A stretch of DNA of 64,000 nucleotides from Scytonema sp. RU_4_4 (GTDB lineage: Bacteria > Cyanobacteriota > Cyanobacteriia > Cyanobacteriales > Nostocaceae), in the NCBI GenBank assembly GCA_012031965.1, contig JAAUSC010000002.1, forward strand, positions 1-64,000, given 5' to 3'. The number at the start of each line of letters is the position of its first letter. Positions within the stretch are counted from its first letter, which is position 1. Below the pieces are notes generated by a model. That model saw only the letters and a program-made list of their open reading frames with translations. It was not told where the DNA came from and searched no databases. Made by a program: the position numbers and the translations under genes. Of this stretch, positions 1 to 64,000 are shown piece by piece.

Positions 1-112
1 AGGGGCTAGGGGACTAGGGGCTAGGGGACTAGGGACTAGGGGCTAGGGGACTAGGGGGACTAGGGGGACTAGGGGGACTGAGGAGACTAGGGGACTAGGA
101 GACTAGGAGATA
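1..112. repeat. Degenerate tandem repeat, CTAGGGGA-type
   Basis: About 14 imperfect copies of an 8-9 base unit (CTAGGGGA/CTAGGGGGA) run from the window edge, drifting to GGAGACTAG at the right end. It carries no coding signal. It resembles the short tandemly repeated sequences common between genes in filamentous cyanobacteria and may continue beyond the left edge. Confidence 0.85.
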
Positions 113-173
113 CAATTATGGAACAAACCTCCCCTTGTCCCCCCCTCCTTCTTGTCCCCCCCTCCTCTTATCC

Positions 174-722
174 TCACTGCGAGTTCTCCCACTCTGGATT
201 GAGACGACGAAAATTAAAGTCCGTAGCACTGGGATGACAGGTGACGCAGCTACCAATCTGCACAGGGTTGGGTAGTTTGACTCTAGGATGCAAAGCTTTG
301 AAATGCCGGGAGCTATTCACGCGATATGGTGTTTGCTCATCTTGGAGTTGAACACGGGAAAAAGTTGCAAGATACTTCCATACTAAAATACGTGGTGGAT
401 CTACCAAAGGCTTTAGCTGTGAGCCGTAATGTTGTGTGTCTTCCAAAAGATTTTTCCAAGTTTGGGTAGGCAAAACAGCTGGTGGTAAGGCAATGTGACA
501 AGTGGAACAGTTTTCTATGTATAATTCTTGTCCTAGTTGGTATTGTGCAGGCACAACATCAACGGTACCTACCTCTGAGGAAGGAGTAGCACCTTGGGCA
601 TGAGTTGCCAAGGCTAACAACCATCCCATAGCTAAACTCCAAGCCAGGATGATCAAAAGCAACCCGATGGGCTTGCGCTTGAGTTTTCGATTTCGATATT
701 GGCGCTTAACAATATTTGACAT
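174..722 (-). CDS. Membrane-anchored diheme cytochrome c
   Basis: A 182-residue protein with a basic N-terminus, one hydrophobic segment at about residues 18-42 (signal peptide or anchor) and two CxxCH haem-binding motifs: CSTCH near residue 72 and CVTCH near residue 158. This fits a small diheme cytochrome c facing the thylakoid lumen or periplasm, carrying electrons by covalently bound haem c. Only the two haem sites and the leader are directly visible; the redox partner is unknown. It is monocistronic, with a repeat array beyond its 3' end. The ATG at 722 gives a typical n-region and is accepted as start. Confidence 0.8.
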   Translation of the reverse strand: MSNIVKRQYRNRKLKRKPIGLLLIILAWSLAMGWLLALATHAQGATPSSEVGTVDVVPAQYQLGQELYIENCSTCHIALPPAVLPTQTWKNLLEDTQHYGSQLKPLVDPPRILVWKYLATFSRVQLQDEQTPYRVNSSRHFKALHPRVKLPNPVQIGSCVTCHPSATDFNFRRLNPEWENSQ

Positions 723-936
723 TCCTCACACTCACACCTATATGTATATCGCGCTTCTTGCACATCTTATGACATAGATAGCTAGGTATGTGTTTCAAAA
801 TGTTTGCCCACCAACTAAAGCTCACTTGCATTTGGCGGTAAGAATCGTAGTGAACATCATCTCTAAGCCACCTAAGATAATAGCGATCGCTAATCAGGGG
901 AGTGTCAATGGAAATGAGTCAATAATCAAGGCATTG

Positions 937-1000
937 TGACCAATGACCAATGACCAATGACCAATGACTAATGACCAATGACTAATGACTAATGACTCAT
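937..1000. repeat. Short tandem heptamer repeat (CAATGAC/TAATGAC)
   Basis: Nine or so consecutive heptamers, first mostly ACCAATG and then ACTAATG, end directly at the stop codon of the adenosyltransferase gene. This is the classic STRR type of heterocystous cyanobacteria. A related pair in inverted orientation lies at 5055-5097. No function is implied. Confidence 0.9.
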
Positions 1001-2137
1001 TTAAAAATCTACCCCTTGCTTGAGTTCTACACCATGATTGGCATAGTGTTTGTGACAGTAAACCTCAGAGTGAACGCTCGCTAAGTCGAAGTACGCTGGT
1101 TGATTTTGGCAGCGACCTGTGATAATAACCTCGGTATCACGAGGTTTACGAAGTAAAGCTTGAACAATCGGTTCAATCGGTAGTAGCTCCAAATCCACTG
1201 TAGGATTAAGCTCATCCAGAATAATGGTCTTGTACAATCCAGAGGCGATCGCAGTCTTAGCAATTTCCCAACCGCGTTCGGCTTCCACGTAGTCTAATTC
1301 TTGACGGGAGTTGCGCCAGACAATGGCATCTCGTCCACACCGTTGATGATCCACTACCTCTGGATATGATTGCTGCAGGGCAGCAATAGCAGCATCTTCA
1401 GTGTAGCCTGTACCACCCTTTAGCCACTGCATAATCAACACACGAGTAGACCCAGGATGATTGATTCCCCTACCAATTGCTTTTAATGCCTTGCCCAAGG
1501 CACTTGTAGATTTGCCTTTCCCAGTACCTGTGTAAATTTCAATACCTTGTATTCCTTGTGCTTTTGCTGCTGGGTGGACTTGAGGTTTCATTTCTGAGTG
1601 TAAATCCGCAATATCAAGTAACTGTTGCGGTGCTGCACGTCCAGTAGCAATGATTTCTAGCTCCTGTGGTTTGGATTTTAGTGTCCGCACCACTTCATCC
1701 ACTGCAAGCAAACCTAAATCCAGAACGGGATTAATTTCATCCAAAACAACAACCGAGTATAAACCAGAGGCGATCGCACCTTTAGCCACATCCCAACCTC
1801 GCGCCGCTTCCGCCCTATCATAGGGTGTAATTTCTTCTGAGCCAAAGTATTCTGCTCTACCAGTGCGAACTTGGTCAATAAGATGTGGAAAACCGCGTTG
1901 TAAGGCTGCTATAGCCCCATCTTCATCATAATCCCGCTCTGGTCCTTTTAAAAATTGCAACAGCAAAACACGATTAGAATTGTTGGGAGTATTTATCCCC
2001 AACCCTATAGAGCGCAACACGACTCCTAAAGCTGCTTGTGACTTACCTTTGCCTGCGCCATCATAAATGTGAATTTGACCAGTAAGCCGTGAGGGGCGCA
2101 ATTGCGCCGTACGAATACCAATGCTGTTCCTTGTCAT
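1001..2137 (-). CDS. Tandem-domain CobA/BtuR-type corrinoid adenosyltransferase
   Basis: The 378-residue protein consists of two homologous halves, each with its own P-loop: DGAGKGKS near residue 26 and TGTGKGKS near residue 204. Each also has a matching VVLDEINP or IILDELNP Walker B-like motif and a closing AATGR/TGR strand segment. This is the fold of ATP:cob(I)alamin / cob(I)yrinic acid a,c-diamide adenosyltransferases (CobA/CobO/BtuR), which transfer the 5'-deoxyadenosyl group to cobalt. Single-domain family members are about 180-200 residues, so this is a fused duplication. It lies 5 kb from a B12 import operon but is not in it. A related regulatory or other P-loop role cannot be excluded. 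Confidence 0.82.
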   Translation of the reverse strand: MTRNSIGIRTAQLRPSRLTGQIHIYDGAGKGKSQAALGVVLRSIGLGINTPNNSNRVLLLQFLKGPERDYDEDGAIAALQRGFPHLIDQVRTGRAEYFGSEEITPYDRAEAARGWDVAKGAIASGLYSVVVLDEINPVLDLGLLAVDEVVRTLKSKPQELEIIATGRAAPQQLLDIADLHSEMKPQVHPAAKAQGIQGIEIYTGTGKGKSTSALGKALKAIGRGINHPGSTRVLIMQWLKGGTGYTEDAAIAALQQSYPEVVDHQRCGRDAIVWRNSRQELDYVEAERGWEIAKTAIASGLYKTIILDELNPTVDLELLPIEPIVQALLRKPRDTEVIITGRCQNQPAYFDLASVHSEVYCHKHYANHGVELKQGVDF

Positions 2138-2386
2138 CTTTAGAAAGCTTTAACGTGGCAGTCTTTCATCTTACCCAAGGTTTTAGCAGATTGAGTCCTT
2201 TGATGTGGGACGTGAAGAGTCCTGACACCCCAAATCCTATAAGGTATTGAAATATATGAAGAAAAGCAACAAGGAAAACTGAAATAATAAAGATGCTAAA
2301 AGACTGAAAGAATGAGATAATTTCCCCCATCACGCTCAGTATTGCGGCTATACTTTCTTAAGTCACACCTTAGCGATTACTTACTT

Positions 2387-2937
2387 ATGTTTGAAATTCC
2401 CGAGCTTCCAATTCCCAGAATTTTTCCCATTGGAGCAATTTTGTTTAATTTTTTATTTTTACTAGTAGCAATCCCTCTAGAAGCATACGTCTTAAATACA
2501 AGGCTAAAATTTGATAAAAAAAGTAGTGCTTTTTATGCTATTTCTATCAATCTCTTTTCTAATGTTGTCGGTTGGATTATATTTTTCTTCATCGACCCAG
2601 CTTTGTCACCAAAGATAAAATCTGAGTTAATGACTTTTGTTTTTTTTAATCGCTTACAAACACCAAGTATACAGACATTATTGATTTTGATATCTTTTAT
2701 TATTTTCTTTGGCACTTTTTTAGTTAAATATGCTCTTTTAAAAATACTTTTAATATCATTAAGTGAACTAAAAAAACCGCGCCAGAACCTCCAAAAATGC
2801 CACAGCGACGCAATTCTCGTCTTGCTTATAAGAGTAAATGGCAAAATACAAATGTAGTGACTACTATACTTATAGCAAATGCACTTAGCTATAGTTTAAT
2901 AGCCATCATCTTATTTATTCGCTCTGTCAATACGTAA
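2387..2937 (+). CDS. fraC: FraC filament-integrity membrane protein, apparent frameshift
   Basis: From ATG 2387 the protein begins MFEIPELPIPRIFPIG and shows three or four hydrophobic segments, as in FraC, a septum-localised protein that with FraD builds the cell-cell septal junctions of filamentous cyanobacteria. The first frame ends at 2857, but the true C-terminus reads on in the -1 frame to TAA at 2935, giving RLAYKSKWQNTNVVTTILIA and a last membrane helix. One extra A in the seven-A run at 2770-2776 would join both parts into about 183 residues, close to the family length of about 180. An upstream TTG at 2342 would add 15 unlikely residues. fraD and fraE follow on the same strand. Confidence 0.85.
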
Positions 2938-3015
2938 AAAAGATGATGCGTCATTGATGAGTTTAAACGAGTCAAAGAATGAAGAAAATTAAAAAGAATA
3001 CTTCAAGGAGAAAAA

Positions 3016-4044
3016 ATGCAAATCATAAGAGATGTTTTTGGTCTATTTGGAATTTTGGAAAGCATTTACGAGCGAATCAAAAAAATATTGATTCCTCCGA
3101 AAGCTTACTCTTGGCAAACTTTAATTTATTTGAGTCTTTTTTCTTGGTTAATGTCATCTCTTTCTGGGGGAATTATCAAAGATCTAATTGCATTTTGCGG
3201 TTGGTTATTTCTCATTTTTGGTACTGCTTGGTATACCACAGATAACCCGTTATACATTCCTGCGACTAATATGCCTATAGGGGCAGTGATTACCGGATTC
3301 CTAGTCAGTGTTTTTGCTTTTGGTTATGAGGAAAATGTTTTTACACCAAGAACAATTGTTCTTTGGCCAACGATTTCAGCAATCATTACTGCAATTCCAG
3401 AATTTTTTGAAGGAACTGGTACAGAAGCAAAAACTCAAATTCCCAAGATAGAAGAACGCCAAAAAATTCTTGTTTTAGTTGGCAGTTGTATGGTGATTAG
3501 CTGTTGGTTACAATTTTATTTTGTAACAGAAAATTGGTTAAATGAATATCCCAGTCTGCTAGTAGACAATTATCAGGGTAGCGCCTTTGTGATGAAAACG
3601 CTATCAACTGACGAAGTTCCAAAAAACGGTGTTTTAATTTTAGAGAAACTTGCCCCACAAGTGGAAGCACAAATAGCTGGACAACCGTGGTCACAAGTAG
3701 AACAATGGTTAATTAATGCAGGACAGAAGGTAGGTAGCTTAGGCAACCAAGTTATACAAGTAAACTTGGCAGAATTTGAAGAAAAGTCTTTATGGCGTGT
3801 TGAACCGCGTGTATCTGGCGTAAAGGATGCATACAAACTCGATCTCCTAAGTATCTGGGGTGGTCCTAGTTCCAATCCCCGTGGATATTACTTAGTGAAA
3901 TCATGTCGAGTTGATCCAGTGTTAGCATCTGGAAGTCCCTCCAGTCAAACTGTTAGGAAAACGGAAGACAGAAATACAACTGCCGAAATAGAATGTGAAA
4001 GAAAAACTTCATTTTTTGCAGGTTCACCACCAGCGCAACAGTGA
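3016..4044 (+). CDS. fraD: FraD septal-junction protein (DUF5357 type)
   Basis: A 342-residue protein, the length of characterised FraD, with about five hydrophobic segments in the first 180 residues followed by a long soluble, presumably periplasmic C-terminal half. FraD is a plug or ring component of the septal junctions that let Anabaena cells exchange small molecules. Its identity rests on position directly after fraC, length, topology and overall look. The ATG at 3016 is preceded by AAGGAG at 3006-3011, a good ribosome site. fraE starts 34 bases downstream, so all three are probably co-transcribed. Confidence 0.85.
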   Translation: MQIIRDVFGLFGILESIYERIKKILIPPKAYSWQTLIYLSLFSWLMSSLSGGIIKDLIAFCGWLFLIFGTAWYTTDNPLYIPATNMPIGAVITGFLVSVFAFGYEENVFTPRTIVLWPTISAIITAIPEFFEGTGTEAKTQIPKIEERQKILVLVGSCMVISCWLQFYFVTENWLNEYPSLLVDNYQGSAFVMKTLSTDEVPKNGVLILEKLAPQVEAQIAGQPWSQVEQWLINAGQKVGSLGNQVIQVNLAEFEEKSLWRVEPRVSGVKDAYKLDLLSIWGGPSSNPRGYYLVKSCRVDPVLASGSPSSQTVRKTEDRNTTAEIECERKTSFFAGSPPAQQ

Positions 4045-4078
4045 TAATAAGAGGGGTAGGGAAGCTAGGAAAAGAAGA

Positions 4079-4858
4079 ATGAATTTTGGCAGAGTTTCTG
4101 TATTAGCAAGTCATGTGTTTCGGGAAGTCGTGCGCGATCGCATTTTTTACGTTATTGTTTTTTATGCTTTAATACTTGCAGCTGCCCTTCTGTTACTTCC
4201 TAAATTTGCCGCCTCAACAGAGGACAAAATGTTTTTAGACTTTGGTTTGGCAGCAATGAGTGTCTTTAGCTTGATTGTGGCTATATTTGTTGGTGCAGCA
4301 TTGATTAACAAAGAAATTGAGAAACGCACGGTTTTGATATTAATTGCCAAACCTTTAAACCGCAGTGAATTGATTGTTGGCAAATACTTTGGTTTGTTAG
4401 CGGCGCTAGCTGTACTCATTGCTGCTATGACGCTCATTTATCTAGGATTTTTGCAGTTTAGAAATATTCCTTATCCCAAGGCAAGCATTGTTCTTGCTGT
4501 AGTTTTTTTATTTTTACAGTCGTCCTTAATAACTGCTGTAGCGTTGACCTTGAGTGTGTTTACTAGTTCTTTGTTAGCCACTGCTTTAACATTTGCAGTG
4601 TATTTCATAGGTCATGTTACCAAAGATATAGTACAACTGAATAGTTTGAATAGCAATCCTAGCATTGAACGTATAACTCAAGCTTTGTATCTTGTCTTGC
4701 CAGATTTATCTCGATTAGATTTTCAAAATAAAGCTGTGTATGATTTTGCTGCGCTACCTGACACAATATCTCTCATTTCAAATGCTGGCTATGGCTTAAT
4801 GTACATTACCCTACTATTAGTCATAGCTATTTTTCTCTTTTCGCGACGAGAATTTTAA
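4079..4858 (+). CDS. fraE: FraE-like ABC-2 type permease, filament integrity
   Basis: From ATG 4079 this is a 259-residue integral membrane protein with six hydrophobic segments and the INKEIEKRTVLILIAKPLNRSE-like loop typical of ABC-2 permeases. FraE in Anabaena is an ABC-2 permease needed for filament integrity and heterocyst maturation, encoded directly after fraC and fraD as here. The longer frame opening at 3995 overlaps fraD and adds a charged, non-conserved leader, so it was not used. No ABC ATPase is adjacent; the partner must be encoded elsewhere. Confidence 0.85.
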   Translation: MNFGRVSVLASHVFREVVRDRIFYVIVFYALILAAALLLLPKFAASTEDKMFLDFGLAAMSVFSLIVAIFVGAALINKEIEKRTVLILIAKPLNRSELIVGKYFGLLAALAVLIAAMTLIYLGFLQFRNIPYPKASIVLAVVFLFLQSSLITAVALTLSVFTSSLLATALTFAVYFIGHVTKDIVQLNSLNSNPSIERITQALYLVLPDLSRLDFQNKAVYDFAALPDTISLISNAGYGLMYITLLLVIAIFLFSRREF

Positions 4859-4992
4859 CTATAGCAATCCTATTTTAGTTGTGAGAATTTGGAGCGCGAA
4901 TGACTGAAAACCTTAAATTGTAGAGTGGACACTGCGTACTACCTACTAATAACTAAGGAAGATGAGCAGCAGTACCCACCCTTAGAGTAAAA

Positions 4993-5020
4993 TCCCCTCC
5001 TGAAAGTCTGTCAGAGGGGA
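4993..5020. terminator. Hairpin between fraE and the pentapeptide gene
   Basis: TCCCCTCCTGA and TCAGAGGGGA form a strong stem with one bulge and a seven-base loop. The genes on both sides converge here. On the minus strand it is followed by a TTTT tract, so it may terminate either transcript. Confidence 0.55.
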
Positions 5021-5054
5021 AAATGATTAACGAAATGATTGCGATTTATCCTTT

Positions 5055-5097
5055 GTCATTAGTCATGTGTGAAAAGAGAGGACAAATGACTAATGAC
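5055..5097. repeat. Inverted pair of STRR heptamers
   Basis: GTCATTAGTCAT at 5055-5066 and its exact complement ATGACTAATGAC at 5086-5097 flank a 19-base spacer. The units are the same heptamers as at 937-1000. They form a potential 12 bp stem in the convergent intergenic space. Confidence 0.7.
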
Positions 5098-5149
5098 CAA
5101 TGACAGTCATAACAAAAAAGAATGTGCAAGTCAGATGTCTGACATCTGA

Positions 5150-5881
5150 TTAAAAAAAGAATATTTGAGGTTCGTGAATAGTTCCGTCAGGCATGATAGC
5201 ACCTTCTAGTTTTGCATACGATAGATTTGCCTCCCACAAGTTTGCTTCATTCAAATTTGCCTCCATTAGATTTGCCCATGTCAAGTCAGTAGCACTTAAG
5301 TTAGCTTGATTCAAATTGGCTTCTGGTAATCTTGCTCCACAAAGCTTTGCTCCTGTAAGATTGGCTCTTACTAAATTGGCTTTGATGAGTGATGCTTCCA
5401 CTAAGTTAGCTTCAGTTAAGTCGGCTTCACTCAAGTCAGCATCACACAAGGAAGCAGCCCATAGCTTACTTCCACATAACTTCACTCGCCATAAGAAAGC
5501 CCCACACAAATTTGCATTTGTTAAATCAGCATGACTCAAATTCGCTTCACATAAAGAAACTTCATATAAATAAGCTTCCCGCAGATTGGCTTGCATTAAA
5601 TTTGCGCCACTTAGGTTGGCTCCAGTGAGGATTGCACAACTCAGATTTGCAGAGCGCAAATCTGCTCCTATCAAATTAATTCCACTTAAATCAACTGCTC
5701 TTAAGTCGATACCGCTTAAGTCGCATCCACTCAAGTCCCTTTGTTGAAAACATTGGTCTGTCATTTGATTGAGAATAAATTCGTGTTTTTCAGCAAAGTT
5801 TCTCATGGTATTGACCTCTGGGTGTAACATATCCAAACTGGGGATACCAAAAATCACTGTATTTTTGAGATTACACCTCAA
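5150..5881 (-). CDS. Pentapeptide-repeat protein
   Basis: From about residue 48 to 230 the protein is an almost unbroken run of A(D/N)LxX pentapeptides, roughly 36 repeats, predicted to fold as a right-handed quadrilateral beta-helix about nine coils long. Cyanobacteria carry many such proteins, most without known function. The N-terminal 50 residues are not repetitive and show no signal peptide, so it is probably cytoplasmic. The start is uncertain: ATG at 5881, or internal ATG at 5806 (MRNFAEK). It is a single-gene unit convergent with fraE. Confidence 0.85.
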   Translation of the reverse strand: MRCNLKNTVIFGIPSLDMLHPEVNTMRNFAEKHEFILNQMTDQCFQQRDLSGCDLSGIDLRAVDLSGINLIGADLRSANLSCAILTGANLSGANLMQANLREAYLYEVSLCEANLSHADLTNANLCGAFLWRVKLCGSKLWAASLCDADLSEADLTEANLVEASLIKANLVRANLTGAKLCGARLPEANLNQANLSATDLTWANLMEANLNEANLWEANLSYAKLEGAIMPDGTIHEPQIFFF

Positions 5882-6096
5882 AAGTATACAAGCTGAGTCA
5901 AGAATCTAAAAAAAATTGAGAAAAAATTGAGCAAAATCACGAAAAGCTTTAATTTCAAAGACTTGAGTCTTTATTTCTGTCAAAATATTGTGATAAAGGT
6001 CACAGAAACTTGATATTTCAGCAAAGCGGAGCTCAGTAACAAATGTTTACTGCTCAAAGGATGGACTCAGAACTTAATACTCAGAACTAAAGCTGA

Positions 6097-6675
6097 TTAA
6101 GGTGTTTGCATGGGTAAGGACTTCCAATCAGAGTAATTAGCAAGATGACCCCAATAGGCTAGATAACCTGTAAAAGCAAAAATGAAAGCAGCAGCTATTA
6201 ATACAATCGCGCCAATTATCCGCAAGGTGCGATTTGTTTGCAAATACAGTGTTGGTGCTGCAAAGACTCCTCCTAATCCTGTGAGGATAAACCCAATTCC
6301 TGATATTAAGGGACTCCTTGTCAATTCCAGGTTAATGATGCGTACTCCAATCACAATGGCTGCTAATCCAGCGAAGAAACCGTAAACTGCTACTGTCAAT
6401 AAATCCCAACCTTGGGCGAGCACTATAGCAGTGGCGATAAACAAAATTCCAAACAAAACCGTCGTTTCGCCATAAGCGATATTGTAACTCCCAGTAATGG
6501 GCCAGGTGAAAATCATGTGTAAGCCAGTCACGAGTGCGATCGCCCCTGTCATACCAAAACCCGGAATCCAGCGCTTCTGATTCGCATGATCCAGACCAAA
6601 ATACACGTAACCTGCTAGGAGAACTAGCCCAGCTACCAAATTTATTAACATCAAGGTGATGTAGTTGATAAACAT
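6097..6675 (-). CDS. DUF981-like polytopic membrane protein
   Basis: A 192-residue protein with six or so hydrophobic helices covering nearly its whole length and short loops. The N-terminus MFINYITLMLINLVAGL and the GFGMTGAIALVTGLHMIFTWP segment match what I recall of the DUF981 family of unknown function. No catalytic or metal-binding cluster stands out. It stands alone, with about 200 bases of non-coding DNA downstream and a long non-coding stretch upstream. Confidence 0.65.
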   Translation of the reverse strand: MFINYITLMLINLVAGLVLLAGYVYFGLDHANQKRWIPGFGMTGAIALVTGLHMIFTWPITGSYNIAYGETTVLFGILFIATAIVLAQGWDLLTVAVYGFFAGLAAIVIGVRIINLELTRSPLISGIGFILTGLGGVFAAPTLYLQTNRTLRIIGAIVLIAAAFIFAFTGYLAYWGHLANYSDWKSLPMQTP

Positions 6676-6845
6676 AATCTACCTTTTGATAGTCTTTCAT
6701 TCATATTTGAATACATATTTTGATGTTTCAAAATACGTATTTAGAAGCATTTTTACAAATAGAAAAACTGGCAACATGATGAAGAAAAGTTACAAATCAT
6801 TAAGACATACAAAGCGAAAAACTCTACATGACTCAAATTTGGCTA

Positions 6846-7085
6846 TGGAGTAGTGTCATCATGTGAACTACCTACACGCTCTCTTCGTTACGGTATAGGC
6901 TTCCGGCGTCATCGACAGATGCCTTCCCTGGTAGGTGGTCTTACTCCGCCTCGGCACGGTAAGAACGCGGTTCCCTCCGCCCATAGATAAGTAGGTAGGT
7001 GTGAATAAAAGTAACTGTGCGGAACGAAGTTCGGCGGTGATTCATCCCCGTCCCTTCTAGGGCGGGGATGAATCACCGTCTTTCG
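6846..7085. mobile_element. Possible IS200/IS605-type remnant or derived non-autonomous element
   Basis: A non-coding, locally GC-rich block inside AT-rich DNA with several short self-complementary segments, ending in a near-perfect long hairpin (7035-7078). I recall similar blocks with such palindromes flanking IS200/IS605 (TnpB-type) elements in Nostocales. No transposase frame is present. The call is by resemblance only; element ends cannot be fixed from this sequence. Confidence 0.35.
7035..7078. repeat. 16 bp perfect palindrome, CATCCCCG core
   Basis: CGGTGATTCATCCCCG at 7035-7050 pairs perfectly with its complement at 7063-7078; the inner bases extend the stem by up to three pairs. No T-tract follows, so it is not an evident terminator. 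Its TTCATCCC...GGGATGAA core is shared with the palindrome at 14478-14530. Confidence 0.85.
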
Positions 7086-7296
7086 GTAAAGTAAAAATTG
7101 CAATGCAGGCGATCGCCGATGGGATACCGACTAAGAATATTTCTAACTAGTCAGGGTAAGCGGATCTCAAACGCTATTGACAAGAGGGTTTAGAGGCATC
7201 ATCATATTGAGATAAACAAGCAGCAAGAACAGTCAGCATGAACCTATCCCACTAATAAAATCCTTTGTATAGATACTTATAGTTCTGTTTATTTAC

Positions 7297-7346
7297 GCTC
7301 ATCTATTTCAATGCAACAATTCTTATTTGCATTGAAATAGATGAGC
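7297..7346. repeat. 20 bp perfect inverted repeat upstream of the B12 riboswitch
   Basis: GCTCATCTATTTCAATGCAA at 7297-7316 is exactly complementary to 7327-7346, leaving a 10-base AT-rich loop. It ends about 20-25 bases before the cobalamin riboswitch. There is no T-run after it. It could be an operator, a processing or stability hairpin at the 5' end of the leader, or a small mobile palindrome. Confidence 0.85.
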
Positions 7347-7367
7347 ATGGTAAATTACAGCCAATCC

Positions 7368-7522
7368 TGGGTTCTGATGGGGTTCAGCCATCAGAGGTAA
7401 CGGGGAAAGTATGCCTGCGCCACGCCGTAGGCGAACGGTGAAAATCCGTCACTGTCCCGCAGCTGTGATGAGACTCGAAATTTTTGTCTCTTAGTCAGAA
7501 TGCCCGCCTGAGGTAAAAAACA
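7368..7522 (+). promoter_or_regulatory. Cobalamin riboswitch
   Basis: The leader carries the conserved B12-element blocks in order: a GGTAACGGGGAAAGT-like segment near 7396-7409, TGAAAATCCGTCACTGTCCC near 7438-7457, the GCAGCTGTGATG block directly after, and the closing AGTCAGAATGCCCGCCTGA near 7494-7512. Adenosylcobalamin binding to such elements normally represses downstream uptake or biosynthesis genes. Here the receptor gene starts about 25 bases further on, so translational or transcriptional shut-off of the whole import operon is expected. An extra small stem (CGCCACGCCGTAGGCG) is inserted between the first two blocks. Outer boundaries are approximate. Confidence 0.92.
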
Positions 7523-7544
7523 TAAAATCGTCTGCGAGGTACAG

Positions 7545-9623
7545 ATGCAAAATATTCTCTTTAATTGCCGTTGTGCGGTAAAAGTCGTTGTGTCTGGTAT
7601 GAGTGTAATGACGACTTTGATATTGTGGAACTATGCTGTGTGTGCTGGAAAGAGTCCACAACCAGAAAAAATTGCACAAAGCACAAGTCCGCCAACAGAT
7701 GAACAAGAACCCCCGATTGAAATTACAGTTACAGGTAAAGTGTTGAATCAGCCTGTATTCTCTCCCTTTCGTCGAGAGGGGACAGTCAAAGATTCTACCC
7801 GTCCAGTCTACGTGATTACAAGTGAAGAAATGGAAGCACAAGGAGTGCGAACTGTCAGAGAAGCGTTGCGTTTCCTCCCCGGAGTCTTACCTGATGGAAC
7901 AGTTGGGACAGAAGTGAATGCATTAAGTGGTCAATTTATTCGGGGTTCTAACTCCGAACAAGTATTGATTTTACTAGATGGCAGACCAATTAACAATCTT
8001 GGAAGTGGTAGTTTTGACCTTTCAGAAATGACCACCAACAACATTGAACGAGTAGAAGTCTTACCTGGAGGAGGTTCCACCCTATACGGTTCCGATGCGA
8101 TTGGTGGAGTGATTAATATTATCACTCGTCGTCCGACAGAGAAAGTGACAACACAAGCAGGAGTCACCTTTGGTGCTTATGGACTCAATCAGCAGACTAT
8201 CAACAATAGCGGGAAAGCAGGAGATATTTCCTGGGTAGTGGGATATAACCGCACCCAAGCAGATAACAATTATCCTTTTTCCATCCCAGAAGCCAACTTT
8301 GAAGGAACCAGGAAAAACAATGACACTCACTACAACAACTTTAATGTGAAGTTGGAGGCGAATTTAGGAAAACGCAATACTCTTGCTGTCTCAAGCTTAT
8401 ACTTAAGCAAAGACCAAGGAGTTCCAGGAGGAGTCCCTATTCCCGAACCCCTGTTTGGACAAGGTTATTTTAACTCCTTGACTGACAACAATCGCAAATA
8501 CACAGACCAAGTTCTCACCGACTTAACCTGGAACTCACAACTAGGAGGTGGGGATGACTCATTGCTGACAGCAAGAGTTTACGCAGATTTTCTCAACACT
8601 CGTTTTGACAATCGTAGTGGGACACTCTCATCCCAAAGACGATTTGATAACGAGCAAACCTCTTACGGAATTCAAACGCAACACAGTTGGAAATTTGCGA
8701 AAAATCAAACCTTGGTTTATGGCTTTGATTACCGCAATGTGTCAGCGCGTAACAGCACCTTCAACTATTCCAGTGAGCAACAAACTCTCAGCTACAACGA
8801 TAGCATCTCTCAAGGAGCGCTATTTGCTAGATATGAAATCAACTTTACCCCTGGCTTCAGTGTAAATTTAGGCTTGCGCCAAGATTTTAGCTCTTTAGCA
8901 AATGGCTCTTTTACATCACCGAGTGTAGGCGCACGCTGGGCAATTTCTGACTCTACTAACCTCAGAGCTAACTATATCAGGAATTTCCGCGCACCGACTC
9001 TTTTCAACTTATATGCTAGAGGCTCTACCTTCGTTGGTAATCCAAATCTTAAACCAGAGAATGGTGATAGCTATGATATAGGAATTGACCAGAAGCTGTG
9101 GGATTTTGGTTTGTTGCGCTTGACCTTTTTCAGCAATACAATATCAGATTTGATTGCCTATAACTTTGCTGTTCCGGTAGCCACATATGAGAATATTGGC
9201 TTAGTTCGTACTAGGGGAATTGAAGCAGTGTTGAATGTACAACTGGCGAAAAATGTCTATGTCTTTGCCAATTACACGCTCAATGATCCACGCATTTTAG
9301 AAAGTGTCAACTCTGCCGAAAAAGACAAAGAATTGAGATTTGCAGGTGCAGATAGTTTAAATTTGGGAATTTCTTATGAAACACCTCTAGGCTTATATGC
9401 AGGAATACTCATGCACTCCCTTGGTGCATATCCTACCAACAATACCAATACTGAATCTTTGTCTGGGTACACGACTTTTGATTTTAAAACGCGAATTCCT
9501 CTGAGTGAGAACTTGGTACTTACTGGTAGTGTAGACAATATCTTCAACCAACGGTATCAATTATTTCCTGGTTATCCTGATGCAGGGAGAGTTTTTCAAG
9601 TGGGTTTAAATGCCACATTTTAG
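7545..9623 (+). CDS. btuB: TonB-dependent outer-membrane receptor, BtuB-like
   Basis: The 692-residue protein has an N-terminal hydrophobic segment (about residues 12-35, signal peptide), a TonB-box-like EITVTGK near residue 60, a plug domain (SEEMEAQGVRTVREALRFLPGV, LDGRPIN, ERVEVLPGGGSTLYGSDAIGGVINI) and a C-terminal 22-strand-type barrel ending in aromatic F. Such receptors import vitamin B12 or siderophores using TonB-ExbBD energy. The cobalamin riboswitch directly upstream and the downstream binding protein, permease and ATPase make cobalamin the likely substrate. Length and order fit BtuB; substrate specificity itself is inferred from context. Confidence 0.88.
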   Translation: MQNILFNCRCAVKVVVSGMSVMTTLILWNYAVCAGKSPQPEKIAQSTSPPTDEQEPPIEITVTGKVLNQPVFSPFRREGTVKDSTRPVYVITSEEMEAQGVRTVREALRFLPGVLPDGTVGTEVNALSGQFIRGSNSEQVLILLDGRPINNLGSGSFDLSEMTTNNIERVEVLPGGGSTLYGSDAIGGVINIITRRPTEKVTTQAGVTFGAYGLNQQTINNSGKAGDISWVVGYNRTQADNNYPFSIPEANFEGTRKNNDTHYNNFNVKLEANLGKRNTLAVSSLYLSKDQGVPGGVPIPEPLFGQGYFNSLTDNNRKYTDQVLTDLTWNSQLGGGDDSLLTARVYADFLNTRFDNRSGTLSSQRRFDNEQTSYGIQTQHSWKFAKNQTLVYGFDYRNVSARNSTFNYSSEQQTLSYNDSISQGALFARYEINFTPGFSVNLGLRQDFSSLANGSFTSPSVGARWAISDSTNLRANYIRNFRAPTLFNLYARGSTFVGNPNLKPENGDSYDIGIDQKLWDFGLLRLTFFSNTISDLIAYNFAVPVATYENIGLVRTRGIEAVLNVQLAKNVYVFANYTLNDPRILESVNSAEKDKELRFAGADSLNLGISYETPLGLYAGILMHSLGAYPTNNTNTESLSGYTTFDFKTRIPLSENLVLTGSVDNIFNQRYQLFPGYPDAGRVFQVGLNATF

Positions 9624-9694
9624 ATCCTAATAAGGAACTGGTTAGTAGTTCAACTAACTCTCAACCATCAACAACTAACAATTCCCAATCCAAA

Positions 9695-10576
9695 ATGACT
9701 ATGAGTGAATTTCATCCTTGGGTAACACCATTAAATCATGTTGTGACCGAACCTTCGCTAACAGGAGGATACATCGAATATGAAGATTTTGATTGCAGTT
9801 GCGACATTTTATCATCACTACTTTACACCTTATTTCAACAGAATTGGCATCAGGTAGGGGTAGGACACATTCTACAAGGCGGCGTGTTGGAATTGGAATT
9901 TCCTACTGCACCCAAAATTTGTATTCTTTATGATGGATATCTCACGGTAGTCACAGAAAGTTGGCATCTTCACTTATGTATTGAAGCAAATTTAGGTGGT
10001 CCCCATTGTAAGACACCACTAGAATTAAGAAAACAGCGTCAAGTCAGTCGTGCTGCTTTTTATCGACGGTTTAATGCAGAAGAAATCCCCAGAAGTTGGG
10101 GAATTGATTTTTGGAATGGTGTCGGCGAGAATTTGATGACTATTTTCTTGCCTAATCCCTATGTCGAGGGAGAAAACTTATTACCAGAAGGTAAGCCTAA
10201 CTTAGTAAAATTAGAGCTTTACAAAGAACTACGAGATATCTATGTGTTAGGTAAAAAGCCAATTCCCTTTCCGAAAAATCTCCTGAAGCATCCTTACATA
10301 TCTGTTTGCACGTCTACCCGTTGTCTTCCTTCCCAAAATTGGAAACCTACTTTTGATGCACTAAAAGCAGCAGTTGAAAAAGCTGGTTTGGATATAGAAG
10401 TCAGAACTTCTGGTTGTTTAGAAGTTTGCAAACTTGGTCCAGTTGTGTTTTATTCAGAGGATAGGACTTGGTATACTCGCGTCAAACCAGAGATAGTTGA
10501 AAATATAGTCAGTGAACATCTCGTTCAAGGAAATAAAATAACTGAGCATTGTTATCCGCCAGTTTCACAGACATGA
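9695..10576 (+). CDS. Thioredoxin-like [2Fe-2S] ferredoxin-domain protein in the B12 operon
   Basis: A 293-residue protein. Residues about 200-280 form a thioredoxin-like [2Fe-2S] domain with the usual spaced pairs CTSTRC and SGCLEVC. The N-terminal 180 residues, which include FDCSCD and a well-defined W-rich segment, belong to no family I can name with certainty. It lies between the receptor and the binding-protein gene, and its stop codon overlaps the next start (ATGA), implying translational coupling. A redox role on imported corrinoid, or iron-sulphur based sensing, is possible but is inference. Start is ATG 9695, or ATG 9701 two codons later. Confidence 0.75.
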   Translation: MTMSEFHPWVTPLNHVVTEPSLTGGYIEYEDFDCSCDILSSLLYTLFQQNWHQVGVGHILQGGVLELEFPTAPKICILYDGYLTVVTESWHLHLCIEANLGGPHCKTPLELRKQRQVSRAAFYRRFNAEEIPRSWGIDFWNGVGENLMTIFLPNPYVEGENLLPEGKPNLVKLELYKELRDIYVLGKKPIPFPKNLLKHPYISVCTSTRCLPSQNWKPTFDALKAAVEKAGLDIEVRTSGCLEVCKLGPVVFYSEDRTWYTRVKPEIVENIVSEHLVQGNKITEHCYPPVSQT

Positions 10577-11826
10577 TAGGAGGAAAAACTTTCCATTCTA
10601 AAACTATCATCTTTTTGTGCAAGATGATTTTCATTGCTATTTTATTTATTGCTTGTCATCAGACAATAAATACTAGTAATCAGAGACAAATATCCACTAG
10701 CACAATTTCATCTTCAAATACCAATATTCTCCAAGGATGTATATCAAACTATAATCCCAAAACTGACTATTTTCCTCAAAAAATCAGCATTAACTATGCC
10801 AAAGCTTTTGAGGTAGAATATCATGGAAACTACAAAATTATTAAAGTCAAAAACCCTTGGCAGAATGCCAACACAACATTTCAATATGTTCTCGTCCAAT
10901 GTGGTACACCTGTACCAAAAGGATTTCAAGAAACACAAGTCATTCAAGTTCCTGTAAATACAATAGTCTCTCTCTCGACAACTCATTTACCCCATTTGGA
11001 TAAATTGGGAATTGTAGATAAACTTGTCGGTATTAGCAATAGCAAACAAGTTAATACTGCCAGTGTAGTCGAGAAAATAAAAACAGGTCAAGTCGTAGAA
11101 ATCGGTAATAATGCTAACGTTAATGTTGAAAAATTATTAGAGTTAAATCCTGACTTAGTGACAACATTTGGAATAGGAAATCCAGACATAGATAGCTATC
11201 CAAAACTTTTAGAAGCAGGTTTAAAAGTAGCTATAAATGCCGAGTATATGGAATCATCACCCTTGGGACAAGCAGAATGGCTTAAGTTCACAGCTTTATT
11301 TTTTAACCATGAAGCAAAAGCTGCAAAAATCTTTGAAGAGATTGCTCAACAATATCAAACAATTGTATCCCTTGCCAAATCTATAAAAAATCGTCCCACT
11401 GTATTCGTAGGATTCAACTTTAAAGGAACATGGTATATGCCAGGAGGTAACAGTTATGTCGCCCAATATCTAGCTGATGCAGGCGCAAATTATCTTTGGA
11501 AAGAAGATAAATCATCTGGTAGTCTACCATTATCTTTTGAAAAAGTGTTTGAACGTGCTGTCAATGCTGATTATTGGTTAAACTTAAGTCAATCTTGGAA
11601 AACACGAAAAGACCTACTTGCTGACGATAACCGCTATGCTGAATTTAAAGCTGTCAAAGAGAAGAATCTTTATAATAATAATGCTCGACTAAATACGACT
11701 GGCGGAAACGACTACTGGGAAAGCGGAATCAGCAATCCTCATCTAGTTTTATCGGACTTAATTAAAATCTTACATCCAGAAATCTTACCCAATCATCAAC
11801 TAAAATACTACCGTCAACTTTCCTAA
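10573..11826 (+). CDS. btuF: Periplasmic binding lipoprotein, BtuF/FecB-like
   Basis: From ATG 10573, overlapping the previous stop, the protein has a hydrophobic leader ending in FIAC, a lipobox-like site near residue 23-25, so it is probably a lipoprotein. The rest is a class III periplasmic binding protein: STTHLPHLDKLGIVDKLVGIS, then NVEKLLELNPDLVTTFG, a long helix and a second lobe with ADAGANYLW. These bind corrinoids or ferric chelates and pass them to FecCD-type permeases. It is longer than typical BtuF because of about 100 residues before the first lobe. Substrate is assigned from the riboswitch and neighbours. Confidence 0.82.
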   Translation: MIGGKTFHSKTIIFLCKMIFIAILFIACHQTINTSNQRQISTSTISSSNTNILQGCISNYNPKTDYFPQKISINYAKAFEVEYHGNYKIIKVKNPWQNANTTFQYVLVQCGTPVPKGFQETQVIQVPVNTIVSLSTTHLPHLDKLGIVDKLVGISNSKQVNTASVVEKIKTGQVVEIGNNANVNVEKLLELNPDLVTTFGIGNPDIDSYPKLLEAGLKVAINAEYMESSPLGQAEWLKFTALFFNHEAKAAKIFEEIAQQYQTIVSLAKSIKNRPTVFVGFNFKGTWYMPGGNSYVAQYLADAGANYLWKEDKSSGSLPLSFEKVFERAVNADYWLNLSQSWKTRKDLLADDNRYAEFKAVKEKNLYNNNARLNTTGGNDYWESGISNPHLVLSDLIKILHPEILPNHQLKYYRQLS

Positions 11827-11975
11827 TCTTCTTTTTCTTTTCTCCTTTCTTCTCTTCTCCTGTCGGAAACGCTACGCGCCGAGAGTGCTTGTCTTCAGAA
11901 CTTACGAGACGGCTGACGCCGAACGCGCCCTTTATTTATGGCTTTGCAATTTAATTATATAAAAAATTATAAAAA

Positions 11976-13064
11976 ATGCCTTTAAAACATATATTAAAAC
12001 TAATAGTTAAAACGACAAAAAACTTTCCTTTAAAATCGCTACTCTTTCCCATATTACTGACAACACTAATTCTCACATTTTTACTAGATTTAGCCTTTGG
12101 TTCCGCTCATATACCTCTGAATAAAGTCATTACAATTCTACTAGGACAACAACCAGAAAAAATCGCATGGACTACCATTATTCTTAAATTTCGCTTACCC
12201 AAAGCCTTAACCGCCACCCTTGCTGGTGCGGCTTTAGGTGTAAGTGGCTTGCAAATGCAAACTCTATTTAAAAACCCCCTAGCGGGACCATTTGTATTAG
12301 GAATTAGTTCTGGTGCTTCTTTAGGAGTTGCACTAGTTGTACTCACAGCCAGCGCTACAGGTACTGCTACATTCTTAAAAAACTTAGGAGTCTGGGGTGA
12401 TTTTGGTTTAGTCATAGCAGCAAGTCTCGGCGCAGCTTCAAGTTTAGCGATCATGCTAGTTGTCTCTCGGCGGGTTCAAGACACAATGACACTGCTGATT
12501 TTAGGTTTGTTATTTGGCTATGCGACGACATCAATTGTAAGTATTTTTCTACAATTTAGCTCCAAAGAAGGTATTCAAAGTTATTTATTATGGACTTTTG
12601 GCAGTTTTGCAGGTGTCACTTGGCAACAGATAATTATTCTAGTCCCAATCATACTTCTTGGGTTATTAGCAGCGTTGTTATTGTCAAAACCACTCAACGC
12701 ACTTTTACTAGGTGAGTCTTATGCACGTAGTTTGGGGTTAACAGTGCAAAAAGCTAGATTTTCAATTCTTACCAGTGCTTCTGTATTAGCGGGAGCAATC
12801 ACCGCTTTTTGTGGTCCTATCGCCTTTTTGGGTGTAGCTATTCCCCACCTTTGTCGCAATTTATTTAACACTTCAGACCATCGGATATTAATTCCAGCAG
12901 TGATAATTATGGGTGCAATTTTAGCATTGATTGCAGATTTGCTGACTCAAGTTCCGGGAAGTCAAATTATCTTACCATTAAATGCTGTCACCGCTTTGAT
13001 AGGAACTCCTGTCGTAACTTGGGTGATTGTGCGGCGTCATTCTCAAAAATCTTTTCCCACATGA
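11976..13064 (+). CDS. btuC: FecCD/BtuC-family ABC permease
   Basis: A 362-residue integral membrane protein with about ten hydrophobic helices. It carries FecCD-family hallmarks: RLPKALTATLAGAALGVSGLQMQTLFKNPLAGPFVLGISSGA-like N-terminal block, GAITAFCGPIAFLGVAIPHLCRNL, and the closing ADLLTQVPGSQIILPLNAVTALIGTP. It forms the inner-membrane channel of a B12/iron-chelate importer. Its stop overlaps the ATPase start (ATGA), so the two are translationally coupled. A 150-base gap with no clear terminator separates it from the binding-protein gene. Confidence 0.88.
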   Translation: MPLKHILKLIVKTTKNFPLKSLLFPILLTTLILTFLLDLAFGSAHIPLNKVITILLGQQPEKIAWTTIILKFRLPKALTATLAGAALGVSGLQMQTLFKNPLAGPFVLGISSGASLGVALVVLTASATGTATFLKNLGVWGDFGLVIAASLGAASSLAIMLVVSRRVQDTMTLLILGLLFGYATTSIVSIFLQFSSKEGIQSYLLWTFGSFAGVTWQQIIILVPIILLGLLAALLLSKPLNALLLGESYARSLGLTVQKARFSILTSASVLAGAITAFCGPIAFLGVAIPHLCRNLFNTSDHRILIPAVIIMGAILALIADLLTQVPGSQIILPLNAVTALIGTPVVTWVIVRRHSQKSFPT

Positions 13065-14098
13065 GTCATGCTATTCTGACAACTCACAACTTGACTATTG
13101 GTTACAGGATGTCGAGGAAAATTGTCCGCAATGTTGCATCTGGTATTTCTGTATCGCTGCAATCAGGGGAACTTGTCTGCTTACTTGGTCCTAATGGTGC
13201 GGGTAAGTCAACTTTAGTGCGATCGCTTGCTGGAATGCAACCTCCAATTCAAGGTGAAGTGCGATTGTTAGGAGACGATGTTTATAAGTTACCACCGCAG
13301 GAATTGGCGAAACGTCTGAGTCTTGTACTGACTGAGAAAATAGATGTAGGTATGCTTTGCGGTTACACTTTGGTGTCGTTGGGGCGCTATCCCTATACGA
13401 ACTGGTGGGGAAAGCTAGCATCCCAAGATGAAGAAATAATAACTTGGGCAATAAAATCTGTAGGCGCTACACACTTAGCACAACGCAATGTCAGCGAACT
13501 CAGTGACGGGGAACGCCAAAAAATCATGATTGCGCGTGCTTTAGCACAGTCACCTGTTGTGATGCTACTTGATGAACCAACAGCATTTCTGGATTTACCC
13601 CGCCGTGTAGAGATTATGCAATTGCTGCGGCGCTTGGCAAAAAAGACAAATCAGGCGATTTTGCTTTCTACTCACGATTTGGATTTGGCTTTGCGCCTTG
13701 CTGATAAAATTTGGCTTCTATCAGAAGGCGGTTCTCTCCATATTGGCGCACCAGAAGACTTGGTTTTAAGTGGTGCATTTGCTGATACTTTTAAGAGTGT
13801 TGGTGTAGAGTTTGACGCACTCACTGGAGAATTTCATCTTCATACGCCGATTCGTGGTAGGGTTGACTTGATAGGTGAAGGTATGGAAGCACTATGGACA
13901 AAGCGTGCTTTGCAACGAGTGGGGTTTGTTGTCGTATCTGATAGCGATTCTTCGCTGCTTTGCGTAGAAGTGATGTCTGAAATAGGACAAGTTTTTTGGC
14001 GAGTAAAATACAACGGTGCTGTGTCGAAACATGACTCAGTGTATGAGTTAATTCAATTTTTGAACCAAGTCGCCCCCCAACAGGATACCTATGATTGA
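13061..14098 (+). CDS. btuD: ABC transporter ATPase, BtuD/FecE-like
   Basis: From ATG 13061 a 345-residue ATPase with Walker A GPNGAGKST near residue 45, the signature LSDGERQ, Walker B VVMLLDEPT and the H-loop STHD. Family members are usually about 255-270 residues, so the C-terminal 80 or so residues are an extension of unknown role. It would energise the permease encoded just upstream. An earlier start at 13019 lies inside btuC and was rejected because the ATGA overlap is typical coupling. Confidence 0.87.
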   Translation: MSHAILTTHNLTIGYRMSRKIVRNVASGISVSLQSGELVCLLGPNGAGKSTLVRSLAGMQPPIQGEVRLLGDDVYKLPPQELAKRLSLVLTEKIDVGMLCGYTLVSLGRYPYTNWWGKLASQDEEIITWAIKSVGATHLAQRNVSELSDGERQKIMIARALAQSPVVMLLDEPTAFLDLPRRVEIMQLLRRLAKKTNQAILLSTHDLDLALRLADKIWLLSEGGSLHIGAPEDLVLSGAFADTFKSVGVEFDALTGEFHLHTPIRGRVDLIGEGMEALWTKRALQRVGFVVVSDSDSSLLCVEVMSEIGQVFWRVKYNGAVSKHDSVYELIQFLNQVAPQQDTYD

Positions 14099-14118
14099 AC
14101 AGTTAGGGAGATCCAAAA

Positions 14119-14193
14119 AATAAAATGTCCCGCCGTCAAACCCAGATCCTCTACACCCACCCGTTAACTTAATACACGGCGGGACATTTTATT
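14119..14193. repeat. 18 bp perfect inverted repeat with 39-base spacer after the B12 operon
   Basis: AATAAAATGTCCCGCCGT at 14119-14136 is exactly complementary to 14176-14193. It begins 20 bases after the ATPase stop. The right arm ends in CATTTTATT, so it may act as terminator, though the spacer is long for that. It could also be a palindromic mobile relic. Confidence 0.75.
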
Positions 14194-14477
14194 ACTGGTA
14201 AGTGCCTTAAAAGCTTCAGCCATACATCTAAAAAAGTTTTTCATACAAAAGTAAGTCCTCTGTGCTCTGCCAGACGGTCTAAAGCCCCTGAATTTATTTA
14301 TGGAGACAAATAATAGAGTGCAAACTTTATTAAATCCCCCGCTTTCAAGCGTGGGGAACCTTCTGCCCTCTGCCTGAGCCTGCGGCACGGCTTGAAGCCG
14401 AACGTACTTCTGCCTTCTTTAATCCGATGCTAACGGATTTGATATCACTTTTTCCCGTTGGTCAATTCCTCACTGCC
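14194..14477. other. Non-coding intergenic DNA
   Basis: No credible gene is seen. It contains low-complexity TTCTGCC-type words and a small hairpin (CCCCGCTTTCAAGCGTGGGG) near 14336-14355. The stretch together with its flanking palindromes looks like accumulated element debris. Confidence 0.5.
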
Positions 14478-14530
14478 CAGAATTCATCCCACACTGAACG
14501 GGGTACCGTTACAGTGTGGGATGAATTCTG
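14478..14530. repeat. 19 bp perfect palindrome with inner stem, TTCATCCC core
   Basis: CAGAATTCATCCCACACTG at 14478-14496 pairs exactly with 14512-14530, and the loop holds a further five-pair stem AACGG/CCGTT with one unpaired A. The core TTCATCCC...GGGATGAA is shared with the 7035-7078 palindrome on the other side of the B12 operon. A weaker T-run follows (CTGTTTTAG). Confidence 0.85.
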
Positions 14531-14640
14531 TTTTAGCTAAAATCTAATCTAAAATCGTAAGAATTCAGCACTTATTGAGCGGAGCCACGCCTACGCTCCT
14601 GGATTCTGACGAATGATTCTTACCTAAAATCTAAAATGAT

Positions 14641-15525
14641 CTAATTTTCCTCACCCCAAGTTCGCAACTGTAAATACACCAGCACCAACGTTATTGCTAA
14701 CAACACAGTCGCGGCGGCTGCTGCATAACCAAAATCAAATTGACCAAAAGCTTCTTGATAAATGTAATAAACCAACAAATTAGTAGAATTCAAAGGACCT
14801 CCACCAGTCATCACATAAACTTGCTCAAAACTCCGTAATGTGAAAATTACAGTGGTGACTATGGCAAATATGAGAGTAGGTCGCAATCCAGGTAGGGTAA
14901 TATGCCAAAATTGTTGCCAAGAATCCGCGCCATCAAGTTCCGCCGCTTCATAACGGCTGCGAGGAATTGCTTGTAACCCTGCCAAGAAAACTACCATGTT
15001 GAAACCCAATTGTTTCCAAATACTTAATAGAATGAGTACTGGCATTGCCCAAAAGGTGTCTCCTAGCCAAGTAATAGATGAAATGCCAATACTATTTAAC
15101 AATGCATTCACTGGTCCTTCTGTCTGAAACAGCCAGCGAAATCCCAAACCAGCGGCGACTAGAGAAACAATTGAAGGTAGGAAATAGGTAGTTCGCAAGG
15201 CTTCCCGTAATGCGATGCTACGGTTTAACAACACTGCTAGTCCCAAAGGAATCACGAGACTGGGAAGAACTGTCGCAACTGTAAAATAAACAGTGTTACC
15301 AAGAATTTGCCAAAAATCAGGGTTGAGAAGCAAGCGCCAGTAATTTTTGAGTCCCACCCAGTAAGTCCCTGTTGAGGTGAAACTACCAGCCGTGAAGCTG
15401 AGAAAGAACAAATAGGCGATTGGACCAAGGATAAAAATGCTTAGGAAAATCACTGCGGGAGTGAGAAAAATCCAAGCAGCAACTGTATCATTATCTAGCC
15501 ACGACTTAGTATATATTTTTGGCAT
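14641..15525 (-). CDS. Sugar ABC transporter permease, MalF/UgpA-like
   Basis: A 294-residue membrane protein with six hydrophobic segments and the EAA cytoplasmic-loop motif YEAAELDGADSWQQFWHITLP that docks to the ATPase. The N-terminal topology and length fit the first permease of carbohydrate uptake systems (MalF/UgpA/LacF group). No binding protein, second permease or ATPase is nearby, as is common in cyanobacteria where such subunits are dispersed. The ATG at 15525 has an AGGAGG ribosome site (read on the minus strand) about 10 bases upstream. It diverges from purN with only 25 bases between starts. Confidence 0.88.
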   Translation of the reverse strand: MPKIYTKSWLDNDTVAAWIFLTPAVIFLSIFILGPIAYLFFLSFTAGSFTSTGTYWVGLKNYWRLLLNPDFWQILGNTVYFTVATVLPSLVIPLGLAVLLNRSIALREALRTTYFLPSIVSLVAAGLGFRWLFQTEGPVNALLNSIGISSITWLGDTFWAMPVLILLSIWKQLGFNMVVFLAGLQAIPRSRYEAAELDGADSWQQFWHITLPGLRPTLIFAIVTTVIFTLRSFEQVYVMTGGGPLNSTNLLVYYIYQEAFGQFDFGYAAAAATVLLAITLVLVYLQLRTWGEEN

Positions 15526-15550
15526 CTACTGATTTATCCTCCCTGCTGCT

Positions 15551-16198
15551 ATGACGCTTCGCCCTGATTTTATCCCTAGTCTGGTGTCTCCCAATATAAG
15601 TGCTGATACACTTGGTACACAATCTCCCATAAAATTGGGAATTCTGGCTTCTGGAAGTGGGAGTAATTTTGAGGCTGTTGCCCAAGCAATCAAAGATGGA
15701 CAGTTATCTGCCCACATTCAAGTTTTAATCTACAATAATCCAGATGCTTATGCCGCAGTACGCGCTGCAAAGTGGGGTGTTCCTGCTGTGCTTCTCAATC
15801 ACCGTGACTACAAAAGCCGCGAAGAATTAGATAGGCAAATTGTACAAACTCTGCGAGAATATGATGTGGAATTGGTAGTTATGGCAGGTTGGATGCGACT
15901 CGTAACGTCAGTTTTTATCGATGCGTTTCCTAACAAAATTATCAATATCCATCCCAGTTTGTTACCTAGTTTTAAGGGGTCACATGCAGTAGAAGAAGCC
16001 CTTGCTGAGGGAGTGAAAATTGCCGGTTGTACTGTGCATCTTGTTTGTTTAGAAATGGATAGCGGTCCCATTGTGATGCAAGCAGCGGTGCCTGTGTTGC
16101 CTGATGATACACCAGAAACACTCCACGCTAGGATTCAAGTTCAAGAACATCGGATTTTACCTCTGGCGATCGCCCGTATAGCCTCCGCAGGTTTCTAG
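15551..16198 (+). CDS. purN: Phosphoribosylglycinamide formyltransferase (GAR transformylase)
   Basis: A 215-residue enzyme of purine synthesis that formylates glycinamide ribonucleotide with 10-formyl-tetrahydrofolate. Visible family marks are ILASGSGSNFEAV at the N-terminal nucleotide site, the catalytic NIHPSLLPSFKG with Asn-His, and GCTVHLVCLEMDSGPIVMQ with the essential Asp. An N-terminal extension of about 28 residues precedes the fold; no better ATG is available. It terminates inside a hairpin. Confidence 0.93.
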   Translation: MTLRPDFIPSLVSPNISADTLGTQSPIKLGILASGSGSNFEAVAQAIKDGQLSAHIQVLIYNNPDAYAAVRAAKWGVPAVLLNHRDYKSREELDRQIVQTLREYDVELVVMAGWMRLVTSVFIDAFPNKIINIHPSLLPSFKGSHAVEEALAEGVKIAGCTVHLVCLEMDSGPIVMQAAVPVLPDDTPETLHARIQVQEHRILPLAIARIASAGF

Positions 16199-16232
16199 AA
16201 GAAACCTGCTCCCTGTCTCAAAGGGACAGGGA
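16187..16232 (+). terminator. Two consecutive hairpins at the purN end
   Basis: GCAGGTTTC and GAAACCTGC form a 9 bp stem that spans the purN stop codon, and TCCCTGTC...GGACAGGGA directly after form a second stem. There is no strong T-tract. Probable transcription end or mRNA 3' stabiliser. Confidence 0.55.
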
Positions 16233-16882
16233 AAGCGCCTGAATCAACAAAATCTCTAATCCATATTATGGTTAATTTGTACAGTACTAATTCCCAAACT
16301 TATTAAATTCTTTGTCTCAAGTTTATTACTTTTGATGCTTTATTCTTTAGTACAAGATTACACAAATTCATCATGGTATGGGATGGTATGAGTGCCATTC
16401 TGTAGGCGTAGCCTTATGACATATAATGCTACGAATCTGTGAAAAGCTGTACTTAATGCATTTACCGATTGAATTGCCAAGAGACTAGTCAATAACTAGG
16501 GCAAGATACCAGCAGCAGTGGTTGTAGTTTCTTCACATGATGGAGTGTAAAGGCCTGATAGCCATCTTAAGTGAATCGACATCCCAGAAAATCGGGTAAA
16601 AGCCTATGAATATATTTGGTGCAGGATATGAGAGACTATCTCTCATGTCTTCGATGACATCGATATTTTTTGCAGATTTCAAGCTAGATTTAAGATCAGC
16701 TACAGGAATAAAGATACAAAACTGCTCGCTATATATTTGATGTCGCAACCAAACTGCTGCGAAAGAAAGGAGCACTTCACCATCCCATCTTTTTGATAAC
16801 TGATACGAGAGAACAAGACGAGCACATTAAGATAATAGAACAAGAAAATTGCTACATCGTATTTTTTTTTGATAAGACTTTC
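16233..16882. other. Long leader region of the exopolysaccharide cluster
   Basis: About 650 bases without a supported gene lie before the tyrosine kinase gene. Open frames here on either strand are short, lack ribosome sites and resemble no protein I know. A cluster promoter and untranslated leader are expected, but I cannot place them convincingly. Confidence 0.5.
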
Positions 16883-19093
16883 ATGCAATCAACAGAATAC
16901 ATAAATATAGATCCACAAAAGTATTGGTTGAGTCTAAAACGGCGTTGGCTTGCTGCTGTAGCTGTCTTTGGACCTGTGAGTGCGCTTTCAGTTGGAATGG
17001 CGTTTGTGCAAAAGCCTGAATATGAAGCGCAAGGAAAGATTTTATTAAAGATAAATCATACCCCTGCCCTCACAGGAGTAGGTGAACAATTAGGAGAATT
17101 GGATCGTCCCTTAACTGATAAAGGGAACCCTCTGAATACAGAAGTAGAAATTATTCATTCCGTCCCTCTTGTAGAAAAGACCATAACTGCACTCAACTTA
17201 AAAGATGAAAAGGGTATCCCTCTTAAACCTCAAATATTGATAGAAAAACAGCTGGATGTAAAAAATATAGGCACAACAAATGTACTGCAAATTTCCTATA
17301 AAAGCAGCGACCCTAAGCAAGCTGCGTTAGTGGTCGATAAACTGATGAGCCTTTATATAGAAAGAAATGTACTGACTAATCGGGCTGAAGCTGTTGCGGC
17401 GGGGAAATTTATTGCCCAGCAATTACCTACAGCCGAAGCAAGCGTTCGTCAAGCAGAAGCAGCCTTACGCCAATTTAAAGAAAAAAACCAGATTGTAGCT
17501 TTGGATGAGGAAGCCAAATCGGCAGTAGAGATTATTAAAGATCTCGAAACTCAAATTAACCAGATTCAAGCTGACCTAGCGGATGCTACTAGTCGGTCTG
17601 CAAACCTTCAGCAAAAAGTGGGTATGACTTCAAAGCAAGCTATGGTTGTCAATACCCTCAACCAGTCTCCGGGAGTGCAAAAATTGCTGGAAGAATTCCA
17701 ACAACTAGACACTCAACTGGCAGTTCAGCAAAAACGCTTCCAGGATGAAAATCCTACTATTATCTATATGAAGGAACAGAGGTCTACTGTAAAAGCCTTA
17801 CTACAAAAGCGCGTAGAACAAACGCTTGGAGAGGACAAGCAACTGCCCAATCAATATTTGCAGAATTTGCAGATTGGAGAAAGCAAACAAGAACTGATTG
17901 ATGATTTTGTCAAATCAGAGATAGGACGTCAAAGCTTAGCTAATCGCTTAAATCAAATATATAATGCTCGGTTTATCTATAAACAACGGGTTAATATTTT
18001 ACCGAAATTAGAAAAAGAGCAGCGAGAGCTACAACGGAAACTCGAAGCAGCTCAATCTACTTATCAAACTCTTTTGAAAAAGCTACAAGAAATACGGGTT
18101 GCAGAAAACCAAAATGTGGGTAACGCAAGTATTCTTGAGAATGCCTTAGTTCCCGAAAAAGCTTCGATTCGCAAACAAATTGTCACTGTCGTTTTGGGTG
18201 TTCTACTAGGTATCTTTTTGACGACAGCTATGGTCGTTATTTTAGAAGTTAGAGACACCTCCATCAAGACTCTTAAAGAAGCAGAAAAGCTATTTGGGTA
18301 CACTCTGCTAGGAACTATTCCTTACGTCGGGAAAAGAGTTACCCGGCGTCGTCAAGAGCAGGAGTGGACTCTTCCAGAGGTTCCTGTTAGAGACACTCCT
18401 CGCTTACCTATCAGCGAAGCATACCGAATGCTTAAAGCTAACCTGAAATTTACTAGTTTAGATAAAGCACCCAAAGTGATTGTAGTAACGAGTTCTCTTC
18501 CTAAAGAGGGTAAATCTACAATCTCTGCCAATTTAGCCGCCGCTACTGCTGAACTGGGACGCCGAGTTTTGCTAGTGGATGCGGATATGCGTCATCCAAT
18601 GCAGCACCACATCTGGGGACTAACCAATGTAGCGGGTTTAAGCAATGTCCTGGTTGGTCACGCTGAATTTGAGGCAACTATAGCGCGTAGAGTGATGCCT
18701 AACCTGGATATCTTAACAGCAGGGGTCATACCTCCTAACCCAATGGCTCTTTTAGACTCCAAGCGGATGGCTTCATTGATTGAGTATTTTGGTGAAAACT
18801 ACGATTTTGTCATTATTGATGCGCCTCCTGTTGTACATGCAGCTGATGCTCTGACCTTAAGTGAAATGACTGATGGTGTTTTGTTCGTAGCGCGACCAGG
18901 GGTACTCAATTTTACCAGCGCTCAAGCTTCTAAAGAGTTGTTGGAGCGTTCTGGTCAGAAAGTTCTGGGTTTGGTTGTCAACGGTTTGATTTTAGAAAAC
19001 GAACCTGACAGCTACTTTCACTTTACTAAAGGATATTCTGCTCAGGAAGATTCTCCTGTTCGCCAACAAGCTACGTCTGATACCAGAAACTAA
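16883..19093 (+). CDS. Wzc-like polysaccharide co-polymerase and tyrosine autokinase
   Basis: From ATG 16883, about 736 residues. An N-terminal Wzz domain with two membrane helices (near residues 25-45 and 435-455) brackets a coiled-coil periplasmic region, followed by a cytoplasmic BY-kinase domain with Walker A SLPKEGKST, Walker A' VLLVDADMRHP and Walker B DFVIIDAPP. Such proteins set chain length and gate export of Wzy-made polysaccharide by cycles of tyrosine phosphorylation. The C-terminal tail has only two tyrosines (SYFHF, KGYSA), fewer than the usual cluster. An in-frame extension to 16793 is less plausible. First gene of the cluster. Confidence 0.9.
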   Translation: MQSTEYINIDPQKYWLSLKRRWLAAVAVFGPVSALSVGMAFVQKPEYEAQGKILLKINHTPALTGVGEQLGELDRPLTDKGNPLNTEVEIIHSVPLVEKTITALNLKDEKGIPLKPQILIEKQLDVKNIGTTNVLQISYKSSDPKQAALVVDKLMSLYIERNVLTNRAEAVAAGKFIAQQLPTAEASVRQAEAALRQFKEKNQIVALDEEAKSAVEIIKDLETQINQIQADLADATSRSANLQQKVGMTSKQAMVVNTLNQSPGVQKLLEEFQQLDTQLAVQQKRFQDENPTIIYMKEQRSTVKALLQKRVEQTLGEDKQLPNQYLQNLQIGESKQELIDDFVKSEIGRQSLANRLNQIYNARFIYKQRVNILPKLEKEQRELQRKLEAAQSTYQTLLKKLQEIRVAENQNVGNASILENALVPEKASIRKQIVTVVLGVLLGIFLTTAMVVILEVRDTSIKTLKEAEKLFGYTLLGTIPYVGKRVTRRRQEQEWTLPEVPVRDTPRLPISEAYRMLKANLKFTSLDKAPKVIVVTSSLPKEGKSTISANLAAATAELGRRVLLVDADMRHPMQHHIWGLTNVAGLSNVLVGHAEFEATIARRVMPNLDILTAGVIPPNPMALLDSKRMASLIEYFGENYDFVIIDAPPVVHAADALTLSEMTDGVLFVARPGVLNFTSAQASKELLERSGQKVLGLVVNGLILENEPDSYFHFTKGYSAQEDSPVRQQATSDTRN

Positions 19094-19170
19094 GCTGAGC
19101 GTTTCTCCTAAAACTTAAAAAAGAAGTATTAATAATACCTTTCTCCTTGATGAGTCTGTTTAGGTGAAAA

Positions 19171-20271
19171 ATGATAAGTCAATTTACTGAAAAAATATTT
19201 TTCTATTGTCTTCCACAAGGCACTCCTGATAAAGCAGCTTATCAACACGGAATAGTTTGCTTAGCTGAAGGTTTAAAATCACTAGGAATACAATTTTATT
19301 CAAATCAAAACTATTGGAAAACTTCACCAGAAAAAGAAGAATACATCTTTTGTCACGATTCCAGTGTTACGCCTGATGACTGTTCAATTGTTGTGTTAAA
19401 TGACCTTTGGTTCAGATATGGTAAACCTTTTCCAGAAAATCTCTTTCATTCAAAAAGAAAATATATTACTGTTTATATCGAGCTTTGGAAAGAGTCAAAC
19501 TTTGCTCTAAACCCTGAGTTTGAAAATTTCGATTTGGTATTAAAGGCTCAGTGCAACAGTAGGTTAAAATATCCCTCTAATTGTCATCCGTGGGCTTTTG
19601 GTTTGTCTAAGAGGATATTGCAGGAGACTGCTATTTTACCAAGTTTTCAAGAAAGAAAAAAACACCTGCTTGTTAACTTCAGAGTCGGTCATTCTGTTAG
19701 GCAAATTGTTGGCAAAAAATTTCTGCCTCGCATTCAAAGCATTCTGCCAATTGACAATTCTAGTGATAGTTTCGACACTTTTCCAACGAGTCCCTACGAT
19801 TATTTACAGTGGAATCAAACAGGCAGACGTCATTACCCGAACTACTACAAACGCTTGAGAGAATCAGTTGCATGTGCCTGTTTTGGGGGTGTCCTCCAAC
19901 CCTCGTGGACGCGAGATGCTGTTGCTCCAACGAAACTTTGGTATCGAATTTTAAGCAAATTAGATTTACGACCAACCCAACTTGTGAAATGGGAGAGTTG
20001 GCGATTTTGGGAAGCATTAGCTGCTGGATGCGTTCCGTTTCATTTGGACTACCAGAAGTATGGTGCAGACTTGCCTGTTATACCGGAGAACTGGCGACAC
20101 TACATTGGGATAGATTTGGACAACATACAAGAATCAATAGACAGAATAGCTGATGAACCGGAACTTTTGGAAAGAATTTCTACCGAAGGAAGGCTTTGGG
20201 CACTGAAATATTACAGTCCTATACCTACAGCACAGCGATTTCTTGAGAAAATTGGCTTTTCAATAGCTTAA
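19171..20271 (+). CDS. Putative glycosyltransferase, family unclear
   Basis: A 366-residue soluble protein with no membrane segment. The last 100 residues (KWESWRFWEALAAGCVPFHLDYQKYG, then a closing ERISTEGRLWALKYYSP-type helix) look like the donor-binding end of a GT-B glycosyltransferase, where an EALA-type Glu contacts the nucleotide sugar. The N-terminal half resembles nothing I can name. An AGGTGA ribosome site lies 8-9 bases before ATG 19171. Its place between the kinase and the flippase supports a role in repeat-unit assembly. Confidence 0.6.
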   Translation: MISQFTEKIFFYCLPQGTPDKAAYQHGIVCLAEGLKSLGIQFYSNQNYWKTSPEKEEYIFCHDSSVTPDDCSIVVLNDLWFRYGKPFPENLFHSKRKYITVYIELWKESNFALNPEFENFDLVLKAQCNSRLKYPSNCHPWAFGLSKRILQETAILPSFQERKKHLLVNFRVGHSVRQIVGKKFLPRIQSILPIDNSSDSFDTFPTSPYDYLQWNQTGRRHYPNYYKRLRESVACACFGGVLQPSWTRDAVAPTKLWYRILSKLDLRPTQLVKWESWRFWEALAAGCVPFHLDYQKYGADLPVIPENWRHYIGIDLDNIQESIDRIADEPELLERISTEGRLWALKYYSPIPTAQRFLEKIGFSIA

Positions 20272-20291
20272 ACATCAGATTAAACATCAGA

Positions 20292-21755
20292 ATGAACATA
20301 CAAAAAAAGGCAGTTAAAGGTGTAGTTTGGTCTGTTATCCAGCATTGGGGTAGCCAGACAATTTCCTTTGTTGTCTTTTCTTTGCTGGCTCGCCTGCTTG
20401 AACCGGAAGGCTTTGGTCTAGTTGCTCTAGCTAGCGTTTTTATAGCTTTCATGGAGATTTTTCTTGACCAAGGACTTACCCAAGCAATAGTTCAACGTAA
20501 GGAGTTAGACCAGGAACACCTAGACACCGCCTTCTGGGCGAATCTCGCTGTTGGTATACTGCTGACTACGTTCGGCATCACTTTTGCTTATGCGATCGCT
20601 AACTTGTTTCATCATCCACAACTAGCTCCCATCATACAGTGGTTATCACTGAGCTTCTTAGTCGGTGCCTTCAGCCGCGTCCAGCAAGCAATCTTTCATC
20701 GCAAGCTTGCTTTCAAGGTTGTAGCAGTGCGATCGCTCTTCGCTACTTTGGTTGGTGGTGTGGTTGGCGTAGCCATGGCGCTTGGTGGCTACGGTGTTTG
20801 GAGTCTCGTTGGTCAACGGATAGCTAATGACTCAGTAGGAGCTTTGATTTTATGGGGAGCGAGCGACTGGCGACCAAAATTCAATGTTTCCCTAAAGCAC
20901 TTCAAAGAGTTATTTGCTTTCGGGATCAATATGATGGGGTTCAATATAGTCAACTTTTTCAACCGTCGAGCCGATGACTTTTTAATTGGATACTTCCTCG
21001 GTCCTGTAGCGCTGGGATATTACACTGTTGCCTACCGAGTCTTGTGGGTGATGACGCAGCTTTTCGTTACGGTGACAAGCCAGGTGGCGCTACCCATTTT
21101 TTCTAGGCTGCAAGAAGACGACGTACGACTACAACGTGCATTTTACACTGTTACGCAGTTCACAAGTCTCATTGCTTTCCCCAGCTTTCTCGGCGTGACT
21201 GTGTTAGCACCTGAATTAGTGCAGGTTTTGTTTGGAAGTAAGTGGCAACAAAGTATACCAGTCATGCAAGTCCTAGCGTTTATCGGTATTCTCCATTCTA
21301 TGGTTTACTTCAATTCAACTATCATGATGGCTAAAGGTAAGCCATCTTGGAGGTTTGGAGTAAATTGTCTGAACGCTGTAGTTAATGTGATTGGTTTTGC
21401 ATTGGTAACTCGTTGGGGAATTTTAGCGATCGCGCTAGCCTATGTTATTAGCGGATACCTAATTTTTCCCATTTCCATATATTTAGTCCGTAAATTAATT
21501 CCTCTTCAACTCATGACCTATTTGTGTCAATACGCTATTCCACTGACCGGAACATTGGTTATGGTAAGTGCTATTTTGGGAGCCAAATACTTGCTTGGGG
21601 GATTGATAAATTCGGCGACATTATTAATTGTCAGTATAATCATTGGCGCAGTTGCCTATATACTAACAATTTTCTTAATTGCTCCAAAAGTCTTTAGACA
21701 AACACTGGATTTTATTGAGTTAGCTGTTCCCAAACTGAAATGGAGAAGAAATTGA
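20292..21755 (+). CDS. Wzx-type polysaccharide flippase
   Basis: A 487-residue polytopic protein with about 12-14 hydrophobic helices and the family opening KKAVKGVVWSVIQHWGSQ...SFVVFSLLARLLEPEGFGLVALA seen in MviN/Wzx oligosaccharide flippases. It would turn lipid-linked repeat units across the plasma membrane for polymerisation. It starts 20 bases after the previous gene and ends 9 bases before the next. A 12-base direct repeat (TTAAACATCAGA, twice) sits just before the start codon. Confidence 0.9.
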   Translation: MNIQKKAVKGVVWSVIQHWGSQTISFVVFSLLARLLEPEGFGLVALASVFIAFMEIFLDQGLTQAIVQRKELDQEHLDTAFWANLAVGILLTTFGITFAYAIANLFHHPQLAPIIQWLSLSFLVGAFSRVQQAIFHRKLAFKVVAVRSLFATLVGGVVGVAMALGGYGVWSLVGQRIANDSVGALILWGASDWRPKFNVSLKHFKELFAFGINMMGFNIVNFFNRRADDFLIGYFLGPVALGYYTVAYRVLWVMTQLFVTVTSQVALPIFSRLQEDDVRLQRAFYTVTQFTSLIAFPSFLGVTVLAPELVQVLFGSKWQQSIPVMQVLAFIGILHSMVYFNSTIMMAKGKPSWRFGVNCLNAVVNVIGFALVTRWGILAIALAYVISGYLIFPISIYLVRKLIPLQLMTYLCQYAIPLTGTLVMVSAILGAKYLLGGLINSATLLIVSIIIGAVAYILTIFLIAPKVFRQTLDFIELAVPKLKWRRN

Positions 21756-21764
21756 ATAAAACTT

Positions 21765-22712
21765 ATGAAACATAAACCTTTAGTCAGCATTCTAATTAAC
21801 AACTACAACTACGGGCGCTTCATTAGTGAAGCGATAGACAGTGCATTAAATCAAACTTACCCTCATATTGAAGTGATTGTGGTGGATGATGGTTCTACCG
21901 ATAACTCCCGCGAAATTATCAATAACTATAAAGACAAAATCATTCCAGTACTTAAGGACAATGGGGGTCAAGCCTCAGCATTTAATGCCGGGTTTGCAGC
22001 AACCAAGGGAGATATTATCTGCATCCTTGATGCCGATGATATTGCTTTACCAGAAAAAGTGACAGAAGTTGTCAACATATTTAGAGAACACCTAGATATT
22101 GATTGGTGTTTCCATAGCTTGAAAATAACAGACATCAAGACGGGTGCAGTGCTAAAGCGAGTACACCGTGACAATGCATACACTCCAATCACTAAGCACA
22201 AAGAGCGTGAAAATTTATCGCGCAAGTGCGATTTTAGGTTGCACATGATTAAAAAGGGGAAAGCACCGTTCATAGCTCCTGCATCGTCCGGTTTGTGCTT
22301 TACAAGTTCCTTTATAAAACAGATTTTACCTTTGCCCGTTTATGAAGCTCATAAAACTTCGGCAGATCGCTGCTTGACATTTACAGCAATAGCTTTAAGT
22401 AAAGGCTTTTTCTTAGATAAGGAGCTAACTGTTCAAAGAATACATGGTAATAATGCATACACAGCGATGGATGGTAGGCAACAATATATGGCTAGAGCAA
22501 TTCTTATCATGGCTAATTGGATGAGAGCTAAGTTTCCAGAATTTACCAAGTTTACTAATAAATCTTTAGCGAAAAGTCTTAGCATTTACTGGCGGACTGG
22601 AGAAGTTGAGGTGCCAGCTAGAGAAATTATCAAAAATTATCTGGATTCTGTTTCACCCTTAGAAAGACTTGAAATTAGTTTAAGAGCTTATTACTACAGT
22701 TTGAAGTTATAA
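21765..22712 (+). CDS. Family 2 glycosyltransferase
   Basis: A 315-residue GT-A enzyme with the GT2 start VSILINNYNYGRFISEAIDSAL, the VVDDGSTDNS nucleotide-binding loop and DADD metal motif (ILDADDIALPEK). It probably adds one sugar of the repeat unit from a nucleotide sugar in the cytoplasm. No membrane helix is evident. It is in the middle of the cluster. Confidence 0.88.
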   Translation: MKHKPLVSILINNYNYGRFISEAIDSALNQTYPHIEVIVVDDGSTDNSREIINNYKDKIIPVLKDNGGQASAFNAGFAATKGDIICILDADDIALPEKVTEVVNIFREHLDIDWCFHSLKITDIKTGAVLKRVHRDNAYTPITKHKERENLSRKCDFRLHMIKKGKAPFIAPASSGLCFTSSFIKQILPLPVYEAHKTSADRCLTFTAIALSKGFFLDKELTVQRIHGNNAYTAMDGRQQYMARAILIMANWMRAKFPEFTKFTNKSLAKSLSIYWRTGEVEVPAREIIKNYLDSVSPLERLEISLRAYYYSLKL

Positions 22713-22778
22713 GAACAATTTTAAGAGCAATTTTCAAAAAAAAAGATTGCAATTCCCATACTATTTGTTCCACAAAAT

Positions 22779-24122
22779 TTGATAAAAAATAAATTTTCTA
22801 AAAAGATTCAGGAGAGTAAATTAACATTGAAAATTGCAATACATAAAAGCATTTTTGAAAAGGGATTTGTTGTTTTAGCACTTTTACTTTTTACAGACGC
22901 ATTTATATCACTCCTGCGTCGCCAAGGAGGGTTTGTCCTTGACTCAACTGAAGGCGATCCGGTTATGCAAGTTTCTTTGTTTGGAGTGTACATAGTTACC
23001 CTTTTCCTGATTTTATTACGCTGGAAGAAAACCGTTCAAGCGGTGCAGGCAGAACCGTTGTTAATGCTGCTACTGGCGATCGCTCTCGTCTCCGTTCTCT
23101 GGTCTTTCGCACCGATGGTGACACTTCGCCGTAGCGTAGCGCTCGTAGGAACAACCTTCTTTGGAGTGTATTTGGCTACGCGTTACAGCTTAAAGGAGCA
23201 GTTGCAGTTGCTGGCGTGGACACTTGGTATTGCAGCACTGCTAAGTTTCCTGTTTGCCTTAGCGCCACCGCACTTGGGAATTCATTCAGAAGGAGGACAT
23301 ATAGGGGCGTGGAGAGGAATCTACGTGCATAAAAATGCCTTAGGTCGTTCTATGGGCTTAAGTATCGTATTATTCTCACTTTATGTTCTTTATCAATCCA
23401 AACATCGCTGGATTGCTTGGGTTGGCTTAGTACTTTCAGCCAGTCTCATACTGCTGTCAACTTCAGCAACACCACTGTTGTCTTCTTTAGCTGTTTTGAG
23501 TCTGTTACCGCTTTACAGTATTTGGCGGTGGCGCAATCCCTTATTTTTGCCCTTTTTTATCATGGTAGTAACGCTCGGCTCAGTTGCTGCTCTATGGCTT
23601 TTGAGTCAAGCCCAAGCAATACTTGGTGCTGCTGGGCGGGATTTTACCTTCACTGGACGTACAGAACTGTGGGCGATTTTGCTGCAAATGATTCAAAAAC
23701 ACCCTTGGCTTGGCTACGGGTATAATGCCTTCTGGCTTGGCTGGAAAGGTGAATCCGCCAGGGTATGGAACTTACTCATATGGGAACCCACGTATGCTCA
23801 CAATGGTTATTTCCAATTAGGACTTGATTTGGGCTTATTAGGAATTTCGGTATTTGTGCTGGGATTTTTAATTTACTTTGGACGAGCTTTAACTTGGGCG
23901 CGTGTTAACCAAACTGTAGAAGGAATGTTTCCATTAGCCTATTTGACGTTTTTGTTGCCCTATAACGTCACAGATAGCATCATCTTGCAGCAAAATAATA
24001 TCTTTTGGGTTCTCTATGTATCGACGATTTTCTCAATGGTGGTTCAGCGCAATGTGGAAGCTAAACCGTCTGTAATAGCTAGGGAAACTTTAAACAAAGG
24101 AGAATACTTCAAAGATGCTTAG
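22779..24122 (+). CDS. O-antigen ligase/polymerase family protein (Wzy/WaaL-like)
   Basis: About 430-447 residues with 10-12 hydrophobic helices and a large loop containing GRTELWAILLQMIQKHPWLGYGYNAFW, the signature of Wzy_C/WaaL proteins. With Wzx and Wzc in the same cluster it is best read as the repeat-unit polymerase. No ATG is near the start. TTG at 22779 gives the full frame, but TTG at 22827 has AGGAG 12 bases upstream and may be the real start. It overlaps the next gene by 8 bases. Confidence 0.85.
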   Translation: MIKNKFSKKIQESKLTLKIAIHKSIFEKGFVVLALLLFTDAFISLLRRQGGFVLDSTEGDPVMQVSLFGVYIVTLFLILLRWKKTVQAVQAEPLLMLLLAIALVSVLWSFAPMVTLRRSVALVGTTFFGVYLATRYSLKEQLQLLAWTLGIAALLSFLFALAPPHLGIHSEGGHIGAWRGIYVHKNALGRSMGLSIVLFSLYVLYQSKHRWIAWVGLVLSASLILLSTSATPLLSSLAVLSLLPLYSIWRWRNPLFLPFFIMVVTLGSVAALWLLSQAQAILGAAGRDFTFTGRTELWAILLQMIQKHPWLGYGYNAFWLGWKGESARVWNLLIWEPTYAHNGYFQLGLDLGLLGISVFVLGFLIYFGRALTWARVNQTVEGMFPLAYLTFLLPYNVTDSIILQQNNIFWVLYVSTIFSMVVQRNVEAKPSVIARETLNKGEYFKDA

Positions 24123-25257
24123 TCAGCCTACTGTCCTGATTTATAGGAATAACCTGCTACCACCCTCGGAAACTTTCGTGCAAAACCAAGCAGAAGCTTT
24201 GCGGCGCTTTACTCCTTTTTACGTAGGCTCCCGTCGTGTGCAAGGCTTGCAGCTTCCCAATGAGCGAACCTTCGCGGTGAACCAGGGTGGACTGTTGGGT
24301 TTGACACGGGAAGTCTCTTATAAGCTTTGGGGATTGGCACCCGATTTTGTCCGGCATTTACGAAAGCTCAATCCTGTCTTGATTCACGCTCATTTTGGTC
24401 CCGATGGGGTTATGGCTTTACCTTTAGCACGAGATTTAGGAATCCCTCTTGCAGTCACGTTTCACGGCTATGACGCCACAATGCAGGATGCGTATGCAAA
24501 AGCTTCCTTTTGGAGTCATCGAGTCTATCTTCGCCGTAGACAAGTACTCAAACAGAAGGCTCAGCTGTTTGTTGCAGTGTCGGACTATATCAAAAAAACC
24601 TTATTAGAGCAGGGTTTTGAGCCAGATAAAGTTGTGGTCCACCATATTGGCGTCGATACGAAAACTTTTCAACCAGATCCGAGTGTCGTGCGCGAGCCGA
24701 TCGTTTTATTTGTGGGTCGATTATTAGAAAAAAAGGGTTGCGAGTACCTGATTCGAGCAATGGCTAAGGTGCAAGCAGCAATCCCAGATGCTGAGCTTGT
24801 CATCATTGGTGACGGACCGATGAACCTTGATTTAAAAAAACTGGCAGCCGCATTGCTATATCGTTATAAATTTCTGGGGTCGCAGCCTCGACAAGTCGTG
24901 CAAAGTTGGATGAATCGGGCACTTATATTGGGTGCGCCGAGTGTGACGGCGGCGACTGGGGAGTCTGAGGGAATGCCTATCGTGATACTTGAAGCGCAAG
25001 CAATGGGTCTACCCGTTGTTAGTTCAATTCATTCTGGCATCCCTGATGTTGTGGTGCATAAAGAAACAGGTTTCTTAGCTAGTGAGCGAGATTGGAATAC
25101 TCTCGCCGATTACATTTTACGTTTGCTAGAAGACAAAACTCTATGGCAACAGTTTAGCCAAAAGGGTCAAGAACGAGTACGTACCTTATTTAATCTTCGC
25201 AGTCAAACCAAGGTTTTAGAAAATTTATACGATGCGGTTTTACAGAAAAATGCGTGA
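24115..25257 (+). CDS. Family 4 glycosyltransferase
   Basis: A 380-residue GT-B enzyme. The N-terminal domain has LIHAHFGPDGVMALPLARDLGIPLAVTFHGYD, and the C-terminal domain has VLFVGRLLEKKGCEYLIRAMA, VIIGDGP and the E-x7-E motif region ESEGMPIVILEAQAMGLPVVSS. Such retaining enzymes transfer sugars such as glucose, mannose or galactose. Start overlaps the polymerase gene by 8 bases, suggesting coupling. Confidence 0.88.
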   Translation: MLSQPTVLIYRNNLLPPSETFVQNQAEALRRFTPFYVGSRRVQGLQLPNERTFAVNQGGLLGLTREVSYKLWGLAPDFVRHLRKLNPVLIHAHFGPDGVMALPLARDLGIPLAVTFHGYDATMQDAYAKASFWSHRVYLRRRQVLKQKAQLFVAVSDYIKKTLLEQGFEPDKVVVHHIGVDTKTFQPDPSVVREPIVLFVGRLLEKKGCEYLIRAMAKVQAAIPDAELVIIGDGPMNLDLKKLAAALLYRYKFLGSQPRQVVQSWMNRALILGAPSVTAATGESEGMPIVILEAQAMGLPVVSSIHSGIPDVVVHKETGFLASERDWNTLADYILRLLEDKTLWQQFSQKGQERVRTLFNLRSQTKVLENLYDAVLQKNA

Positions 25258-25342
25258 CCGAGCGCATCTTAGTTGAAGTTAAGAGCTTGCTTTTAAGAAG
25301 AGTAAGACAACAAAAATAATTAACTTTAGGAGGTCGTTAATT

Positions 25343-26047
25343 GTGGAAAAGCATAGAATGTTCAAGCAAAATTTGAAAAGATTCAGAAGGAGATTATTTG
25401 AGAGCTTTGGCTCAGACCGTTATTCAAGACCTTCATTAAAAAATATTGATAGGACGCTTGAAAAATATCTCAATTATCGCAATGGTTTCTTCATTGAGGT
25501 CGGTGGTAATGATGGGTTCAATCAAAGTAATACGTACTACTTTGAGCGTTTTCGCTGTTGGAATGGAATTCTTGTGGAAGCTATTCCTGAACTTTATGAA
25601 GAATGTGTAAAAGAACGACCAAGGTCAAAAGTTTTTAATTATGCTCTAATATCTGAGGATTACCAAGATACTCATGCCACAATGATTTATTCAAATCTCA
25701 GGTCTCTTGTGAAAGGGGCGCAAAAGAGTGATGAAAATGACATCAAACATGCATACGATATGAACCATCTAAAAAAGAGTAGTGTGAAACCTTATGAAAT
25801 TAGCGTACCTGTACGTACACTAACATCAATATTAGATGAATGTCATGTTCAGGAAATCGATTTATTCTCTTTAGATGTTGAAGGGTACGAACTCAATGTA
25901 CTCAAGGGTCTTGATTTTAATAAATATCAACCGAAGTATATGCTGATAGAAGCAAGATTTAGAAATGAAATAGAAGAATATATCAGTGATTTATACATTC
26001 AAATAGACCAATTTTCACATCATGATTTCCTTTACAAATTAAAGTGA
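25343..26047 (+). CDS. FkbM-family methyltransferase
   Basis: A 234-residue protein with the FkbM pattern: FFIEVGGNDGFNQSNTYYFE (SAM site), GILVEAIPELYEEC, and a later LTSILDECHVQEIDLFSLDVEGYELNVLKG. These are SAM-dependent O-methyltransferases often found in polysaccharide clusters, where they may methylate sugars or cap chains. The GTG at 25343 is chosen because an AGGAGG site lies nine bases upstream; an ATG five codons later is the alternative. Confidence 0.85.
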   Translation: MEKHRMFKQNLKRFRRRLFESFGSDRYSRPSLKNIDRTLEKYLNYRNGFFIEVGGNDGFNQSNTYYFERFRCWNGILVEAIPELYEECVKERPRSKVFNYALISEDYQDTHATMIYSNLRSLVKGAQKSDENDIKHAYDMNHLKKSSVKPYEISVPVRTLTSILDECHVQEIDLFSLDVEGYELNVLKGLDFNKYQPKYMLIEARFRNEIEEYISDLYIQIDQFSHHDFLYKLK

Positions 26048-26051
26048 GAAT

Positions 26052-27298
26052 ATGGAAAAAACAAGAGTTTAGCGCACAGACTTGGTTATTTATCAGCTGC
26101 CCCTAGAGCTTCTACTCGTTCTGATGCTGAAGCGGGGGGACCGCGATCGCATATGCTTGGCGTGATGCGAGCTTTTGAGGCTCTGCAGTGGCAGGTAAAA
26201 CCCTTTATTGTGGGCGATCGCGTACCACGTAGTTGGGTGAGTTCAGGCTCGGAACGCGCAGTTACAGGAGGGTTTTTCCGTACCCTGATATCAGACCTAG
26301 TACGGTTGAACATGGGTATCATCAATGTAAGGCGAGCTTGGCGTGAATTAGGTCAACAAGTGGACTGGGTTTACGAGCGCCGTGCTGCGCTTCAGTCTCT
26401 CGGCTGGATATTCACGCGGTATGGTATCCCCTGGATATTAGAAACCAATTCCCCTTTGTTCTATGAATCGAAAGCAGAGCGGAAAAATGTTGTCCTGAGC
26501 AGACTTGAAAGATGGTTGGAGATAAAAGCTTATCGGGAGTGTGACATCCTAATCTGTATTACCGAAGCACTCAAAGAGATTATCGTCCGCGAAGCAAATA
26601 TCCCACCTGAAAAGGTCATAGTGCTACCCAACGGTGTAGATACTTCTGTTTTTAACCCTGACTCTTACCAGCCTAAGCGTACATTTGATAACTTCACAAT
26701 TGGCTTTGTGGGCAATTTGTATGCTTGGCAGGGGTTGGAGGATTTGTTGAAGGCTCTGCACGACTTGCTTAAAGAGGGCTTTGATTTGTCCCTAGTCGTC
26801 GTTGGAGACGGTCAGATGCGGACAGAATGGGAATCCAAGGCTCAGACATTGGGGTTATCTAACAACGTGAAGTTTGTCGGTCAAGTTCCTTGGAACGAGG
26901 TTCCCTCTTACATTGCTGGATTCGATGTTGGCTATTCTGGTCACGTCAAGCTACAGATTGGTAAGATGTACCATTCGCCACTCAAAATATACGAGTATAT
27001 GGCGATGGGTAAACCAGTCTTAGCTTCGGCTTTTGAAGATGCTCAACGGGTACTCCGGGAAGGGGAAACCGGGTTTTTGTTCAAAGCCGGGGATATGCAG
27101 GATCTCAAATCTGCCTTAGTCAGGGCTTATAAGTCGCAGCCGGTACTAGAGGAGATGGGGCGTCAGGCTCGTGAAGATATCCTGCTTAATCACAGTTGGA
27201 TAGCTCGCGTGCAGACATTGATTCCAATAGTTGATCAAATTTTGGGCGAGAAGGAGCAACAAACAGATACAAAGTGTATGACATCCTCTGCCCACTGA
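26052..27298 (+). CDS. Family 4 glycosyltransferase, apparent 5' frameshift
   Basis: The main frame from ATG 26153 encodes 381 residues with GT4 hallmarks: VIVLPNGVDTSVFNP, VGFVGNLYAWQGLEDLLKAL-like, VVGDGQM, and SPLKIYEYMAMGKPVLAS with the donor-site Glu. In-frame codons upstream, with no start, read RLGYLSAAPRASTRSDAEA, a normal N-terminus for the family. An ATG at 26052, four bases after the previous stop, would connect if the six-A run at 26056-26061 had one more A, giving about 415 residues. So the true gene very likely begins at 26052 and is interrupted by a 1-base deficit. Confidence 0.8.
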
Positions 27299-27431
27299 AG
27301 ACAGGAAGCATCTACCTTTTGTCAAAGCCAATCAGATTTCAGTTATTTTTGCGCGATTCTGTACTTTGCAGAAGCGCCTTAGTAAAGCTTTTTTTGTGCA
27401 AATCATCCAATATAAAACCGAATTGCCAAAC

Positions 27432-28259
27432 ATGAAATCTACAACACAAAAGGTAAGCGTTATTTCTTCACTGAGTCTTCTTGGTGTCACGGTTAACCCT
27501 TTGACTATAGAAAACCTTCATAGTCTGATTACTAAAGCTGTCACTAATAGGCAAAAGTGGATTATTGCTAACCACAACTTGCACAGCATTTACCTTTCCC
27601 ACCACAACAGCAAGATGCGTGCCTTTTATGCTCAGGCAGATTACGTACATGTGGACGGTATGGGTGTAGTCTTGCTTGGGAAGCTTTTAGGTCTTCCCCT
27701 AAGCCGGGAGCATCGAGTGACATACGCAGATTGGACAGAGCCTTTAATGGCGCAAGCTGTGCAACAAGGTTGGCGTGTATTTTACCTAGGTTCCAAACCG
27801 GGGATAGCCGAGCAGGGAGCCAGCATTCTGCGGAAACGCTTTCCAGGCTTGCAGATTGCAACAGCACACGGCTACTTTAATACTCGTCCACATAGCCAAG
27901 AAAACCAGGCTATTTTGGAAATGATTAATACTTACCAGCCGCATATCCTGATGGTGGGTATGAGTATGCCCCGACAAGAATACTGGGTGCTGGATAATCT
28001 TGAACAACTCTCTGCTAATGCTATCTTGACCGCTGGTGCTGCTATCGATTATGTAGCAGGTGCAGTACCAACTCCGCCTAGGTGGGCAGGAAGATTGGGG
28101 CTAGAGTGGTTGTTTCGCCTACTCATTGAACCTAAGCGGTTGTGGCGGCGCTATTTGGTAGAGCCTTGGTTCATATTGAGGTTGTTTTTAGCCGAACTGT
28201 TGAAACAGCCTCGCTTGAATACATATGATCGAGCCTATACTCCCCATGAAAAAAGCTAA
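27432..28259 (+). CDS. WecG/TagA/CpsF-family glycosyltransferase
   Basis: From ATG 27432 about 275 residues. Family marks include NHNLHSIYLS, ADYVHVDGMGVVLLGKLLG, RVTYADWTEPLM, WRVFYLGSKPGIAE, ILMVGMSMPRQEYWV and AGAAIDYVAGAVPTPPRW-type closing block. These GT26 enzymes add ManNAc(A) or related sugars to undecaprenyl-linked acceptors. A TTG at 27366 would extend the protein by 22 residues. It probably contributes an early sugar to the repeat unit. Confidence 0.9.
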   Translation: MKSTTQKVSVISSLSLLGVTVNPLTIENLHSLITKAVTNRQKWIIANHNLHSIYLSHHNSKMRAFYAQADYVHVDGMGVVLLGKLLGLPLSREHRVTYADWTEPLMAQAVQQGWRVFYLGSKPGIAEQGASILRKRFPGLQIATAHGYFNTRPHSQENQAILEMINTYQPHILMVGMSMPRQEYWVLDNLEQLSANAILTAGAAIDYVAGAVPTPPRWAGRLGLEWLFRLLIEPKRLWRRYLVEPWFILRLFLAELLKQPRLNTYDRAYTPHEKS

Positions 28260-28365
28260 AAGTTAGATATGGCAGAAAAGCAGAACTTTTCTGCCTCAGA
28301 TTGCACTTTTTCGCACGGATTGAGTCTGAGCCCTATTAGACAATCAGGATAAGGAAAGGATTTCA

Positions 28366-29541
28366 GTGGCAAAAAAACGAGTCTTGAGAGGACGGCGTAA
28401 CTTTTTATTGGGCTTAGGTACTTTGGCAGGGACGGGTGCTTTGGCGATAGCCAGTAGATACTGGCACCAGAGCAATCAAATGCAAGCGCTTGCTGACAAC
28501 AGTAGAGATTTTCCAGTGGTTGGGAACACCCCTTTACGTAACCGGGCGGCGGTAAAGGGATTGATTTATGGGGGAGCAACTCAACAATATATGCTAGCCT
28601 CAAACACAGCGTTTGCGACTAGCTTTGCTCAAGAGTGTGGTATGCTTGTGCCAGAGGATGAATTAAAGTGGAGAAATCTTCGCCCTAGCCCAGACAGTTT
28701 TGACTTTACTCAAAGCGATTGGTTAGCAGAATTTGCCAGCACTCATAATATGCTGTTTCGCGGACACACTTTAGTATGGCACGCTAAATTGCCAAAGTGG
28801 TTTAAGACGACAGTCAACCGTCAAAACGCTGAGAAGTTTTTGGTAAAACATATTACAACAGTTGCTGGGCATTATGCTGGGAAGATTCACTCATGGGATG
28901 TGGTTAATGAGGCAATCTACCCCAACGATGGACGTTCTGATGGGTTGCGAAACACGCCGTGGCTTAAGTTTTTAGGACCAGATTATATTGACATTGCCTT
29001 TCGCGCTGCAGCAGAGGCAGACCCCCAGGCATTATTAGTCTATAACGACTATAGTATGGAATATGACACCCCGAAAGATGAAGCAAGGAGAACTGCTGTC
29101 TTAAAATTGCTAGAGCGTTTAAAGTCCAAAGGGACTCCAGTACAGGCTCTTGGTATTCAAGCTCATTTATGGGGGGGAGAGGCTCGCTTTAACGCTCTTA
29201 AGCTGAAGGCTTTTCTGGAGAATGTCGCAAGTCTTGGTCTCAAAATTATGATTACCGAGCTAGATGTGACAGACAAAAAGTTGCCTAAAGATGTTAAGGA
29301 ACGCGATCGCCTTGTCGCTGAAATCTATGAGGAATATTTATCAGTCGTGTTAGATGAACCAGCTGTCATTGCAGTTTTGACTTGGGGATTAAGCGATCGC
29401 TATACGTGGCTAACAGAGAAACAACCCCGCAAAGATGGTTCACCAGTGCGTCCCCTCCCACTTGATGCACAAATGAAGCGCAAGTTGGTATGGAATGCGA
29501 TCGCGCGTGCTTTTGATAGCGCAGTTCAGCATGGAAATTAA
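28366..29541 (+). CDS. Exported GH10 endo-1,4-beta-xylanase-like hydrolase
   Basis: A 391-residue protein with a twin-arginine-like leader (RGRRNFLLGLG) and a glycoside hydrolase family 10 barrel. The acid/base Glu is in WDVVNEAIYP and the nucleophile Glu in ITELDVTD; HTLVWHAKLPKW and TWGLSDRYTW are also typical. GH10 enzymes cut beta-1,4-xylan. Placed last in an exopolysaccharide cluster it may trim or release the product or control chain length rather than digest plant xylan; this is inference. GTG 28366 follows a purine-rich AAGGAAAGG site. Confidence 0.88.
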   Translation: MAKKRVLRGRRNFLLGLGTLAGTGALAIASRYWHQSNQMQALADNSRDFPVVGNTPLRNRAAVKGLIYGGATQQYMLASNTAFATSFAQECGMLVPEDELKWRNLRPSPDSFDFTQSDWLAEFASTHNMLFRGHTLVWHAKLPKWFKTTVNRQNAEKFLVKHITTVAGHYAGKIHSWDVVNEAIYPNDGRSDGLRNTPWLKFLGPDYIDIAFRAAAEADPQALLVYNDYSMEYDTPKDEARRTAVLKLLERLKSKGTPVQALGIQAHLWGGEARFNALKLKAFLENVASLGLKIMITELDVTDKKLPKDVKERDRLVAEIYEEYLSVVLDEPAVIAVLTWGLSDRYTWLTEKQPRKDGSPVRPLPLDAQMKRKLVWNAIARAFDSAVQHGN

Positions 29542-29566
29542 CCCTTCACGTTCCGTTTTGAAGACC

Positions 29567-29590
29567 AGTAGGGCTGGTAAGAGCCCTGCT
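29567..29590. terminator. Hairpin after the xylanase gene
   Basis: AGTAGGGCT and AGCCCTGCT form a nine-pair stem (one G-U) around GGTAAG. It lies between convergent genes and probably ends the exopolysaccharide transcript; the T-tract is weak. Confidence 0.5.
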
Positions 29591-29607
29591 GAGTTTAATC
29601 AAAATTT

Positions 29608-30204
29608 CTAATTTTTAACGATCGCAGACTGCCCAATCTTCCATATATAGCTAGAAATCAAATTGGTAAGAATATGAGCAACAATCGGCACTAACAAGTT
29701 ACCACTCAAAAGAGCGCTATAACCTAGCAATATTCCGACAACGCTTGCCCAAACAACATAGGGCCATTGTTGAGAACCACTGAAGTGTAAAATACCAAAA
29801 AAAACGCTTGAAATAATGACAGCTACATGGCTAAGTCCAAAGGCTGGTAGCATCACACCTCGAAATAACAATTCTTCACTTAATCCAGGTAGCAACCCTA
29901 GCCATATCAAGTCTGGTAAAGCTAAGGGCTTTAGCACCATTTCTAAGTAAAAATTAGCACTTCTACGATAGGGGAGCCATAGGCGATAAGCTAAGCCACT
30001 CAAGGCGGTAATGCCTAAACCTAACAAAATTCCCCAAAGTAATGCTCTTTCCTCCCAGCGCCAAGACATTAGGGGAAAGTTACCAAATTGTAGCCACAGC
30101 TTGGCGACTATCCATAAAAGAATTGCAGTCACTCCCATCGCCACCAGCACTTGAGTGCGTGTCAGATAAGGGATTTCTGGCTCTTGCTTCTGCTGTTGTG
30201 CCAC
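29608..30204 (-). CDS. CPBP (Abi) family intramembrane protease
   Basis: A 198-residue membrane protein with about six helices and the three CPBP motifs: EELLFRG, FGILHFSG and a C-terminal HILTN. The Glu-Glu and His residues form the catalytic site of intramembrane glutamic endopeptidases related to Rce1. Substrates in cyanobacteria are largely unknown. It is upstream-adjacent to the DUF3326 gene, on the same strand 43 bases apart. Confidence 0.88.
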   Translation of the reverse strand: MAQQQKQEPEIPYLTRTQVLVAMGVTAILLWIVAKLWLQFGNFPLMSWRWEERALLWGILLGLGITALSGLAYRLWLPYRRSANFYLEMVLKPLALPDLIWLGLLPGLSEELLFRGVMLPAFGLSHVAVIISSVFFGILHFSGSQQWPYVVWASVVGILLGYSALLSGNLLVPIVAHILTNLISSYIWKIGQSAIVKN

Positions 30205-30247
30205 GATAATCTATGAGGGGACAAGGGAACAAGGAGAAAATAACTTC

Positions 30248-31327
30248 TTAATTATTTACTAGAGATTGTAAAGGCGATATATTCTGACTTAAGGCAGATG
30301 GATTAATACCTGCTTTGAGGGCGGCTAATACACCAACTGCCTCTAAATATGTATTGACCTGTATTGATTTTATTCCTAAAGGTTGAGGTCGAACCTGTAC
30401 CTGAGTCTGATTTTCCTCCACAGTAATAATTTGACATCGCCTACGGTGACTTAAACTCAGTAAAGCGCTATTGCCACATGCAGTTGCTGGTACAATTGCC
30501 GCATCAACTTGGTTTGCCCAAATATCAGCAAATTCGCACAATTCATCTGACGCCCCAGTCAGAAACTGGGGGGCGCGGCTCAAACCAACAAGCACGCTTG
30601 GTAAGAAAGTATAGCCTAATTCTTCGGCAGCACAACGGGGAGATAAATTGGGATCAGCAGGTGGAGGAAAGAAGGCGGGTGAATGGGCGCAAGGAACTTG
30701 AAAAGTTCGCACAATCAAATGGCTGATCACAGCTTCTGCACCAGCAATGGGATCGACTCCTTTACCTAGACGGTAGTTTTGATCTGCTTGTTCATCAAGA
30801 GTATCAGGAAAACGAGCAACAACGGCGATCGCCTCTGCTCCCGCTTTTTTGATTAAAACTTCCGCTGCCCGTAATAAACTATCTGGGTTGCCTATCGTTC
30901 CCCAACTTATCCCTGATGCAGACTCACGTAATTCTACGTTTAATGGTGCATCAGTTATGACGTAATCTGTTAAGGATAATCCCAGAGTGGCTCTGGCTGC
31001 ATCCGCTGCCTGTAGGTGTCGTAGCCGTAACTCTGGTTCTATTCCTTGGTCAAGAAGCAAACCTATCCGATTTTGATGAACTGGACGGAAACCCCAGCAT
31101 CCAGCAGCAAATTTGTCAAGTCCGTAACCTTCAACGTAGAAAGTGTTGGACATGTTCCAGTACAAACTGGCACCATTGAGGACATTGGGGTGAGTGATCA
31201 GGCGATCGCAAACCTGTGAAGCAGCTTTTGCAACTGGCAATGCATCTCCTGCATAACCTCCTATTGCGGCTCCAATGCCAGTAGGAATAATTAAGATAGC
31301 GGTATATTGACGCACGAATAAAGTCAA
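30248..31327 (-). CDS. DUF3326-family protein
   Basis: A 359-residue soluble protein, conserved in cyanobacteria and plant plastid genomes' hosts as DUF3326 by my recollection. Notable segments are ILIIPTGIGAAIGGYAGDA at the N-terminus, VLNGASLYWNMSNTFYVEGYGLD and ATACGNSALLSLSHRRRC. Function is not known. The C-terminal part contains QIITVEENQT and a helical LEAVGVLAALKAGINP. No membrane segment. Confidence 0.75.
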   Translation of the reverse strand: MTLFVRQYTAILIIPTGIGAAIGGYAGDALPVAKAASQVCDRLITHPNVLNGASLYWNMSNTFYVEGYGLDKFAAGCWGFRPVHQNRIGLLLDQGIEPELRLRHLQAADAARATLGLSLTDYVITDAPLNVELRESASGISWGTIGNPDSLLRAAEVLIKKAGAEAIAVVARFPDTLDEQADQNYRLGKGVDPIAGAEAVISHLIVRTFQVPCAHSPAFFPPPADPNLSPRCAAEELGYTFLPSVLVGLSRAPQFLTGASDELCEFADIWANQVDAAIVPATACGNSALLSLSHRRRCQIITVEENQTQVQVRPQPLGIKSIQVNTYLEAVGVLAALKAGINPSALSQNISPLQSLVNN

Positions 31328-31446
31328 AAGTGAAAACTCAAAAGTGAAAACTCAAAAAAAATTCTATTTGTTTCGTGATTAGTTGTTAGTTGTTTTTACT
31401 ATCAGCTATCAACTAACCACTAACAATTGCTATTAGCTATTCTCCA

Positions 31447-31623
31447 TTAGCTTTCTGTGGTAACAACGGCTTCAACAGTGCATGATTGTTGTTTCACGTC
31501 CACAGATGTCACTGCCCAACGCAAAGGTTCTCCCTGTTTTTTCAACTCGACTTCAATTGCTTTTTGGAGTTCTGTGGGAGTTTCTTGTAAATCAATTTCT
31601 GCGGTAATAAAATGTGTTGTCAT
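31447..31623 (-). CDS. Small conserved-looking protein, 58 residues
   Basis: An ATG at 31623 opens a frame encoding MTTHFITAEIDLQETPTELQ and ending at TAA 31447. Codon use is normal, and the even amphipathic character suggests a real small alpha/beta protein. It lies 65 bases downstream of the ferredoxin gene on the same strand, so it may be its operon partner. I recognise no family. Confidence 0.55.
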   Translation of the reverse strand: MTTHFITAEIDLQETPTELQKAIEVELKKQGEPLRWAVTSVDVKQQSCTVEAVVTTES

Positions 31624-31687
31624 TGTTTGACTCCTGACTTAATAGACACGCCAAGGCTGATGTATGGACACGCTGTTTGCAGCGTCT

Positions 31688-32002
31688 CTACTTACCAAAT
31701 TGCAACTGATAAACAATTTCTTCCTTTTCGGTTTCAATCTTTAAGTCAGAACGAGGATAAGCAACGCAAAGTAATACATAACCTTTTGCTTGCAGTTCTG
31801 GACTTACTCCCATCCCATCACTTTGATCCACACTTCCGGAGAGAATTTGGGCAGCACAAGTCGTACAAACACCAGCATGACAGGAGCTGGGTAAACCTAA
31901 TTGGGCTGCATCAGCAACTGATAAGATGGTTTCATTTTCAGGGACTTGCAAAGTATGAGTTTTGCCTTGGTGGATAATTTCAACGGTGTATGTTTTGGAC
32001 AT
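31688..32002 (-). CDS. Plant-type [2Fe-2S] ferredoxin
   Basis: A 104-residue ferredoxin with the cluster ligands in SCHAGVCTTC (C-x4-C-x2-C) and a fourth Cys in VLLCVAYP. It resembles the divergent photosynthetic-type ferredoxins rather than the main PetF, since it has QSDGMGVSPEL where PetF has a different acidic loop. It carries one electron in the cytoplasm. ATG 32002 is preferred over TTG 32008. Confidence 0.88.
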   Translation of the reverse strand: MSKTYTVEIIHQGKTHTLQVPENETILSVADAAQLGLPSSCHAGVCTTCAAQILSGSVDQSDGMGVSPELQAKGYVLLCVAYPRSDLKIETEKEEIVYQLQFGK

Positions 32003-32291
32003 ATACAATAGCAGTGCTGTGCAACGGATAAGTCAAATATCTTATCTTAGAAATAGATGGACAACCCGACAAAGAATCGCAAAGCAAGAAGCTTAACTGG
32101 AAAGAGCTTGACTCGCTAGGGCGCTATCCAGTGATAATTATAAGTCCTTGCTAGACGAAAAAATTCACCTGGGGAGATTTCTCGCCTGTTCATCTGGCTT
32201 GTTACCGACAATCAGGGAAAACGACCCATAAAGAATGGGAAGTGATTGTAAACACTCAATCCAATTGTGGACCGAATATTTGGAGAGCAGA

Positions 32292-34958
32292 ATGCTGGAA
32301 TCATACCGCAGACACGTTGCAGAAAGAGCCGCACTAGAAATTCCCCCCTTACCTTTAGATGCAAATCAAACATCACAACTGTGCGAATTATTAAAAAATC
32401 CGCCTGCGGGTGAACAAGAGACATTATTGCACTTGTTGCGCGATTGCGTTCCTCCTGGAGTTGATCCAGCCGCGTATGTTAAAGCTGGTTTCCTCACCGC
32501 CATTGCCAAAGAGGAAATCACGAGCCCCTTGATTTCACCCATCGAAGCTGTACAATTACTGGGGACAATGGTAGGTGGCTACAACGTTCAGTCATTAATC
32601 GAATTGTTGCAAACTCCCACCGTATCCGTCTCATCATCTTCGGACACTCCTTTGGTGATGGGTGGACAAGGAAAAGAACCCATAGCAGCATACGCCGCCA
32701 CCGCCTTAAGCAAAATCCTGCTGGTGTATGACGCCTTCCACGATATTTTGGAATTATCCAAAACCAATCCTTTCGCCAAACGGGTGATAGACTCTTGGGC
32801 CCAAGCCGAGTGGTTTACCGTTCGTCCAGTTCTACCAGAATTCATCAATGTTATCGTCTTCAAAGTCCCAGGTGAGACAAACACAGACGACTTATCCCCT
32901 GCACCCCAGGCTATGACTCGTCCAGATATTCCTTTACACGCTTTAGCAATGCTGGAAAGTAAAATGCCTGGGGCGTTGCAAACGATAACTGAGTTAAAGA
33001 AAAAAGGGTATCCTGTCGCCTACGTGGGAGATGTTGTTGGTACTGGTTCCTCCCGCAAGTCAGCAATTAACTCTGTACTATGGCACATTGGGGATGATAT
33101 TCCTTTTGTACCAAATAAGCGAGCGGGTGGTTATATTTTAGGCGGTACAATTGCCCCAATCTTTTTCAACACCGCTGAAGATGCTGGTGCTTTCCCCATC
33201 CAGTGCGATGTTACCAAGATGGAAACTGGTATGGTGATAACCATCTATCCCTACAAAGGAGAAATCACCAATGAAGCAGGCGAAGTTATTTCCACCTTCA
33301 CCCTCAAACCTGACACCATTCTTGATGAAGTTCGCGCCGGTGGACGGATTCCCTTACTCATTGGACGCACCCTTACTGACAAAACAAGACTTGCACTAGG
33401 ACTAGAAGTAGAACCCACGACTGTATTTACCCGTCCCCAGCAACCTGCTGACACAGGTAAAGGCTACACCTTAGCACAGAAAATGGTGGGTAAAGCCTGC
33501 GGTTTACCAGGTGTCCGTCCCGGTACCTACTGTGAACCTATTATGACAACCGTTGGTTCTCAAGATACCACCGGACCTATGACCCGCGATGAGTTAAAAG
33601 AACTTGCTTGTCTCGGTTTCTCTGCTGACTTGGTGATGCAAAGTTTCTGCCATACAGCAGCATATCCCAAACCTGTTGATATCAAAACCCATCACGAACT
33701 ACCTGAGTTCTTCTTCTCTCGTGGCGGTGTCGCATTGCGTCCCGGCGATGGAATCATCCACTCCTGGTTAAACCGGATGCTACTCCCCGACACTGTGGGA
33801 ACTGGTGGCGACTCTCATACTCGTTTTCCCTTGGGTATTTCCTTCCCCGCTGGTTCTGGATTAGTGGCGTTTGCAGGGGCGTTGGGTGTTATGCCCTTGG
33901 ATATGCCAGAATCTGTTTTGGTACGTTTCAAAGGTGAGTTGCAACCTGGTGTGACACTACGGGATGTTGTGAATGCTATTCCCTACATGGCAATTCAAAA
34001 AGGTTTGCTGACGGTAGAGAAGAAAAACAAGAAAAATGTCTTTGCTGGGCGGATAATGGAAATAGAAGGCTTACCAAATTTGAAAGTTGAGCAAGCTTTT
34101 GAACTCACCGATGCTAGCGCCGAACGTTCCTGTGCGGGTTGTACCATCAAGCTCAGTATTGAGACAGTTTCTGAATATCTGCGTTCTAATATAGCGTTGT
34201 TGAAAAATATGGTAGCAAGAGGCTATCACGATGAGCGTACTATTATGCGTCGCGTTGCCAAAATGGAAGAGTGGTTAGCAAATCCAGTGCTATTGGAAGC
34301 TGATTCAGATGCAGAATACACAGAAATTCTTGAAATTGATTTGAACGAAATCAAAGAACCGATTGTTGCTGCTCCCAATGACCCCGATAATGTCAAATTC
34401 TTGTCTGAAGTTGCTAACGATCCCGTGCAAGAAGTCTTTCTTGGTTCTTGCATGACAAATATTGGTCATTATCGGGCAACTGGTAAAGTGTTAGAAGGTG
34501 CAGGTTCTGTGAAGACTCGGCTGTGGATTTGTCCGCCGACTCGCATGGATGAACACCAACTTAAAGAAGAAGGCGTGTATGCTATTTTTGGTGCTGCAGG
34601 TGCGCGGACAGAAATGCCAGGATGCAGTTTATGCATGGGTAATCAGGCGCGGGTTGCTGATGGTGTGACGGTATTTTCTACTTCTACTCGCAACTTCAAT
34701 AACCGTATGGGTCAAGATGCGCGAGTTTATCTCGGTTCAGCGGAATTAGCAGCTGTTTGTGCATTGTTAGGTAGGATTCCTACAGTGCAGGAATATCTAG
34801 ACATTGTGGCGAATAAGATTCATCCTTTTGCTGATAATTTGTATCGCTATTTGAACTTTGATCAAATTGCTGGTTTTGAAGATGAAGGGAGAGTGATTTC
34901 GTTGGAAGAAATGCCCCGGATTGAAGATATTTTGGGTATGCCTACAGGAACGAGATAA
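32292..34958 (+). CDS. acnB: Aconitate hydratase B
   Basis: An 888-residue enzyme from ATG 32292, with GGAGAGC just upstream as ribosome site. It isomerises citrate to isocitrate through cis-aconitate and may also act on 2-methylisocitrate. The N-terminal HEAT-like domain precedes the swivel domain, and the [4Fe-4S] ligands are visible in [10 protein letters not shown]-like and [29 protein letters not shown] is the substrate site. This is the standard cyanobacterial TCA-cycle aconitase. A longer frame to 32235 lacks support. Confidence 0.95.
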
Positions 34959-34968
34959 TTTAATGTAC

Positions 34969-34985
34969 GGTGGGCAATGCCCACC
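34969..34985 (+). terminator. Hairpin after acnB
   Basis: GGTGGGC and GCCCACC pair around AAT, eleven bases after the acnB stop. It is compact and GC-rich, with a weak T-tract. Confidence 0.45.
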
Positions 34986-35403
34986 ACATACTTGCGGCAG
35001 ATTGTAGTTAAGCTGCTGCGCTTATAAGAATGCACATTATTTTGATCGAGTTAATCATTGATATCCAATCCGTTGGCATCAGAATTATATTTTTTCAACG
35101 CAAAGTACGCGGAGGATAGCGCAGAGGTACGCAAAGTTTTTCTCTTGAAAATATCATAGAATTCGGAAGCAACCGGAAAGGATATAAAACCCTCTTGCCT
35201 TCTGCCTTCTGCCTTGAAAATAGAACTCAGAACGGGCTACGCCGAGCTACGCGCTCCAGAACGGACTGCGTCCCGCTCCGCTAACAGAACTCAGAAAGGA
35301 AGAAATCTTTTTCATGCATGGCGGTGAAATTTTTTCATTGGGACTGCCTTCTGCCTTGCTATTGTGCATTTTTAATGCACAACAGCTTAATCTTTATAGA
35401 GGT
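34986..35403. other. Non-coding intergenic DNA with short repeats
   Basis: Contains low-complexity TTCTGCC words and two copies of an AACTCAGAA-type word (35223 and 35286). No supported gene, promoter or RNA is seen. Confidence 0.5.
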
Positions 35404-36288
35404 TCAGCAACGTGTGGAACGTGGTATCATAAATTTCTCTTCCTCTGCAGCAAATTCACCGCGAACCATAAGGAAAGAATCCCCATTAAGTCGGTGAGGA
35501 AATGCTTGCACATCAGCATTCAGCCGTTCTGGACTCAAATAAATTTCTACTTGTTCGATAGGTTGGGGTATTCTTTCAAGGATATCCTCTAGAGTACAAA
35601 TCTTGGTTCCTAACAAGTCAAATAGCTTGAGTTTCGTACCTTCTATTTCCATACATAAGATGACATCCAAGTCTTCAGCATAATGCAAGGGGTTGCTTCC
35701 TTCGTTGACACAGAACAGGGCTTTCTCCTTCACTATTCCTAGAATGTGAGAGATAGGTTTGCGTGTCTCTAAAAGTCTGTTTAACAACTTGACATCATCG
35801 ATATTAGTAGTGTCTAGTAATCGCAAGCCATGTATACCGCCTAGTGTATTGCACTTTGAGATGAAAACGTGTTCCCTAACAAAGCGAAAGCCAAAAGGTT
35901 CGTATAATTCAGGTTGTGCTGTGGTCAGTACGAGAGTTTTGTATCGCTTGTCGCAGTAGTCTAGCACCTCTTGCATGACTTCCCGGTAATAGCCACGTCG
36001 TCGGAACTCAGGACGCGTACACACTCCGTGAATTCCCGCAACCGTGATCATTTCTCCCATCAGTTGCATGGGAATTTCCAAAACTCCTACATGAGTGATG
36101 GCTAGATCATTCTGGAAGCGAATGAATGGAGTCGAAGCCTCTTCCCACGATGCACCTAGCTTTCTAGCACATTCTGCAGCATTGCTGATTCCAATTTCAG
36201 GAAAGACAACTTCTAGGAGGTTAAACAGACGACTGCTTAAAGTCGGGTCTTGTGAGAATGACCGCTGGAAGCAATACTTGTTTATCAT
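35404..36288 (-). CDS. GNAT-family N-acetyltransferase with Eis-like layout
   Basis: A 294-residue protein. Residues about 65-130 carry the GNAT core: ITVAGIHGVCTRPEFRRRGYYREVM holds the acetyl-CoA Q/RxxGxG/A-like segment (RRRGYY), and LVLTTAQPELYEPFGFRFV the following strand-helix. The C-terminal half forms a further domain, as in Eis-type enzymes. Substrate unknown. It stands alone on the minus strand. Confidence 0.8.
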   Translation of the reverse strand: MINKYCFQRSFSQDPTLSSRLFNLLEVVFPEIGISNAAECARKLGASWEEASTPFIRFQNDLAITHVGVLEIPMQLMGEMITVAGIHGVCTRPEFRRRGYYREVMQEVLDYCDKRYKTLVLTTAQPELYEPFGFRFVREHVFISKCNTLGGIHGLRLLDTTNIDDVKLLNRLLETRKPISHILGIVKEKALFCVNEGSNPLHYAEDLDVILCMEIEGTKLKLFDLLGTKICTLEDILERIPQPIEQVEIYLSPERLNADVQAFPHRLNGDSFLMVRGEFAAEEEKFMIPRSTRC

Positions 36289-36421
36289 TTCTCAGGCTAA
36301 AAAAAGAGATTCACGTATACTACGCATAATACATTATTTCACTCAAGTCAATAGTCGTGTAGAGACGCAGCATACTATGTCTCTATTGCAAGACATGAAT
36401 CCAAAAATCTTGTAGGCTGAG

Positions 36422-36847
36422 TTGAAGAACAAAACTTTACAACCAGAGGTCACTGTCGTGCGTAAACGCTTAATTATTGAAATGGGGATGGGAGTGGATC
36501 AGCATGGACAAGAACCAACGGTAGCAGCAGCGAGGGCTGTAAGAAATGCGATAAGCCGGAGGCTTGACGCAAAGCGTATCGCACACAATGCTTTACCTGG
36601 TGTTTGGGAAGTCGCGCTCTTGAGTGACCCAAATGAGATGATAGTTGATGTTCAAATTGCAGTCCCCTATCCAGAACAGGTACGAGAAGACGAGGTTTTG
36701 GCTGTATTGCCTTTCGGTCGCAAAACTCTTACTGTTGAATCTGGTGGAATGGTCGTTCAGGGTAAAGCAATTCCAGAACTCAATGATAAAAATGACGAAA
36801 TGTTGATAGCGATCGCCGCAGTTACAGTTTTGGTTGAAAATGAGTAA
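36422..36847 (+). CDS. Lin0512-family protein
   Basis: About 130-141 residues. KRLIIEMGMGVDQHGQEPTVAAARAV and the ESGGMVVQGKAIP segment match the small Lin0512 family of unknown function; these proteins are dodecin-sized and cytoplasmic. A TTG at 36422, GTG at 36458 or ATG at 36482 may be the start. GTG 36458 is reasonable because the conserved part begins there. Confidence 0.75.
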   Translation: MKNKTLQPEVTVVRKRLIIEMGMGVDQHGQEPTVAAARAVRNAISRRLDAKRIAHNALPGVWEVALLSDPNEMIVDVQIAVPYPEQVREDEVLAVLPFGRKTLTVESGGMVVQGKAIPELNDKNDEMLIAIAAVTVLVENE

Positions 36848-36944
36848 CGAAGTGAGTCAGTTCTCGATACAGCAAGAAAAGAGCTGATCACTGATAACTG
36901 AAGATTTTGCAAATTCCTACGCTTTCAACACAAATCCCTTAGCC

Positions 36945-37340
36945 ATGTCCGAAAATAACTCAAAAGCGATCGAAGCCATTATTACTTCCTACTTTGCTAA
37001 CATTGCAATGATGAACCCAGAAGGCTGGGTGGAAAACTTTGCAGAAGATGCTGTGAGTTACGATCCAGTCGGACATCCGCCGACAAAAGTCCATGAGGGG
37101 TTTCGGGAGTTTATTGGACAGCTACAAGCAGCATTTGAACAGCTCGAACCGACTACAGAGCACATTTTTGTTGCAAGCAATGAGGCAGCAGTAAAATGGA
37201 CAATGCGGGGAATCAGCAAGAGTAGCAAGTCAGTGACATTTGAGGGCATAACAATTTTCGAGATTAATGATGCTGGTAAGATCCAAACAACTCGCGCTTA
37301 CTGGAACCCTGTATTGCTACTGATGCAATTACGTTCTTGA
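36945..37340 (+). CDS. NTF2-like/SnoaL-fold protein
   Basis: A 131-residue protein with the cone-shaped NTF2-like pattern: N-terminal helix ending SYFANIAMMNPEGWVENFAEDAVSYDP, middle VHEGFREFIGQLQAAFEQL, and sheet KWTMRGISKSSKSVTFEGITIFEIN. Such folds serve as polyketide cyclases, isomerases or binding domains; no catalytic dyad can be assigned. Stands alone, 100 bases after the Lin0512-type gene. Confidence 0.75.
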   Translation: MSENNSKAIEAIITSYFANIAMMNPEGWVENFAEDAVSYDPVGHPPTKVHEGFREFIGQLQAAFEQLEPTTEHIFVASNEAAVKWTMRGISKSSKSVTFEGITIFEINDAGKIQTTRAYWNPVLLLMQLRS

Positions 37341-37449
37341 AAAATTGCAAGCTACCTTTTCTTAACTGTGCGCTAAACTTAAAGATGTCGAGGTGAATAT
37401 CTCTGGCGGTAAGTCCAATAAAAAACTTATCTTCACCACTAATCGTGAG

Positions 37450-37788
37450 ATGTCTCAAAAAGATAACGAATCACTCCAGATTCAAGAGATAAACAACCTC
37501 AAGCCAGTACATTTTGCCGATTTAATTAGAACTGCACAGTTAATTTTCGACCCGGCGAAGGGAGTATCTGGAGTATACAGAGAAATTGACTGGAAAGAGT
37601 TCGGTATTCCTGATGATGTTGCGGAAAATTTGAAAGCGCTTGGTCAAGAGTATCGGTATTCATCTCCCCACGTACCCATTGAAGAAATTTGGAGTCAATT
37701 AACTCCACAAACCCGTATTTGGTTCATTAAAAATAAAAACGAGTTATGGGGGTTTGAGGAAGCTTTCCCAGCTCTTGACGAAGATTAA
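37450..37788 (+). CDS. Hypothetical protein, 112 residues
   Basis: From ATG 37450. A soluble, acidic protein (QKDNESLQIQEINNLKPVHF, DWKEFGIPDDVAENLKALG, RIWFIKNKNELWGFEEAFP). It has no motif I recognise. Good coding character and an intact frame suggest a real gene. An upstream extension to 37393 has no ATG. Confidence 0.65.
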   Translation: MSQKDNESLQIQEINNLKPVHFADLIRTAQLIFDPAKGVSGVYREIDWKEFGIPDDVAENLKALGQEYRYSSPHVPIEEIWSQLTPQTRIWFIKNKNELWGFEEAFPALDED

Positions 37789-37934
37789 AAATCTAGGGAG
37801 TGGAAATCGTCACCATACCAACTTGCTGCTACAACGTCATCTACAAAAAAAAGATGGCTTGAATACCTTTAAACATTAACAGCTGCCAACGCCGTGAGTC
37901 AAAATAATAGTATGCAGTTGCAGGAGACGCTACC

Positions 37935-38243
37935 ATGTCTGGCTTAACACAAATTATTGGGAATCTTTTTATTCGCCTTGAAGGTTTTTTCTCTCTTGTT
38001 TTTAGAACTCTGTTTAATTTCCTTGGAAATCTGTTTGGTTTCTTTGGTAGACTTTTTGGGTTTTCCAATTCTGGATACTTTCTAGAATCTGATCAAGTAC
38101 AGAGTCTGAAACGAGAAACAACACAACAATCAATTGAAATTGAGGCTTCAAAAGCTCCTGAAACCTCTGCAACTTCTCGTCGTCGTCCTAATCCCCAAAT
38201 GGACTACTACCGGAAAATGGCTCAGGAGGTGAAAAAGAGCTAG
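37935..38243 (+). CDS. Small protein with amphipathic N-terminal segment
   Basis: A 102-residue protein with a Phe-rich, helical N-terminus (residues 10-45) able to form one membrane-associated helix pair, then an acidic-Ser/Thr-rich linker and a charged tail RRRPNPQMDYYRKMAQEV. It has a strong terminator after it. I cannot name a family; a membrane-surface role is plausible. Confidence 0.7.
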   Translation: MSGLTQIIGNLFIRLEGFFSLVFRTLFNFLGNLFGFFGRLFGFSNSGYFLESDQVQSLKRETTQQSIEIEASKAPETSATSRRRPNPQMDYYRKMAQEVKKS

Positions 38244-38250
38244 GTTTATT

Positions 38251-38291
38251 GAAAACTGTGGGGGCGATAAGCAATCGCCCCCACAGTTTTC
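38251..38291. terminator. 18 bp perfect hairpin terminator
   Basis: GAAAACTGTGGGGGCGAT and its exact complement enclose AAGCA-like loop bases, followed by TTTTC and a further T-run (38298-38304). It can terminate in both directions: after the small membrane-surface protein on the plus strand and before the WD40 remnant. Confidence 0.8.
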
Positions 38292-38394
38292 ATAGTTTTT
38301 TTAATAACAATGAAATTTCTTGATTCTTAATCCTGTGAATGAGCGCCTATTTCTTGAGTATTTTATTTGGTTGGGTCGATAGCGATCGCCTAAT

Positions 38395-39375
38395 TCACAT
38401 TTGGATAATGTCACCGACAGCCCCAAGCGCTTTCAAAGTAACTGTTTGCGCTTGAGTCAGCCCCATCGCACCAGTAATATTCATCGCTTCGTACAGTCTT
38501 TGAGTATGAAGTGTCTTTAAGCAATCACCTGTTGTCAAATTCCAAAGTTTAACTGTTTCATCTTCCGAGCTACTGGCAACAGTAGCACCAATCCCCTCTG
38601 GGGAAGCTGCGCTAACAGGACTAAAAGCAACAGCATAAATTCGTCTAGAATGACCGCGCCAATTCTTGAGACATTCGCCAGTGCTGACATCCCACAACCG
38701 AATTTCAGAGTTTTCGCTACCACTAGCTAAAGTTTTTCCATTGGGGTTCCAAGCCACTGACCATAAGCGACCTGCTGATGATGCCAAAGTTTTCAACACT
38801 TCGCCGGTCTCAACATTCCACAATTTAATTGTATGGTCTAAGCTGCTACTAGCCAGCACATTACCTTGAGGAGAAAAACTGACTGCTGTAACTTGGTCAA
38901 CGTGACCGTGCAATATTTTCAAGCAACTACCATCGCGCACATCCCACAATCGCACTGTTTTATCAAGACTACAGCTCGCGAGAATATTTCCATTGCACCC
39001 AAAAGCCATAGACCATATCACACCCAAGTGACCGCGCAAAACTTTAACAACAGGTTGCTGGGTAAACTGCATACTCGTTTTCTCAATGAGCGAACGTCTT
39101 TGTAACGCTCTTAAAGCTCCTAATAATTCTCCTGACGATTTCTGAGTTAATAAATCTTCTTTAAATTCCAATAGTGTCATTGGTTCGCGATTAATAGCCA
39201 TCCAATACATGACAGTTTTTTCTAAATTTGTGAGGCGATAAAATTGTCTTTTTAAGATATCTTGAATATCATCAAAAAATAACCGTTCTTTTTGCCAAAA
39301 ATCTACGAATTGAGTTAAATCACCATCAAAAAAATTACGAGTGTCAGATGCAATAGCGGCAGCGGCGAAAATTCC
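38395..39375 (-). pseudogene. NACHT/NB-ARC-WD40 protein, truncated and internally collapsed
   Basis: The coding frame is open from the stop at 39376-39378 to 38395. It shows the winged-helix end of a STAND ATPase (EKTVMYWMAINREPMTLLEF, LLGALRALQRRSLIEK, then FTQQPVV) that runs straight into WD40 blades (VLRGHLGVIWSMAF, LASCSLDKTVRLWDV and three more). In intact relatives the FTQQPVV segment is followed by a long linker. No ATPase core or start codon before 39210 is present; ATG 39210 is the first. It is best read as a remnant with an internal deletion, perhaps of a once signal-sensing NTPase. Confidence 0.7.
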
Positions 39376-39539
39376 CTACTTATTGCAAGATCTTAATCGA
39401 CTACGTCCGGCTGTGGAAAAAGCCATACACACCAGAGGCTGTGGAGAAACTAACCTTAAGACTGTCAGAAGAGATGAGTGCATCTGTTAGAATTTTCTCT
39501 ATGCTGACAGATATATCAGTACCACAAACTCCCGATTAA
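39369..39539 (+). pseudogene. Possible 3' gene remnant
   Basis: A frame from about 39359 to TAA at 39537-39539 encodes a smooth segment ending LWKKPYTPEAVEKL, LRLSEEMSASVRIF and SMLTDISVPQTPD. It starts just where the WD40 frame meets its stop, with no start codon. It could be the tail of a gene cut by the same rearrangement. Similarity to known proteins is not established. Confidence 0.3.
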
Positions 39540-39592
39540 AATCAACAAACTGCCCTATCTAGGAGTCACCCAAATATGACTGTCTTCCCTCA

Positions 39593-39901
39593 CTATTTGT
39601 CATATTTATCCCGAAACTTTTGCAGAGTCGCTTTCAGCTTTCCCTTGAGTTGCGGGGGATTTTCCATCACAGACATAAATAAGTCTCTATCCCGATTTGA
39701 TAGCACTAGCCTTTCATGGGAATCTATTTCCTGTCTGGCGATGGGAAGCAGATGAAAAAGGGTATAAGCACTTAAAGAAACTCCTTTAAGAGTTGCGGCT
39801 CTTTCTAAGAGTTCTTTTTGTTCTTGTGTGACTCTCAAATCAACTCTACTGTCTTTGGGTGGAGAGGTTTCTGACATCTTGGCTCTGAGCTTCAGCTTCA
39901 T
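39593..39901 (-). CDS. DUF1778 (TacA-type) antitoxin
   Basis: A 94-102 residue protein with RVDLRVTQEQKELLERAATLKGVSLSAYTL, the ribbon-helix-helix start of DUF1778 antitoxins, which bind their own promoter and neutralise a GNAT acetyltransferase toxin. No such toxin gene lies on either side, so it is solitary. ATG 39877 is an equally good start. Confidence 0.8.
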   Translation of the reverse strand: MKLKLRAKMSETSPPKDSRVDLRVTQEQKELLERAATLKGVSLSAYTLFHLLPIARQEIDSHERLVLSNRDRDLFMSVMENPPQLKGKLKATLQKFRDKYDK

Positions 39902-39990
39902 TGAGATTCTAGCATTTTAGGCGGACAATGTGTGATGATACCAAGCGCAGTGCCAAAGGCTTTCGCGTAGAGTGCGCTCCGCGCGAAAGC

Positions 39991-40395
39991 CTAATTTGAC
40001 AAAAACAAGCTCGGATTAACTTGGAAAAACTCCCCTAAAGCCTCAGCTTGTTCTTTACTAATTTCTAGCTGACCATTGACTACTTCGGTAGTTACGTCCC
40101 TCGAACCAAGAATTTTCACTAAATCAGCTTTTTCCAGACTCTTAGCCTCCATCAAATGAAGGAGTCTTGAGTGTGGCGTTGAGGCATTAATTTCATAGTG
40201 CTTATCTTCAAAATCCTCAATCAGTCTTACCAAGAGTTCCAACACAGCATCTTCTTCTGGAGTCAGGTTAGGACGAGAAAGCAGTTCTTCAACAATTGCG
40301 AGAAATTTCTCGTTTTCCTCTTCACTTTTTATAATTCGAGGTTGATGTTTAGACAGCAATTCGCTGTAAATTTTTGGATTAAAAGTAAGGGTCAT
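39991..40395 (-). CDS. higA: HigA-type antitoxin, HTH regulator
   Basis: From ATG 40395, about 134 residues starting MTLTFNPKIYSELLSKHQP, as in many HigA-like antitoxins. The C-terminal half (SLEKADLVKILGSRDVTTEVVNGQLEISKEQAEALGEFF) is a Cro/C1-type helix-turn-helix that represses the operon and neutralises HigB. It overlaps the toxin gene by 17 bases. Upstream ATG 40425 and 40416 are less likely. Confidence 0.85.
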   Translation of the reverse strand: MTLTFNPKIYSELLSKHQPRIIKSEEENEKFLAIVEELLSRPNLTPEEDAVLELLVRLIEDFEDKHYEINASTPHSRLLHLMEAKSLEKADLVKILGSRDVTTEVVNGQLEISKEQAEALGEFFQVNPSLFLSN

Positions 40396-40678
40396 TTTTC
40401 CAGTTATCTTTGTCATATTCGGCATGAGTTAGAACGTATTTGATATAGATTACCTGCTTTGCATAATTGATACTAACGATTAAGCGATATTTATTGCCCT
40501 TAATATTGAAAACTGTAAAATTGCTAACTGCTTCAGCTTGAGGATAAACTGCCTGAACTTCAACAAGACTCACCCACTCTGCTTGACGGGTAGTTGTGTA
40601 CCAATCATCAAGTGCTTCACAGGAATCAGCGTGCTTTTTGCAGTATTCTCGCAGCTTTCTCCGACTAATAACGTGCAT
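40379..40678 (-). CDS. higB: HigB-type ribosome-dependent mRNA interferase toxin
   Basis: A 99-residue RelE-superfamily toxin of the HigB group: HVISRRKLREYCKKHADSCEALDDWY, then FNIKGNKYRLIVSINYAKQVIYIKYVLTHAEYDK. It cleaves mRNA on the ribosome, and the antitoxin gene follows directly. The toxin-first order is the usual one for higBA. Confidence 0.87.
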   Translation of the reverse strand: MHVISRRKLREYCKKHADSCEALDDWYTTTRQAEWVSLVEVQAVYPQAEAVSNFTVFNIKGNKYRLIVSINYAKQVIYIKYVLTHAEYDKDNWKNDPYF

Positions 40679-40764
40679 TAAGTGATAATCATCATATTTT
40701 TCTAATTTCTCAGCTTGAGACTATTCTAATAAATGGAGGATTACCTTCCAGTCCGCATAGGATT

Positions 40765-41988
40765 TTAAAGATAGTTCATCGGGTCTACTGGTGTCCCATG
40801 ACGACGCACTTCAAAGTGGAGATGGGGACCTGTGGATAAACCAGTGGAACCCACAGCAGCAATTCGCTGTCCTCGTTTTACTTTTTGACCTTCCGAAATA
40901 TACAACTCGCTGGTATGACCGTATAAGGTGGTCATCCCATTTCCGTGGTTGATAATCACAGCTTTGCCATAACCACCGTACCACCCTGCAAAAATAACTG
41001 TTCCAGTTTCTGCAGCACGAATTATACTGCCATAGTTGGCGGCAAAATCCAAACCTGTATGAAAGCGACGCTCCCCAACAATTGGGTGCATCCGCCAACC
41101 AAAAGAACTGCTGGTGCTAGCATTGATGGGATATCCAAAAGCACGAGTTCCACGAAGGATAATGCTGTTACTGCTGAAGGTCTTGGTTTGGGTTTTTTGT
41201 GAGGCTTCAGCTTCTGCAACCTTTTGTTGAATCAACTCCTTCAAAGCTTTTGAATCTTCCTCTAGTTGAGCTAACGCTGCTTCTAGAGCACGGCGATCGC
41301 CCTGGAGCCGTTTAATGATTTTTCCTTGTAACTGCGCCTGCGCTTGATAATCCGCTTTTTGTGCGAGCAGTTGCTGACGAATCAGGTCTATTTCATTTTT
41401 TTGATATTCGATTGCTGTTTTTTGTTGGTTTATGTACTTAACTTGTGCAGCGAGTTTTTCCAAAATCTTCTGGTCAGCTTGATAAACTAACTTCAGATGA
41501 TGACGACGCTCAAGAAAATCAGTGAGATTTTGGCTTTGTAACAAAATTGTCCATCCTTGGCTAACACGCGATCGCTGCAGAAAACGCAGTCTGGTAATTG
41601 TCGCCTCTTGACGCTGTTGATATGAAACCTCAGATGCTGCTACATTTGCTTGCAATTGCTTTTGGCGAGCAGTTGCAAGCTGTAGTTGCGTCTCACTATC
41701 TTGAATTTGAGTGTCCGTAGTGTTTAAGTTTTTTTCTATGCTGTTGAGGCGGTTTTGTGCTGCTTGCTGCAAATTAGATAGGCGCTGGTGTTCCTGTGCT
41801 ATATCTTGACGCTTTTGGTTAATCACCCGCTGTTTTTGACGCAATACTTTAAGAGAATTTGATTTGCCTGAGACTACTGCGTAAACTGGCAATGTTGAAG
41901 TCAATGTCAAGTCGATGCATAAAGTGCAGCAAAATACAAGAAGTAAGCTGCTAAACTTTCCCTGATTTTTTAGAAGTAGAGCTCTCAT
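40765..41988 (-). CDS. EnvC-like M23 (LytM) murein hydrolase activator
   Basis: From ATG 41988 about 407 residues: a signal peptide (GKFSSLLLVFCCTLCIDLT), a long coiled coil (residues about 40-270) and a C-terminal M23 domain with HTGLDFAANYG, GYGKAVIINHGNGMTTLYGH and HLHFEVRRHG. The M23 histidine and aspartate ligands (H in FHTGLD, H-x-H in HLHFE) are present, so it may itself be an active zinc endopeptidase. It probably acts in septal peptidoglycan splitting. TTG/ATG alternatives exist upstream. Confidence 0.88.
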   Translation of the reverse strand: MRALLLKNQGKFSSLLLVFCCTLCIDLTLTSTLPVYAVVSGKSNSLKVLRQKQRVINQKRQDIAQEHQRLSNLQQAAQNRLNSIEKNLNTTDTQIQDSETQLQLATARQKQLQANVAASEVSYQQRQEATITRLRFLQRSRVSQGWTILLQSQNLTDFLERRHHLKLVYQADQKILEKLAAQVKYINQQKTAIEYQKNEIDLIRQQLLAQKADYQAQAQLQGKIIKRLQGDRRALEAALAQLEEDSKALKELIQQKVAEAEASQKTQTKTFSSNSIILRGTRAFGYPINASTSSSFGWRMHPIVGERRFHTGLDFAANYGSIIRAAETGTVIFAGWYGGYGKAVIINHGNGMTTLYGHTSELYISEGQKVKRGQRIAAVGSTGLSTGPHLHFEVRRHGTPVDPMNYL

Positions 41989-42150
41989 GCTGTTAAATTT
42001 CGCAAGGTCTGGCTGCAAACATCATCAGTATTATTCCCAGAATCTGCTTTCACCTTAGAATGCACGATTTTTCTAATTTGTTCGCCAGATACTATCAGCA
42101 AATGCTCGCCATGTCAGCATTAACTCAAATATATTGCCTAACGAGGTTGT

Positions 42151-42468
42151 ATGAGCATAGGCAGAGCAATTCTCTTTATTGCCTTAGTTATTCCAGGTTT
42201 GTTGGTCGCGGGGTCATCGCTTTACTCGTTCAACACTGACTACACAGCGCTAGGAAGAACCGAAAGGTATGTGGAAAAGTTAGCCAGGGATGGAAGAACC
42301 AGTAATAGACAGTTGGATCTTGCCTATCATCGTAGTTTCGTTCATCGCATGAATGCATTTACGAATGGAACTTGGGGCTTTATTGGTGCAACGATCGCAG
42401 CGATTGGCGTACATGGAATAGCAACAACGCAAGAGGAGACTCAAGAGCAGAGAAAAACATCAAAGTAG
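42151..42468 (+). CDS. Small two-helix membrane protein
   Basis: A 105-residue protein with helices at about residues 5-27 and 75-90 and a charged loop and tail (RTERYVEKLARDGRTSN, ETQEQRKTSK). Unrecognised; perhaps a small accessory membrane protein. ATG 42151 follows an AGGTTGT-like site. It ends at a bidirectional hairpin. Confidence 0.6.
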   Translation: MSIGRAILFIALVIPGLLVAGSSLYSFNTDYTALGRTERYVEKLARDGRTSNRQLDLAYHRSFVHRMNAFTNGTWGFIGATIAAIGVHGIATTQEETQEQRKTSK

Positions 42469-42474
42469 TAGTGA

Positions 42475-42512
42475 AGTGCTGAGTGCTGACTCCTGACTCA
42501 GCACTCAGCACT
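42475..42512. terminator. Shared hairpin terminator of the two converging genes
   Basis: AGTGCTGAGTGCTGA at 42475-42489 pairs exactly with 42498-42512, an eight-base loop between. The right arm contains the stop codon of trmFO, whose last codons are part of the stem. T-rich bases follow on the plus strand (GTTTATG). Confidence 0.7.
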
Positions 42513-43817
42513 GTTTATGAATTTTTGTAAGTCAGCCAAAGCGCGATCGCGATAACGTCCGTAACGCTCTTGTTTATTTTTGATTTTCTCACCCAGTTCT
42601 GGTAAAATCCCAAAATTAGGAGGCATCGGTTGAAAATGCTTAGGCGAAGCGGAACTGATAAATTCAAACAGCGACCCCATCATCGTTGTCTTGGGTAGAG
42701 TTAAAGGTTCTTTCCCCAAAGCCAGCCGCGCTGCATTGGTTCCCGCTAACCAACCACCTGCTGCGGCTGCGGTATATCCTTCGGTTCCTATTAACTGTCC
42801 AGCACCTAGCAATGTCGGACGCTTGAGAAATTGCAAACTCGGCTGCATCAACACAGGTGCGTTGATAAAGGTGTTGCGGTGCATCACTCCCAACCGCACG
42901 AACTCAGCATTTTCCAAACTAGGAATCATTTGGAAAATACGCTTTTGCTCACCCCAACGCAGATTTGTTTGGAATCCTACCATATTCCACAGTTGACCAG
43001 CTTTGTCTTCTTGTCGCAACTGTATCACCGCATAGGGGCGTTCTCCAGTTCGACTATCCGATAACCCGACTGGCTTAAGGGGACCATAGCGCATTGTGTC
43101 TTCCCCTCGCCGTGCGAGTTCCTCTATCGGTAGACAGGCTTCAAAAAATTTTGCCGTTTCCCGTTCAAAATCTTTTAATTCCACTTGTTCGGCTGCACAA
43201 AGTTCTTGCCAAAACTGCAAGTACTGCTCTTTATTCATGGGGCAGTTTAAATATGCAGCTTCGCCCTTGTCGTAGCGAGAGGCAAGAAAAGCAATATCAC
43301 GGTTAATTGATTCTCCCACAATAATTGGACTTGCGGCATCGAAAAAGCTGAGGTATTCCATCCCTGTGAAACGGCGTAAATCTTCCGCTAAATCAGGACT
43401 GGTTAAAGGACCAGTTGCCAAAACAACAATTCCTTCCGGGATAACACTGACTTCATCTCGATGCAGTTCAATCAAGGGATGTCGAGCGAGAGTTTCCGTC
43501 AAGTCCTGACTAAATTGTCCTCTATCGACTGCGAGCGCTCCACCAGCAGGAACTGAGTGTTCATCAGCTTTTGAAATCACAATAGAATTGAGTTGTCGCA
43601 GTTCTTCATGCAAAAGACCAGCAGCGCGATCGCTTGCCATTGCCCCAAAAGAATTGCTACACACCAACTCCGCCAAATGTTCCGTATGATGTGCGCCACT
43701 GAAGCGATTTGGGCGCATTTCCCAAAGAATCACTGACACTCCAAGAGAAGCTATTTGCCAAGCTGCTTCTGTCCCAGCGAGTCCACCTCCAATAACATGA
43801 ATTGTTTGTTTTTCCAT
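42498..43817 (-). CDS. trmFO: Methylenetetrahydrofolate-tRNA-(uracil-5-)-methyltransferase
   Basis: A 439-residue flavoenzyme that makes the T54 (m5U) of the tRNA T-loop using methylene-THF. The start [22 protein letters not shown] is the FAD-binding motif, and [22 protein letters not shown] and [18 protein letters not shown] are GidA/TrmFO-family hallmarks. Length and domain order are normal. ATG 43817 is clear. Confidence 0.95.
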
Positions 43818-43984
43818 ACTTTACTCAAACTTTGACAATTGGCTGGGTGTGTATATCTACAATATAAGGTTATCAAATCGACGAGATCATCATCGAACGG
43901 TTTTTGTAAGCAAGCCTTGTCTTTTGAGTGTGTTGCATGGCGGCGATCTGATCATGAAAAATGTTGCTCATTCTACTCCAGCAC

Positions 43985-44461
43985 TTAAAACTCTTTGGTT
44001 ACAAGAACTTTGCTATGACTCTTTACAGCGATAACTCCCTGTTCATTTGTGATCTTTCCTTTGAGGTCTAAAATTTCTCCATTGAGACTGTCTTTATACT
44101 GTGTTCCAACGACCTCCCATTCCATATCAATTAACTCTCTTGCTTTAATCGCTTTAAGGAATTGGATAGAAAAATCCAAACCAACAATTGCATAATTTTG
44201 AGAGAAGTGTTGAGCCGCCAAACCCATCATCAAAGAACTAATGTGTGGACCACAGACAATGATACTGCCAAACCGAGTTTTCCGAGCATATTCGGCATCG
44301 TGATGAAGTAAATTAGGGTCTCCGACTAAATGAGCAAATTGGCTGATTTCTATTTCATTCAATCTCATTTGACGGACAATTTTCTCCCCTACTGAAACAG
44401 GTGTCATAAGCAATTCAAAATGGACTGCGGAGCGCTGCGCTAACAAAATTCGCTCATTCAA
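43985..44461 (-). CDS. MaoC-like acyl dehydratase / hot-dog hydratase
   Basis: A 141-158 residue single hot-dog protein with the hydratase motif ISQFAHLVGDPNLLHHDAEYARKTRFGSIIVCGPH, including the catalytic Asp and His seen in R-specific enoyl-CoA hydratases. It may hydrate enoyl-ACP/CoA species or bind another acyl thioester. Internal ATG 44410 (MTPVSVGEK) may be the start. Confidence 0.75.
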   Translation of the reverse strand: MNERILLAQRSAVHFELLMTPVSVGEKIVRQMRLNEIEISQFAHLVGDPNLLHHDAEYARKTRFGSIIVCGPHISSLMMGLAAQHFSQNYAIVGLDFSIQFLKAIKARELIDMEWEVVGTQYKDSLNGEILDLKGKITNEQGVIAVKSHSKVLVTKEF

Positions 44462-44844
44462 AAAAAATCAACGAGCGTGCTGGCAAACATCTTGTCTGTA
44501 GACTGTGTGCAAGCTTATTGGTATGACGGCTTAAAACTAACAACAACATTCTGAACCTTTTCCGTATCTTGCTGCAACTGTTTGGTCATGTTTATCCGAA
44601 TACGGTTGCTGTTATCCTGACATAACCCCTACTGATGGAGACACCTCGGATAAAGACGTACTAAGTTGAATGTTTAAAAAAACCAGTCAATCAAAATCAG
44701 TATAAAAGCTGTCTTTGCTATACTCGTCTAGATCTCAAAATTTATTTAAGGCACTTACCAATAGTACAACAATCTGAAATTGAGTCCAGCGGTTTGAACA
44801 GTCAATATTCTCACTGCTAGTGGTATCTAGGACAAGCAAAAATC
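44462..44844. other. Long upstream region of the defence island
   Basis: About 380 bases with no supported gene. It presumably holds the island promoter; I could not place -10/-35 boxes convincingly. Confidence 0.5.
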
Positions 44845-47800
44845 ATGCAAATCGACCAACTCAAGCCCAATGTAATCGTTACAGGTTCAATCTTCAGCGA
44901 ACCCGTACAAGTATTGATAGTCACCCCAATGGGCGCTTCAGTCAAACTCATCGGTCAAGGACTCAACACCAATCAAGTTCATCAACTCATTCTCAACGCT
45001 TCTCAAATAGCACAACTGCAAGCAACTCCAGACAAAGAACCTTTTGATGGTGACTCGCTGCATTTTCGCTTGGGTGTCGAAGCTTTGCGCCTCGGTCTAG
45101 CCTACGAATATGATCCCTTTTTTGCCCTCGCCATTGCTCGTGTTGACCCTCTCCCTCACCAACTTGAAGCGGTATACAACTATTTTCTTAAACAACCTCG
45201 TGTCCGTTTTTTACTCGCTGATGACCCCGGTGCTGGTAAAACTATCATGGCAGGGTTGCTGCTGAAAGAACTTAAAGTCCGAGGACTGGTCAAGCGTACA
45301 CTGATTATTACCCCTGCCAACCTAACATTTCAATGGCAACGGGAACTTAAAGACAAATTTCGGGAAGAGTTTGAGGTCATTCGCGGCGATGTGCTGCGAG
45401 CTAATTATGGTTCTAACCCTTGGAAAGAAAAACATCAGGTTGTCACCTCAGTGTCTTGGGTTTCCCGTATTGAAGATGCTAAAGATAGTTTGTTAAGAAG
45501 TAACTGGGATTTAGTTATTGTGGACGAGGCGCATAAGATGAGCGCCTACAGTTCAGATAATAAAACTTTGGCTTACAAACTGGGTGAAGAACTTTCAAAA
45601 CACACCGACCACTACTTATTAATGACAGCAACGCCCCATAAAGGCGACCCAAAAAATTTCTGTTTATTCCTCGAACTTTTAGACCGTGATGTATACGGAG
45701 ATGTCAAAAGTTTAGAGGAAGCAATGCTGCGCAACAACGCCCCATTTTATCTGCGTCGCACTAAAGAAGCCCTTGTTACTTTCCCTGAACCAGAAAGAGG
45801 TATTGTTAAAAAGCTATTCACTAACCGCAAAGTCGAAACAATTGATTTTCAAATTGATGCGGATGAGTTTGACTTTTACGACGACTTAACAACTTATGTT
45901 GATGACCAGTCTATCAAAGCTTCTAGTGATGACTCAGCGCGTGGTAGAGCTTTGGGTTTTACAATGGCAATGTTGCAACGTCGTTTCGCCTCCAGTGTTT
46001 ATGCAGTGCGGCGTAGTTTGGAGCGAATGCGAGACAAACGTCAAAGGATATTGGAAGACCCACAGGCTTATCGCCAAGAGCAGATTAATAAGAAAATACC
46101 AGAGGATTTTGATGAACTGACTGAAGAAGAACAGCAAAAATTCTGGGAGATTTAGAAGGAGTTGTCGCCTCAATTGACCCCATAGCGCTTAAACAAGAAA
46201 TACTGCAATTAAATAAATTAATCATCCAAGCTAAAAATTTAGAAGAGCGAGAAATTGAATCTAAGTTGGTGAGACTTAAGGAAGTTATTACCCAAAAAGG
46301 AATATTCCAAGATAAGAATATGAGACTGCTCATTTTTACTGAGCACAAAGATACCCTGGATTACTTGGTGGGTAAGTTACGAGACTGGAAATTGTCTGTA
46401 ACACAGATTCACGGGGGAATGAAAATTGGTGACAGGGACACCTCCAATACTCGCATATATTCTGAACGGGAATTTCGGGAAGATTGTCAGGTGTTGGTCG
46501 CCACGGAAGCTGCGGGGGAAGGTATAAATCTGCAATTTTGCTGGTTCATGATTAACTATGATATTCCGTGGAATCCCGTGCGCTTGGAACAACGGATGGG
46601 ACGCATCCATCGTTACGGACAGGATAAAGATTGTTTAATTTTTAACTTTGTGTCTACTAATACTCGTGAAGGGCGGGTACTGTGGAAGTTATTTGAGCGC
46701 ATCCGCGCCATTGAGGTAGACCTCGACCCGGAGAGAACGGGTAAAGTTTTTAACGTTTTGGGTGATATCTTTCCTGCCAATCAACTAGAGCGGATGATTA
46801 GGGATATGTACGCCCACAATTTGACTGAGGATGTGATTAAGAACCGCATCGTCGAGCAGGTTGATACTGAGCGCTTTCGGCGGATTAGCGATTCGGCGTT
46901 GGAAGGGTTGGCGAAGCGCGAATTGAATTTAGCACCAATTGTAGGTAAAGCGGCTGAGGCGAAAGAACGACGTTTGGTACCAGAAGTTATTGAGGACTTT
47001 TTTATTCAAGCGGCTCCTATTGCGGGAATTCATCCCAAGGAAAATGCTAAAGGTCAAAAAGTTTACCGAATTGGACGAGTTCCACGTACATTGTGGCAGA
47101 TAGGCGATCGCCTGGAATCCCGTTTTGGCAAGTTGGGGCATGAGTACAAAAAGATTACGTTTGATAAAAATATCTTGACAAATGAACCAACACTGGAATG
47201 GGTAACACCAGGACACCCGTTATTTGAGTGTGTGCGGGATGATGTCCTGGCGCGGGTACAGGAAGACTTGCGGCGAGGTGCTGTATTTTACGATTTGTAT
47301 CGTCATCAGCCTGCGAGATTGGATGTATTCAGTGCGGGGATTTCTGATGGACGCGGGAATAAGCTGCACGAGCGTTTATATGTGGTACAGACTGAGTTGG
47401 ATGGTAGGATGACGGTGCGCCAGCCGACGCTGTTTTTAGATTTAGTGCTGGCGTGGGGAAGTGCAGAATTAGTCGCCACCTTACCCGATGATACTGCCTT
47501 ACCCAACCGCGACCAAGTGGAACAAGCCTTAATTGAACAAGAATTAAATCGCTTTCTGGTCGAGATTCGCACTCAGCGCCAGAAGGAAGTCGAGACAATT
47601 TCTCAGCACATGGAATTAGTCTCAACACGATTATTGATAAGGTGCAGTGTCAGTTTGCTGAGTTGATAGAACAAAAAGAATCTGGTTCCAAAGAAGCGGG
47701 GTTGGATGGACGCATCAAGCAGTCAGAAGACCGTTTGTTTGAGTTGAATGCACGCTTAGAACAGCGACGGGAGGAATTGCAGCAGGAAAGTAGCTGTACC

Positions 47801-48268
47801 ATCACGGATATTCGCCATCACGGACGTGCTTGGGTTTTACCGCACCCAGAACGCACTTTGCCAGAAATTGCGCGGATGGTTAGCAATGAGGAGATTGAAC
47901 GCATTGCAGTTGAGGCGGTGATTGCATATGAAGAAGCTAGGGGATGGAAGGTGGTGAGTGTGGAGAAAGAGAACCGGGGTTTTGACCTGATTTCACGTCA
48001 ACCCCATCCTGAAGATCCAGAGACAGCTATAGCCGTGCGGTTTATTGAAGTTAAGGGACGATCTACAGTCGGTGAGGTGGCGCTGACAACTAACGAGTAT
48101 AAAACAGCCGAAAGATTAAAACAGGATTATTGGTTGTACGTTGTGTTTAATTGCGCTTCTACCCCAGAAGTTCATCCTATAGAAGACCCAGTACGATTAG
48201 GATGGGAACCGTTGGTGAAGATTGAGCATTATCACGTTTCCGCCCAAAAAATTTTAACAGCACAATAG
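44845..48268 (+). CDS. SNF2-like helicase with C-terminal DUF3883 domain, two apparent frameshifts
   Basis: Three pieces read as one protein of about 1140 residues. Piece one has Walker A DDPGAGKT (near residue 134), VIVDEAHKMS, and MTATPHKGDP. Piece two has LLIFTEHKDTLDYLV, LVATEAAGEGINLQFC and RLEQRMGRIHRYGQ, the second RecA lobe. Piece three is a DUF3883 domain with RGWKVVSVEKENRGFDLIS and FIEVKGRST. Frame breaks at the five-A run 46136-46140 and at AA 47614-47615 are each repaired by one A. Such helicases resemble the DrmD type of anti-phage systems. Confidence 0.8.
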
Positions 48269-48279
48269 GTTGTATATTT

Positions 48280-48873
48280 ATGCAAGTACAAACACAAAAA
48301 CGCTACTACACACCTGAAGAATATTTAGAACTTGAGGAAAAAGCAGAATATAAAAGCGAATACCGCGATGGAGAAATCGTTCCAATGACTGGAGGAACTA
48401 CAAATCATAATGAAATTGCACTGAATTTAGCAGCTTCCTTAAAATTTGCAGTGAAAGGGCAAAATTATCGAGTTTATATTGGTGACGTACGTTTATGGAT
48501 ACCCCGTTATCGTCAACATACTTATCCGGATGTGATGGTAATTCAAGGACAACCTGTTTATACGGGAACAAATACAACTACTGTCATGAATCCTTTGCTG
48601 ATAGCAGAAGTTTTATCTAAATCGACTAAGAATTACGACCAAGGTGATAAGTTTCTCTATTATCGGTCTATCCCTGAATTTAAAGAATATATTTTAATCG
48701 ACCAATATCACTATCATGTTATGCAGTATGTCAAAACTGCAGAAGGTCAATGGTTATTTACTGAAATTGAAGGTGAATCTGCAACTTTATCACTTCAAAC
48801 GGCTGATTTTAAAATTCTACTGAGCGACCTTTACGAGCAAGTAGATTTTACTGTTAGCAGTGAAGAAGATTAA
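48280..48873 (+). CDS. Uma2-family (DUF820) putative restriction endonuclease
   Basis: A 197-residue protein with the Uma2 pattern: YYTPEEYLELEEKAEYKSEYRDGEIVPMTGG at the start, HTYPDVMVI and NPLLIAEVLSKST, which carry the D...E-x-(L/K) nuclease core of the PD-(D/E)xK fold. Cyanobacteria have many Uma2 genes, often near mobile or defence DNA, so its part in this island may be incidental. It starts 11 bases after the helicase stop and ends 36 before the methylase. Confidence 0.85.
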   Translation: MQVQTQKRYYTPEEYLELEEKAEYKSEYRDGEIVPMTGGTTNHNEIALNLAASLKFAVKGQNYRVYIGDVRLWIPRYRQHTYPDVMVIQGQPVYTGTNTTTVMNPLLIAEVLSKSTKNYDQGDKFLYYRSIPEFKEYILIDQYHYHVMQYVKTAEGQWLFTEIEGESATLSLQTADFKILLSDLYEQVDFTVSSEED

Positions 48874-48909
48874 TTGTCTTAATATTATTAACACATAATT
48901 ATTAATGTA

Positions 48910-51897
48910 ATGCCGACGACACAATACCCCAAACGTATCATCGAGGTTGACTTACCCATCAAGCGAATATCTACCCATGCACGGCGAGAAAAATCCATCC
49001 GTCACGGGCATATTTCAACGCTACATATATGGTGGGCGAGGCGACCTTTGGCGGCGTGTCGGGCGGTGATTTGTGGTGCACTCTGGTTTGACCCTGCTGA
49101 TCCATTGTGTCCAGAGGCGTTTGTCGAAACAGCAAAAACGCTGATGTTAAATTGGGCAAAGAATCATCCAGAAAAAGCTAGTGCTGATTCTTTTAATCGC
49201 TTAACAGCTATTAATAAAAATCCTCAATTATTAGATGACCCAGTAGAACTTCGCAAGACTCTGCTGGATTTTATTGCTGACTTTGCCAACTGGGATAATT
49301 CAACTGATGCAGATTATTTAGAAACCAGCCGCACTTTAACACAAACTGCTCATGAAGCTTTAGGGGGAATTCCAGGAACCAAACCGTTAGTTGTTGACCC
49401 CTTTGCTGGTGGGGGTTCCATACCTTTAGAAGCGTTGCGGGTGGGTGCGGATGCGTTTGCTTCTGACTTAAATCCTGTGGCGGTTCTGTTGAATAAAGTG
49501 GTGTTGGAATATATTCCTAAATATGGGCAACAGTTAGCGGATGAAGTGCGCAAGTGGGGACAGTGGGTTAAGGAGGAAGCAGAAAAGGAATTAGGAGAAT
49601 TTTATCCTAAAGATCCAGATGGGGCGATACCTATTGCTTATCTTTGGGCAAGAACGATTACTTGTGAGGGTCCTGGATGTGGTGCGGAAGTACCTCTCAT
49701 TAAGTCTCTTTGGCTAGCTAAAACAAAAAATAGTTCTGTTGCTTTACAAATATTGCCTTGCAGTGTAACAAAGAAAATTAATTTTAATATTATTTATAAT
49801 GGTGTAAGCAGTTTAGTCCAAAGCGGAACTATTAAAAACTGTTCTGCAACTTGTCCAATATGTGGATATACAACTCCTGCTAATTCAGTTAGAAGGCAGT
49901 TAAAAGAACGCCAAGGAGGAACTCAAGATGTCAGACTTTTTGCGGTAGTAACTATACAAGAAGGACGAAAAGGGCGTTTATACCGTTTACCAATAGAGCG
50001 TGATATAGAAGTAGTTAATAAGGCGAGAACTGAGTTAGAAAAACGTAAAAACATACATAATAAATCACTCAGTTTAATCCCAAATGAGCCGACTCCACTG
50101 GGAGGTGGAAGTGGAGCAGGACGAGCATTTTCGCAACGCAATTATGGAATGAATCATTTCTATGATATTTTTACCTCCCGGCAATGTTTAGCTCTAGTAA
50201 CACTGACAAATTTGATAAATAAGGCTGGAGAAAAAATTGAGAAAGAATATAGTAGTGAATTTGGAGCCTCAGTACAGACTTGCTTATCGCTAATACTGGA
50301 TAAAGTAGCAGAAAGACTAACATCCTTAAGCAGGTATGACACTGGTGCTAAGATGAGTGGTATTATTGGAATTTATGCCGGTCAAAGATTACCAATAGTG
50401 TGGGATTTTGGTGAAGGAAATCCTTTGCTAGACCGTTCAAGTGGATGGGAACAGTGTTTGTATTGGTTCCTTAACGTTTTATCGAATATCAGTATCATCA
50501 ACTCTCATCAAGGAAATGTAGCACAAACATCTGGAACAAAGCATCCACTTCCAGACGATGGAGCGAACGCTTTTGTTACTGACCCACCTTATTATGATGC
50601 TGTACCATATGCAGATTTATCAGATTTCTTTTATGTGTGGTTAAAAAGATCATTACCTAAGTCTGTAAATATTTCGTTTTCAGATGAATTAACTCCGAAA
50701 CAAGATGAGTGCATAGTTGATGAAGTAAAAGGGAAAAATCGTCAATACTTTGAACAAACAATGTCACAAGTAATGACAGAGGGTAGGCGTATTCTGTCAA
50801 CAGAAGGTATTGGCATAGTTGTGTTTGCCCATAAATCTACATCTGGCTGGGAAGCACAATTACAAGCAATGGTAGATACGGGCTGGACAATTACAGGTTC
50901 ATGGGCAATTGATACAGAAATGGGGACAAGACTAAGAGCGATGAATTCAGCTGCTCTTGCCTCCTCTGTCCACCTCGTCTGTCGCCCCCGCCCCAATAAC
51001 CCTAACAACATCGGCGACTGGCGCGATGTCCTCCAAGAACTCCCCCAACGTATCCACGAATGGATGCCTCGCCTCGCCGCAGAAGGTGTAGTTGGTGCTG
51101 ATGCCATCTTCGCTTGCCTTGGTCCGGCTTTAGAAATTTTCTCCCGCTACTCCCGCGTTGAAAAAGCCAGTGGCGAACAAGTCACCCTCAAAGAATACCT
51201 CGAATACGTCTGGGCAGCAGTCTCCAAAGAAGCCCTTGGCATGATTTTCTCTGGTGCAGATGCCACAGGCTTTGAAGAAGATGCGCGCCTCACCGCCATG
51301 TGGCTGTGGACACTTTCCACTGGTAGTATTGATAACACCAGCGACAGTAACGAAACGGAAGCCGAGGACGAAGATGACGAAGAAACCAGCAGTAAATCCA
51401 GCAAAACTACTGGTTACGTTCTAGAATTTGATGCTGCCCGGAAAATCGCCCAAGGACTCGGCGCACATTTAGAAAATCTCAACCGCCTAGTAGAAGTTAA
51501 AGGCGACAAAGCGCGACTTTTACCTGTATCAGAGCGCACACACTACCTTTTTGGTAAAGACGAAGCCCAAGCACCTACCAAACGTAAAAAGAAAGATGTC
51601 AAGCAACTAAGCTTATTTGATATCGCTGGTAGCATAGAAGACGAGGACAATGATTGGGGTGAAAAAACAGTCCCCCCACTAGGAAACACTGTATTAGACC
51701 GCATTCACCAAAGCATGATTTTATTTGCCGCCGGACGCAGCGAAGCCCTCAAACGCTTCTTAGTAGAAGAAGGTGCTGGTACTGACCAACGCTTTTGGCG
51801 TTTGGCACAGGCACTTTCAGCATTGTATCCTAACGGCACAGATGAAAAACGCTGGGTTGATGGTGTTTTAGCTAGAAAGAAAGGACTTGGATTTTAA
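48910..51897 (+). CDS. DUF1156 DNA methylase of the defence island
   Basis: A 995-residue protein. The N-terminal DUF1156 block (KRIIEVDLPIKRISTHARREKS, HIWWARRPLAACRAV) is followed by SAM motif I VVDPFAGGGSIPLEALRVGADAFASDLNP, a zinc-ribbon-like pair CEGPGCG / CPICGYTTP, and methylase motif IV TDPPYYDAVPYADL. Such enzymes presumably methylate adenine or cytosine amino groups in host DNA to mark self. The last A of its stop codon is shared with the next start. Confidence 0.87.
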   Translation: MPTTQYPKRIIEVDLPIKRISTHARREKSIRHGHISTLHIWWARRPLAACRAVICGALWFDPADPLCPEAFVETAKTLMLNWAKNHPEKASADSFNRLTAINKNPQLLDDPVELRKTLLDFIADFANWDNSTDADYLETSRTLTQTAHEALGGIPGTKPLVVDPFAGGGSIPLEALRVGADAFASDLNPVAVLLNKVVLEYIPKYGQQLADEVRKWGQWVKEEAEKELGEFYPKDPDGAIPIAYLWARTITCEGPGCGAEVPLIKSLWLAKTKNSSVALQILPCSVTKKINFNIIYNGVSSLVQSGTIKNCSATCPICGYTTPANSVRRQLKERQGGTQDVRLFAVVTIQEGRKGRLYRLPIERDIEVVNKARTELEKRKNIHNKSLSLIPNEPTPLGGGSGAGRAFSQRNYGMNHFYDIFTSRQCLALVTLTNLINKAGEKIEKEYSSEFGASVQTCLSLILDKVAERLTSLSRYDTGAKMSGIIGIYAGQRLPIVWDFGEGNPLLDRSSGWEQCLYWFLNVLSNISIINSHQGNVAQTSGTKHPLPDDGANAFVTDPPYYDAVPYADLSDFFYVWLKRSLPKSVNISFSDELTPKQDECIVDEVKGKNRQYFEQTMSQVMTEGRRILSTEGIGIVVFAHKSTSGWEAQLQAMVDTGWTITGSWAIDTEMGTRLRAMNSAALASSVHLVCRPRPNNPNNIGDWRDVLQELPQRIHEWMPRLAAEGVVGADAIFACLGPALEIFSRYSRVEKASGEQVTLKEYLEYVWAAVSKEALGMIFSGADATGFEEDARLTAMWLWTLSTGSIDNTSDSNETEAEDEDDEETSSKSSKTTGYVLEFDAARKIAQGLGAHLENLNRLVEVKGDKARLLPVSERTHYLFGKDEAQAPTKRKKKDVKQLSLFDIAGSIEDEDNDWGEKTVPPLGNTVLDRIHQSMILFAAGRSEALKRFLVEEGAGTDQRFWRLAQALSALYPNGTDEKRWVDGVLARKKGLGF

Positions 51898-53006
51898 TGA
51901 AAGACCTATTTGAACAGCACAAAAATTTGACGCAAGCTGCTCAAGAAGTGCTGAAAAATTCTTATATCCATCAAATGGCTAATTCAGCTGAATTGTTGCG
52001 TAAAAGCGGTCTACTACAAAATTCAGCTATAGATGCTATCCGAGGAACAAATTCAGCTTTTGAAACATTGCGTGAAAGTAGTCTGCTACAAAATTCACGT
52101 ATAAGTTTACTGAAATCTCCGGTAATAGATGATAGTCGTTTGAAACGAGTTTATAAAGATTTTCAACAAGTTAACTTATTAGCTAATCAATCAAATTTAG
52201 CAAGACGCTTACTGGAACCTTCTAGAGTTTACACATTTTTTTTGGAAAGCACAATTCAACGTATTTCAGAAGCCGACAATCAGAAAATAGCAAGAGCTTT
52301 ACAAACATCTTTACGTCTAGCAGAAGTACAGTTACTGACTACAACGGAAGTTTTATCATCCATCATTACTGCGCCAACAGATGATGAGGTATCTGATACC
52401 AGACCACTGGACTTGCCAATTATTCAACAGGATGAATTAATAGCTGCTGTTGAGTTAGAAGATATAGAAGATGAAATAGCTTTAATTGAACTATCTCCGG
52501 CTGCTAACGCCTCTGCTTTATCCAAACATATTCTATATTTAATAACACAATGTAACGAAGTTGTGAAAGTTGGAGACAAACCAGAAATATTTAAACCAAC
52601 TAATAAACTTCTTGAAGTATTTGTTGACTTACCTTGGCTACTTCCGGAAAGTAAGCGAACATTTGGGAATTTTATAGATTGTCTGTATTTTGTATTTTAT
52701 GAAGGCGCTGGTAAAGATAATCTGCGTTTTTTAAAAGAGCATGGGGGTGTGCTTGAGCCTGCTGATTGTGATTTGATTTGGTGTATCAAACACTTGAGAA
52801 ACAAGTGGCTGCGTCACGATGCAGATCATGGCAAAGAAGCTGATATCAGAAAATCTTGGAAAGATGTATCAGCAAAGCTTAGCTGGCTTGGCTTACAACA
52901 TGCCCCTATTAGTCCAGAACATTTCCGCTATTTACATTGTCGTCTTCTCCAAGAAGCAGAAGTTTTCTTGCAGAAGATTCTTGAAAAGTTAATAAAAAGT
53001 GAATAA
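51897..53006 (+). CDS. Unrecognised 369-residue protein with HEPN-like motif
   Basis: I recognise no family. The first 75 residues contain an imperfect repeat (LRKSGLLQNSAID / LRESSLLQNSRIS), helical and possibly coiled coil. An acidic, loop-like middle follows (near residues 160-200). The helical C-terminal third has LIWCIKHLRNKWLRHDADHG, with Arg301, Asn302 and His307, fitting the R-(N/D/H)-x4-6-H signature of HEPN ribonucleases. The start shares one base with the methylase stop (TAATG), so translation is probably coupled. It lies between the methylase and ATPase genes. Confidence 0.7.
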   Translation: MKDLFEQHKNLTQAAQEVLKNSYIHQMANSAELLRKSGLLQNSAIDAIRGTNSAFETLRESSLLQNSRISLLKSPVIDDSRLKRVYKDFQQVNLLANQSNLARRLLEPSRVYTFFLESTIQRISEADNQKIARALQTSLRLAEVQLLTTTEVLSSIITAPTDDEVSDTRPLDLPIIQQDELIAAVELEDIEDEIALIELSPAANASALSKHILYLITQCNEVVKVGDKPEIFKPTNKLLEVFVDLPWLLPESKRTFGNFIDCLYFVFYEGAGKDNLRFLKEHGGVLEPADCDLIWCIKHLRNKWLRHDADHGKEADIRKSWKDVSAKLSWLGLQHAPISPEHFRYLHCRLLQEAEVFLQKILEKLIKSE

Positions 53007-53016
53007 GGGGACACTT

Positions 53017-55877
53017 ATGGCAGCAATCAAACCTTGGTATAAAATCGACGGCTTAACCCCCCGTGAAGACTTGCGGGAAGGGAAACCCCTTGATGCTTCT
53101 GAGTTCGCTGTCCACCTCGACAAAGTGCGAGACAAAACCGCCCCTTCTGATTATAAAGAGCCAGAACGTTTTTTGACCGTACTTATCTCACTAAATATTT
53201 AACCGACCTTGCAGCCCAAGTGGTGCGCCGTCTTTCAGGCGAGAAAACGGAAACTTCGGCAGTGTTCAATCTCGCTACCCAGTTCGGTGGCGGTAAAACT
53301 CACGCCCTCACTTTGCTTTATCACTTAGCAAAACATGGTGCAGCGGCTAACAACTGGACAGGGGTCCAGAAAATACTGCAAAAAGCGGGAATTTCATCAA
53401 TACCAGAGGCTGCGATCGCTGTCTTTGTCGGTACAGAATTTGATTCTATTCAGGGACGCGGTGGTGACGACGGTACACCTCTACGCAAAACACCGTGGGG
53501 AGAAATCGCTTACCAGTTAGGTGGTGCAGAAGCTTTAGCTGTGCTTGCTGAACATGAAGCTCAATTTATTGAACCCAAAGGCGATGTTATCAGAAAATTT
53601 TTCCCCAAGGATAAACCCTGCCTGATATTAATGGATGAAATTATTAATTATGCTAGTACCTATCGCCGTAAGGGTTTTAATAACTACCTATACAACTTTA
53701 TTCAAGCACTATCTGAAACAGCGAGAAGTTTAGATAATGTTGTGTTAGTGGTTTCTATTCCTGCTTCCGAAATGGAATATACCACGGAGGATGAAGCGGA
53801 TGAGCAACGTTTCAAAAAAATGCTTGATCGCGTTGGCAAAGCGATAATTATGTCCGCCGAGTCAGAAACATCCGAAATTATTCGTCGCCGCTTGTTTGAA
53901 TGGGAACCTGGTGCTGTCACCGCAGATGGCAGAATTATCTTACCCAAAGATGCAATTAACACCTGCAATGAATACGCTGACTGGGTAGTTGAACATCGAC
54001 AGCAGCTTCCAAGTTGGTTTCCCCTAGACAATGCCCGTGAAGCTTTTTACACCACATATCCTTTTCACCCGACAGTATTATCTGTGTTTGAGCGCAAGTG
54101 GCAAGCCTTACCACGCTTCCAACGCACTAGAGGAGTGCTGCGACTTCTGGCACTTTGGGTATCAAATGCTTATCAGCAGGGTACCATCCGCGCACACCGT
54201 GATGCTTTAATTAGTTTAGGCACAGCATCACTGGATGACCCCCAATTTCGAGCAGCCGTGTTTGAACAACTAGGCGAAACTCGTTTGGAAGGTGCAGTGA
54301 CAACAGATATCTGCGGCAAAAGAGATTCCCATGCAGTGCGTCTGGATGCTGAAGCTGTGGACGTCATTAAAAAAGCACGGCTGCACCGCAAAGTCACAAC
54401 AACGATATTTTTTGAATCTAACGGTGGCTGTACGCGCACGGAAGCCACTATCCCTGAAATTCGGCTAGCAGTAGCGGAACCGTCCTTGGATATTGGGAAT
54501 GTGGAAACCGTTTTGGAAACACTTTCAACTGACTGCTATTATCTCTCGATTGAGAAAAACAAATACCGCTTTAGCTTGTCGCCCAACCTAAATAAGATTT
54601 TGGCAGATCGCCGTGCTAACGTCCAAGCAGCCAGAATGACCGAACGAGTCAAAGCTGAAATTCAGAAAGTTTTTGTCACAAGTCTTGGAATTCAACTCAT
54701 TTATTTTCCCGAAAATTCCAGTACTGTTCCCAATCGAGCAGTGCTAACAATAGCTATACTAGCGCCTGAACATTCCATGCAAGACAGCGAAACTGTAAAA
54801 TTTGTGGAATCGATGACGCGGGAGTATGGCACATCAGACCGTACTTTTAAGAGTGCCATAATTTGGGCAGTTGCTGACTCTGATGCCCAGCTACGAGAGG
54901 AAGCACGTAAGCTACTAGCATGGGAAGACATCCGCGACGAAGAACGCGAACGACTCGACGACTCCCAGAAGCGCCAGTTGGATGAGAACCTGAAAAAAGC
55001 AGAACGCGACTTAAAAGAATGTGTTTGGCGTTCTTACAAAAATATTGCACTGCTAGGTAAAGATAACAAAATCCGCACTGTAGACTTGGGTATGGTCACA
55101 TCTAGCATGGCACGTACTATGGTTGAGTTAATTATCAACCGCTTACGCCAGGATGGGGATGTTGAAAATAGTATCAGTCCTCGCTTTATTGTACGCAACT
55201 GGTCGCCCGCATTTACAGAATGGAGTACCAAGGCTGTCCACGATGCTTTTTTCGCCTCACCGCTGTTTCCCCGGTTGTTGAATGGGGATGGGGTGAAGGA
55301 GGCGATCGCCCGTGGTGTGAGAGATGGTATCCTCGCCTATGTTGGTAAAACTAGCACTACACACTACGAACCGTTCCAATATCAATGTACCATCAGTTCA
55401 GCCGATATAGAAATCTCTGACGATGTATTTATCATCACCCAGGAGACTGCCGAAGCTTACAAAAAAGCCGAATCAGAAAGTGTTGCTGACACGCAAACCC
55501 CATCATCCCAGACAATTAACGGGGAAACAAACACTAGCACTCCTGCTACCACAGTCGGCGTGACGACTTCTACAACTCATGTTGTCAGAGACGTTACCAC
55601 TCCCTATGTCACAAACACTGCTACTCAACCAACAGAAATCACTCCCTCATCTGCATCAGCGCAAGTGCTGAAGTGGAGTGGCGCAATTACACCCCAGAAG
55701 TGGATGAACTTCTATACAAGGATTCTTTCCAAATTTGCTACCAATAAAGATTTGAAATTGACTATAAAAGTATCCGTTTCCGTTGAAGGGGATGTTTCTA
55801 CTCAGAAGATTGAGGAAACTAAAGTGGCACTGCAAGAATTAGGATTGGACGGTAATATTGAGACGGATATAGATTGA
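53017..55877 (+). CDS. DUF499 ATPase of the defence island, one apparent frameshift
   Basis: ATG 53017 opens an N-terminal segment IKPWYKIDGLTPREDLREG, which runs off-frame at the six-T run 53169-53174; one added T reads on (FFDRTYLTKYLTDLAAQVV) into the main frame at 53220. Together about 953 residues. Domains visible: P-loop GGGKTHAL, Walker B CLILMDEIINYAS, and a Thr/Ser-rich linker near the C-terminus before a last helical part. DUF499 proteins are AAA-type ATPases that occur with DUF1156 methylases in predicted anti-phage loci. Confidence 0.8.
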
Positions 55878-56009
55878 GATTCAATTAGCTTCATCGGGCA
55901 GAAGCCTCTTCACGCTCACTTACTCAAAAGTGCTGAAAGTGCAAAATCGGGTGCTTTTGTTGCGGGAGCGAAAAACGCGCCCGTGAGAGGCTCTCAACAT
56001 ACAATTCTC

Positions 56010-56341
56010 CTACTGAGCTTTTATTTTCCCCCAACTCATCTCACGCTTACGTAACTTCACTAAAGCTTGTACCTTCCTTTTGAATTGTTCAAAATCTTCT
56101 GCACTGACATCTGTCTTTTGCCATGCTTCGCGTTGCATCAAGCGTCCACACCAATCATGTAGCTTGGGGTAATCATTAAGATTAATATCCAATCTGGGTA
56201 ATGAAGGCACAACTGTTCCTGCAACAATATCTGCAAGAGTGAGTTGCTCGCTCCCAAAGTAAGGACTATCTCCCAATATTTGTGTGAAAAATTGCAGTAC
56301 TTTATCTATATGTTGCTTTGCTTGTAACTGGAGTTTAGACT
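56010..56341 (-). pseudogene. Glutathione S-transferase C-terminal fragment
   Basis: An open frame without start encodes the C-terminal alpha-helical part of a GST (KVLQFFTQILGDSPYF, LADIVAGTVVPSLPRLDINL, LHDWCGRLMQREAW). Upstream the frame meets a stop at about 56342, where the transposase element begins. The N-terminal thioredoxin-fold half is absent, so the element or a deletion removed it. Confidence 0.8.
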
Positions 56342-57806
56342 AACGCATGACAAAATGACTCAAAGGTATTGAGTTAATGAATTACACAGCTCAAAATATA
56401 AAAGTCAACGGCTCAACTTGACAGTGACTGTTGTTTTTTTGTTCGAGTTGTACTTTTTTTGACAATAGGACAACGGATTTTACGAAGCCTAGGTTGTCCT
56501 GTAGACCACCCAGGGGATTTTCCACGGGATTTAGGAGGATGTGATGGTGTGCCAATCGCCGCTAAAACTCCTCCCATCGACTGAGCAACTCTTCCAGGTG
56601 TTAAATTGGTGACTGACTTCTGCCAAGGAAGGGGGCGATCGTTCACAAGTTTACGAGCCAACCATAGTTGCCAAGTGAGTAATGGCATAAGATCACTCCA
56701 TCGCTCACACTGCTCTCTTGTGCCTAGTTTCGGCAGTGTCCAGTGAAGACGTTGTTTGGCGAATCGATACCAGTGGTCAACGGCAAAGCGACGCAGATAG
56801 TGACGCCAGATTTGGCATAATTCGGGTATTCCCTCACCGACCCAAACCAACCATAAGGGTTTCGCTTTTCCCATGAGCGCTTTGTCAAGTCGCTCAACTT
56901 GGATCACAAGCATATTGGTCTTGGCAGACTGCTGGAAATGGAGATTACACCACATACGGAGGCACAGTTGCCCCATCTTTGGGTCGAGTACTTCTAACAT
57001 TTGGTCAGGTGTCCACCATGTTGTTGGGTCGTTGAGTTTAAACTTGTCCCCGTGGACACGAGGACGACCAATACCCGTATATGGTGGTGGCGCACCGTAG
57101 AGTAGGCGATTCGACCTTAAGCGCATTAATTTATCGGCAGCAATGTCGGCGGTCTGTTTAATAAAGCTGGCACAGCCGTATTCAGCATCCCACAAAGATA
57201 AGGGACGTGTAGACAGATTTTGGCACACAAGCCTCAGTTGTGCTGCGGCTTTCTCAATGGGGTTTTCAAAACTGGTGATTCGCTCATGTAATAGAGGTAA
57301 TGCCCAACTGCCCTCTGTTTCTGGAATTACTGCTATGGTACTGTAGCCTTGTCCCACGGTCACGGGTTTTGCTCCTGACATTGGTTGGGCTTAATGCTCG
57401 TAGGTACGCTCTTTTAATGTCACCGCATCAAGTCTTGACCAAGCTGTATGATCTCCTGCTAACACGATTTGTTCTGCTTGGGGAAGTTGTTTGATATACA
57501 ACTTCATCAATTCTTTTCGCGGTGGATTGCCATCTTCTAAAGCTTCATAAATACTAGACCACTGTCGTCGAAATACTGGAGATACGGAGAGTTCCACGAA
57601 CGAGTAAACACTGCGTGTAACTAACACTGCATCCATCAGATCAAACAAGGCATCTTTGGCTTTACCCAAGATGGTATAAACACAGGAGCGAAATTGTTTA
57701 AGCTGATCAATAGTTATCATGGTCAAGCTGAATTTTTTCTCTAAATTTCAGCATCGACCATAAAGTGGTCAGTTTAACATAGCTGACCGCTTTTTCTTTT
57801 CCGGGG
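56342..57806 (-). mobile_element. Insertion sequence with DDE transposase (NF041680-like), ends uncertain
   Basis: A gap of about 1.4 kb between the GST fragment and the TetR-type operator holds one transposase gene and nothing else. I could not see clear terminal inverted repeats or target duplications; the left limit is set by the loss of GST coding at 56341, the right one is a guess. Confidence 0.6.
56413..57726 (-). pseudogene. DDE transposase broken by an in-frame stop
   Basis: Two parts are in the same frame: 111 residues from ATG 57726 (IDQLKQFRSCVYTILG, ... VLAGDHTAWSRLDAVTLKERTYEH) and 322 residues further (SGAKPVTVGQGYS, LWDAEYGCASFIKQTADI, RFAVDHWYRFAKQRLHWTLP). A single TAA (at 57391-57393) separates them; a CAA to TAA change would explain it. 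The catalytic-Asp region and the second-half DDE elements fit a 430-residue transposase of the IS701/NF041680 kind. The element is therefore probably inactive unless served in trans. Confidence 0.75.
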
Positions 57807-57864
57807 CATTTTCATTCCTCAGAGAGAATTCCTCCTATTTTTGATGGACTATTCTTGATAGAAA

Positions 57865-57878
57865 AGACTGAGCGGTCT
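57865..57878. promoter_or_regulatory. TetR-type operator (AGACTGAGCGGTCT)
   Basis: An imperfect palindrome nearly identical to the site at 60079-60092 and related to those before the TetR gene. Read on the minus strand it lies about 50 bases before an AGGAGG and ATG (57815), after which the frame is lost in the IS. It probably once controlled the GST gene now truncated by the IS. Confidence 0.6.
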
Positions 57879-57899
57879 GTAAATGAACAAAAAAATTGT

Positions 57900-58676
57900 T
57901 TAATTGTTTCTATCGTGATAAAGACGCAGTGCAAAACCTCCCGCTGGAGTTTCACGGAACTTCTTGATCCCAGATACCAATTTGGATGGCAATTCTTCCA
58001 AGCTAGCACGCGTCATTGGGTGTTCTGGCGGTCTAACAGCAGGAGCAGCAAGCGCAGCAAAGGTGAGATCAGCAGCAGAAAAGCTGTTTCCAACTAAATA
58101 AGTACGTCCATCTGTTAATAATTCGCTCACTTGCTCAAAAATGCTCTTGATTTGTTCGTAAGCTTGTGCAGAAGACTCTTGAGTTATATTTAGTTTCTGC
58201 TGAGCAATTGAGCGGACTGTAGGAAAAACGACTGGAAATAATGCCCGTTCAAAAAAAGGTACACCATTACACCATGCATGTTGCATCAACTTGGAGTCAT
58301 TCATAGCGTGAAAATAACCCCAACGGCGTATAGCAGGTCCAAGCTGCTCGTCAAATAAATCTTCTAGTTGTTCTACTTGTTGGCGTGAGTCAGGGTCAGT
58401 GGGGTATAACTTGGCGTTATCAGGGGCAACTTTATCCAGATAACATAAGATATCAGTTGAATCTGTTAAAGCACCATCTTCAGTGATCATAACAGGAGTT
58501 GATTTTCCACCAACTCGACCTGTTGCTAATAGATGAAATGGTGGCATATGAGGTTCTTCAATGTAAGGAAGTTTCAGTTTTGTGAGTGCCCATCTTGCTT
58601 TTTCACAATAATGACTGATAGGAATTGTAATCAGACGAAAGGGTTTTTTATTAGCAGTGAGGGAATTAGATAACAT
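57900..58676 (-). CDS. Glutathione S-transferase family protein
   Basis: A 258-residue protein with an N-terminal thioredoxin-like fold (LITIPISHYCEKARWALTKLKLPYIEE, KSTPVMITEDGALTDSTDILCYLD) and an all-helical C-terminal domain (TYLVGNSFSAADLTFAALAAPA). The active-site Ser/Cys region is SHYCEK. It may detoxify electrophiles or reduce disulphides. It follows the membrane protein and panB-like genes on the minus strand, with operators of the same TetR around. Confidence 0.88.
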   Translation of the reverse strand: MLSNSLTANKKPFRLITIPISHYCEKARWALTKLKLPYIEEPHMPPFHLLATGRVGGKSTPVMITEDGALTDSTDILCYLDKVAPDNAKLYPTDPDSRQQVEQLEDLFDEQLGPAIRRWGYFHAMNDSKLMQHAWCNGVPFFERALFPVVFPTVRSIAQQKLNITQESSAQAYEQIKSIFEQVSELLTDGRTYLVGNSFSAADLTFAALAAPAVRPPEHPMTRASLEELPSKLVSGIKKFRETPAGGFALRLYHDRNN

Positions 58677-58719
58677 ATTGATGTTGGATTTGAGATTTTG
58701 GATGAGTTAATGGCTACTA

Positions 58720-59136
58720 TTAATTAAGGAGTTTTGTTTGACGCCACTCTTTGAGAAGTAAACTTGAGTATATTGTAAAACTAAGTAGTGTTATTCCTGC
58801 TAGCGCTTCAAACCAAATTAGAGCATTCATTTTCCATGAAAAAGACCACATTGAAGCAAATAAGTAATGCGCTAAACCCCCTATGCTCGTCATTGAGTAA
58901 ATGCACAAACACAAATACGCAGTCCAAAAATTGCCTTTTCTATACTGTCTGTAACCAGCAAGACCGAAAGGTGTCAATATCAACCAGGCAATATAAACAA
59001 CATGGGGATTTGTCCCAAGTCCTGGATAATTTTTGAAAAAGAGGAAGTTGTCAGTATAGTGAAGAATGCTGGCAAAAATATTAATTGCTAACAAGAGAAG
59101 TAGCCAAGTTTGACGTTGGTGATTTTCTGTGTTCAT
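58720..59136 (-). CDS. Four-helix membrane protein of unknown function
   Basis: From ATG 59136, whose ATGA overlaps the panB-like stop, 138 residues with four hydrophobic helices (WLLLLLAINIFASILHYTDNF, HVVYIAWLILTPFGL, FWTAYLCLCIYSMTS, IWFEALAGITLLSFTIYSS). No motif assigned. The coupling to panB and the following GST suggests they share one transcript. Confidence 0.65.
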   Translation of the reverse strand: MNTENHQRQTWLLLLLAINIFASILHYTDNFLFFKNYPGLGTNPHVVYIAWLILTPFGLAGYRQYRKGNFWTAYLCLCIYSMTSIGGLAHYLFASMWSFSWKMNALIWFEALAGITLLSFTIYSSLLLKEWRQTKLLN

Positions 59137-59957
59137 AAACTTTGCTTTACCCATTGAATGAGATTTTGTAATTCTTCTTGCGGCATATGTTGAACATTGT
59201 CTTCTGATGGAAATATTTTTTGCTCAACTTCTTCTTTGTACTGTTCTATTGCTTGAACAGTCAGAGTTTGGTAATCTTGATATTTTTTTGCCAGTTTAAG
59301 TTTACGAGGTGTAATTCCTAAAATGTCGTTAACAATGAGAACTTGCCCATCTGTAAACCGACCTGAACCAATGCCAATCGTAGGAATCTTTAGCTTTGAA
59401 GTGATGATTTGACCTAGCTCTTCAGGAATAAGTTCAAGTAAGAGTACAGATATACCTATTCTTTCTAGGGTTAGCGCACCTTCAATTAATTCTTTAGCTT
59501 GTTCAAAGCTTTTTCCTTGTACTTTCTTCTGTTGTTGAGTTTGTGGAAGCAAGCCAAGATGACCGCACACTTCTATGTCATGTTCAATTAGATGTTTGAC
59601 AATTTCTTCTCGAACACCCTCTAACTTAATGATGTCCGCTCCACTTGCTAAAAGTTTTTTGGCATTTTCTAAAGCTTGTTTTGGAGTTTCATAAGAAGCA
59701 TAAGGTAAATCAGCAAGAATGTATGCTTGTGAAGTTCCTCGTCGAACAGCTTTGAGATGATGGACAATATCATCCATCGTGACTTCCTGCTCACTGTCAT
59801 AACCTAAGATGTTAGTTCCTACGCTGTCACCAACAAAAATGACATCTACCCCAGCTCTATCTTCTAGTAGTGCTGTAGGATAGTCATACGCAGTGAGTGC
59901 TACTATTTTCTGATAATTTTGCTTTTTGGCTAGCAAGTAAGCTGAGTCTTTTTTCAT
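59133..59957 (-). CDS. panB: PanB-like ketopantoate hydroxymethyltransferase
   Basis: From ATG 59957, 274 residues. The family line is clear: IVALTAYDYPTALLEDRAGVDVIFVGDSVG, ILADLPYASYETPKQALENAKKLLASGADIIKLEG, EVCGHLGLLPQT, and IPTIGIGSGRFTDGQVLIVNDILGI. PanB condenses methylene-THF with 2-oxoisovalerate to ketopantoate. It is divergent: PanB normally has GHLGLTPQS and IGAG. It sits under a TetR-type operator with GST genes, so it may be a paralogue with another substrate. A longer start at GTG 60068 adds 37 unconserved residues. Confidence 0.82.
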   Translation of the reverse strand: MKKDSAYLLAKKQNYQKIVALTAYDYPTALLEDRAGVDVIFVGDSVGTNILGYDSEQEVTMDDIVHHLKAVRRGTSQAYILADLPYASYETPKQALENAKKLLASGADIIKLEGVREEIVKHLIEHDIEVCGHLGLLPQTQQQKKVQGKSFEQAKELIEGALTLERIGISVLLLELIPEELGQIITSKLKIPTIGIGSGRFTDGQVLIVNDILGITPRKLKLAKKYQDYQTLTVQAIEQYKEEVEQKIFPSEDNVQHMPQEELQNLIQWVKQSL

Positions 59958-60078
59958 AGGAAAGTCTTTTGGTCTAATGTTGATAGGCAAATGACTTGGT
60001 ATTGCCAGTGTGCCTAGGTTATCTCCTATTCTGTACTTCTGACGAATTGTTAAACTATCATTTCTCACTATTTTTCAC

Positions 60079-60092
60079 AGACTGAACGGTCT
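60079..60092. promoter_or_regulatory. TetR-type operator upstream of panB-like gene
   Basis: AGACTGAACGGTCT, an imperfect palindrome. It lies in the space between panB and the tetR gene, whose product is the likely ligand. On the minus strand it is followed by a start region for the panB-membrane protein-GST set. Confidence 0.6.
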
Positions 60093-60130
60093 TTTTTTTT
60101 ATAAACGAAACTCAAGCAAGTTTACTTGGT

Positions 60131-60724
60131 TTAAATGCGCAATTGGCTATTGATGTAATGAGTCAAATGATTGATGACTCGCTCAAGATGAATTGAGTTT
60201 CCATAGAGCTTGCTCATCATTGCAGCCCCCTCAAGTGTGGAAATAATAATGCTGGTCACTTCATCTGCATCAACTGTTGAGCGAATTTCACCTTTTTCTA
60301 TTCCTTTTTGGATAATTCGATAAAACAGCTGACGCCAAGAGTTCATCGCCTGTTGAGTACGTTTGCGCAAAGCAGGATGAGCATCATCACTCTCAACAGC
60401 AGTATTGAGCAGCGGACACCCTCCTTTGATGATTGGGTTATTTATATTGCTGCGAAATACATCAAAGATAGCTTGTAACCGCTCAACTGCATGACGCTTA
60501 GTTCGGATTGCGGCTAAATAATGCTGTCTAAGTTGGGCGATCGCAAAGTCAAAAGCTTGTAGTGCTAGCTCATCTTTGCTTTTGAAGTGATTGTATATTC
60601 CCCCTTTCTGCAATCCTGTCACACGCATAATGTCTGAAATAGACGAGCCAGCATACCCCTGTTGATTAAACAGTTCTGCTGCTTGTTGGAGAATTTTCTC
60701 TTTTGTTTCTTCGCCTTTAGACAT
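60131..60724 (-). CDS. TetR/AcrR-family transcriptional regulator
   Basis: A 197-residue regulator. The N-terminal HTH is complete (KEKILQQAAELFNQQGYAGSSISDIMRVTGLQKGGIYNHFKSKDELALQAF), and the C-terminal ligand domain has GGCPLLNTAVESDDAHP and a final LEGAAMMSKLYG. The TetR_C domain of this type (NemR/YxaF/AcuR-like) often senses electrophiles or small toxic compounds. The repeated operator-like sites near its start and by the panB and IS regions suggest it represses itself and the neighbouring genes. Confidence 0.88.
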   Translation of the reverse strand: MSKGEETKEKILQQAAELFNQQGYAGSSISDIMRVTGLQKGGIYNHFKSKDELALQAFDFAIAQLRQHYLAAIRTKRHAVERLQAIFDVFRSNINNPIIKGGCPLLNTAVESDDAHPALRKRTQQAMNSWRQLFYRIIQKGIEKGEIRSTVDADEVTSIIISTLEGAAMMSKLYGNSIHLERVINHLTHYINSQLRI

Positions 60725-60736
60725 TTACATGTTTCC

Positions 60737-60768
60737 GACTGATTAGTCTGTTTTAAGACTAACTGGTT
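60737..60768. promoter_or_regulatory. Two operator-like half-similar sites before the TetR gene
   Basis: GACTGATTAGTCT at 60737-60749 and AGACTAACTGGTT at 60756-60768 match the shared consensus AGACYRNTCAGTCT in either orientation. They end 12-44 bases before the tetR start (60724) and fit autoregulation. Confidence 0.5.
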
Positions 60769-60875
60769 ATGTGGCTTGGAGTCAAGCATTTTGTTAACGT
60801 GGTTCAGATGTTAGCTATAAGAGACGATAGTTGCTAATATTTAGTGAGTCACAACGATACAGGGAAAATCAAAAG

Positions 60876-61085
60876 ATGAAAGTCAGTGCGCGTAATGTTC
60901 TTAAAGCGACTGTAAAAAAAGTTGTAGAAGGAGCAGTCAACAATGAGGTGATATTGGAAATTGCTCCAGGAGTAGAAGTGACTTCAATTATCACTAAATC
61001 CTCAGTCGAAAAGCTCCAGCTTACTGAAGGCAAGCAAGCATACGCCATCATTAAATCTTCAGATGTGATCATTGCTGTTGATTAA
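60876..61085 (+). CDS. Molbindin-type TOBE domain protein
   Basis: A 69-residue single TOBE/Mop domain: MKVSARNVLKATVKKVVEGAVNNEVILEI, GVEVTSIITKSSVEKLQL, AYAIIKSSDVIIAVD. Such hexameric molbindins bind molybdate (or tungstate) as a store in the cytoplasm. A TTG-started extension to 60831 is less likely. Ends before a good terminator. Confidence 0.9.
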   Translation: MKVSARNVLKATVKKVVEGAVNNEVILEIAPGVEVTSIITKSSVEKLQLTEGKQAYAIIKSSDVIIAVD

Positions 61086-61138
61086 GATTTTTATTTGATA
61101 AATGTTCTGAATAATTCAGAGACGATACTATAAACTTC

Positions 61139-61166
61139 TAAAGCCCTCACTACAACGAGGGTTTTT
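61139..61166 (+). terminator. Rho-independent terminator after molbindin
   Basis: A hairpin AAAGCCCTC/GAGGGTTTTT with a stem of five to eight pairs, followed by TTTTTG. Confidence 0.75.
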
Positions 61167-61376
61167 GTAAATTAACAAAGCTAAACTTTACAAAATTTCT
61201 GGCACACTTTGCACCCTATTTTCTTTGCGCTAGGTTTTGTTGCTCACTCGCGTTTTTGCAGTTTGCGATCGCCGAAAGTGTTTTCTATGCGTTAGTAGAC
61301 TAATACAAGTTTACCATTTTGGTAAATAAATGGTAGAGAATTGGTAAAAATCCGTGCCTTAGAACTGCAGAAGTCA

Positions 61377-61448
61377 AGCGGGTAATGGGACTCGAACCCA
61401 CGACATTCAGCTTGGGAAGCTGACGTTCTACCACTGAACTACACCCGC
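61377..61448 (-). tRNA. tRNA-Gly(CCC)
   Basis: The minus strand reads GCGGGTGTAGTTCAGTGGTA and continues through a normal D arm, an anticodon arm TCAGC-TTCCCAA-GCTGA with anticodon CCC, and a T arm with GTTCGAGTCC. The acceptor stem GCGGGTG/TACCCGC closes it (one G-U). CCA is not encoded. Confidence 0.95.
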
Positions 61449-62025
61449 AATGAGGGGTTAGCCAAGATAAGACTACCTGACATAATAACACCCTTAGTTT
61501 CTTTCAACTAGCTGATGCTAGATTCACAACTTCGTTCTCTTCGGCAATTTGGCACCGCTGTTTCTTGCCAAAACCATTATGTCTCGACTTTCTCACCCAC
61601 TTTTAGGCAGTTTTGCTTAAGAAAGTTTAAAATTAATTACTGTATATTAAACTATGACCTATTTTTCATGCTCTTAGTTCTAAGATTTCTCAAATTGACT
61701 CATGACTATCGTCACAGTTTTGCCAAAACAGGAGACAAGTTACGCTAATTAAGTGATGGAAAAGTGAGAAAGAGAAACCTGTACCACTACTCCGTAGTAG
61801 TTCGGAACTATTCACAACTAAGAAGGCACGCTTGATGTTTTGCTAAATTCGTAAAGATTTGCTATATCACGCATACACATGTTGCTAGTAGATATGTTAA
61901 TACTATGAACAGCTACAAGCAGTTGTTTGCCTTTTTTTTTCAGTGCTTTAACGGTCACCAAATTATACAAATTTGAGATAAACCAATAATAAATCAATGA
62001 TTTGGTATATAGCTGAGTCACTAAT
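61449..62025. other. Non-coding intergenic DNA
   Basis: No supported gene. It is AT-rich, and the short frames are without ribosome sites or likeness to known proteins. Confidence 0.5.
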
Positions 62026-62901
62026 ATGTTTAATGCCACCGAAATCCTGATTGATGCGTTTGTAGCTCAAATTCGCGAAGGTTACCATCGCACCTACGGC
62101 TGCTTAAAAAAAGATTACCAGGATATTATAGGTTGGGCAGGTAACATGGCGTTAGAAACTATTGCCAATAGTGATGCCCTGTATCATAACGTAGAACATT
62201 CTATCCTAGTAACTTTGGTTGGACAAGAAATTTTGCGCGGCAAACATATCCGTGAAGGAGGCGTTTCTTGTGAAGACTGGTTGCATTTTATTATATCCTT
62301 GGTGTGTCATGATATTGGTTATGTCAAAGGAGTTTGCCGACAAGACCGAGAGAACGAAGGTTTGTACGCCTCCGGTAAAGATGGAAAAATGATTTCTCTT
62401 CCTCCTGGAGCTTCAGATGCTAGTCTGACACCGTATCACGTTGACCGGGCAAAGCTCTTTATTGATGAGCGTTTTGGCGGTCATAAATTGATAGACTCAG
62501 AGGTGATTAAGAGCAATATTGAATTGACTCGATTTCCAGTGCCAGCTGCAAACGACCACCAAAATACAAATAATTTTGCAGGTTTAGTGCGTGCAGCCGA
62601 TTTGATTGGACAATTGAGCGATCCACGTTACCTAAAGAAGATTACCTCTTTGTTCTACGAATTTGAAGAGATTGGAATGAATAAGGTATTGGGTTATCAA
62701 ACCCCTGCTGATTTACGCAAGAACTATGCCAAGTTCTACTGGAATGTCGTTTATCTCTATATCAAGGATGGATTGCGCTACCTTTTGCTAACACAGCAAG
62801 GAAAGCAAATTGTTGCTAATCTCTACTCAAATGTGTTTGTTGTAGAACACGATAAATCTCAAGAAGAACCTTTATATCTCATTGAAAAAGTTCGCGCTTA
62901 A
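62026..62901 (+). CDS. HD-domain metal-dependent phosphohydrolase
   Basis: A 291-residue protein with the HD motif set: LYHNVEHSILVTLVG (first His), DWLHFIISLVCHDIGYV (His-Asp pair), and later EVIKSNIELTRFPVPA and LVRAADLIGQLSD. HD hydrolases act on nucleotides or cyclic dinucleotides; the substrate of this cyanobacterial type is not known. ATG 62026 is clear. Confidence 0.85.
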   Translation: MFNATEILIDAFVAQIREGYHRTYGCLKKDYQDIIGWAGNMALETIANSDALYHNVEHSILVTLVGQEILRGKHIREGGVSCEDWLHFIISLVCHDIGYVKGVCRQDRENEGLYASGKDGKMISLPPGASDASLTPYHVDRAKLFIDERFGGHKLIDSEVIKSNIELTRFPVPAANDHQNTNNFAGLVRAADLIGQLSDPRYLKKITSLFYEFEEIGMNKVLGYQTPADLRKNYAKFYWNVVYLYIKDGLRYLLLTQQGKQIVANLYSNVFVVEHDKSQEEPLYLIEKVRA

Positions 62902-62992
62902 AAATGAATGATGATAAATTATAAACAACTAAAAAAGTTTCAGAATTCAGAATTTATAATTCATCACTTATACCTCATAACTCGCAACTACT

Positions 62993-64000
62993 ATGAATTG
63001 GTGGCATCGATTAAAGAAAAATCCTTTGGCAAGATTTGGGGCAATTTTACTCTTGGTTTTCTATGTAGCAGTCATTTGGGCTGATTTTGTCGCCCCTTAC
63101 AACCCTTACACCTCACAACCAAATGGTTCTCTACTCCCACCAACTCGTGTTTACTGGGTTTCTAGACAATCAGGGCAATTTATTGGTCCTCATATTTATC
63201 CAACAATTCAGGGAGACACAAATTTAAAAACGGGCGATCGCCAAATCATCGTAGACTTTAAAAAGCCCTCTCCCCTAAGACTATTCGTCAAAGGACCTGA
63301 GTATCGTCTTTTTCAGCTGAATTTACCATTACCCCCAAAATGGGACGAGGTAGAAATATTTGGTGGTATCCCGCTAAATATACATTTGTTTGGTGCTGTC
63401 GGTGAAGCAAAGTTTAACCTTTTAGGTACAGATGACCAAGGTCGGGATCAACTCAGTCGCCTGCTGCATGGGGGTCGCATAAGTCTATTCATCGGTATTA
63501 TTGGAGTTGCTCTGACTTTTCCCTTAGGAATGTTGATTGGGGGAATTTCTGGCTATTTCGGTGGCTGGGCTGACAGCGTCATTATGCGCTTAAGCGAAGT
63601 GCTCATGACTTTTCCCAGTATTTATCTTTTGGTAACTTTGGGTGCGGTACTACCGCCTGGGTTATCCAGCACAGAACGCTTTTTGCTGATTGTCGTGATT
63701 ACTTCGTTTATCAGCTGGGCTGGATTAGCACGAGTCATTCGCGGACAAGTCCTCTCTATTAAAGAGCGAGAATACGTCCAAGCAGTAAAAGCAATGGGTG
63801 GCAATCCACTTTACATTATTGTCCGTCACGTGTTGCCACAAACCGCCACTTATATCATTATTTCTGCTACACTTGCTGTCCCTAGCTTTATTGCAGCAGA
63901 AGCGGTCCTCAGTCTCATTGGATTAGGAATTCAACAACCAGATCCTTCATGGGGTAACATGTTATCTCTTGCAACTAACGCTTCTATTTTGGTGTTGCAA
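62993..64000 (+). CDS. OppC/DppC-type peptide ABC permease, 3' part outside the window
   Basis: From ATG 62993 an open frame of 336 codons runs to the window end. An N-terminal helix (ARFGAILLLVFYVAVIWADFVAPYN) is followed by a long extracytoplasmic segment with LLGTDDQGRDQLSRLLHGGRISLFIG, then further helices and the EAA loop EREYVQAVKAMGGNPLYIIVRHVLPQ. Such permeases import di- and oligopeptides or nickel. The remaining C-terminus lies beyond 64000. Confidence 0.88.
   Translation, partial: MNWWHRLKKNPLARFGAILLLVFYVAVIWADFVAPYNPYTSQPNGSLLPPTRVYWVSRQSGQFIGPHIYPTIQGDTNLKTGDRQIIVDFKKPSPLRLFVKGPEYRLFQLNLPLPPKWDEVEIFGGIPLNIHLFGAVGEAKFNLLGTDDQGRDQLSRLLHGGRISLFIGIIGVALTFPLGMLIGGISGYFGGWADSVIMRLSEVLMTFPSIYLLVTLGAVLPPGLSSTERFLLIVVITSFISWAGLARVIRGQVLSIKEREYVQAVKAMGGNPLYIIVRHVLPQTATYIIISATLAVPSFIAAEAVLSLIGLGIQQPDPSWGNMLSLATNASILVLQ

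Follow-up and report, generated by a model that had tools for sequence, protein, structure and literature searches.

Five plus-strand genes of a Nostocaceae-like cyanobacterium lie in compact single-operon order in the window (the whole 64,000-nucleotide stretch analyzed), to the right of two minus-strand flanking genes. We refer to the gene of 369 codons as g:

42498 to 43817, minus strand: flanking GIDA-family gene, which we take to be trmFO-like; kept in same-genus genomes
43985 to 44461, minus strand: flanking MaoC-domain gene, adjoining the block on the left
44762 to 55887 (about), no strand assigned: extent of the mobile block; inside it the window matches G061, a same-genus genome, and outside it the two differ
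44845 to 48268, plus strand: HmaA, an SNF2 helicase with a C-terminal NOV_C/DUF3883 domain, in three ORFs with frame breaks near 46136 and 47614
48280 to 48873, plus strand: Uma2 family gene (putative restriction endonuclease in Pfam), occupying the variable HmaA-HmaB slot
48910 to 51897, plus strand: HmaB, a DUF1156 adenine-type DNA methylase; open frame, 995 aa
49660 to 50559, plus strand: middle of HmaB, about residues 251 to 550, strongly diverged even from G061
51897 to 53006, plus strand: gene g, 369 aa, with a variable helical N-terminus and a conserved C-terminal domain
52797 to 52832, plus strand: codons of the conserved g motif R301-N-x4-H307-D-x2-H311-G312
53017 to 55877, plus strand: HmaC, a DUF499 AAA+ ATPase with a frame break near 53169 and a main ORF at 53220 to 55877

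By hmmscan, the PADLOC HmaA model matched the three helicase ORFs (E 3.9e-98, 6.5e-67, and 8.7e-18) and the HmaB model matched the methylase (E 1.7e-119). The PADLOC HmaC model matched both the main ORF (E 1e-104) and the separate N-terminal ORF (E 4.7e-6). Pfam identified SNF2-rel_dom, Helicase_C, and NOV_C in the helicase pieces, the last of these at E 1.7e-21 in the third piece, whose translation contains EVK. We take NOV_C to be DUF3883 under a new name and, presumably, the PD-(D/E)XK nuclease domain of BREX-related (BR) helicases. Pfam also matched Uma2 (E 1.3e-32), DUF1156 in HmaB (PF06634, E 5.8e-21), and DUF499 in HmaC (E 2.2e-18); DPFAGGGS and DPPY motifs were seen by eye in the HmaB translation. 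An earlier, sequence-only reading had described a single-strand block of helicase, methylase, and ATPase with Uma2 and a 369-residue gene inside it, and had assigned it to Hma. Its content, order, strand, and coordinates hold, both inner genes are where it put them, and PADLOC's own models support the assignment; it overlooked that the helicase consists of three ORFs and that the N-terminus of HmaC is in a separate frame. The block belongs to Hma, the equivalent of type-1 BR in the literature, and its core is already known.

The HmaA ORFs (44845-46155, 46266-47666, and 47642-48268) occupy three frames, and HmaC begins at 53017 in a frame other than that of its main ORF. Each of the three breaks, two in HmaA and one in HmaC, is a single-base length difference from relatives that are in frame there. 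The G061 copy is in frame at all three positions, and a more distant relative, G130 (Rivularia sp. MS3), has a whole Hma operon with all three Hma genes as intact frames, which the window does not. Programmed frameshifting is an unlikely cause of the breaks, G061 and G130 being in frame at those places. Because HmaA and HmaC are each interrupted, the Hma copy of the window is probably nonfunctional or has recently become so, judging from its reading frames.

One other possibility, which would fit any reading of g, is that the breaks arose in sequencing or assembly and that the Hma of the window is whole and works. All three sites fall within short single-nucleotide runs, and the source assembly is fragmented into 400 contigs. 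The dN/dS of HmaA and HmaC compared to G061 is 0.04-0.12, and therefore both were under selection until very recently. However, the density of breaks (three over the 6.3 kb that HmaA and HmaC make up together) speaks against errors, as does the finding that none of the flanking window genes open to comparison is split. In tblastn controls elsewhere in the assembly, where matches of at least 75% identity were counted first and then re-examined without an identity limit, small frame shifts were found in 1 of 22 gene-place pairs (6868 aa); this pair carries two of them, both within an incomplete second copy that lies at a contig end. One more of the 22 (L127) has an internal deletion with ends in different frames, while L129 is a weak match over the start in the same frame, L128 is a short piece only, and two pairs with a common query have one in-frame stop each. 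The G061 copy is also damaged, by different lesions, in HmaA and HmaB. We therefore regard sequence errors as a somewhat unlikely cause of all three breaks.

G061 carries the same block, 93-95% identical in DNA, at another genomic site, with similarity ending at the limits given above. The block therefore moves as a unit, a behavior that the sequence-only reading had proposed checking. Between these two copies HmaB is 92-98% identical over residues 1-250 and 30-62% identical over residues 251-450. This diverged middle is a probable target-recognition region.

The same reading had asked whether g sits at the same position in homologous loci. We compared 17 loci: 15 of 40 contexts, selected for an HmaC sharing 61-88% identity with the G130 protein, plus G130 itself and the window. 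The remaining 25 contexts represent different HmaC lineages and lie outside this comparison, and HmaC matches exceed those fetched. The operon order in G130 is HmaA-Fic-Fic-HmaB-g-HmaC, and in G050 and G047 g is in frame beside Hma remnants. The position of g is thus shared with one intact relative and two remnants, but g was not seen before HmaC in 15 of the 17 fetched loci of the window's HmaC clade (of these 15, one has an ORF on the opposite strand and another runs into the end of its contig). Because of these 15 loci, the position just before HmaC is a variable slot, and a role for g as a fixed fourth Hma gene is rejected. The gaps flanking HmaB in other loci hold PIN-type TA, Fic, OLD-like, and AAA genes. 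There are therefore two exchangeable accessory positions, the HmaA-HmaB gap and the site just before HmaC, taken here by Uma2 and g, respectively.

It could be argued from this variability that g is an unrelated passenger, left in an insertion-prone slot by decay or tolerated insertions and having no role in Hma. TA modules, Fic, Uma2, and ISs do gather in the gaps around HmaB, and g is also found away from Hma, in six genomes of the host's family, where three such copies are truncated or remnants. On the other hand, g fits exactly between its neighbors, from the HmaB stop, which its ATG overlaps by 1 base, to the HmaC start; its frame is kept in G050 and G047 although Hma is a remnant there; and, as described below, further copies of its domain accompany BREX genes, a type IIG R-M gene, and GmrSD_N. 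We consider a passenger unlikely.

The HmaC proteins of the window's clade start at the ATPase region and have no N-terminal HEPN domain. Seven aligned HmaC proteins from other Hma loci in the host's family have an extra N-terminal domain, which Pfam named HEPN_Swt1 in all three tested (best E 3.1e-42). A separate gene with an RN-x4-H motif ahead of an HmaC lacking HEPN therefore fits a split effector.

Neither PADLOC (E up to 0.1) nor Pfam (E up to 1) matched the g protein, for which NCBIfam gave a single, unrelated match (E 0.15). Its C-terminal domain is unnamed in these three libraries and the family looks undescribed. The domain keeps a motif R-x4/5-H-D-x2-H-G down to 27% identity, every row of two alignments (9 in A6 and 11 in A3) having both the R and the H. 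The most divergent member does not conserve the residue after the R. Seven polar residues (R, H, D, H, E, K, and D) are invariant over the same range. The N-terminus is variable, partly repetitive, and helical. Compared to three Hma-associated relatives, the C-terminal part of g has a dN/dS of 0.21-0.31.

Relatives of g are rare and occur beside several restriction systems. Counting the own genome or search center, they were found in 7 of 192 genomes of the host's family (10 of 217 with a wider profile), and 3 of 386 in a phylum sample. The phylum of G536 gave 3 of 395, and the classes of G535 and G979 gave 1 of 369 and 1 of 8, respectively. In Methylobacter psychrophilus the g relative follows PglX, an AbiLi/OLD-like pair, PglZ, and BrxL; in G994 it lies 123 bp downstream of a type IIG R-M gene (E 6e-30); and in G979 the g domain (E 1.4e-11) is C-terminal to GmrSD_N (E 4.8e-20) in one fused protein. 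HmaC had no match in the g-bearing Methylobacter and Deltaproteobacteria MAG genomes. Carriage of g by phages or plasmids was rejected, as none matched in viral contigs, plasmids, or phages; the G979 domain likewise had no match in plasmids.

The HEPN superfamily motif is defined as R-x4-6-H, a spacing that g has. Among 11 g members, however, Pfam gave a single weak HEPN match (HEPN_DZIP3, E 0.082), below an irrelevant TAL_FSA match (E 0.039). With hhalign, g compared to HEPN_Swt1 was not significant, at least 10 of 100 shuffles scoring higher, and a wider g set left it so (E 0.07). PDB profile searches gave no matches with A3 and two at E about 1 with A6, both DnaJ. A first structural model of g was poor (pLDDT 65) and its structure search was empty at E ≤ 0.001. 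A second was good and predicted an all-helical fold (pLDDT 84, pTM 0.85); with it Foldseek found no match at E ≤ 0.001, and VIA-align returned common helical proteins, designed ones among them (best Z 7.1). With the motif, helical model, and context on one side and the profile and fold searches on the other, we regard the HEPN identity of g as evenly balanced.

An all-helical fold with a variable, partly repetitive N-terminus, in a protein without a proven catalytic family, would also suit an antitoxin, adaptor, or regulator, such as a modulator of the ATPase or methylase, in place of an effector. This is quite unlikely, however, as the seven invariant polar residues look catalytic and the g domain of G979 stands in place of the GmrSD nuclease domain.

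The reading we prefer, to which we give about an even chance, is a mobile Hma/type-1 BR-type island with interchangeable accessory genes in which g serves as backup effector, the HEPN-RNase type being most likely. Its starting points are the observed gene content, unit mobility, slot variability, HmaB-middle divergence, frame breaks, and a conserved, recurring g domain; from these we infer the order of events (after the model outlined in PMC12839542), the RNase chemistry, and the coupling of g to HmaC. HmaB would methylate host DNA through its exchangeable target-recognition region, HmaC, as an AAA+ protein, would assemble a sensing complex on unmodified invader DNA, and HmaA, with its helicase and C-terminal nuclease-like domain, would destroy that DNA. 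The variable N-terminus of g may then read the state of the sensing complex, and its R...HD..HG domain may act on RNA once primary restriction fails. On this reading g is an accessory effector module common to restriction-like systems, possibly a HEPN-type RNase. We also suggest, tentatively and at somewhat less than even chance, that its domain is an undescribed effector family passed among Hma/BR, BREX, and type IIG R-M systems and able to stand in for the nuclease part of GmrSD; it would then be a plug-in backup weapon common to these systems, bringing an R...HD..HG active site of its own.

What is new here is a rare, widely scattered domain, unnamed in the libraries searched, that accompanies several restriction systems. 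If g is a backup effector, it offers a handle on the switch of BREX-like and Hma systems from restriction to abortive defense. The two exchangeable positions and the diverged methylase middle of the cyanobacterial Hma loci yield predictions open to testing in relatives whose loci are intact.

Among known systems, DISARM was rejected: among the matches listed, DrmD models scored below the HmaA model and the NCBIfam cut-offs, DrmA matched the helicase only, and DrmB and DrmC were absent. The relation to DISARM drawn earlier thus holds distantly, through the SNF2 helicase, and no further. Type-2 BR would bring DUF3780 and an HKD nuclease, but Pfam found neither DUF3780 nor a PLD domain in the block's proteins, and PLD-helicase models matched solely through the helicase core. 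PglZ, expected along with iSTAND genes for type-3 BR, was absent from the block's 8 proteins. Like GmrSD type IV enzymes, the G979 protein has GmrSD_N, fused to the g domain; unlike GmrSD, in which an HNH domain is described (PMC12839542), its C-terminal part is the g domain and has no Pfam HNH match (E up to 0.5). The HEPN_Swt1-DUF499 fusion (PF18731) shares with g an effector position at the front of HmaC and a similar motif at a helix end (R-N-x3-H compared to R-N-x4-H); g differs in being a separate gene with an extra D-x2-H-G after the H, and in lacking significant profile similarity.

As in Hma, a helicase, a methylase, and a DUF499 ATPase adjoin and match all three models; unlike it, the window operon has two extra genes and its HmaA and HmaC are interrupted. 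HmaB is called an m5C methylase in PMC8565338, whereas the PADLOC-DB HmaB model is an adenine methylase and the DPPY motif suggests likewise. The type-1 BR system as outlined in PMC12839542 is matched by the DUF499 ATPase, the SNF2 helicase with an extra C-terminal domain (a PD-(D/E)XK nuclease in 79% of type-1 BR taxa), the N6-adenine MTase with DUF1156 at its N-terminus and a variable target-recognition insert, and auxiliary nucleases within or adjoining the locus; its criteria also include a helicase N-terminal TUDOR and a DUF499 C-terminal RRM. The N-terminal HEPN of DUF499 is optional there (1370 of 2446 taxa), and accessory effectors as a class comprise PD-(D/E)XK, HEPN, PIN, and OLD; the main text names neither Uma2 nor Fic. 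The difference is that HmaC of the window's clade lacks the N-terminal HEPN and has a separate unnamed gene ahead of it. The proposal of an undescribed variant system was therefore partly right: the three-gene core had been published as Hma (PADLOC 2021, PMC8565338) and as type-1 BR (PMC12839542), but g appears to bring a new family to it.

The block is a single tight operon on the plus strand of the window, which covers bases 1-64000 of contig C262 (87,765 bases; genome 7.3 Mb, 400 contigs). Compared genomes are designated by G numbers and fetched loci by L numbers.

44845-55877, plus strand: operon HmaA-Uma2-HmaB-g-HmaC
48280-48873, plus strand: Uma2, 11 bp after HmaA and 36 bp before HmaB
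HmaB-g junction, plus strand: one-base stop/start overlap
53017, plus strand: start of HmaC, 10 bp after g

HmaA, HmaB and HmaC were each matched by their own PADLOC model (best piece of each, E 3.9e-98 or better), as the sequence-only reading had proposed. Pfam domains in the block were SNF2, Helicase_C, NOV_C, Uma2, DUF1156 and DUF499. The 369-aa gene g gave no PADLOC or Pfam match at the limits used and one irrelevant NCBIfam match (E 0.15). The block is a defence island of a known kind with two variable accessory positions. As to the earlier suggestion of an undescribed variant, the three-gene core is already published, and the part that looks undescribed is the family of the extra gene.

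Agreement with G061, a genome of the same genus, spans about 44762 to 55887; the sequences differ beyond both ends, and the genes flanking the block in the window sit on other contigs in G061. G011 and G111 have no Hma block between the left (GIDA-family) and right (GST) flank genes, which are separated there by a few kilobases holding other genes. We conclude from these comparisons that the block moves as a unit, a point that the sequence-only reading had put up for checking. No integrase was found among its annotated genes (PADLOC, Pfam, NCBIfam). At the right edge (56010-57726), the GST gene is reduced to its C-terminal part beside transposase-like fragments (DDE_5, E 0.006). Uma2 had a dS of 0.08 against G061, far below HmaA (0.26-0.29) and HmaC (0.16), and this suggests a mosaic history.

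The Hma island is probably disabled in this assembly. HmaA is broken into three ORFs and HmaC into two frames, while HmaB, Uma2 and g are open. Each of the three interruptions (near 46136, 47614 and 53169) is a single-base length difference from both G130, where all three Hma genes are whole, and the G061 copy, which is 93-95% identical. One possibility is that these breaks are assembly errors. As a control, proteins from two genomes of the same genus were set against other stretches of this assembly, giving 22 gene-place pairs (6868 aa) that were scored at 75% identity or more and then re-inspected. Small frame shifts occurred in one pair (two shifts, both in an incomplete second copy where a contig ends) and a stop in two pairs that share one query; re-inspection added one internally deleted pair whose ends are in different frames. 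No split genes were found among the comparable flanking genes of the window; the right-flank GST gene is truncated. Inactivation, if real, was recent, since dN/dS against G061 is low for the HmaA pieces (0.04-0.05) and HmaC (0.12). The G061 copy has lesions of its own: HmaA is split into 785 + 348 aa, and HmaB has lost an internal part.

Between DPFAGGGS and DPPY, HmaB has diverged strongly. Window and G061 are 92-98% identical over residues 1-250 (50-residue steps) and 50, 62, 46 and 30% identical over the successive steps of residues 251-450, after which G061 lacks a stretch. Compared with G130, HmaB is 76-98% identical at its ends and 40-66% in its middle (251-550). BREX-related (BR) methylases are described in PMC12839542 as carrying a target-recognition insert, and exchange or rapid change of such a region would give this pattern.

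Counting the genome of the window itself, 62 of the 192 family genomes had an HmaC-family match. Contexts were fetched for 40 HmaC loci plus G130; 15 of the 40, with HmaC 61-88% identical to that of G130, were tabulated together with G130 and the window (n = 17).

Contents of the two accessory positions. PIN, DUF3368, UPF0175 and AAA names rest on tests of one or two members, with blastp assignment for the others.
Just before HmaC:
~190-aa unnamed gene: 4/17 (G064, G099, G181, G190)
PIN-type toxin-antitoxin (TA): 7/17 (G027, G034, G077, G120, G152, G161, G061)
518-aa AAA-like gene: 2/17
g: 2/17 (window, G130)
Opposite-strand ORF: 1/17
Contig end: 1/17
HmaA-HmaB gap:
Uma2: window, G061, G081
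Two Fic genes: G130
AAA_15/OLD-like gene: G181
NYN nuclease-like gene (by eye, no Pfam match): G099
Small paired genes (no Pfam match): G027
Empty: G064, G190

The question had been raised whether g keeps its position in other genomes. It does so in G130, but 15 of the 17 loci show no g before HmaC. G161 has the ~190-aa gene further upstream, and G061 retains a UPF0175 gene plus a PIN-gene remnant (by eye). Both G050 and G047 have HmaB remnants next to an open g, which in G047 is followed by a UPF0175 gene. An ancestral order HmaB-g-TA-HmaC with differing losses would fit these contents.

HmaB was truncated or missing, with HmaC whole, in five of six assessable loci with PIN-type TA genes just before HmaC (L051, L055, L057, L058, L059), and HmaB was whole in 4/4 loci with the ~190-aa gene; loci were located via HmaC, which biases its integrity. 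The ~190-aa family (L048:14802-15386, L060:5068-5652 and others) is conserved, with an ELEN motif invariant in five aligned members, and the one member tested had no Pfam or PADLOC match. In G081 (L050:2501-11809) the 518-aa gene and HmaC are tandemly duplicated, one HmaC copy being shortened.

The domain family of g is rare and unnamed, and its members recur alongside several restriction-like systems. Relatives were found in 7 of 192 family genomes, in 10 of 217 with a wider profile (own included) and in 3 of 386 of a phylum sample. Of the ten family copies, those of the window and G130 lie in Hma, those of G050 and G047 adjoin Hma remnants, and the other six are found away from Hma. In G190, G1315, G125 and G1323 g adjoins an EF-G gene, then a TPR gene; in G167 it adjoins that TPR gene directly, and G137, a 30-residue remnant, shares the other flank of G167 (by eye). 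Long ORFs are kept in G190, G1315 and G125; the copies in G167 and G1323 are truncated. Several Hma-free copies have RHH and/or PIN genes as neighbours (names tested in G125 only).

Elsewhere, g lies near a gene with weak PD-(D/E)XK/NERD matches (G316), 123 bp downstream of a type IIG R-M gene (G994), and about 0.6 kb upstream of a TIR-domain gene in a Deltaproteobacteria MAG. In Methylobacter psychrophilus it follows PglX (which also scores as a type IIG enzyme), an AbiLi/OLD-like pair, PglZ and BrxL, in a sequence that excludes the stretch with BrxA/B/C; an inverted-repeat (MITE-like) insert lies in its N-terminal part (L103:9700-9900; by eye). The genomes of these last two had no HmaC match. 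In G979 the domain is fused C-terminal to GmrSD_N, with a helicase-PLD gene adjoining. At L139:6329-11073 the GmrSD_N fusion and the AAA_11/AAA_12 helicase, which carries a PLD domain, form a two-gene unit, with a HepT-like gene near.

The N-termini of g are variable and partly repetitive. In the C-terminal domain, all nine divergent rows of the alignment agree at, among other residues, F20, K21, T23, D49, Y52, Y56, E57, G58, G60, R89, H95, D96, H99, G100 and K107. For this part dN/dS was 0.21-0.31 against G130, G047 and G050, and 0.13 against G190, where dS is saturated.

We put the chance that g is a HEPN RNase at about even; an accessory effector of some kind is likelier. The HEPN identity is favored by an R-N-x4-H motif at a helix end, an all-helical model (pLDDT 84, pTM 0.85), and HEPN_Swt1 at the head of HmaC proteins elsewhere in the family (3/3 tested, best E 3.1e-42), exactly where the separate g stands. 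The published HEPN domains and genes of BR systems (PMC12839542, below) also favor it. On the other hand, the window protein has no Pfam match, and the sole HEPN_DZIP3 match among 11 members (E 0.082) was outranked by an irrelevant one. With hhalign the motifs of g and HEPN_Swt1 were in register at a score of 15.9, and the ten best-scoring of 100 column shuffles gave 16.8-22.8; a wider g set scored 17.3 (E 0.07), the shuffles being a control for the narrower set only. Fold searches with the g model gave no confident match.

Hma was named from 1,638 loci (PMC8565338). Among the papers listed for Hma and for DUF1156 with DUF499, none was described as covering g or the cyanobacterial slots, and supplementary tables may contain g; its domain is the main interest of the island. 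Loci of this type were redefined in PMC12839542 as DUF499-centred BR systems. That account reports fused HEPN in the type-1 BR systems equivalent to Hma (1370 of 2446 taxa), counts free HEPN genes among the auxiliary effectors, and proposes a sensing-modifying-restricting scheme, which we adopt for the window block.
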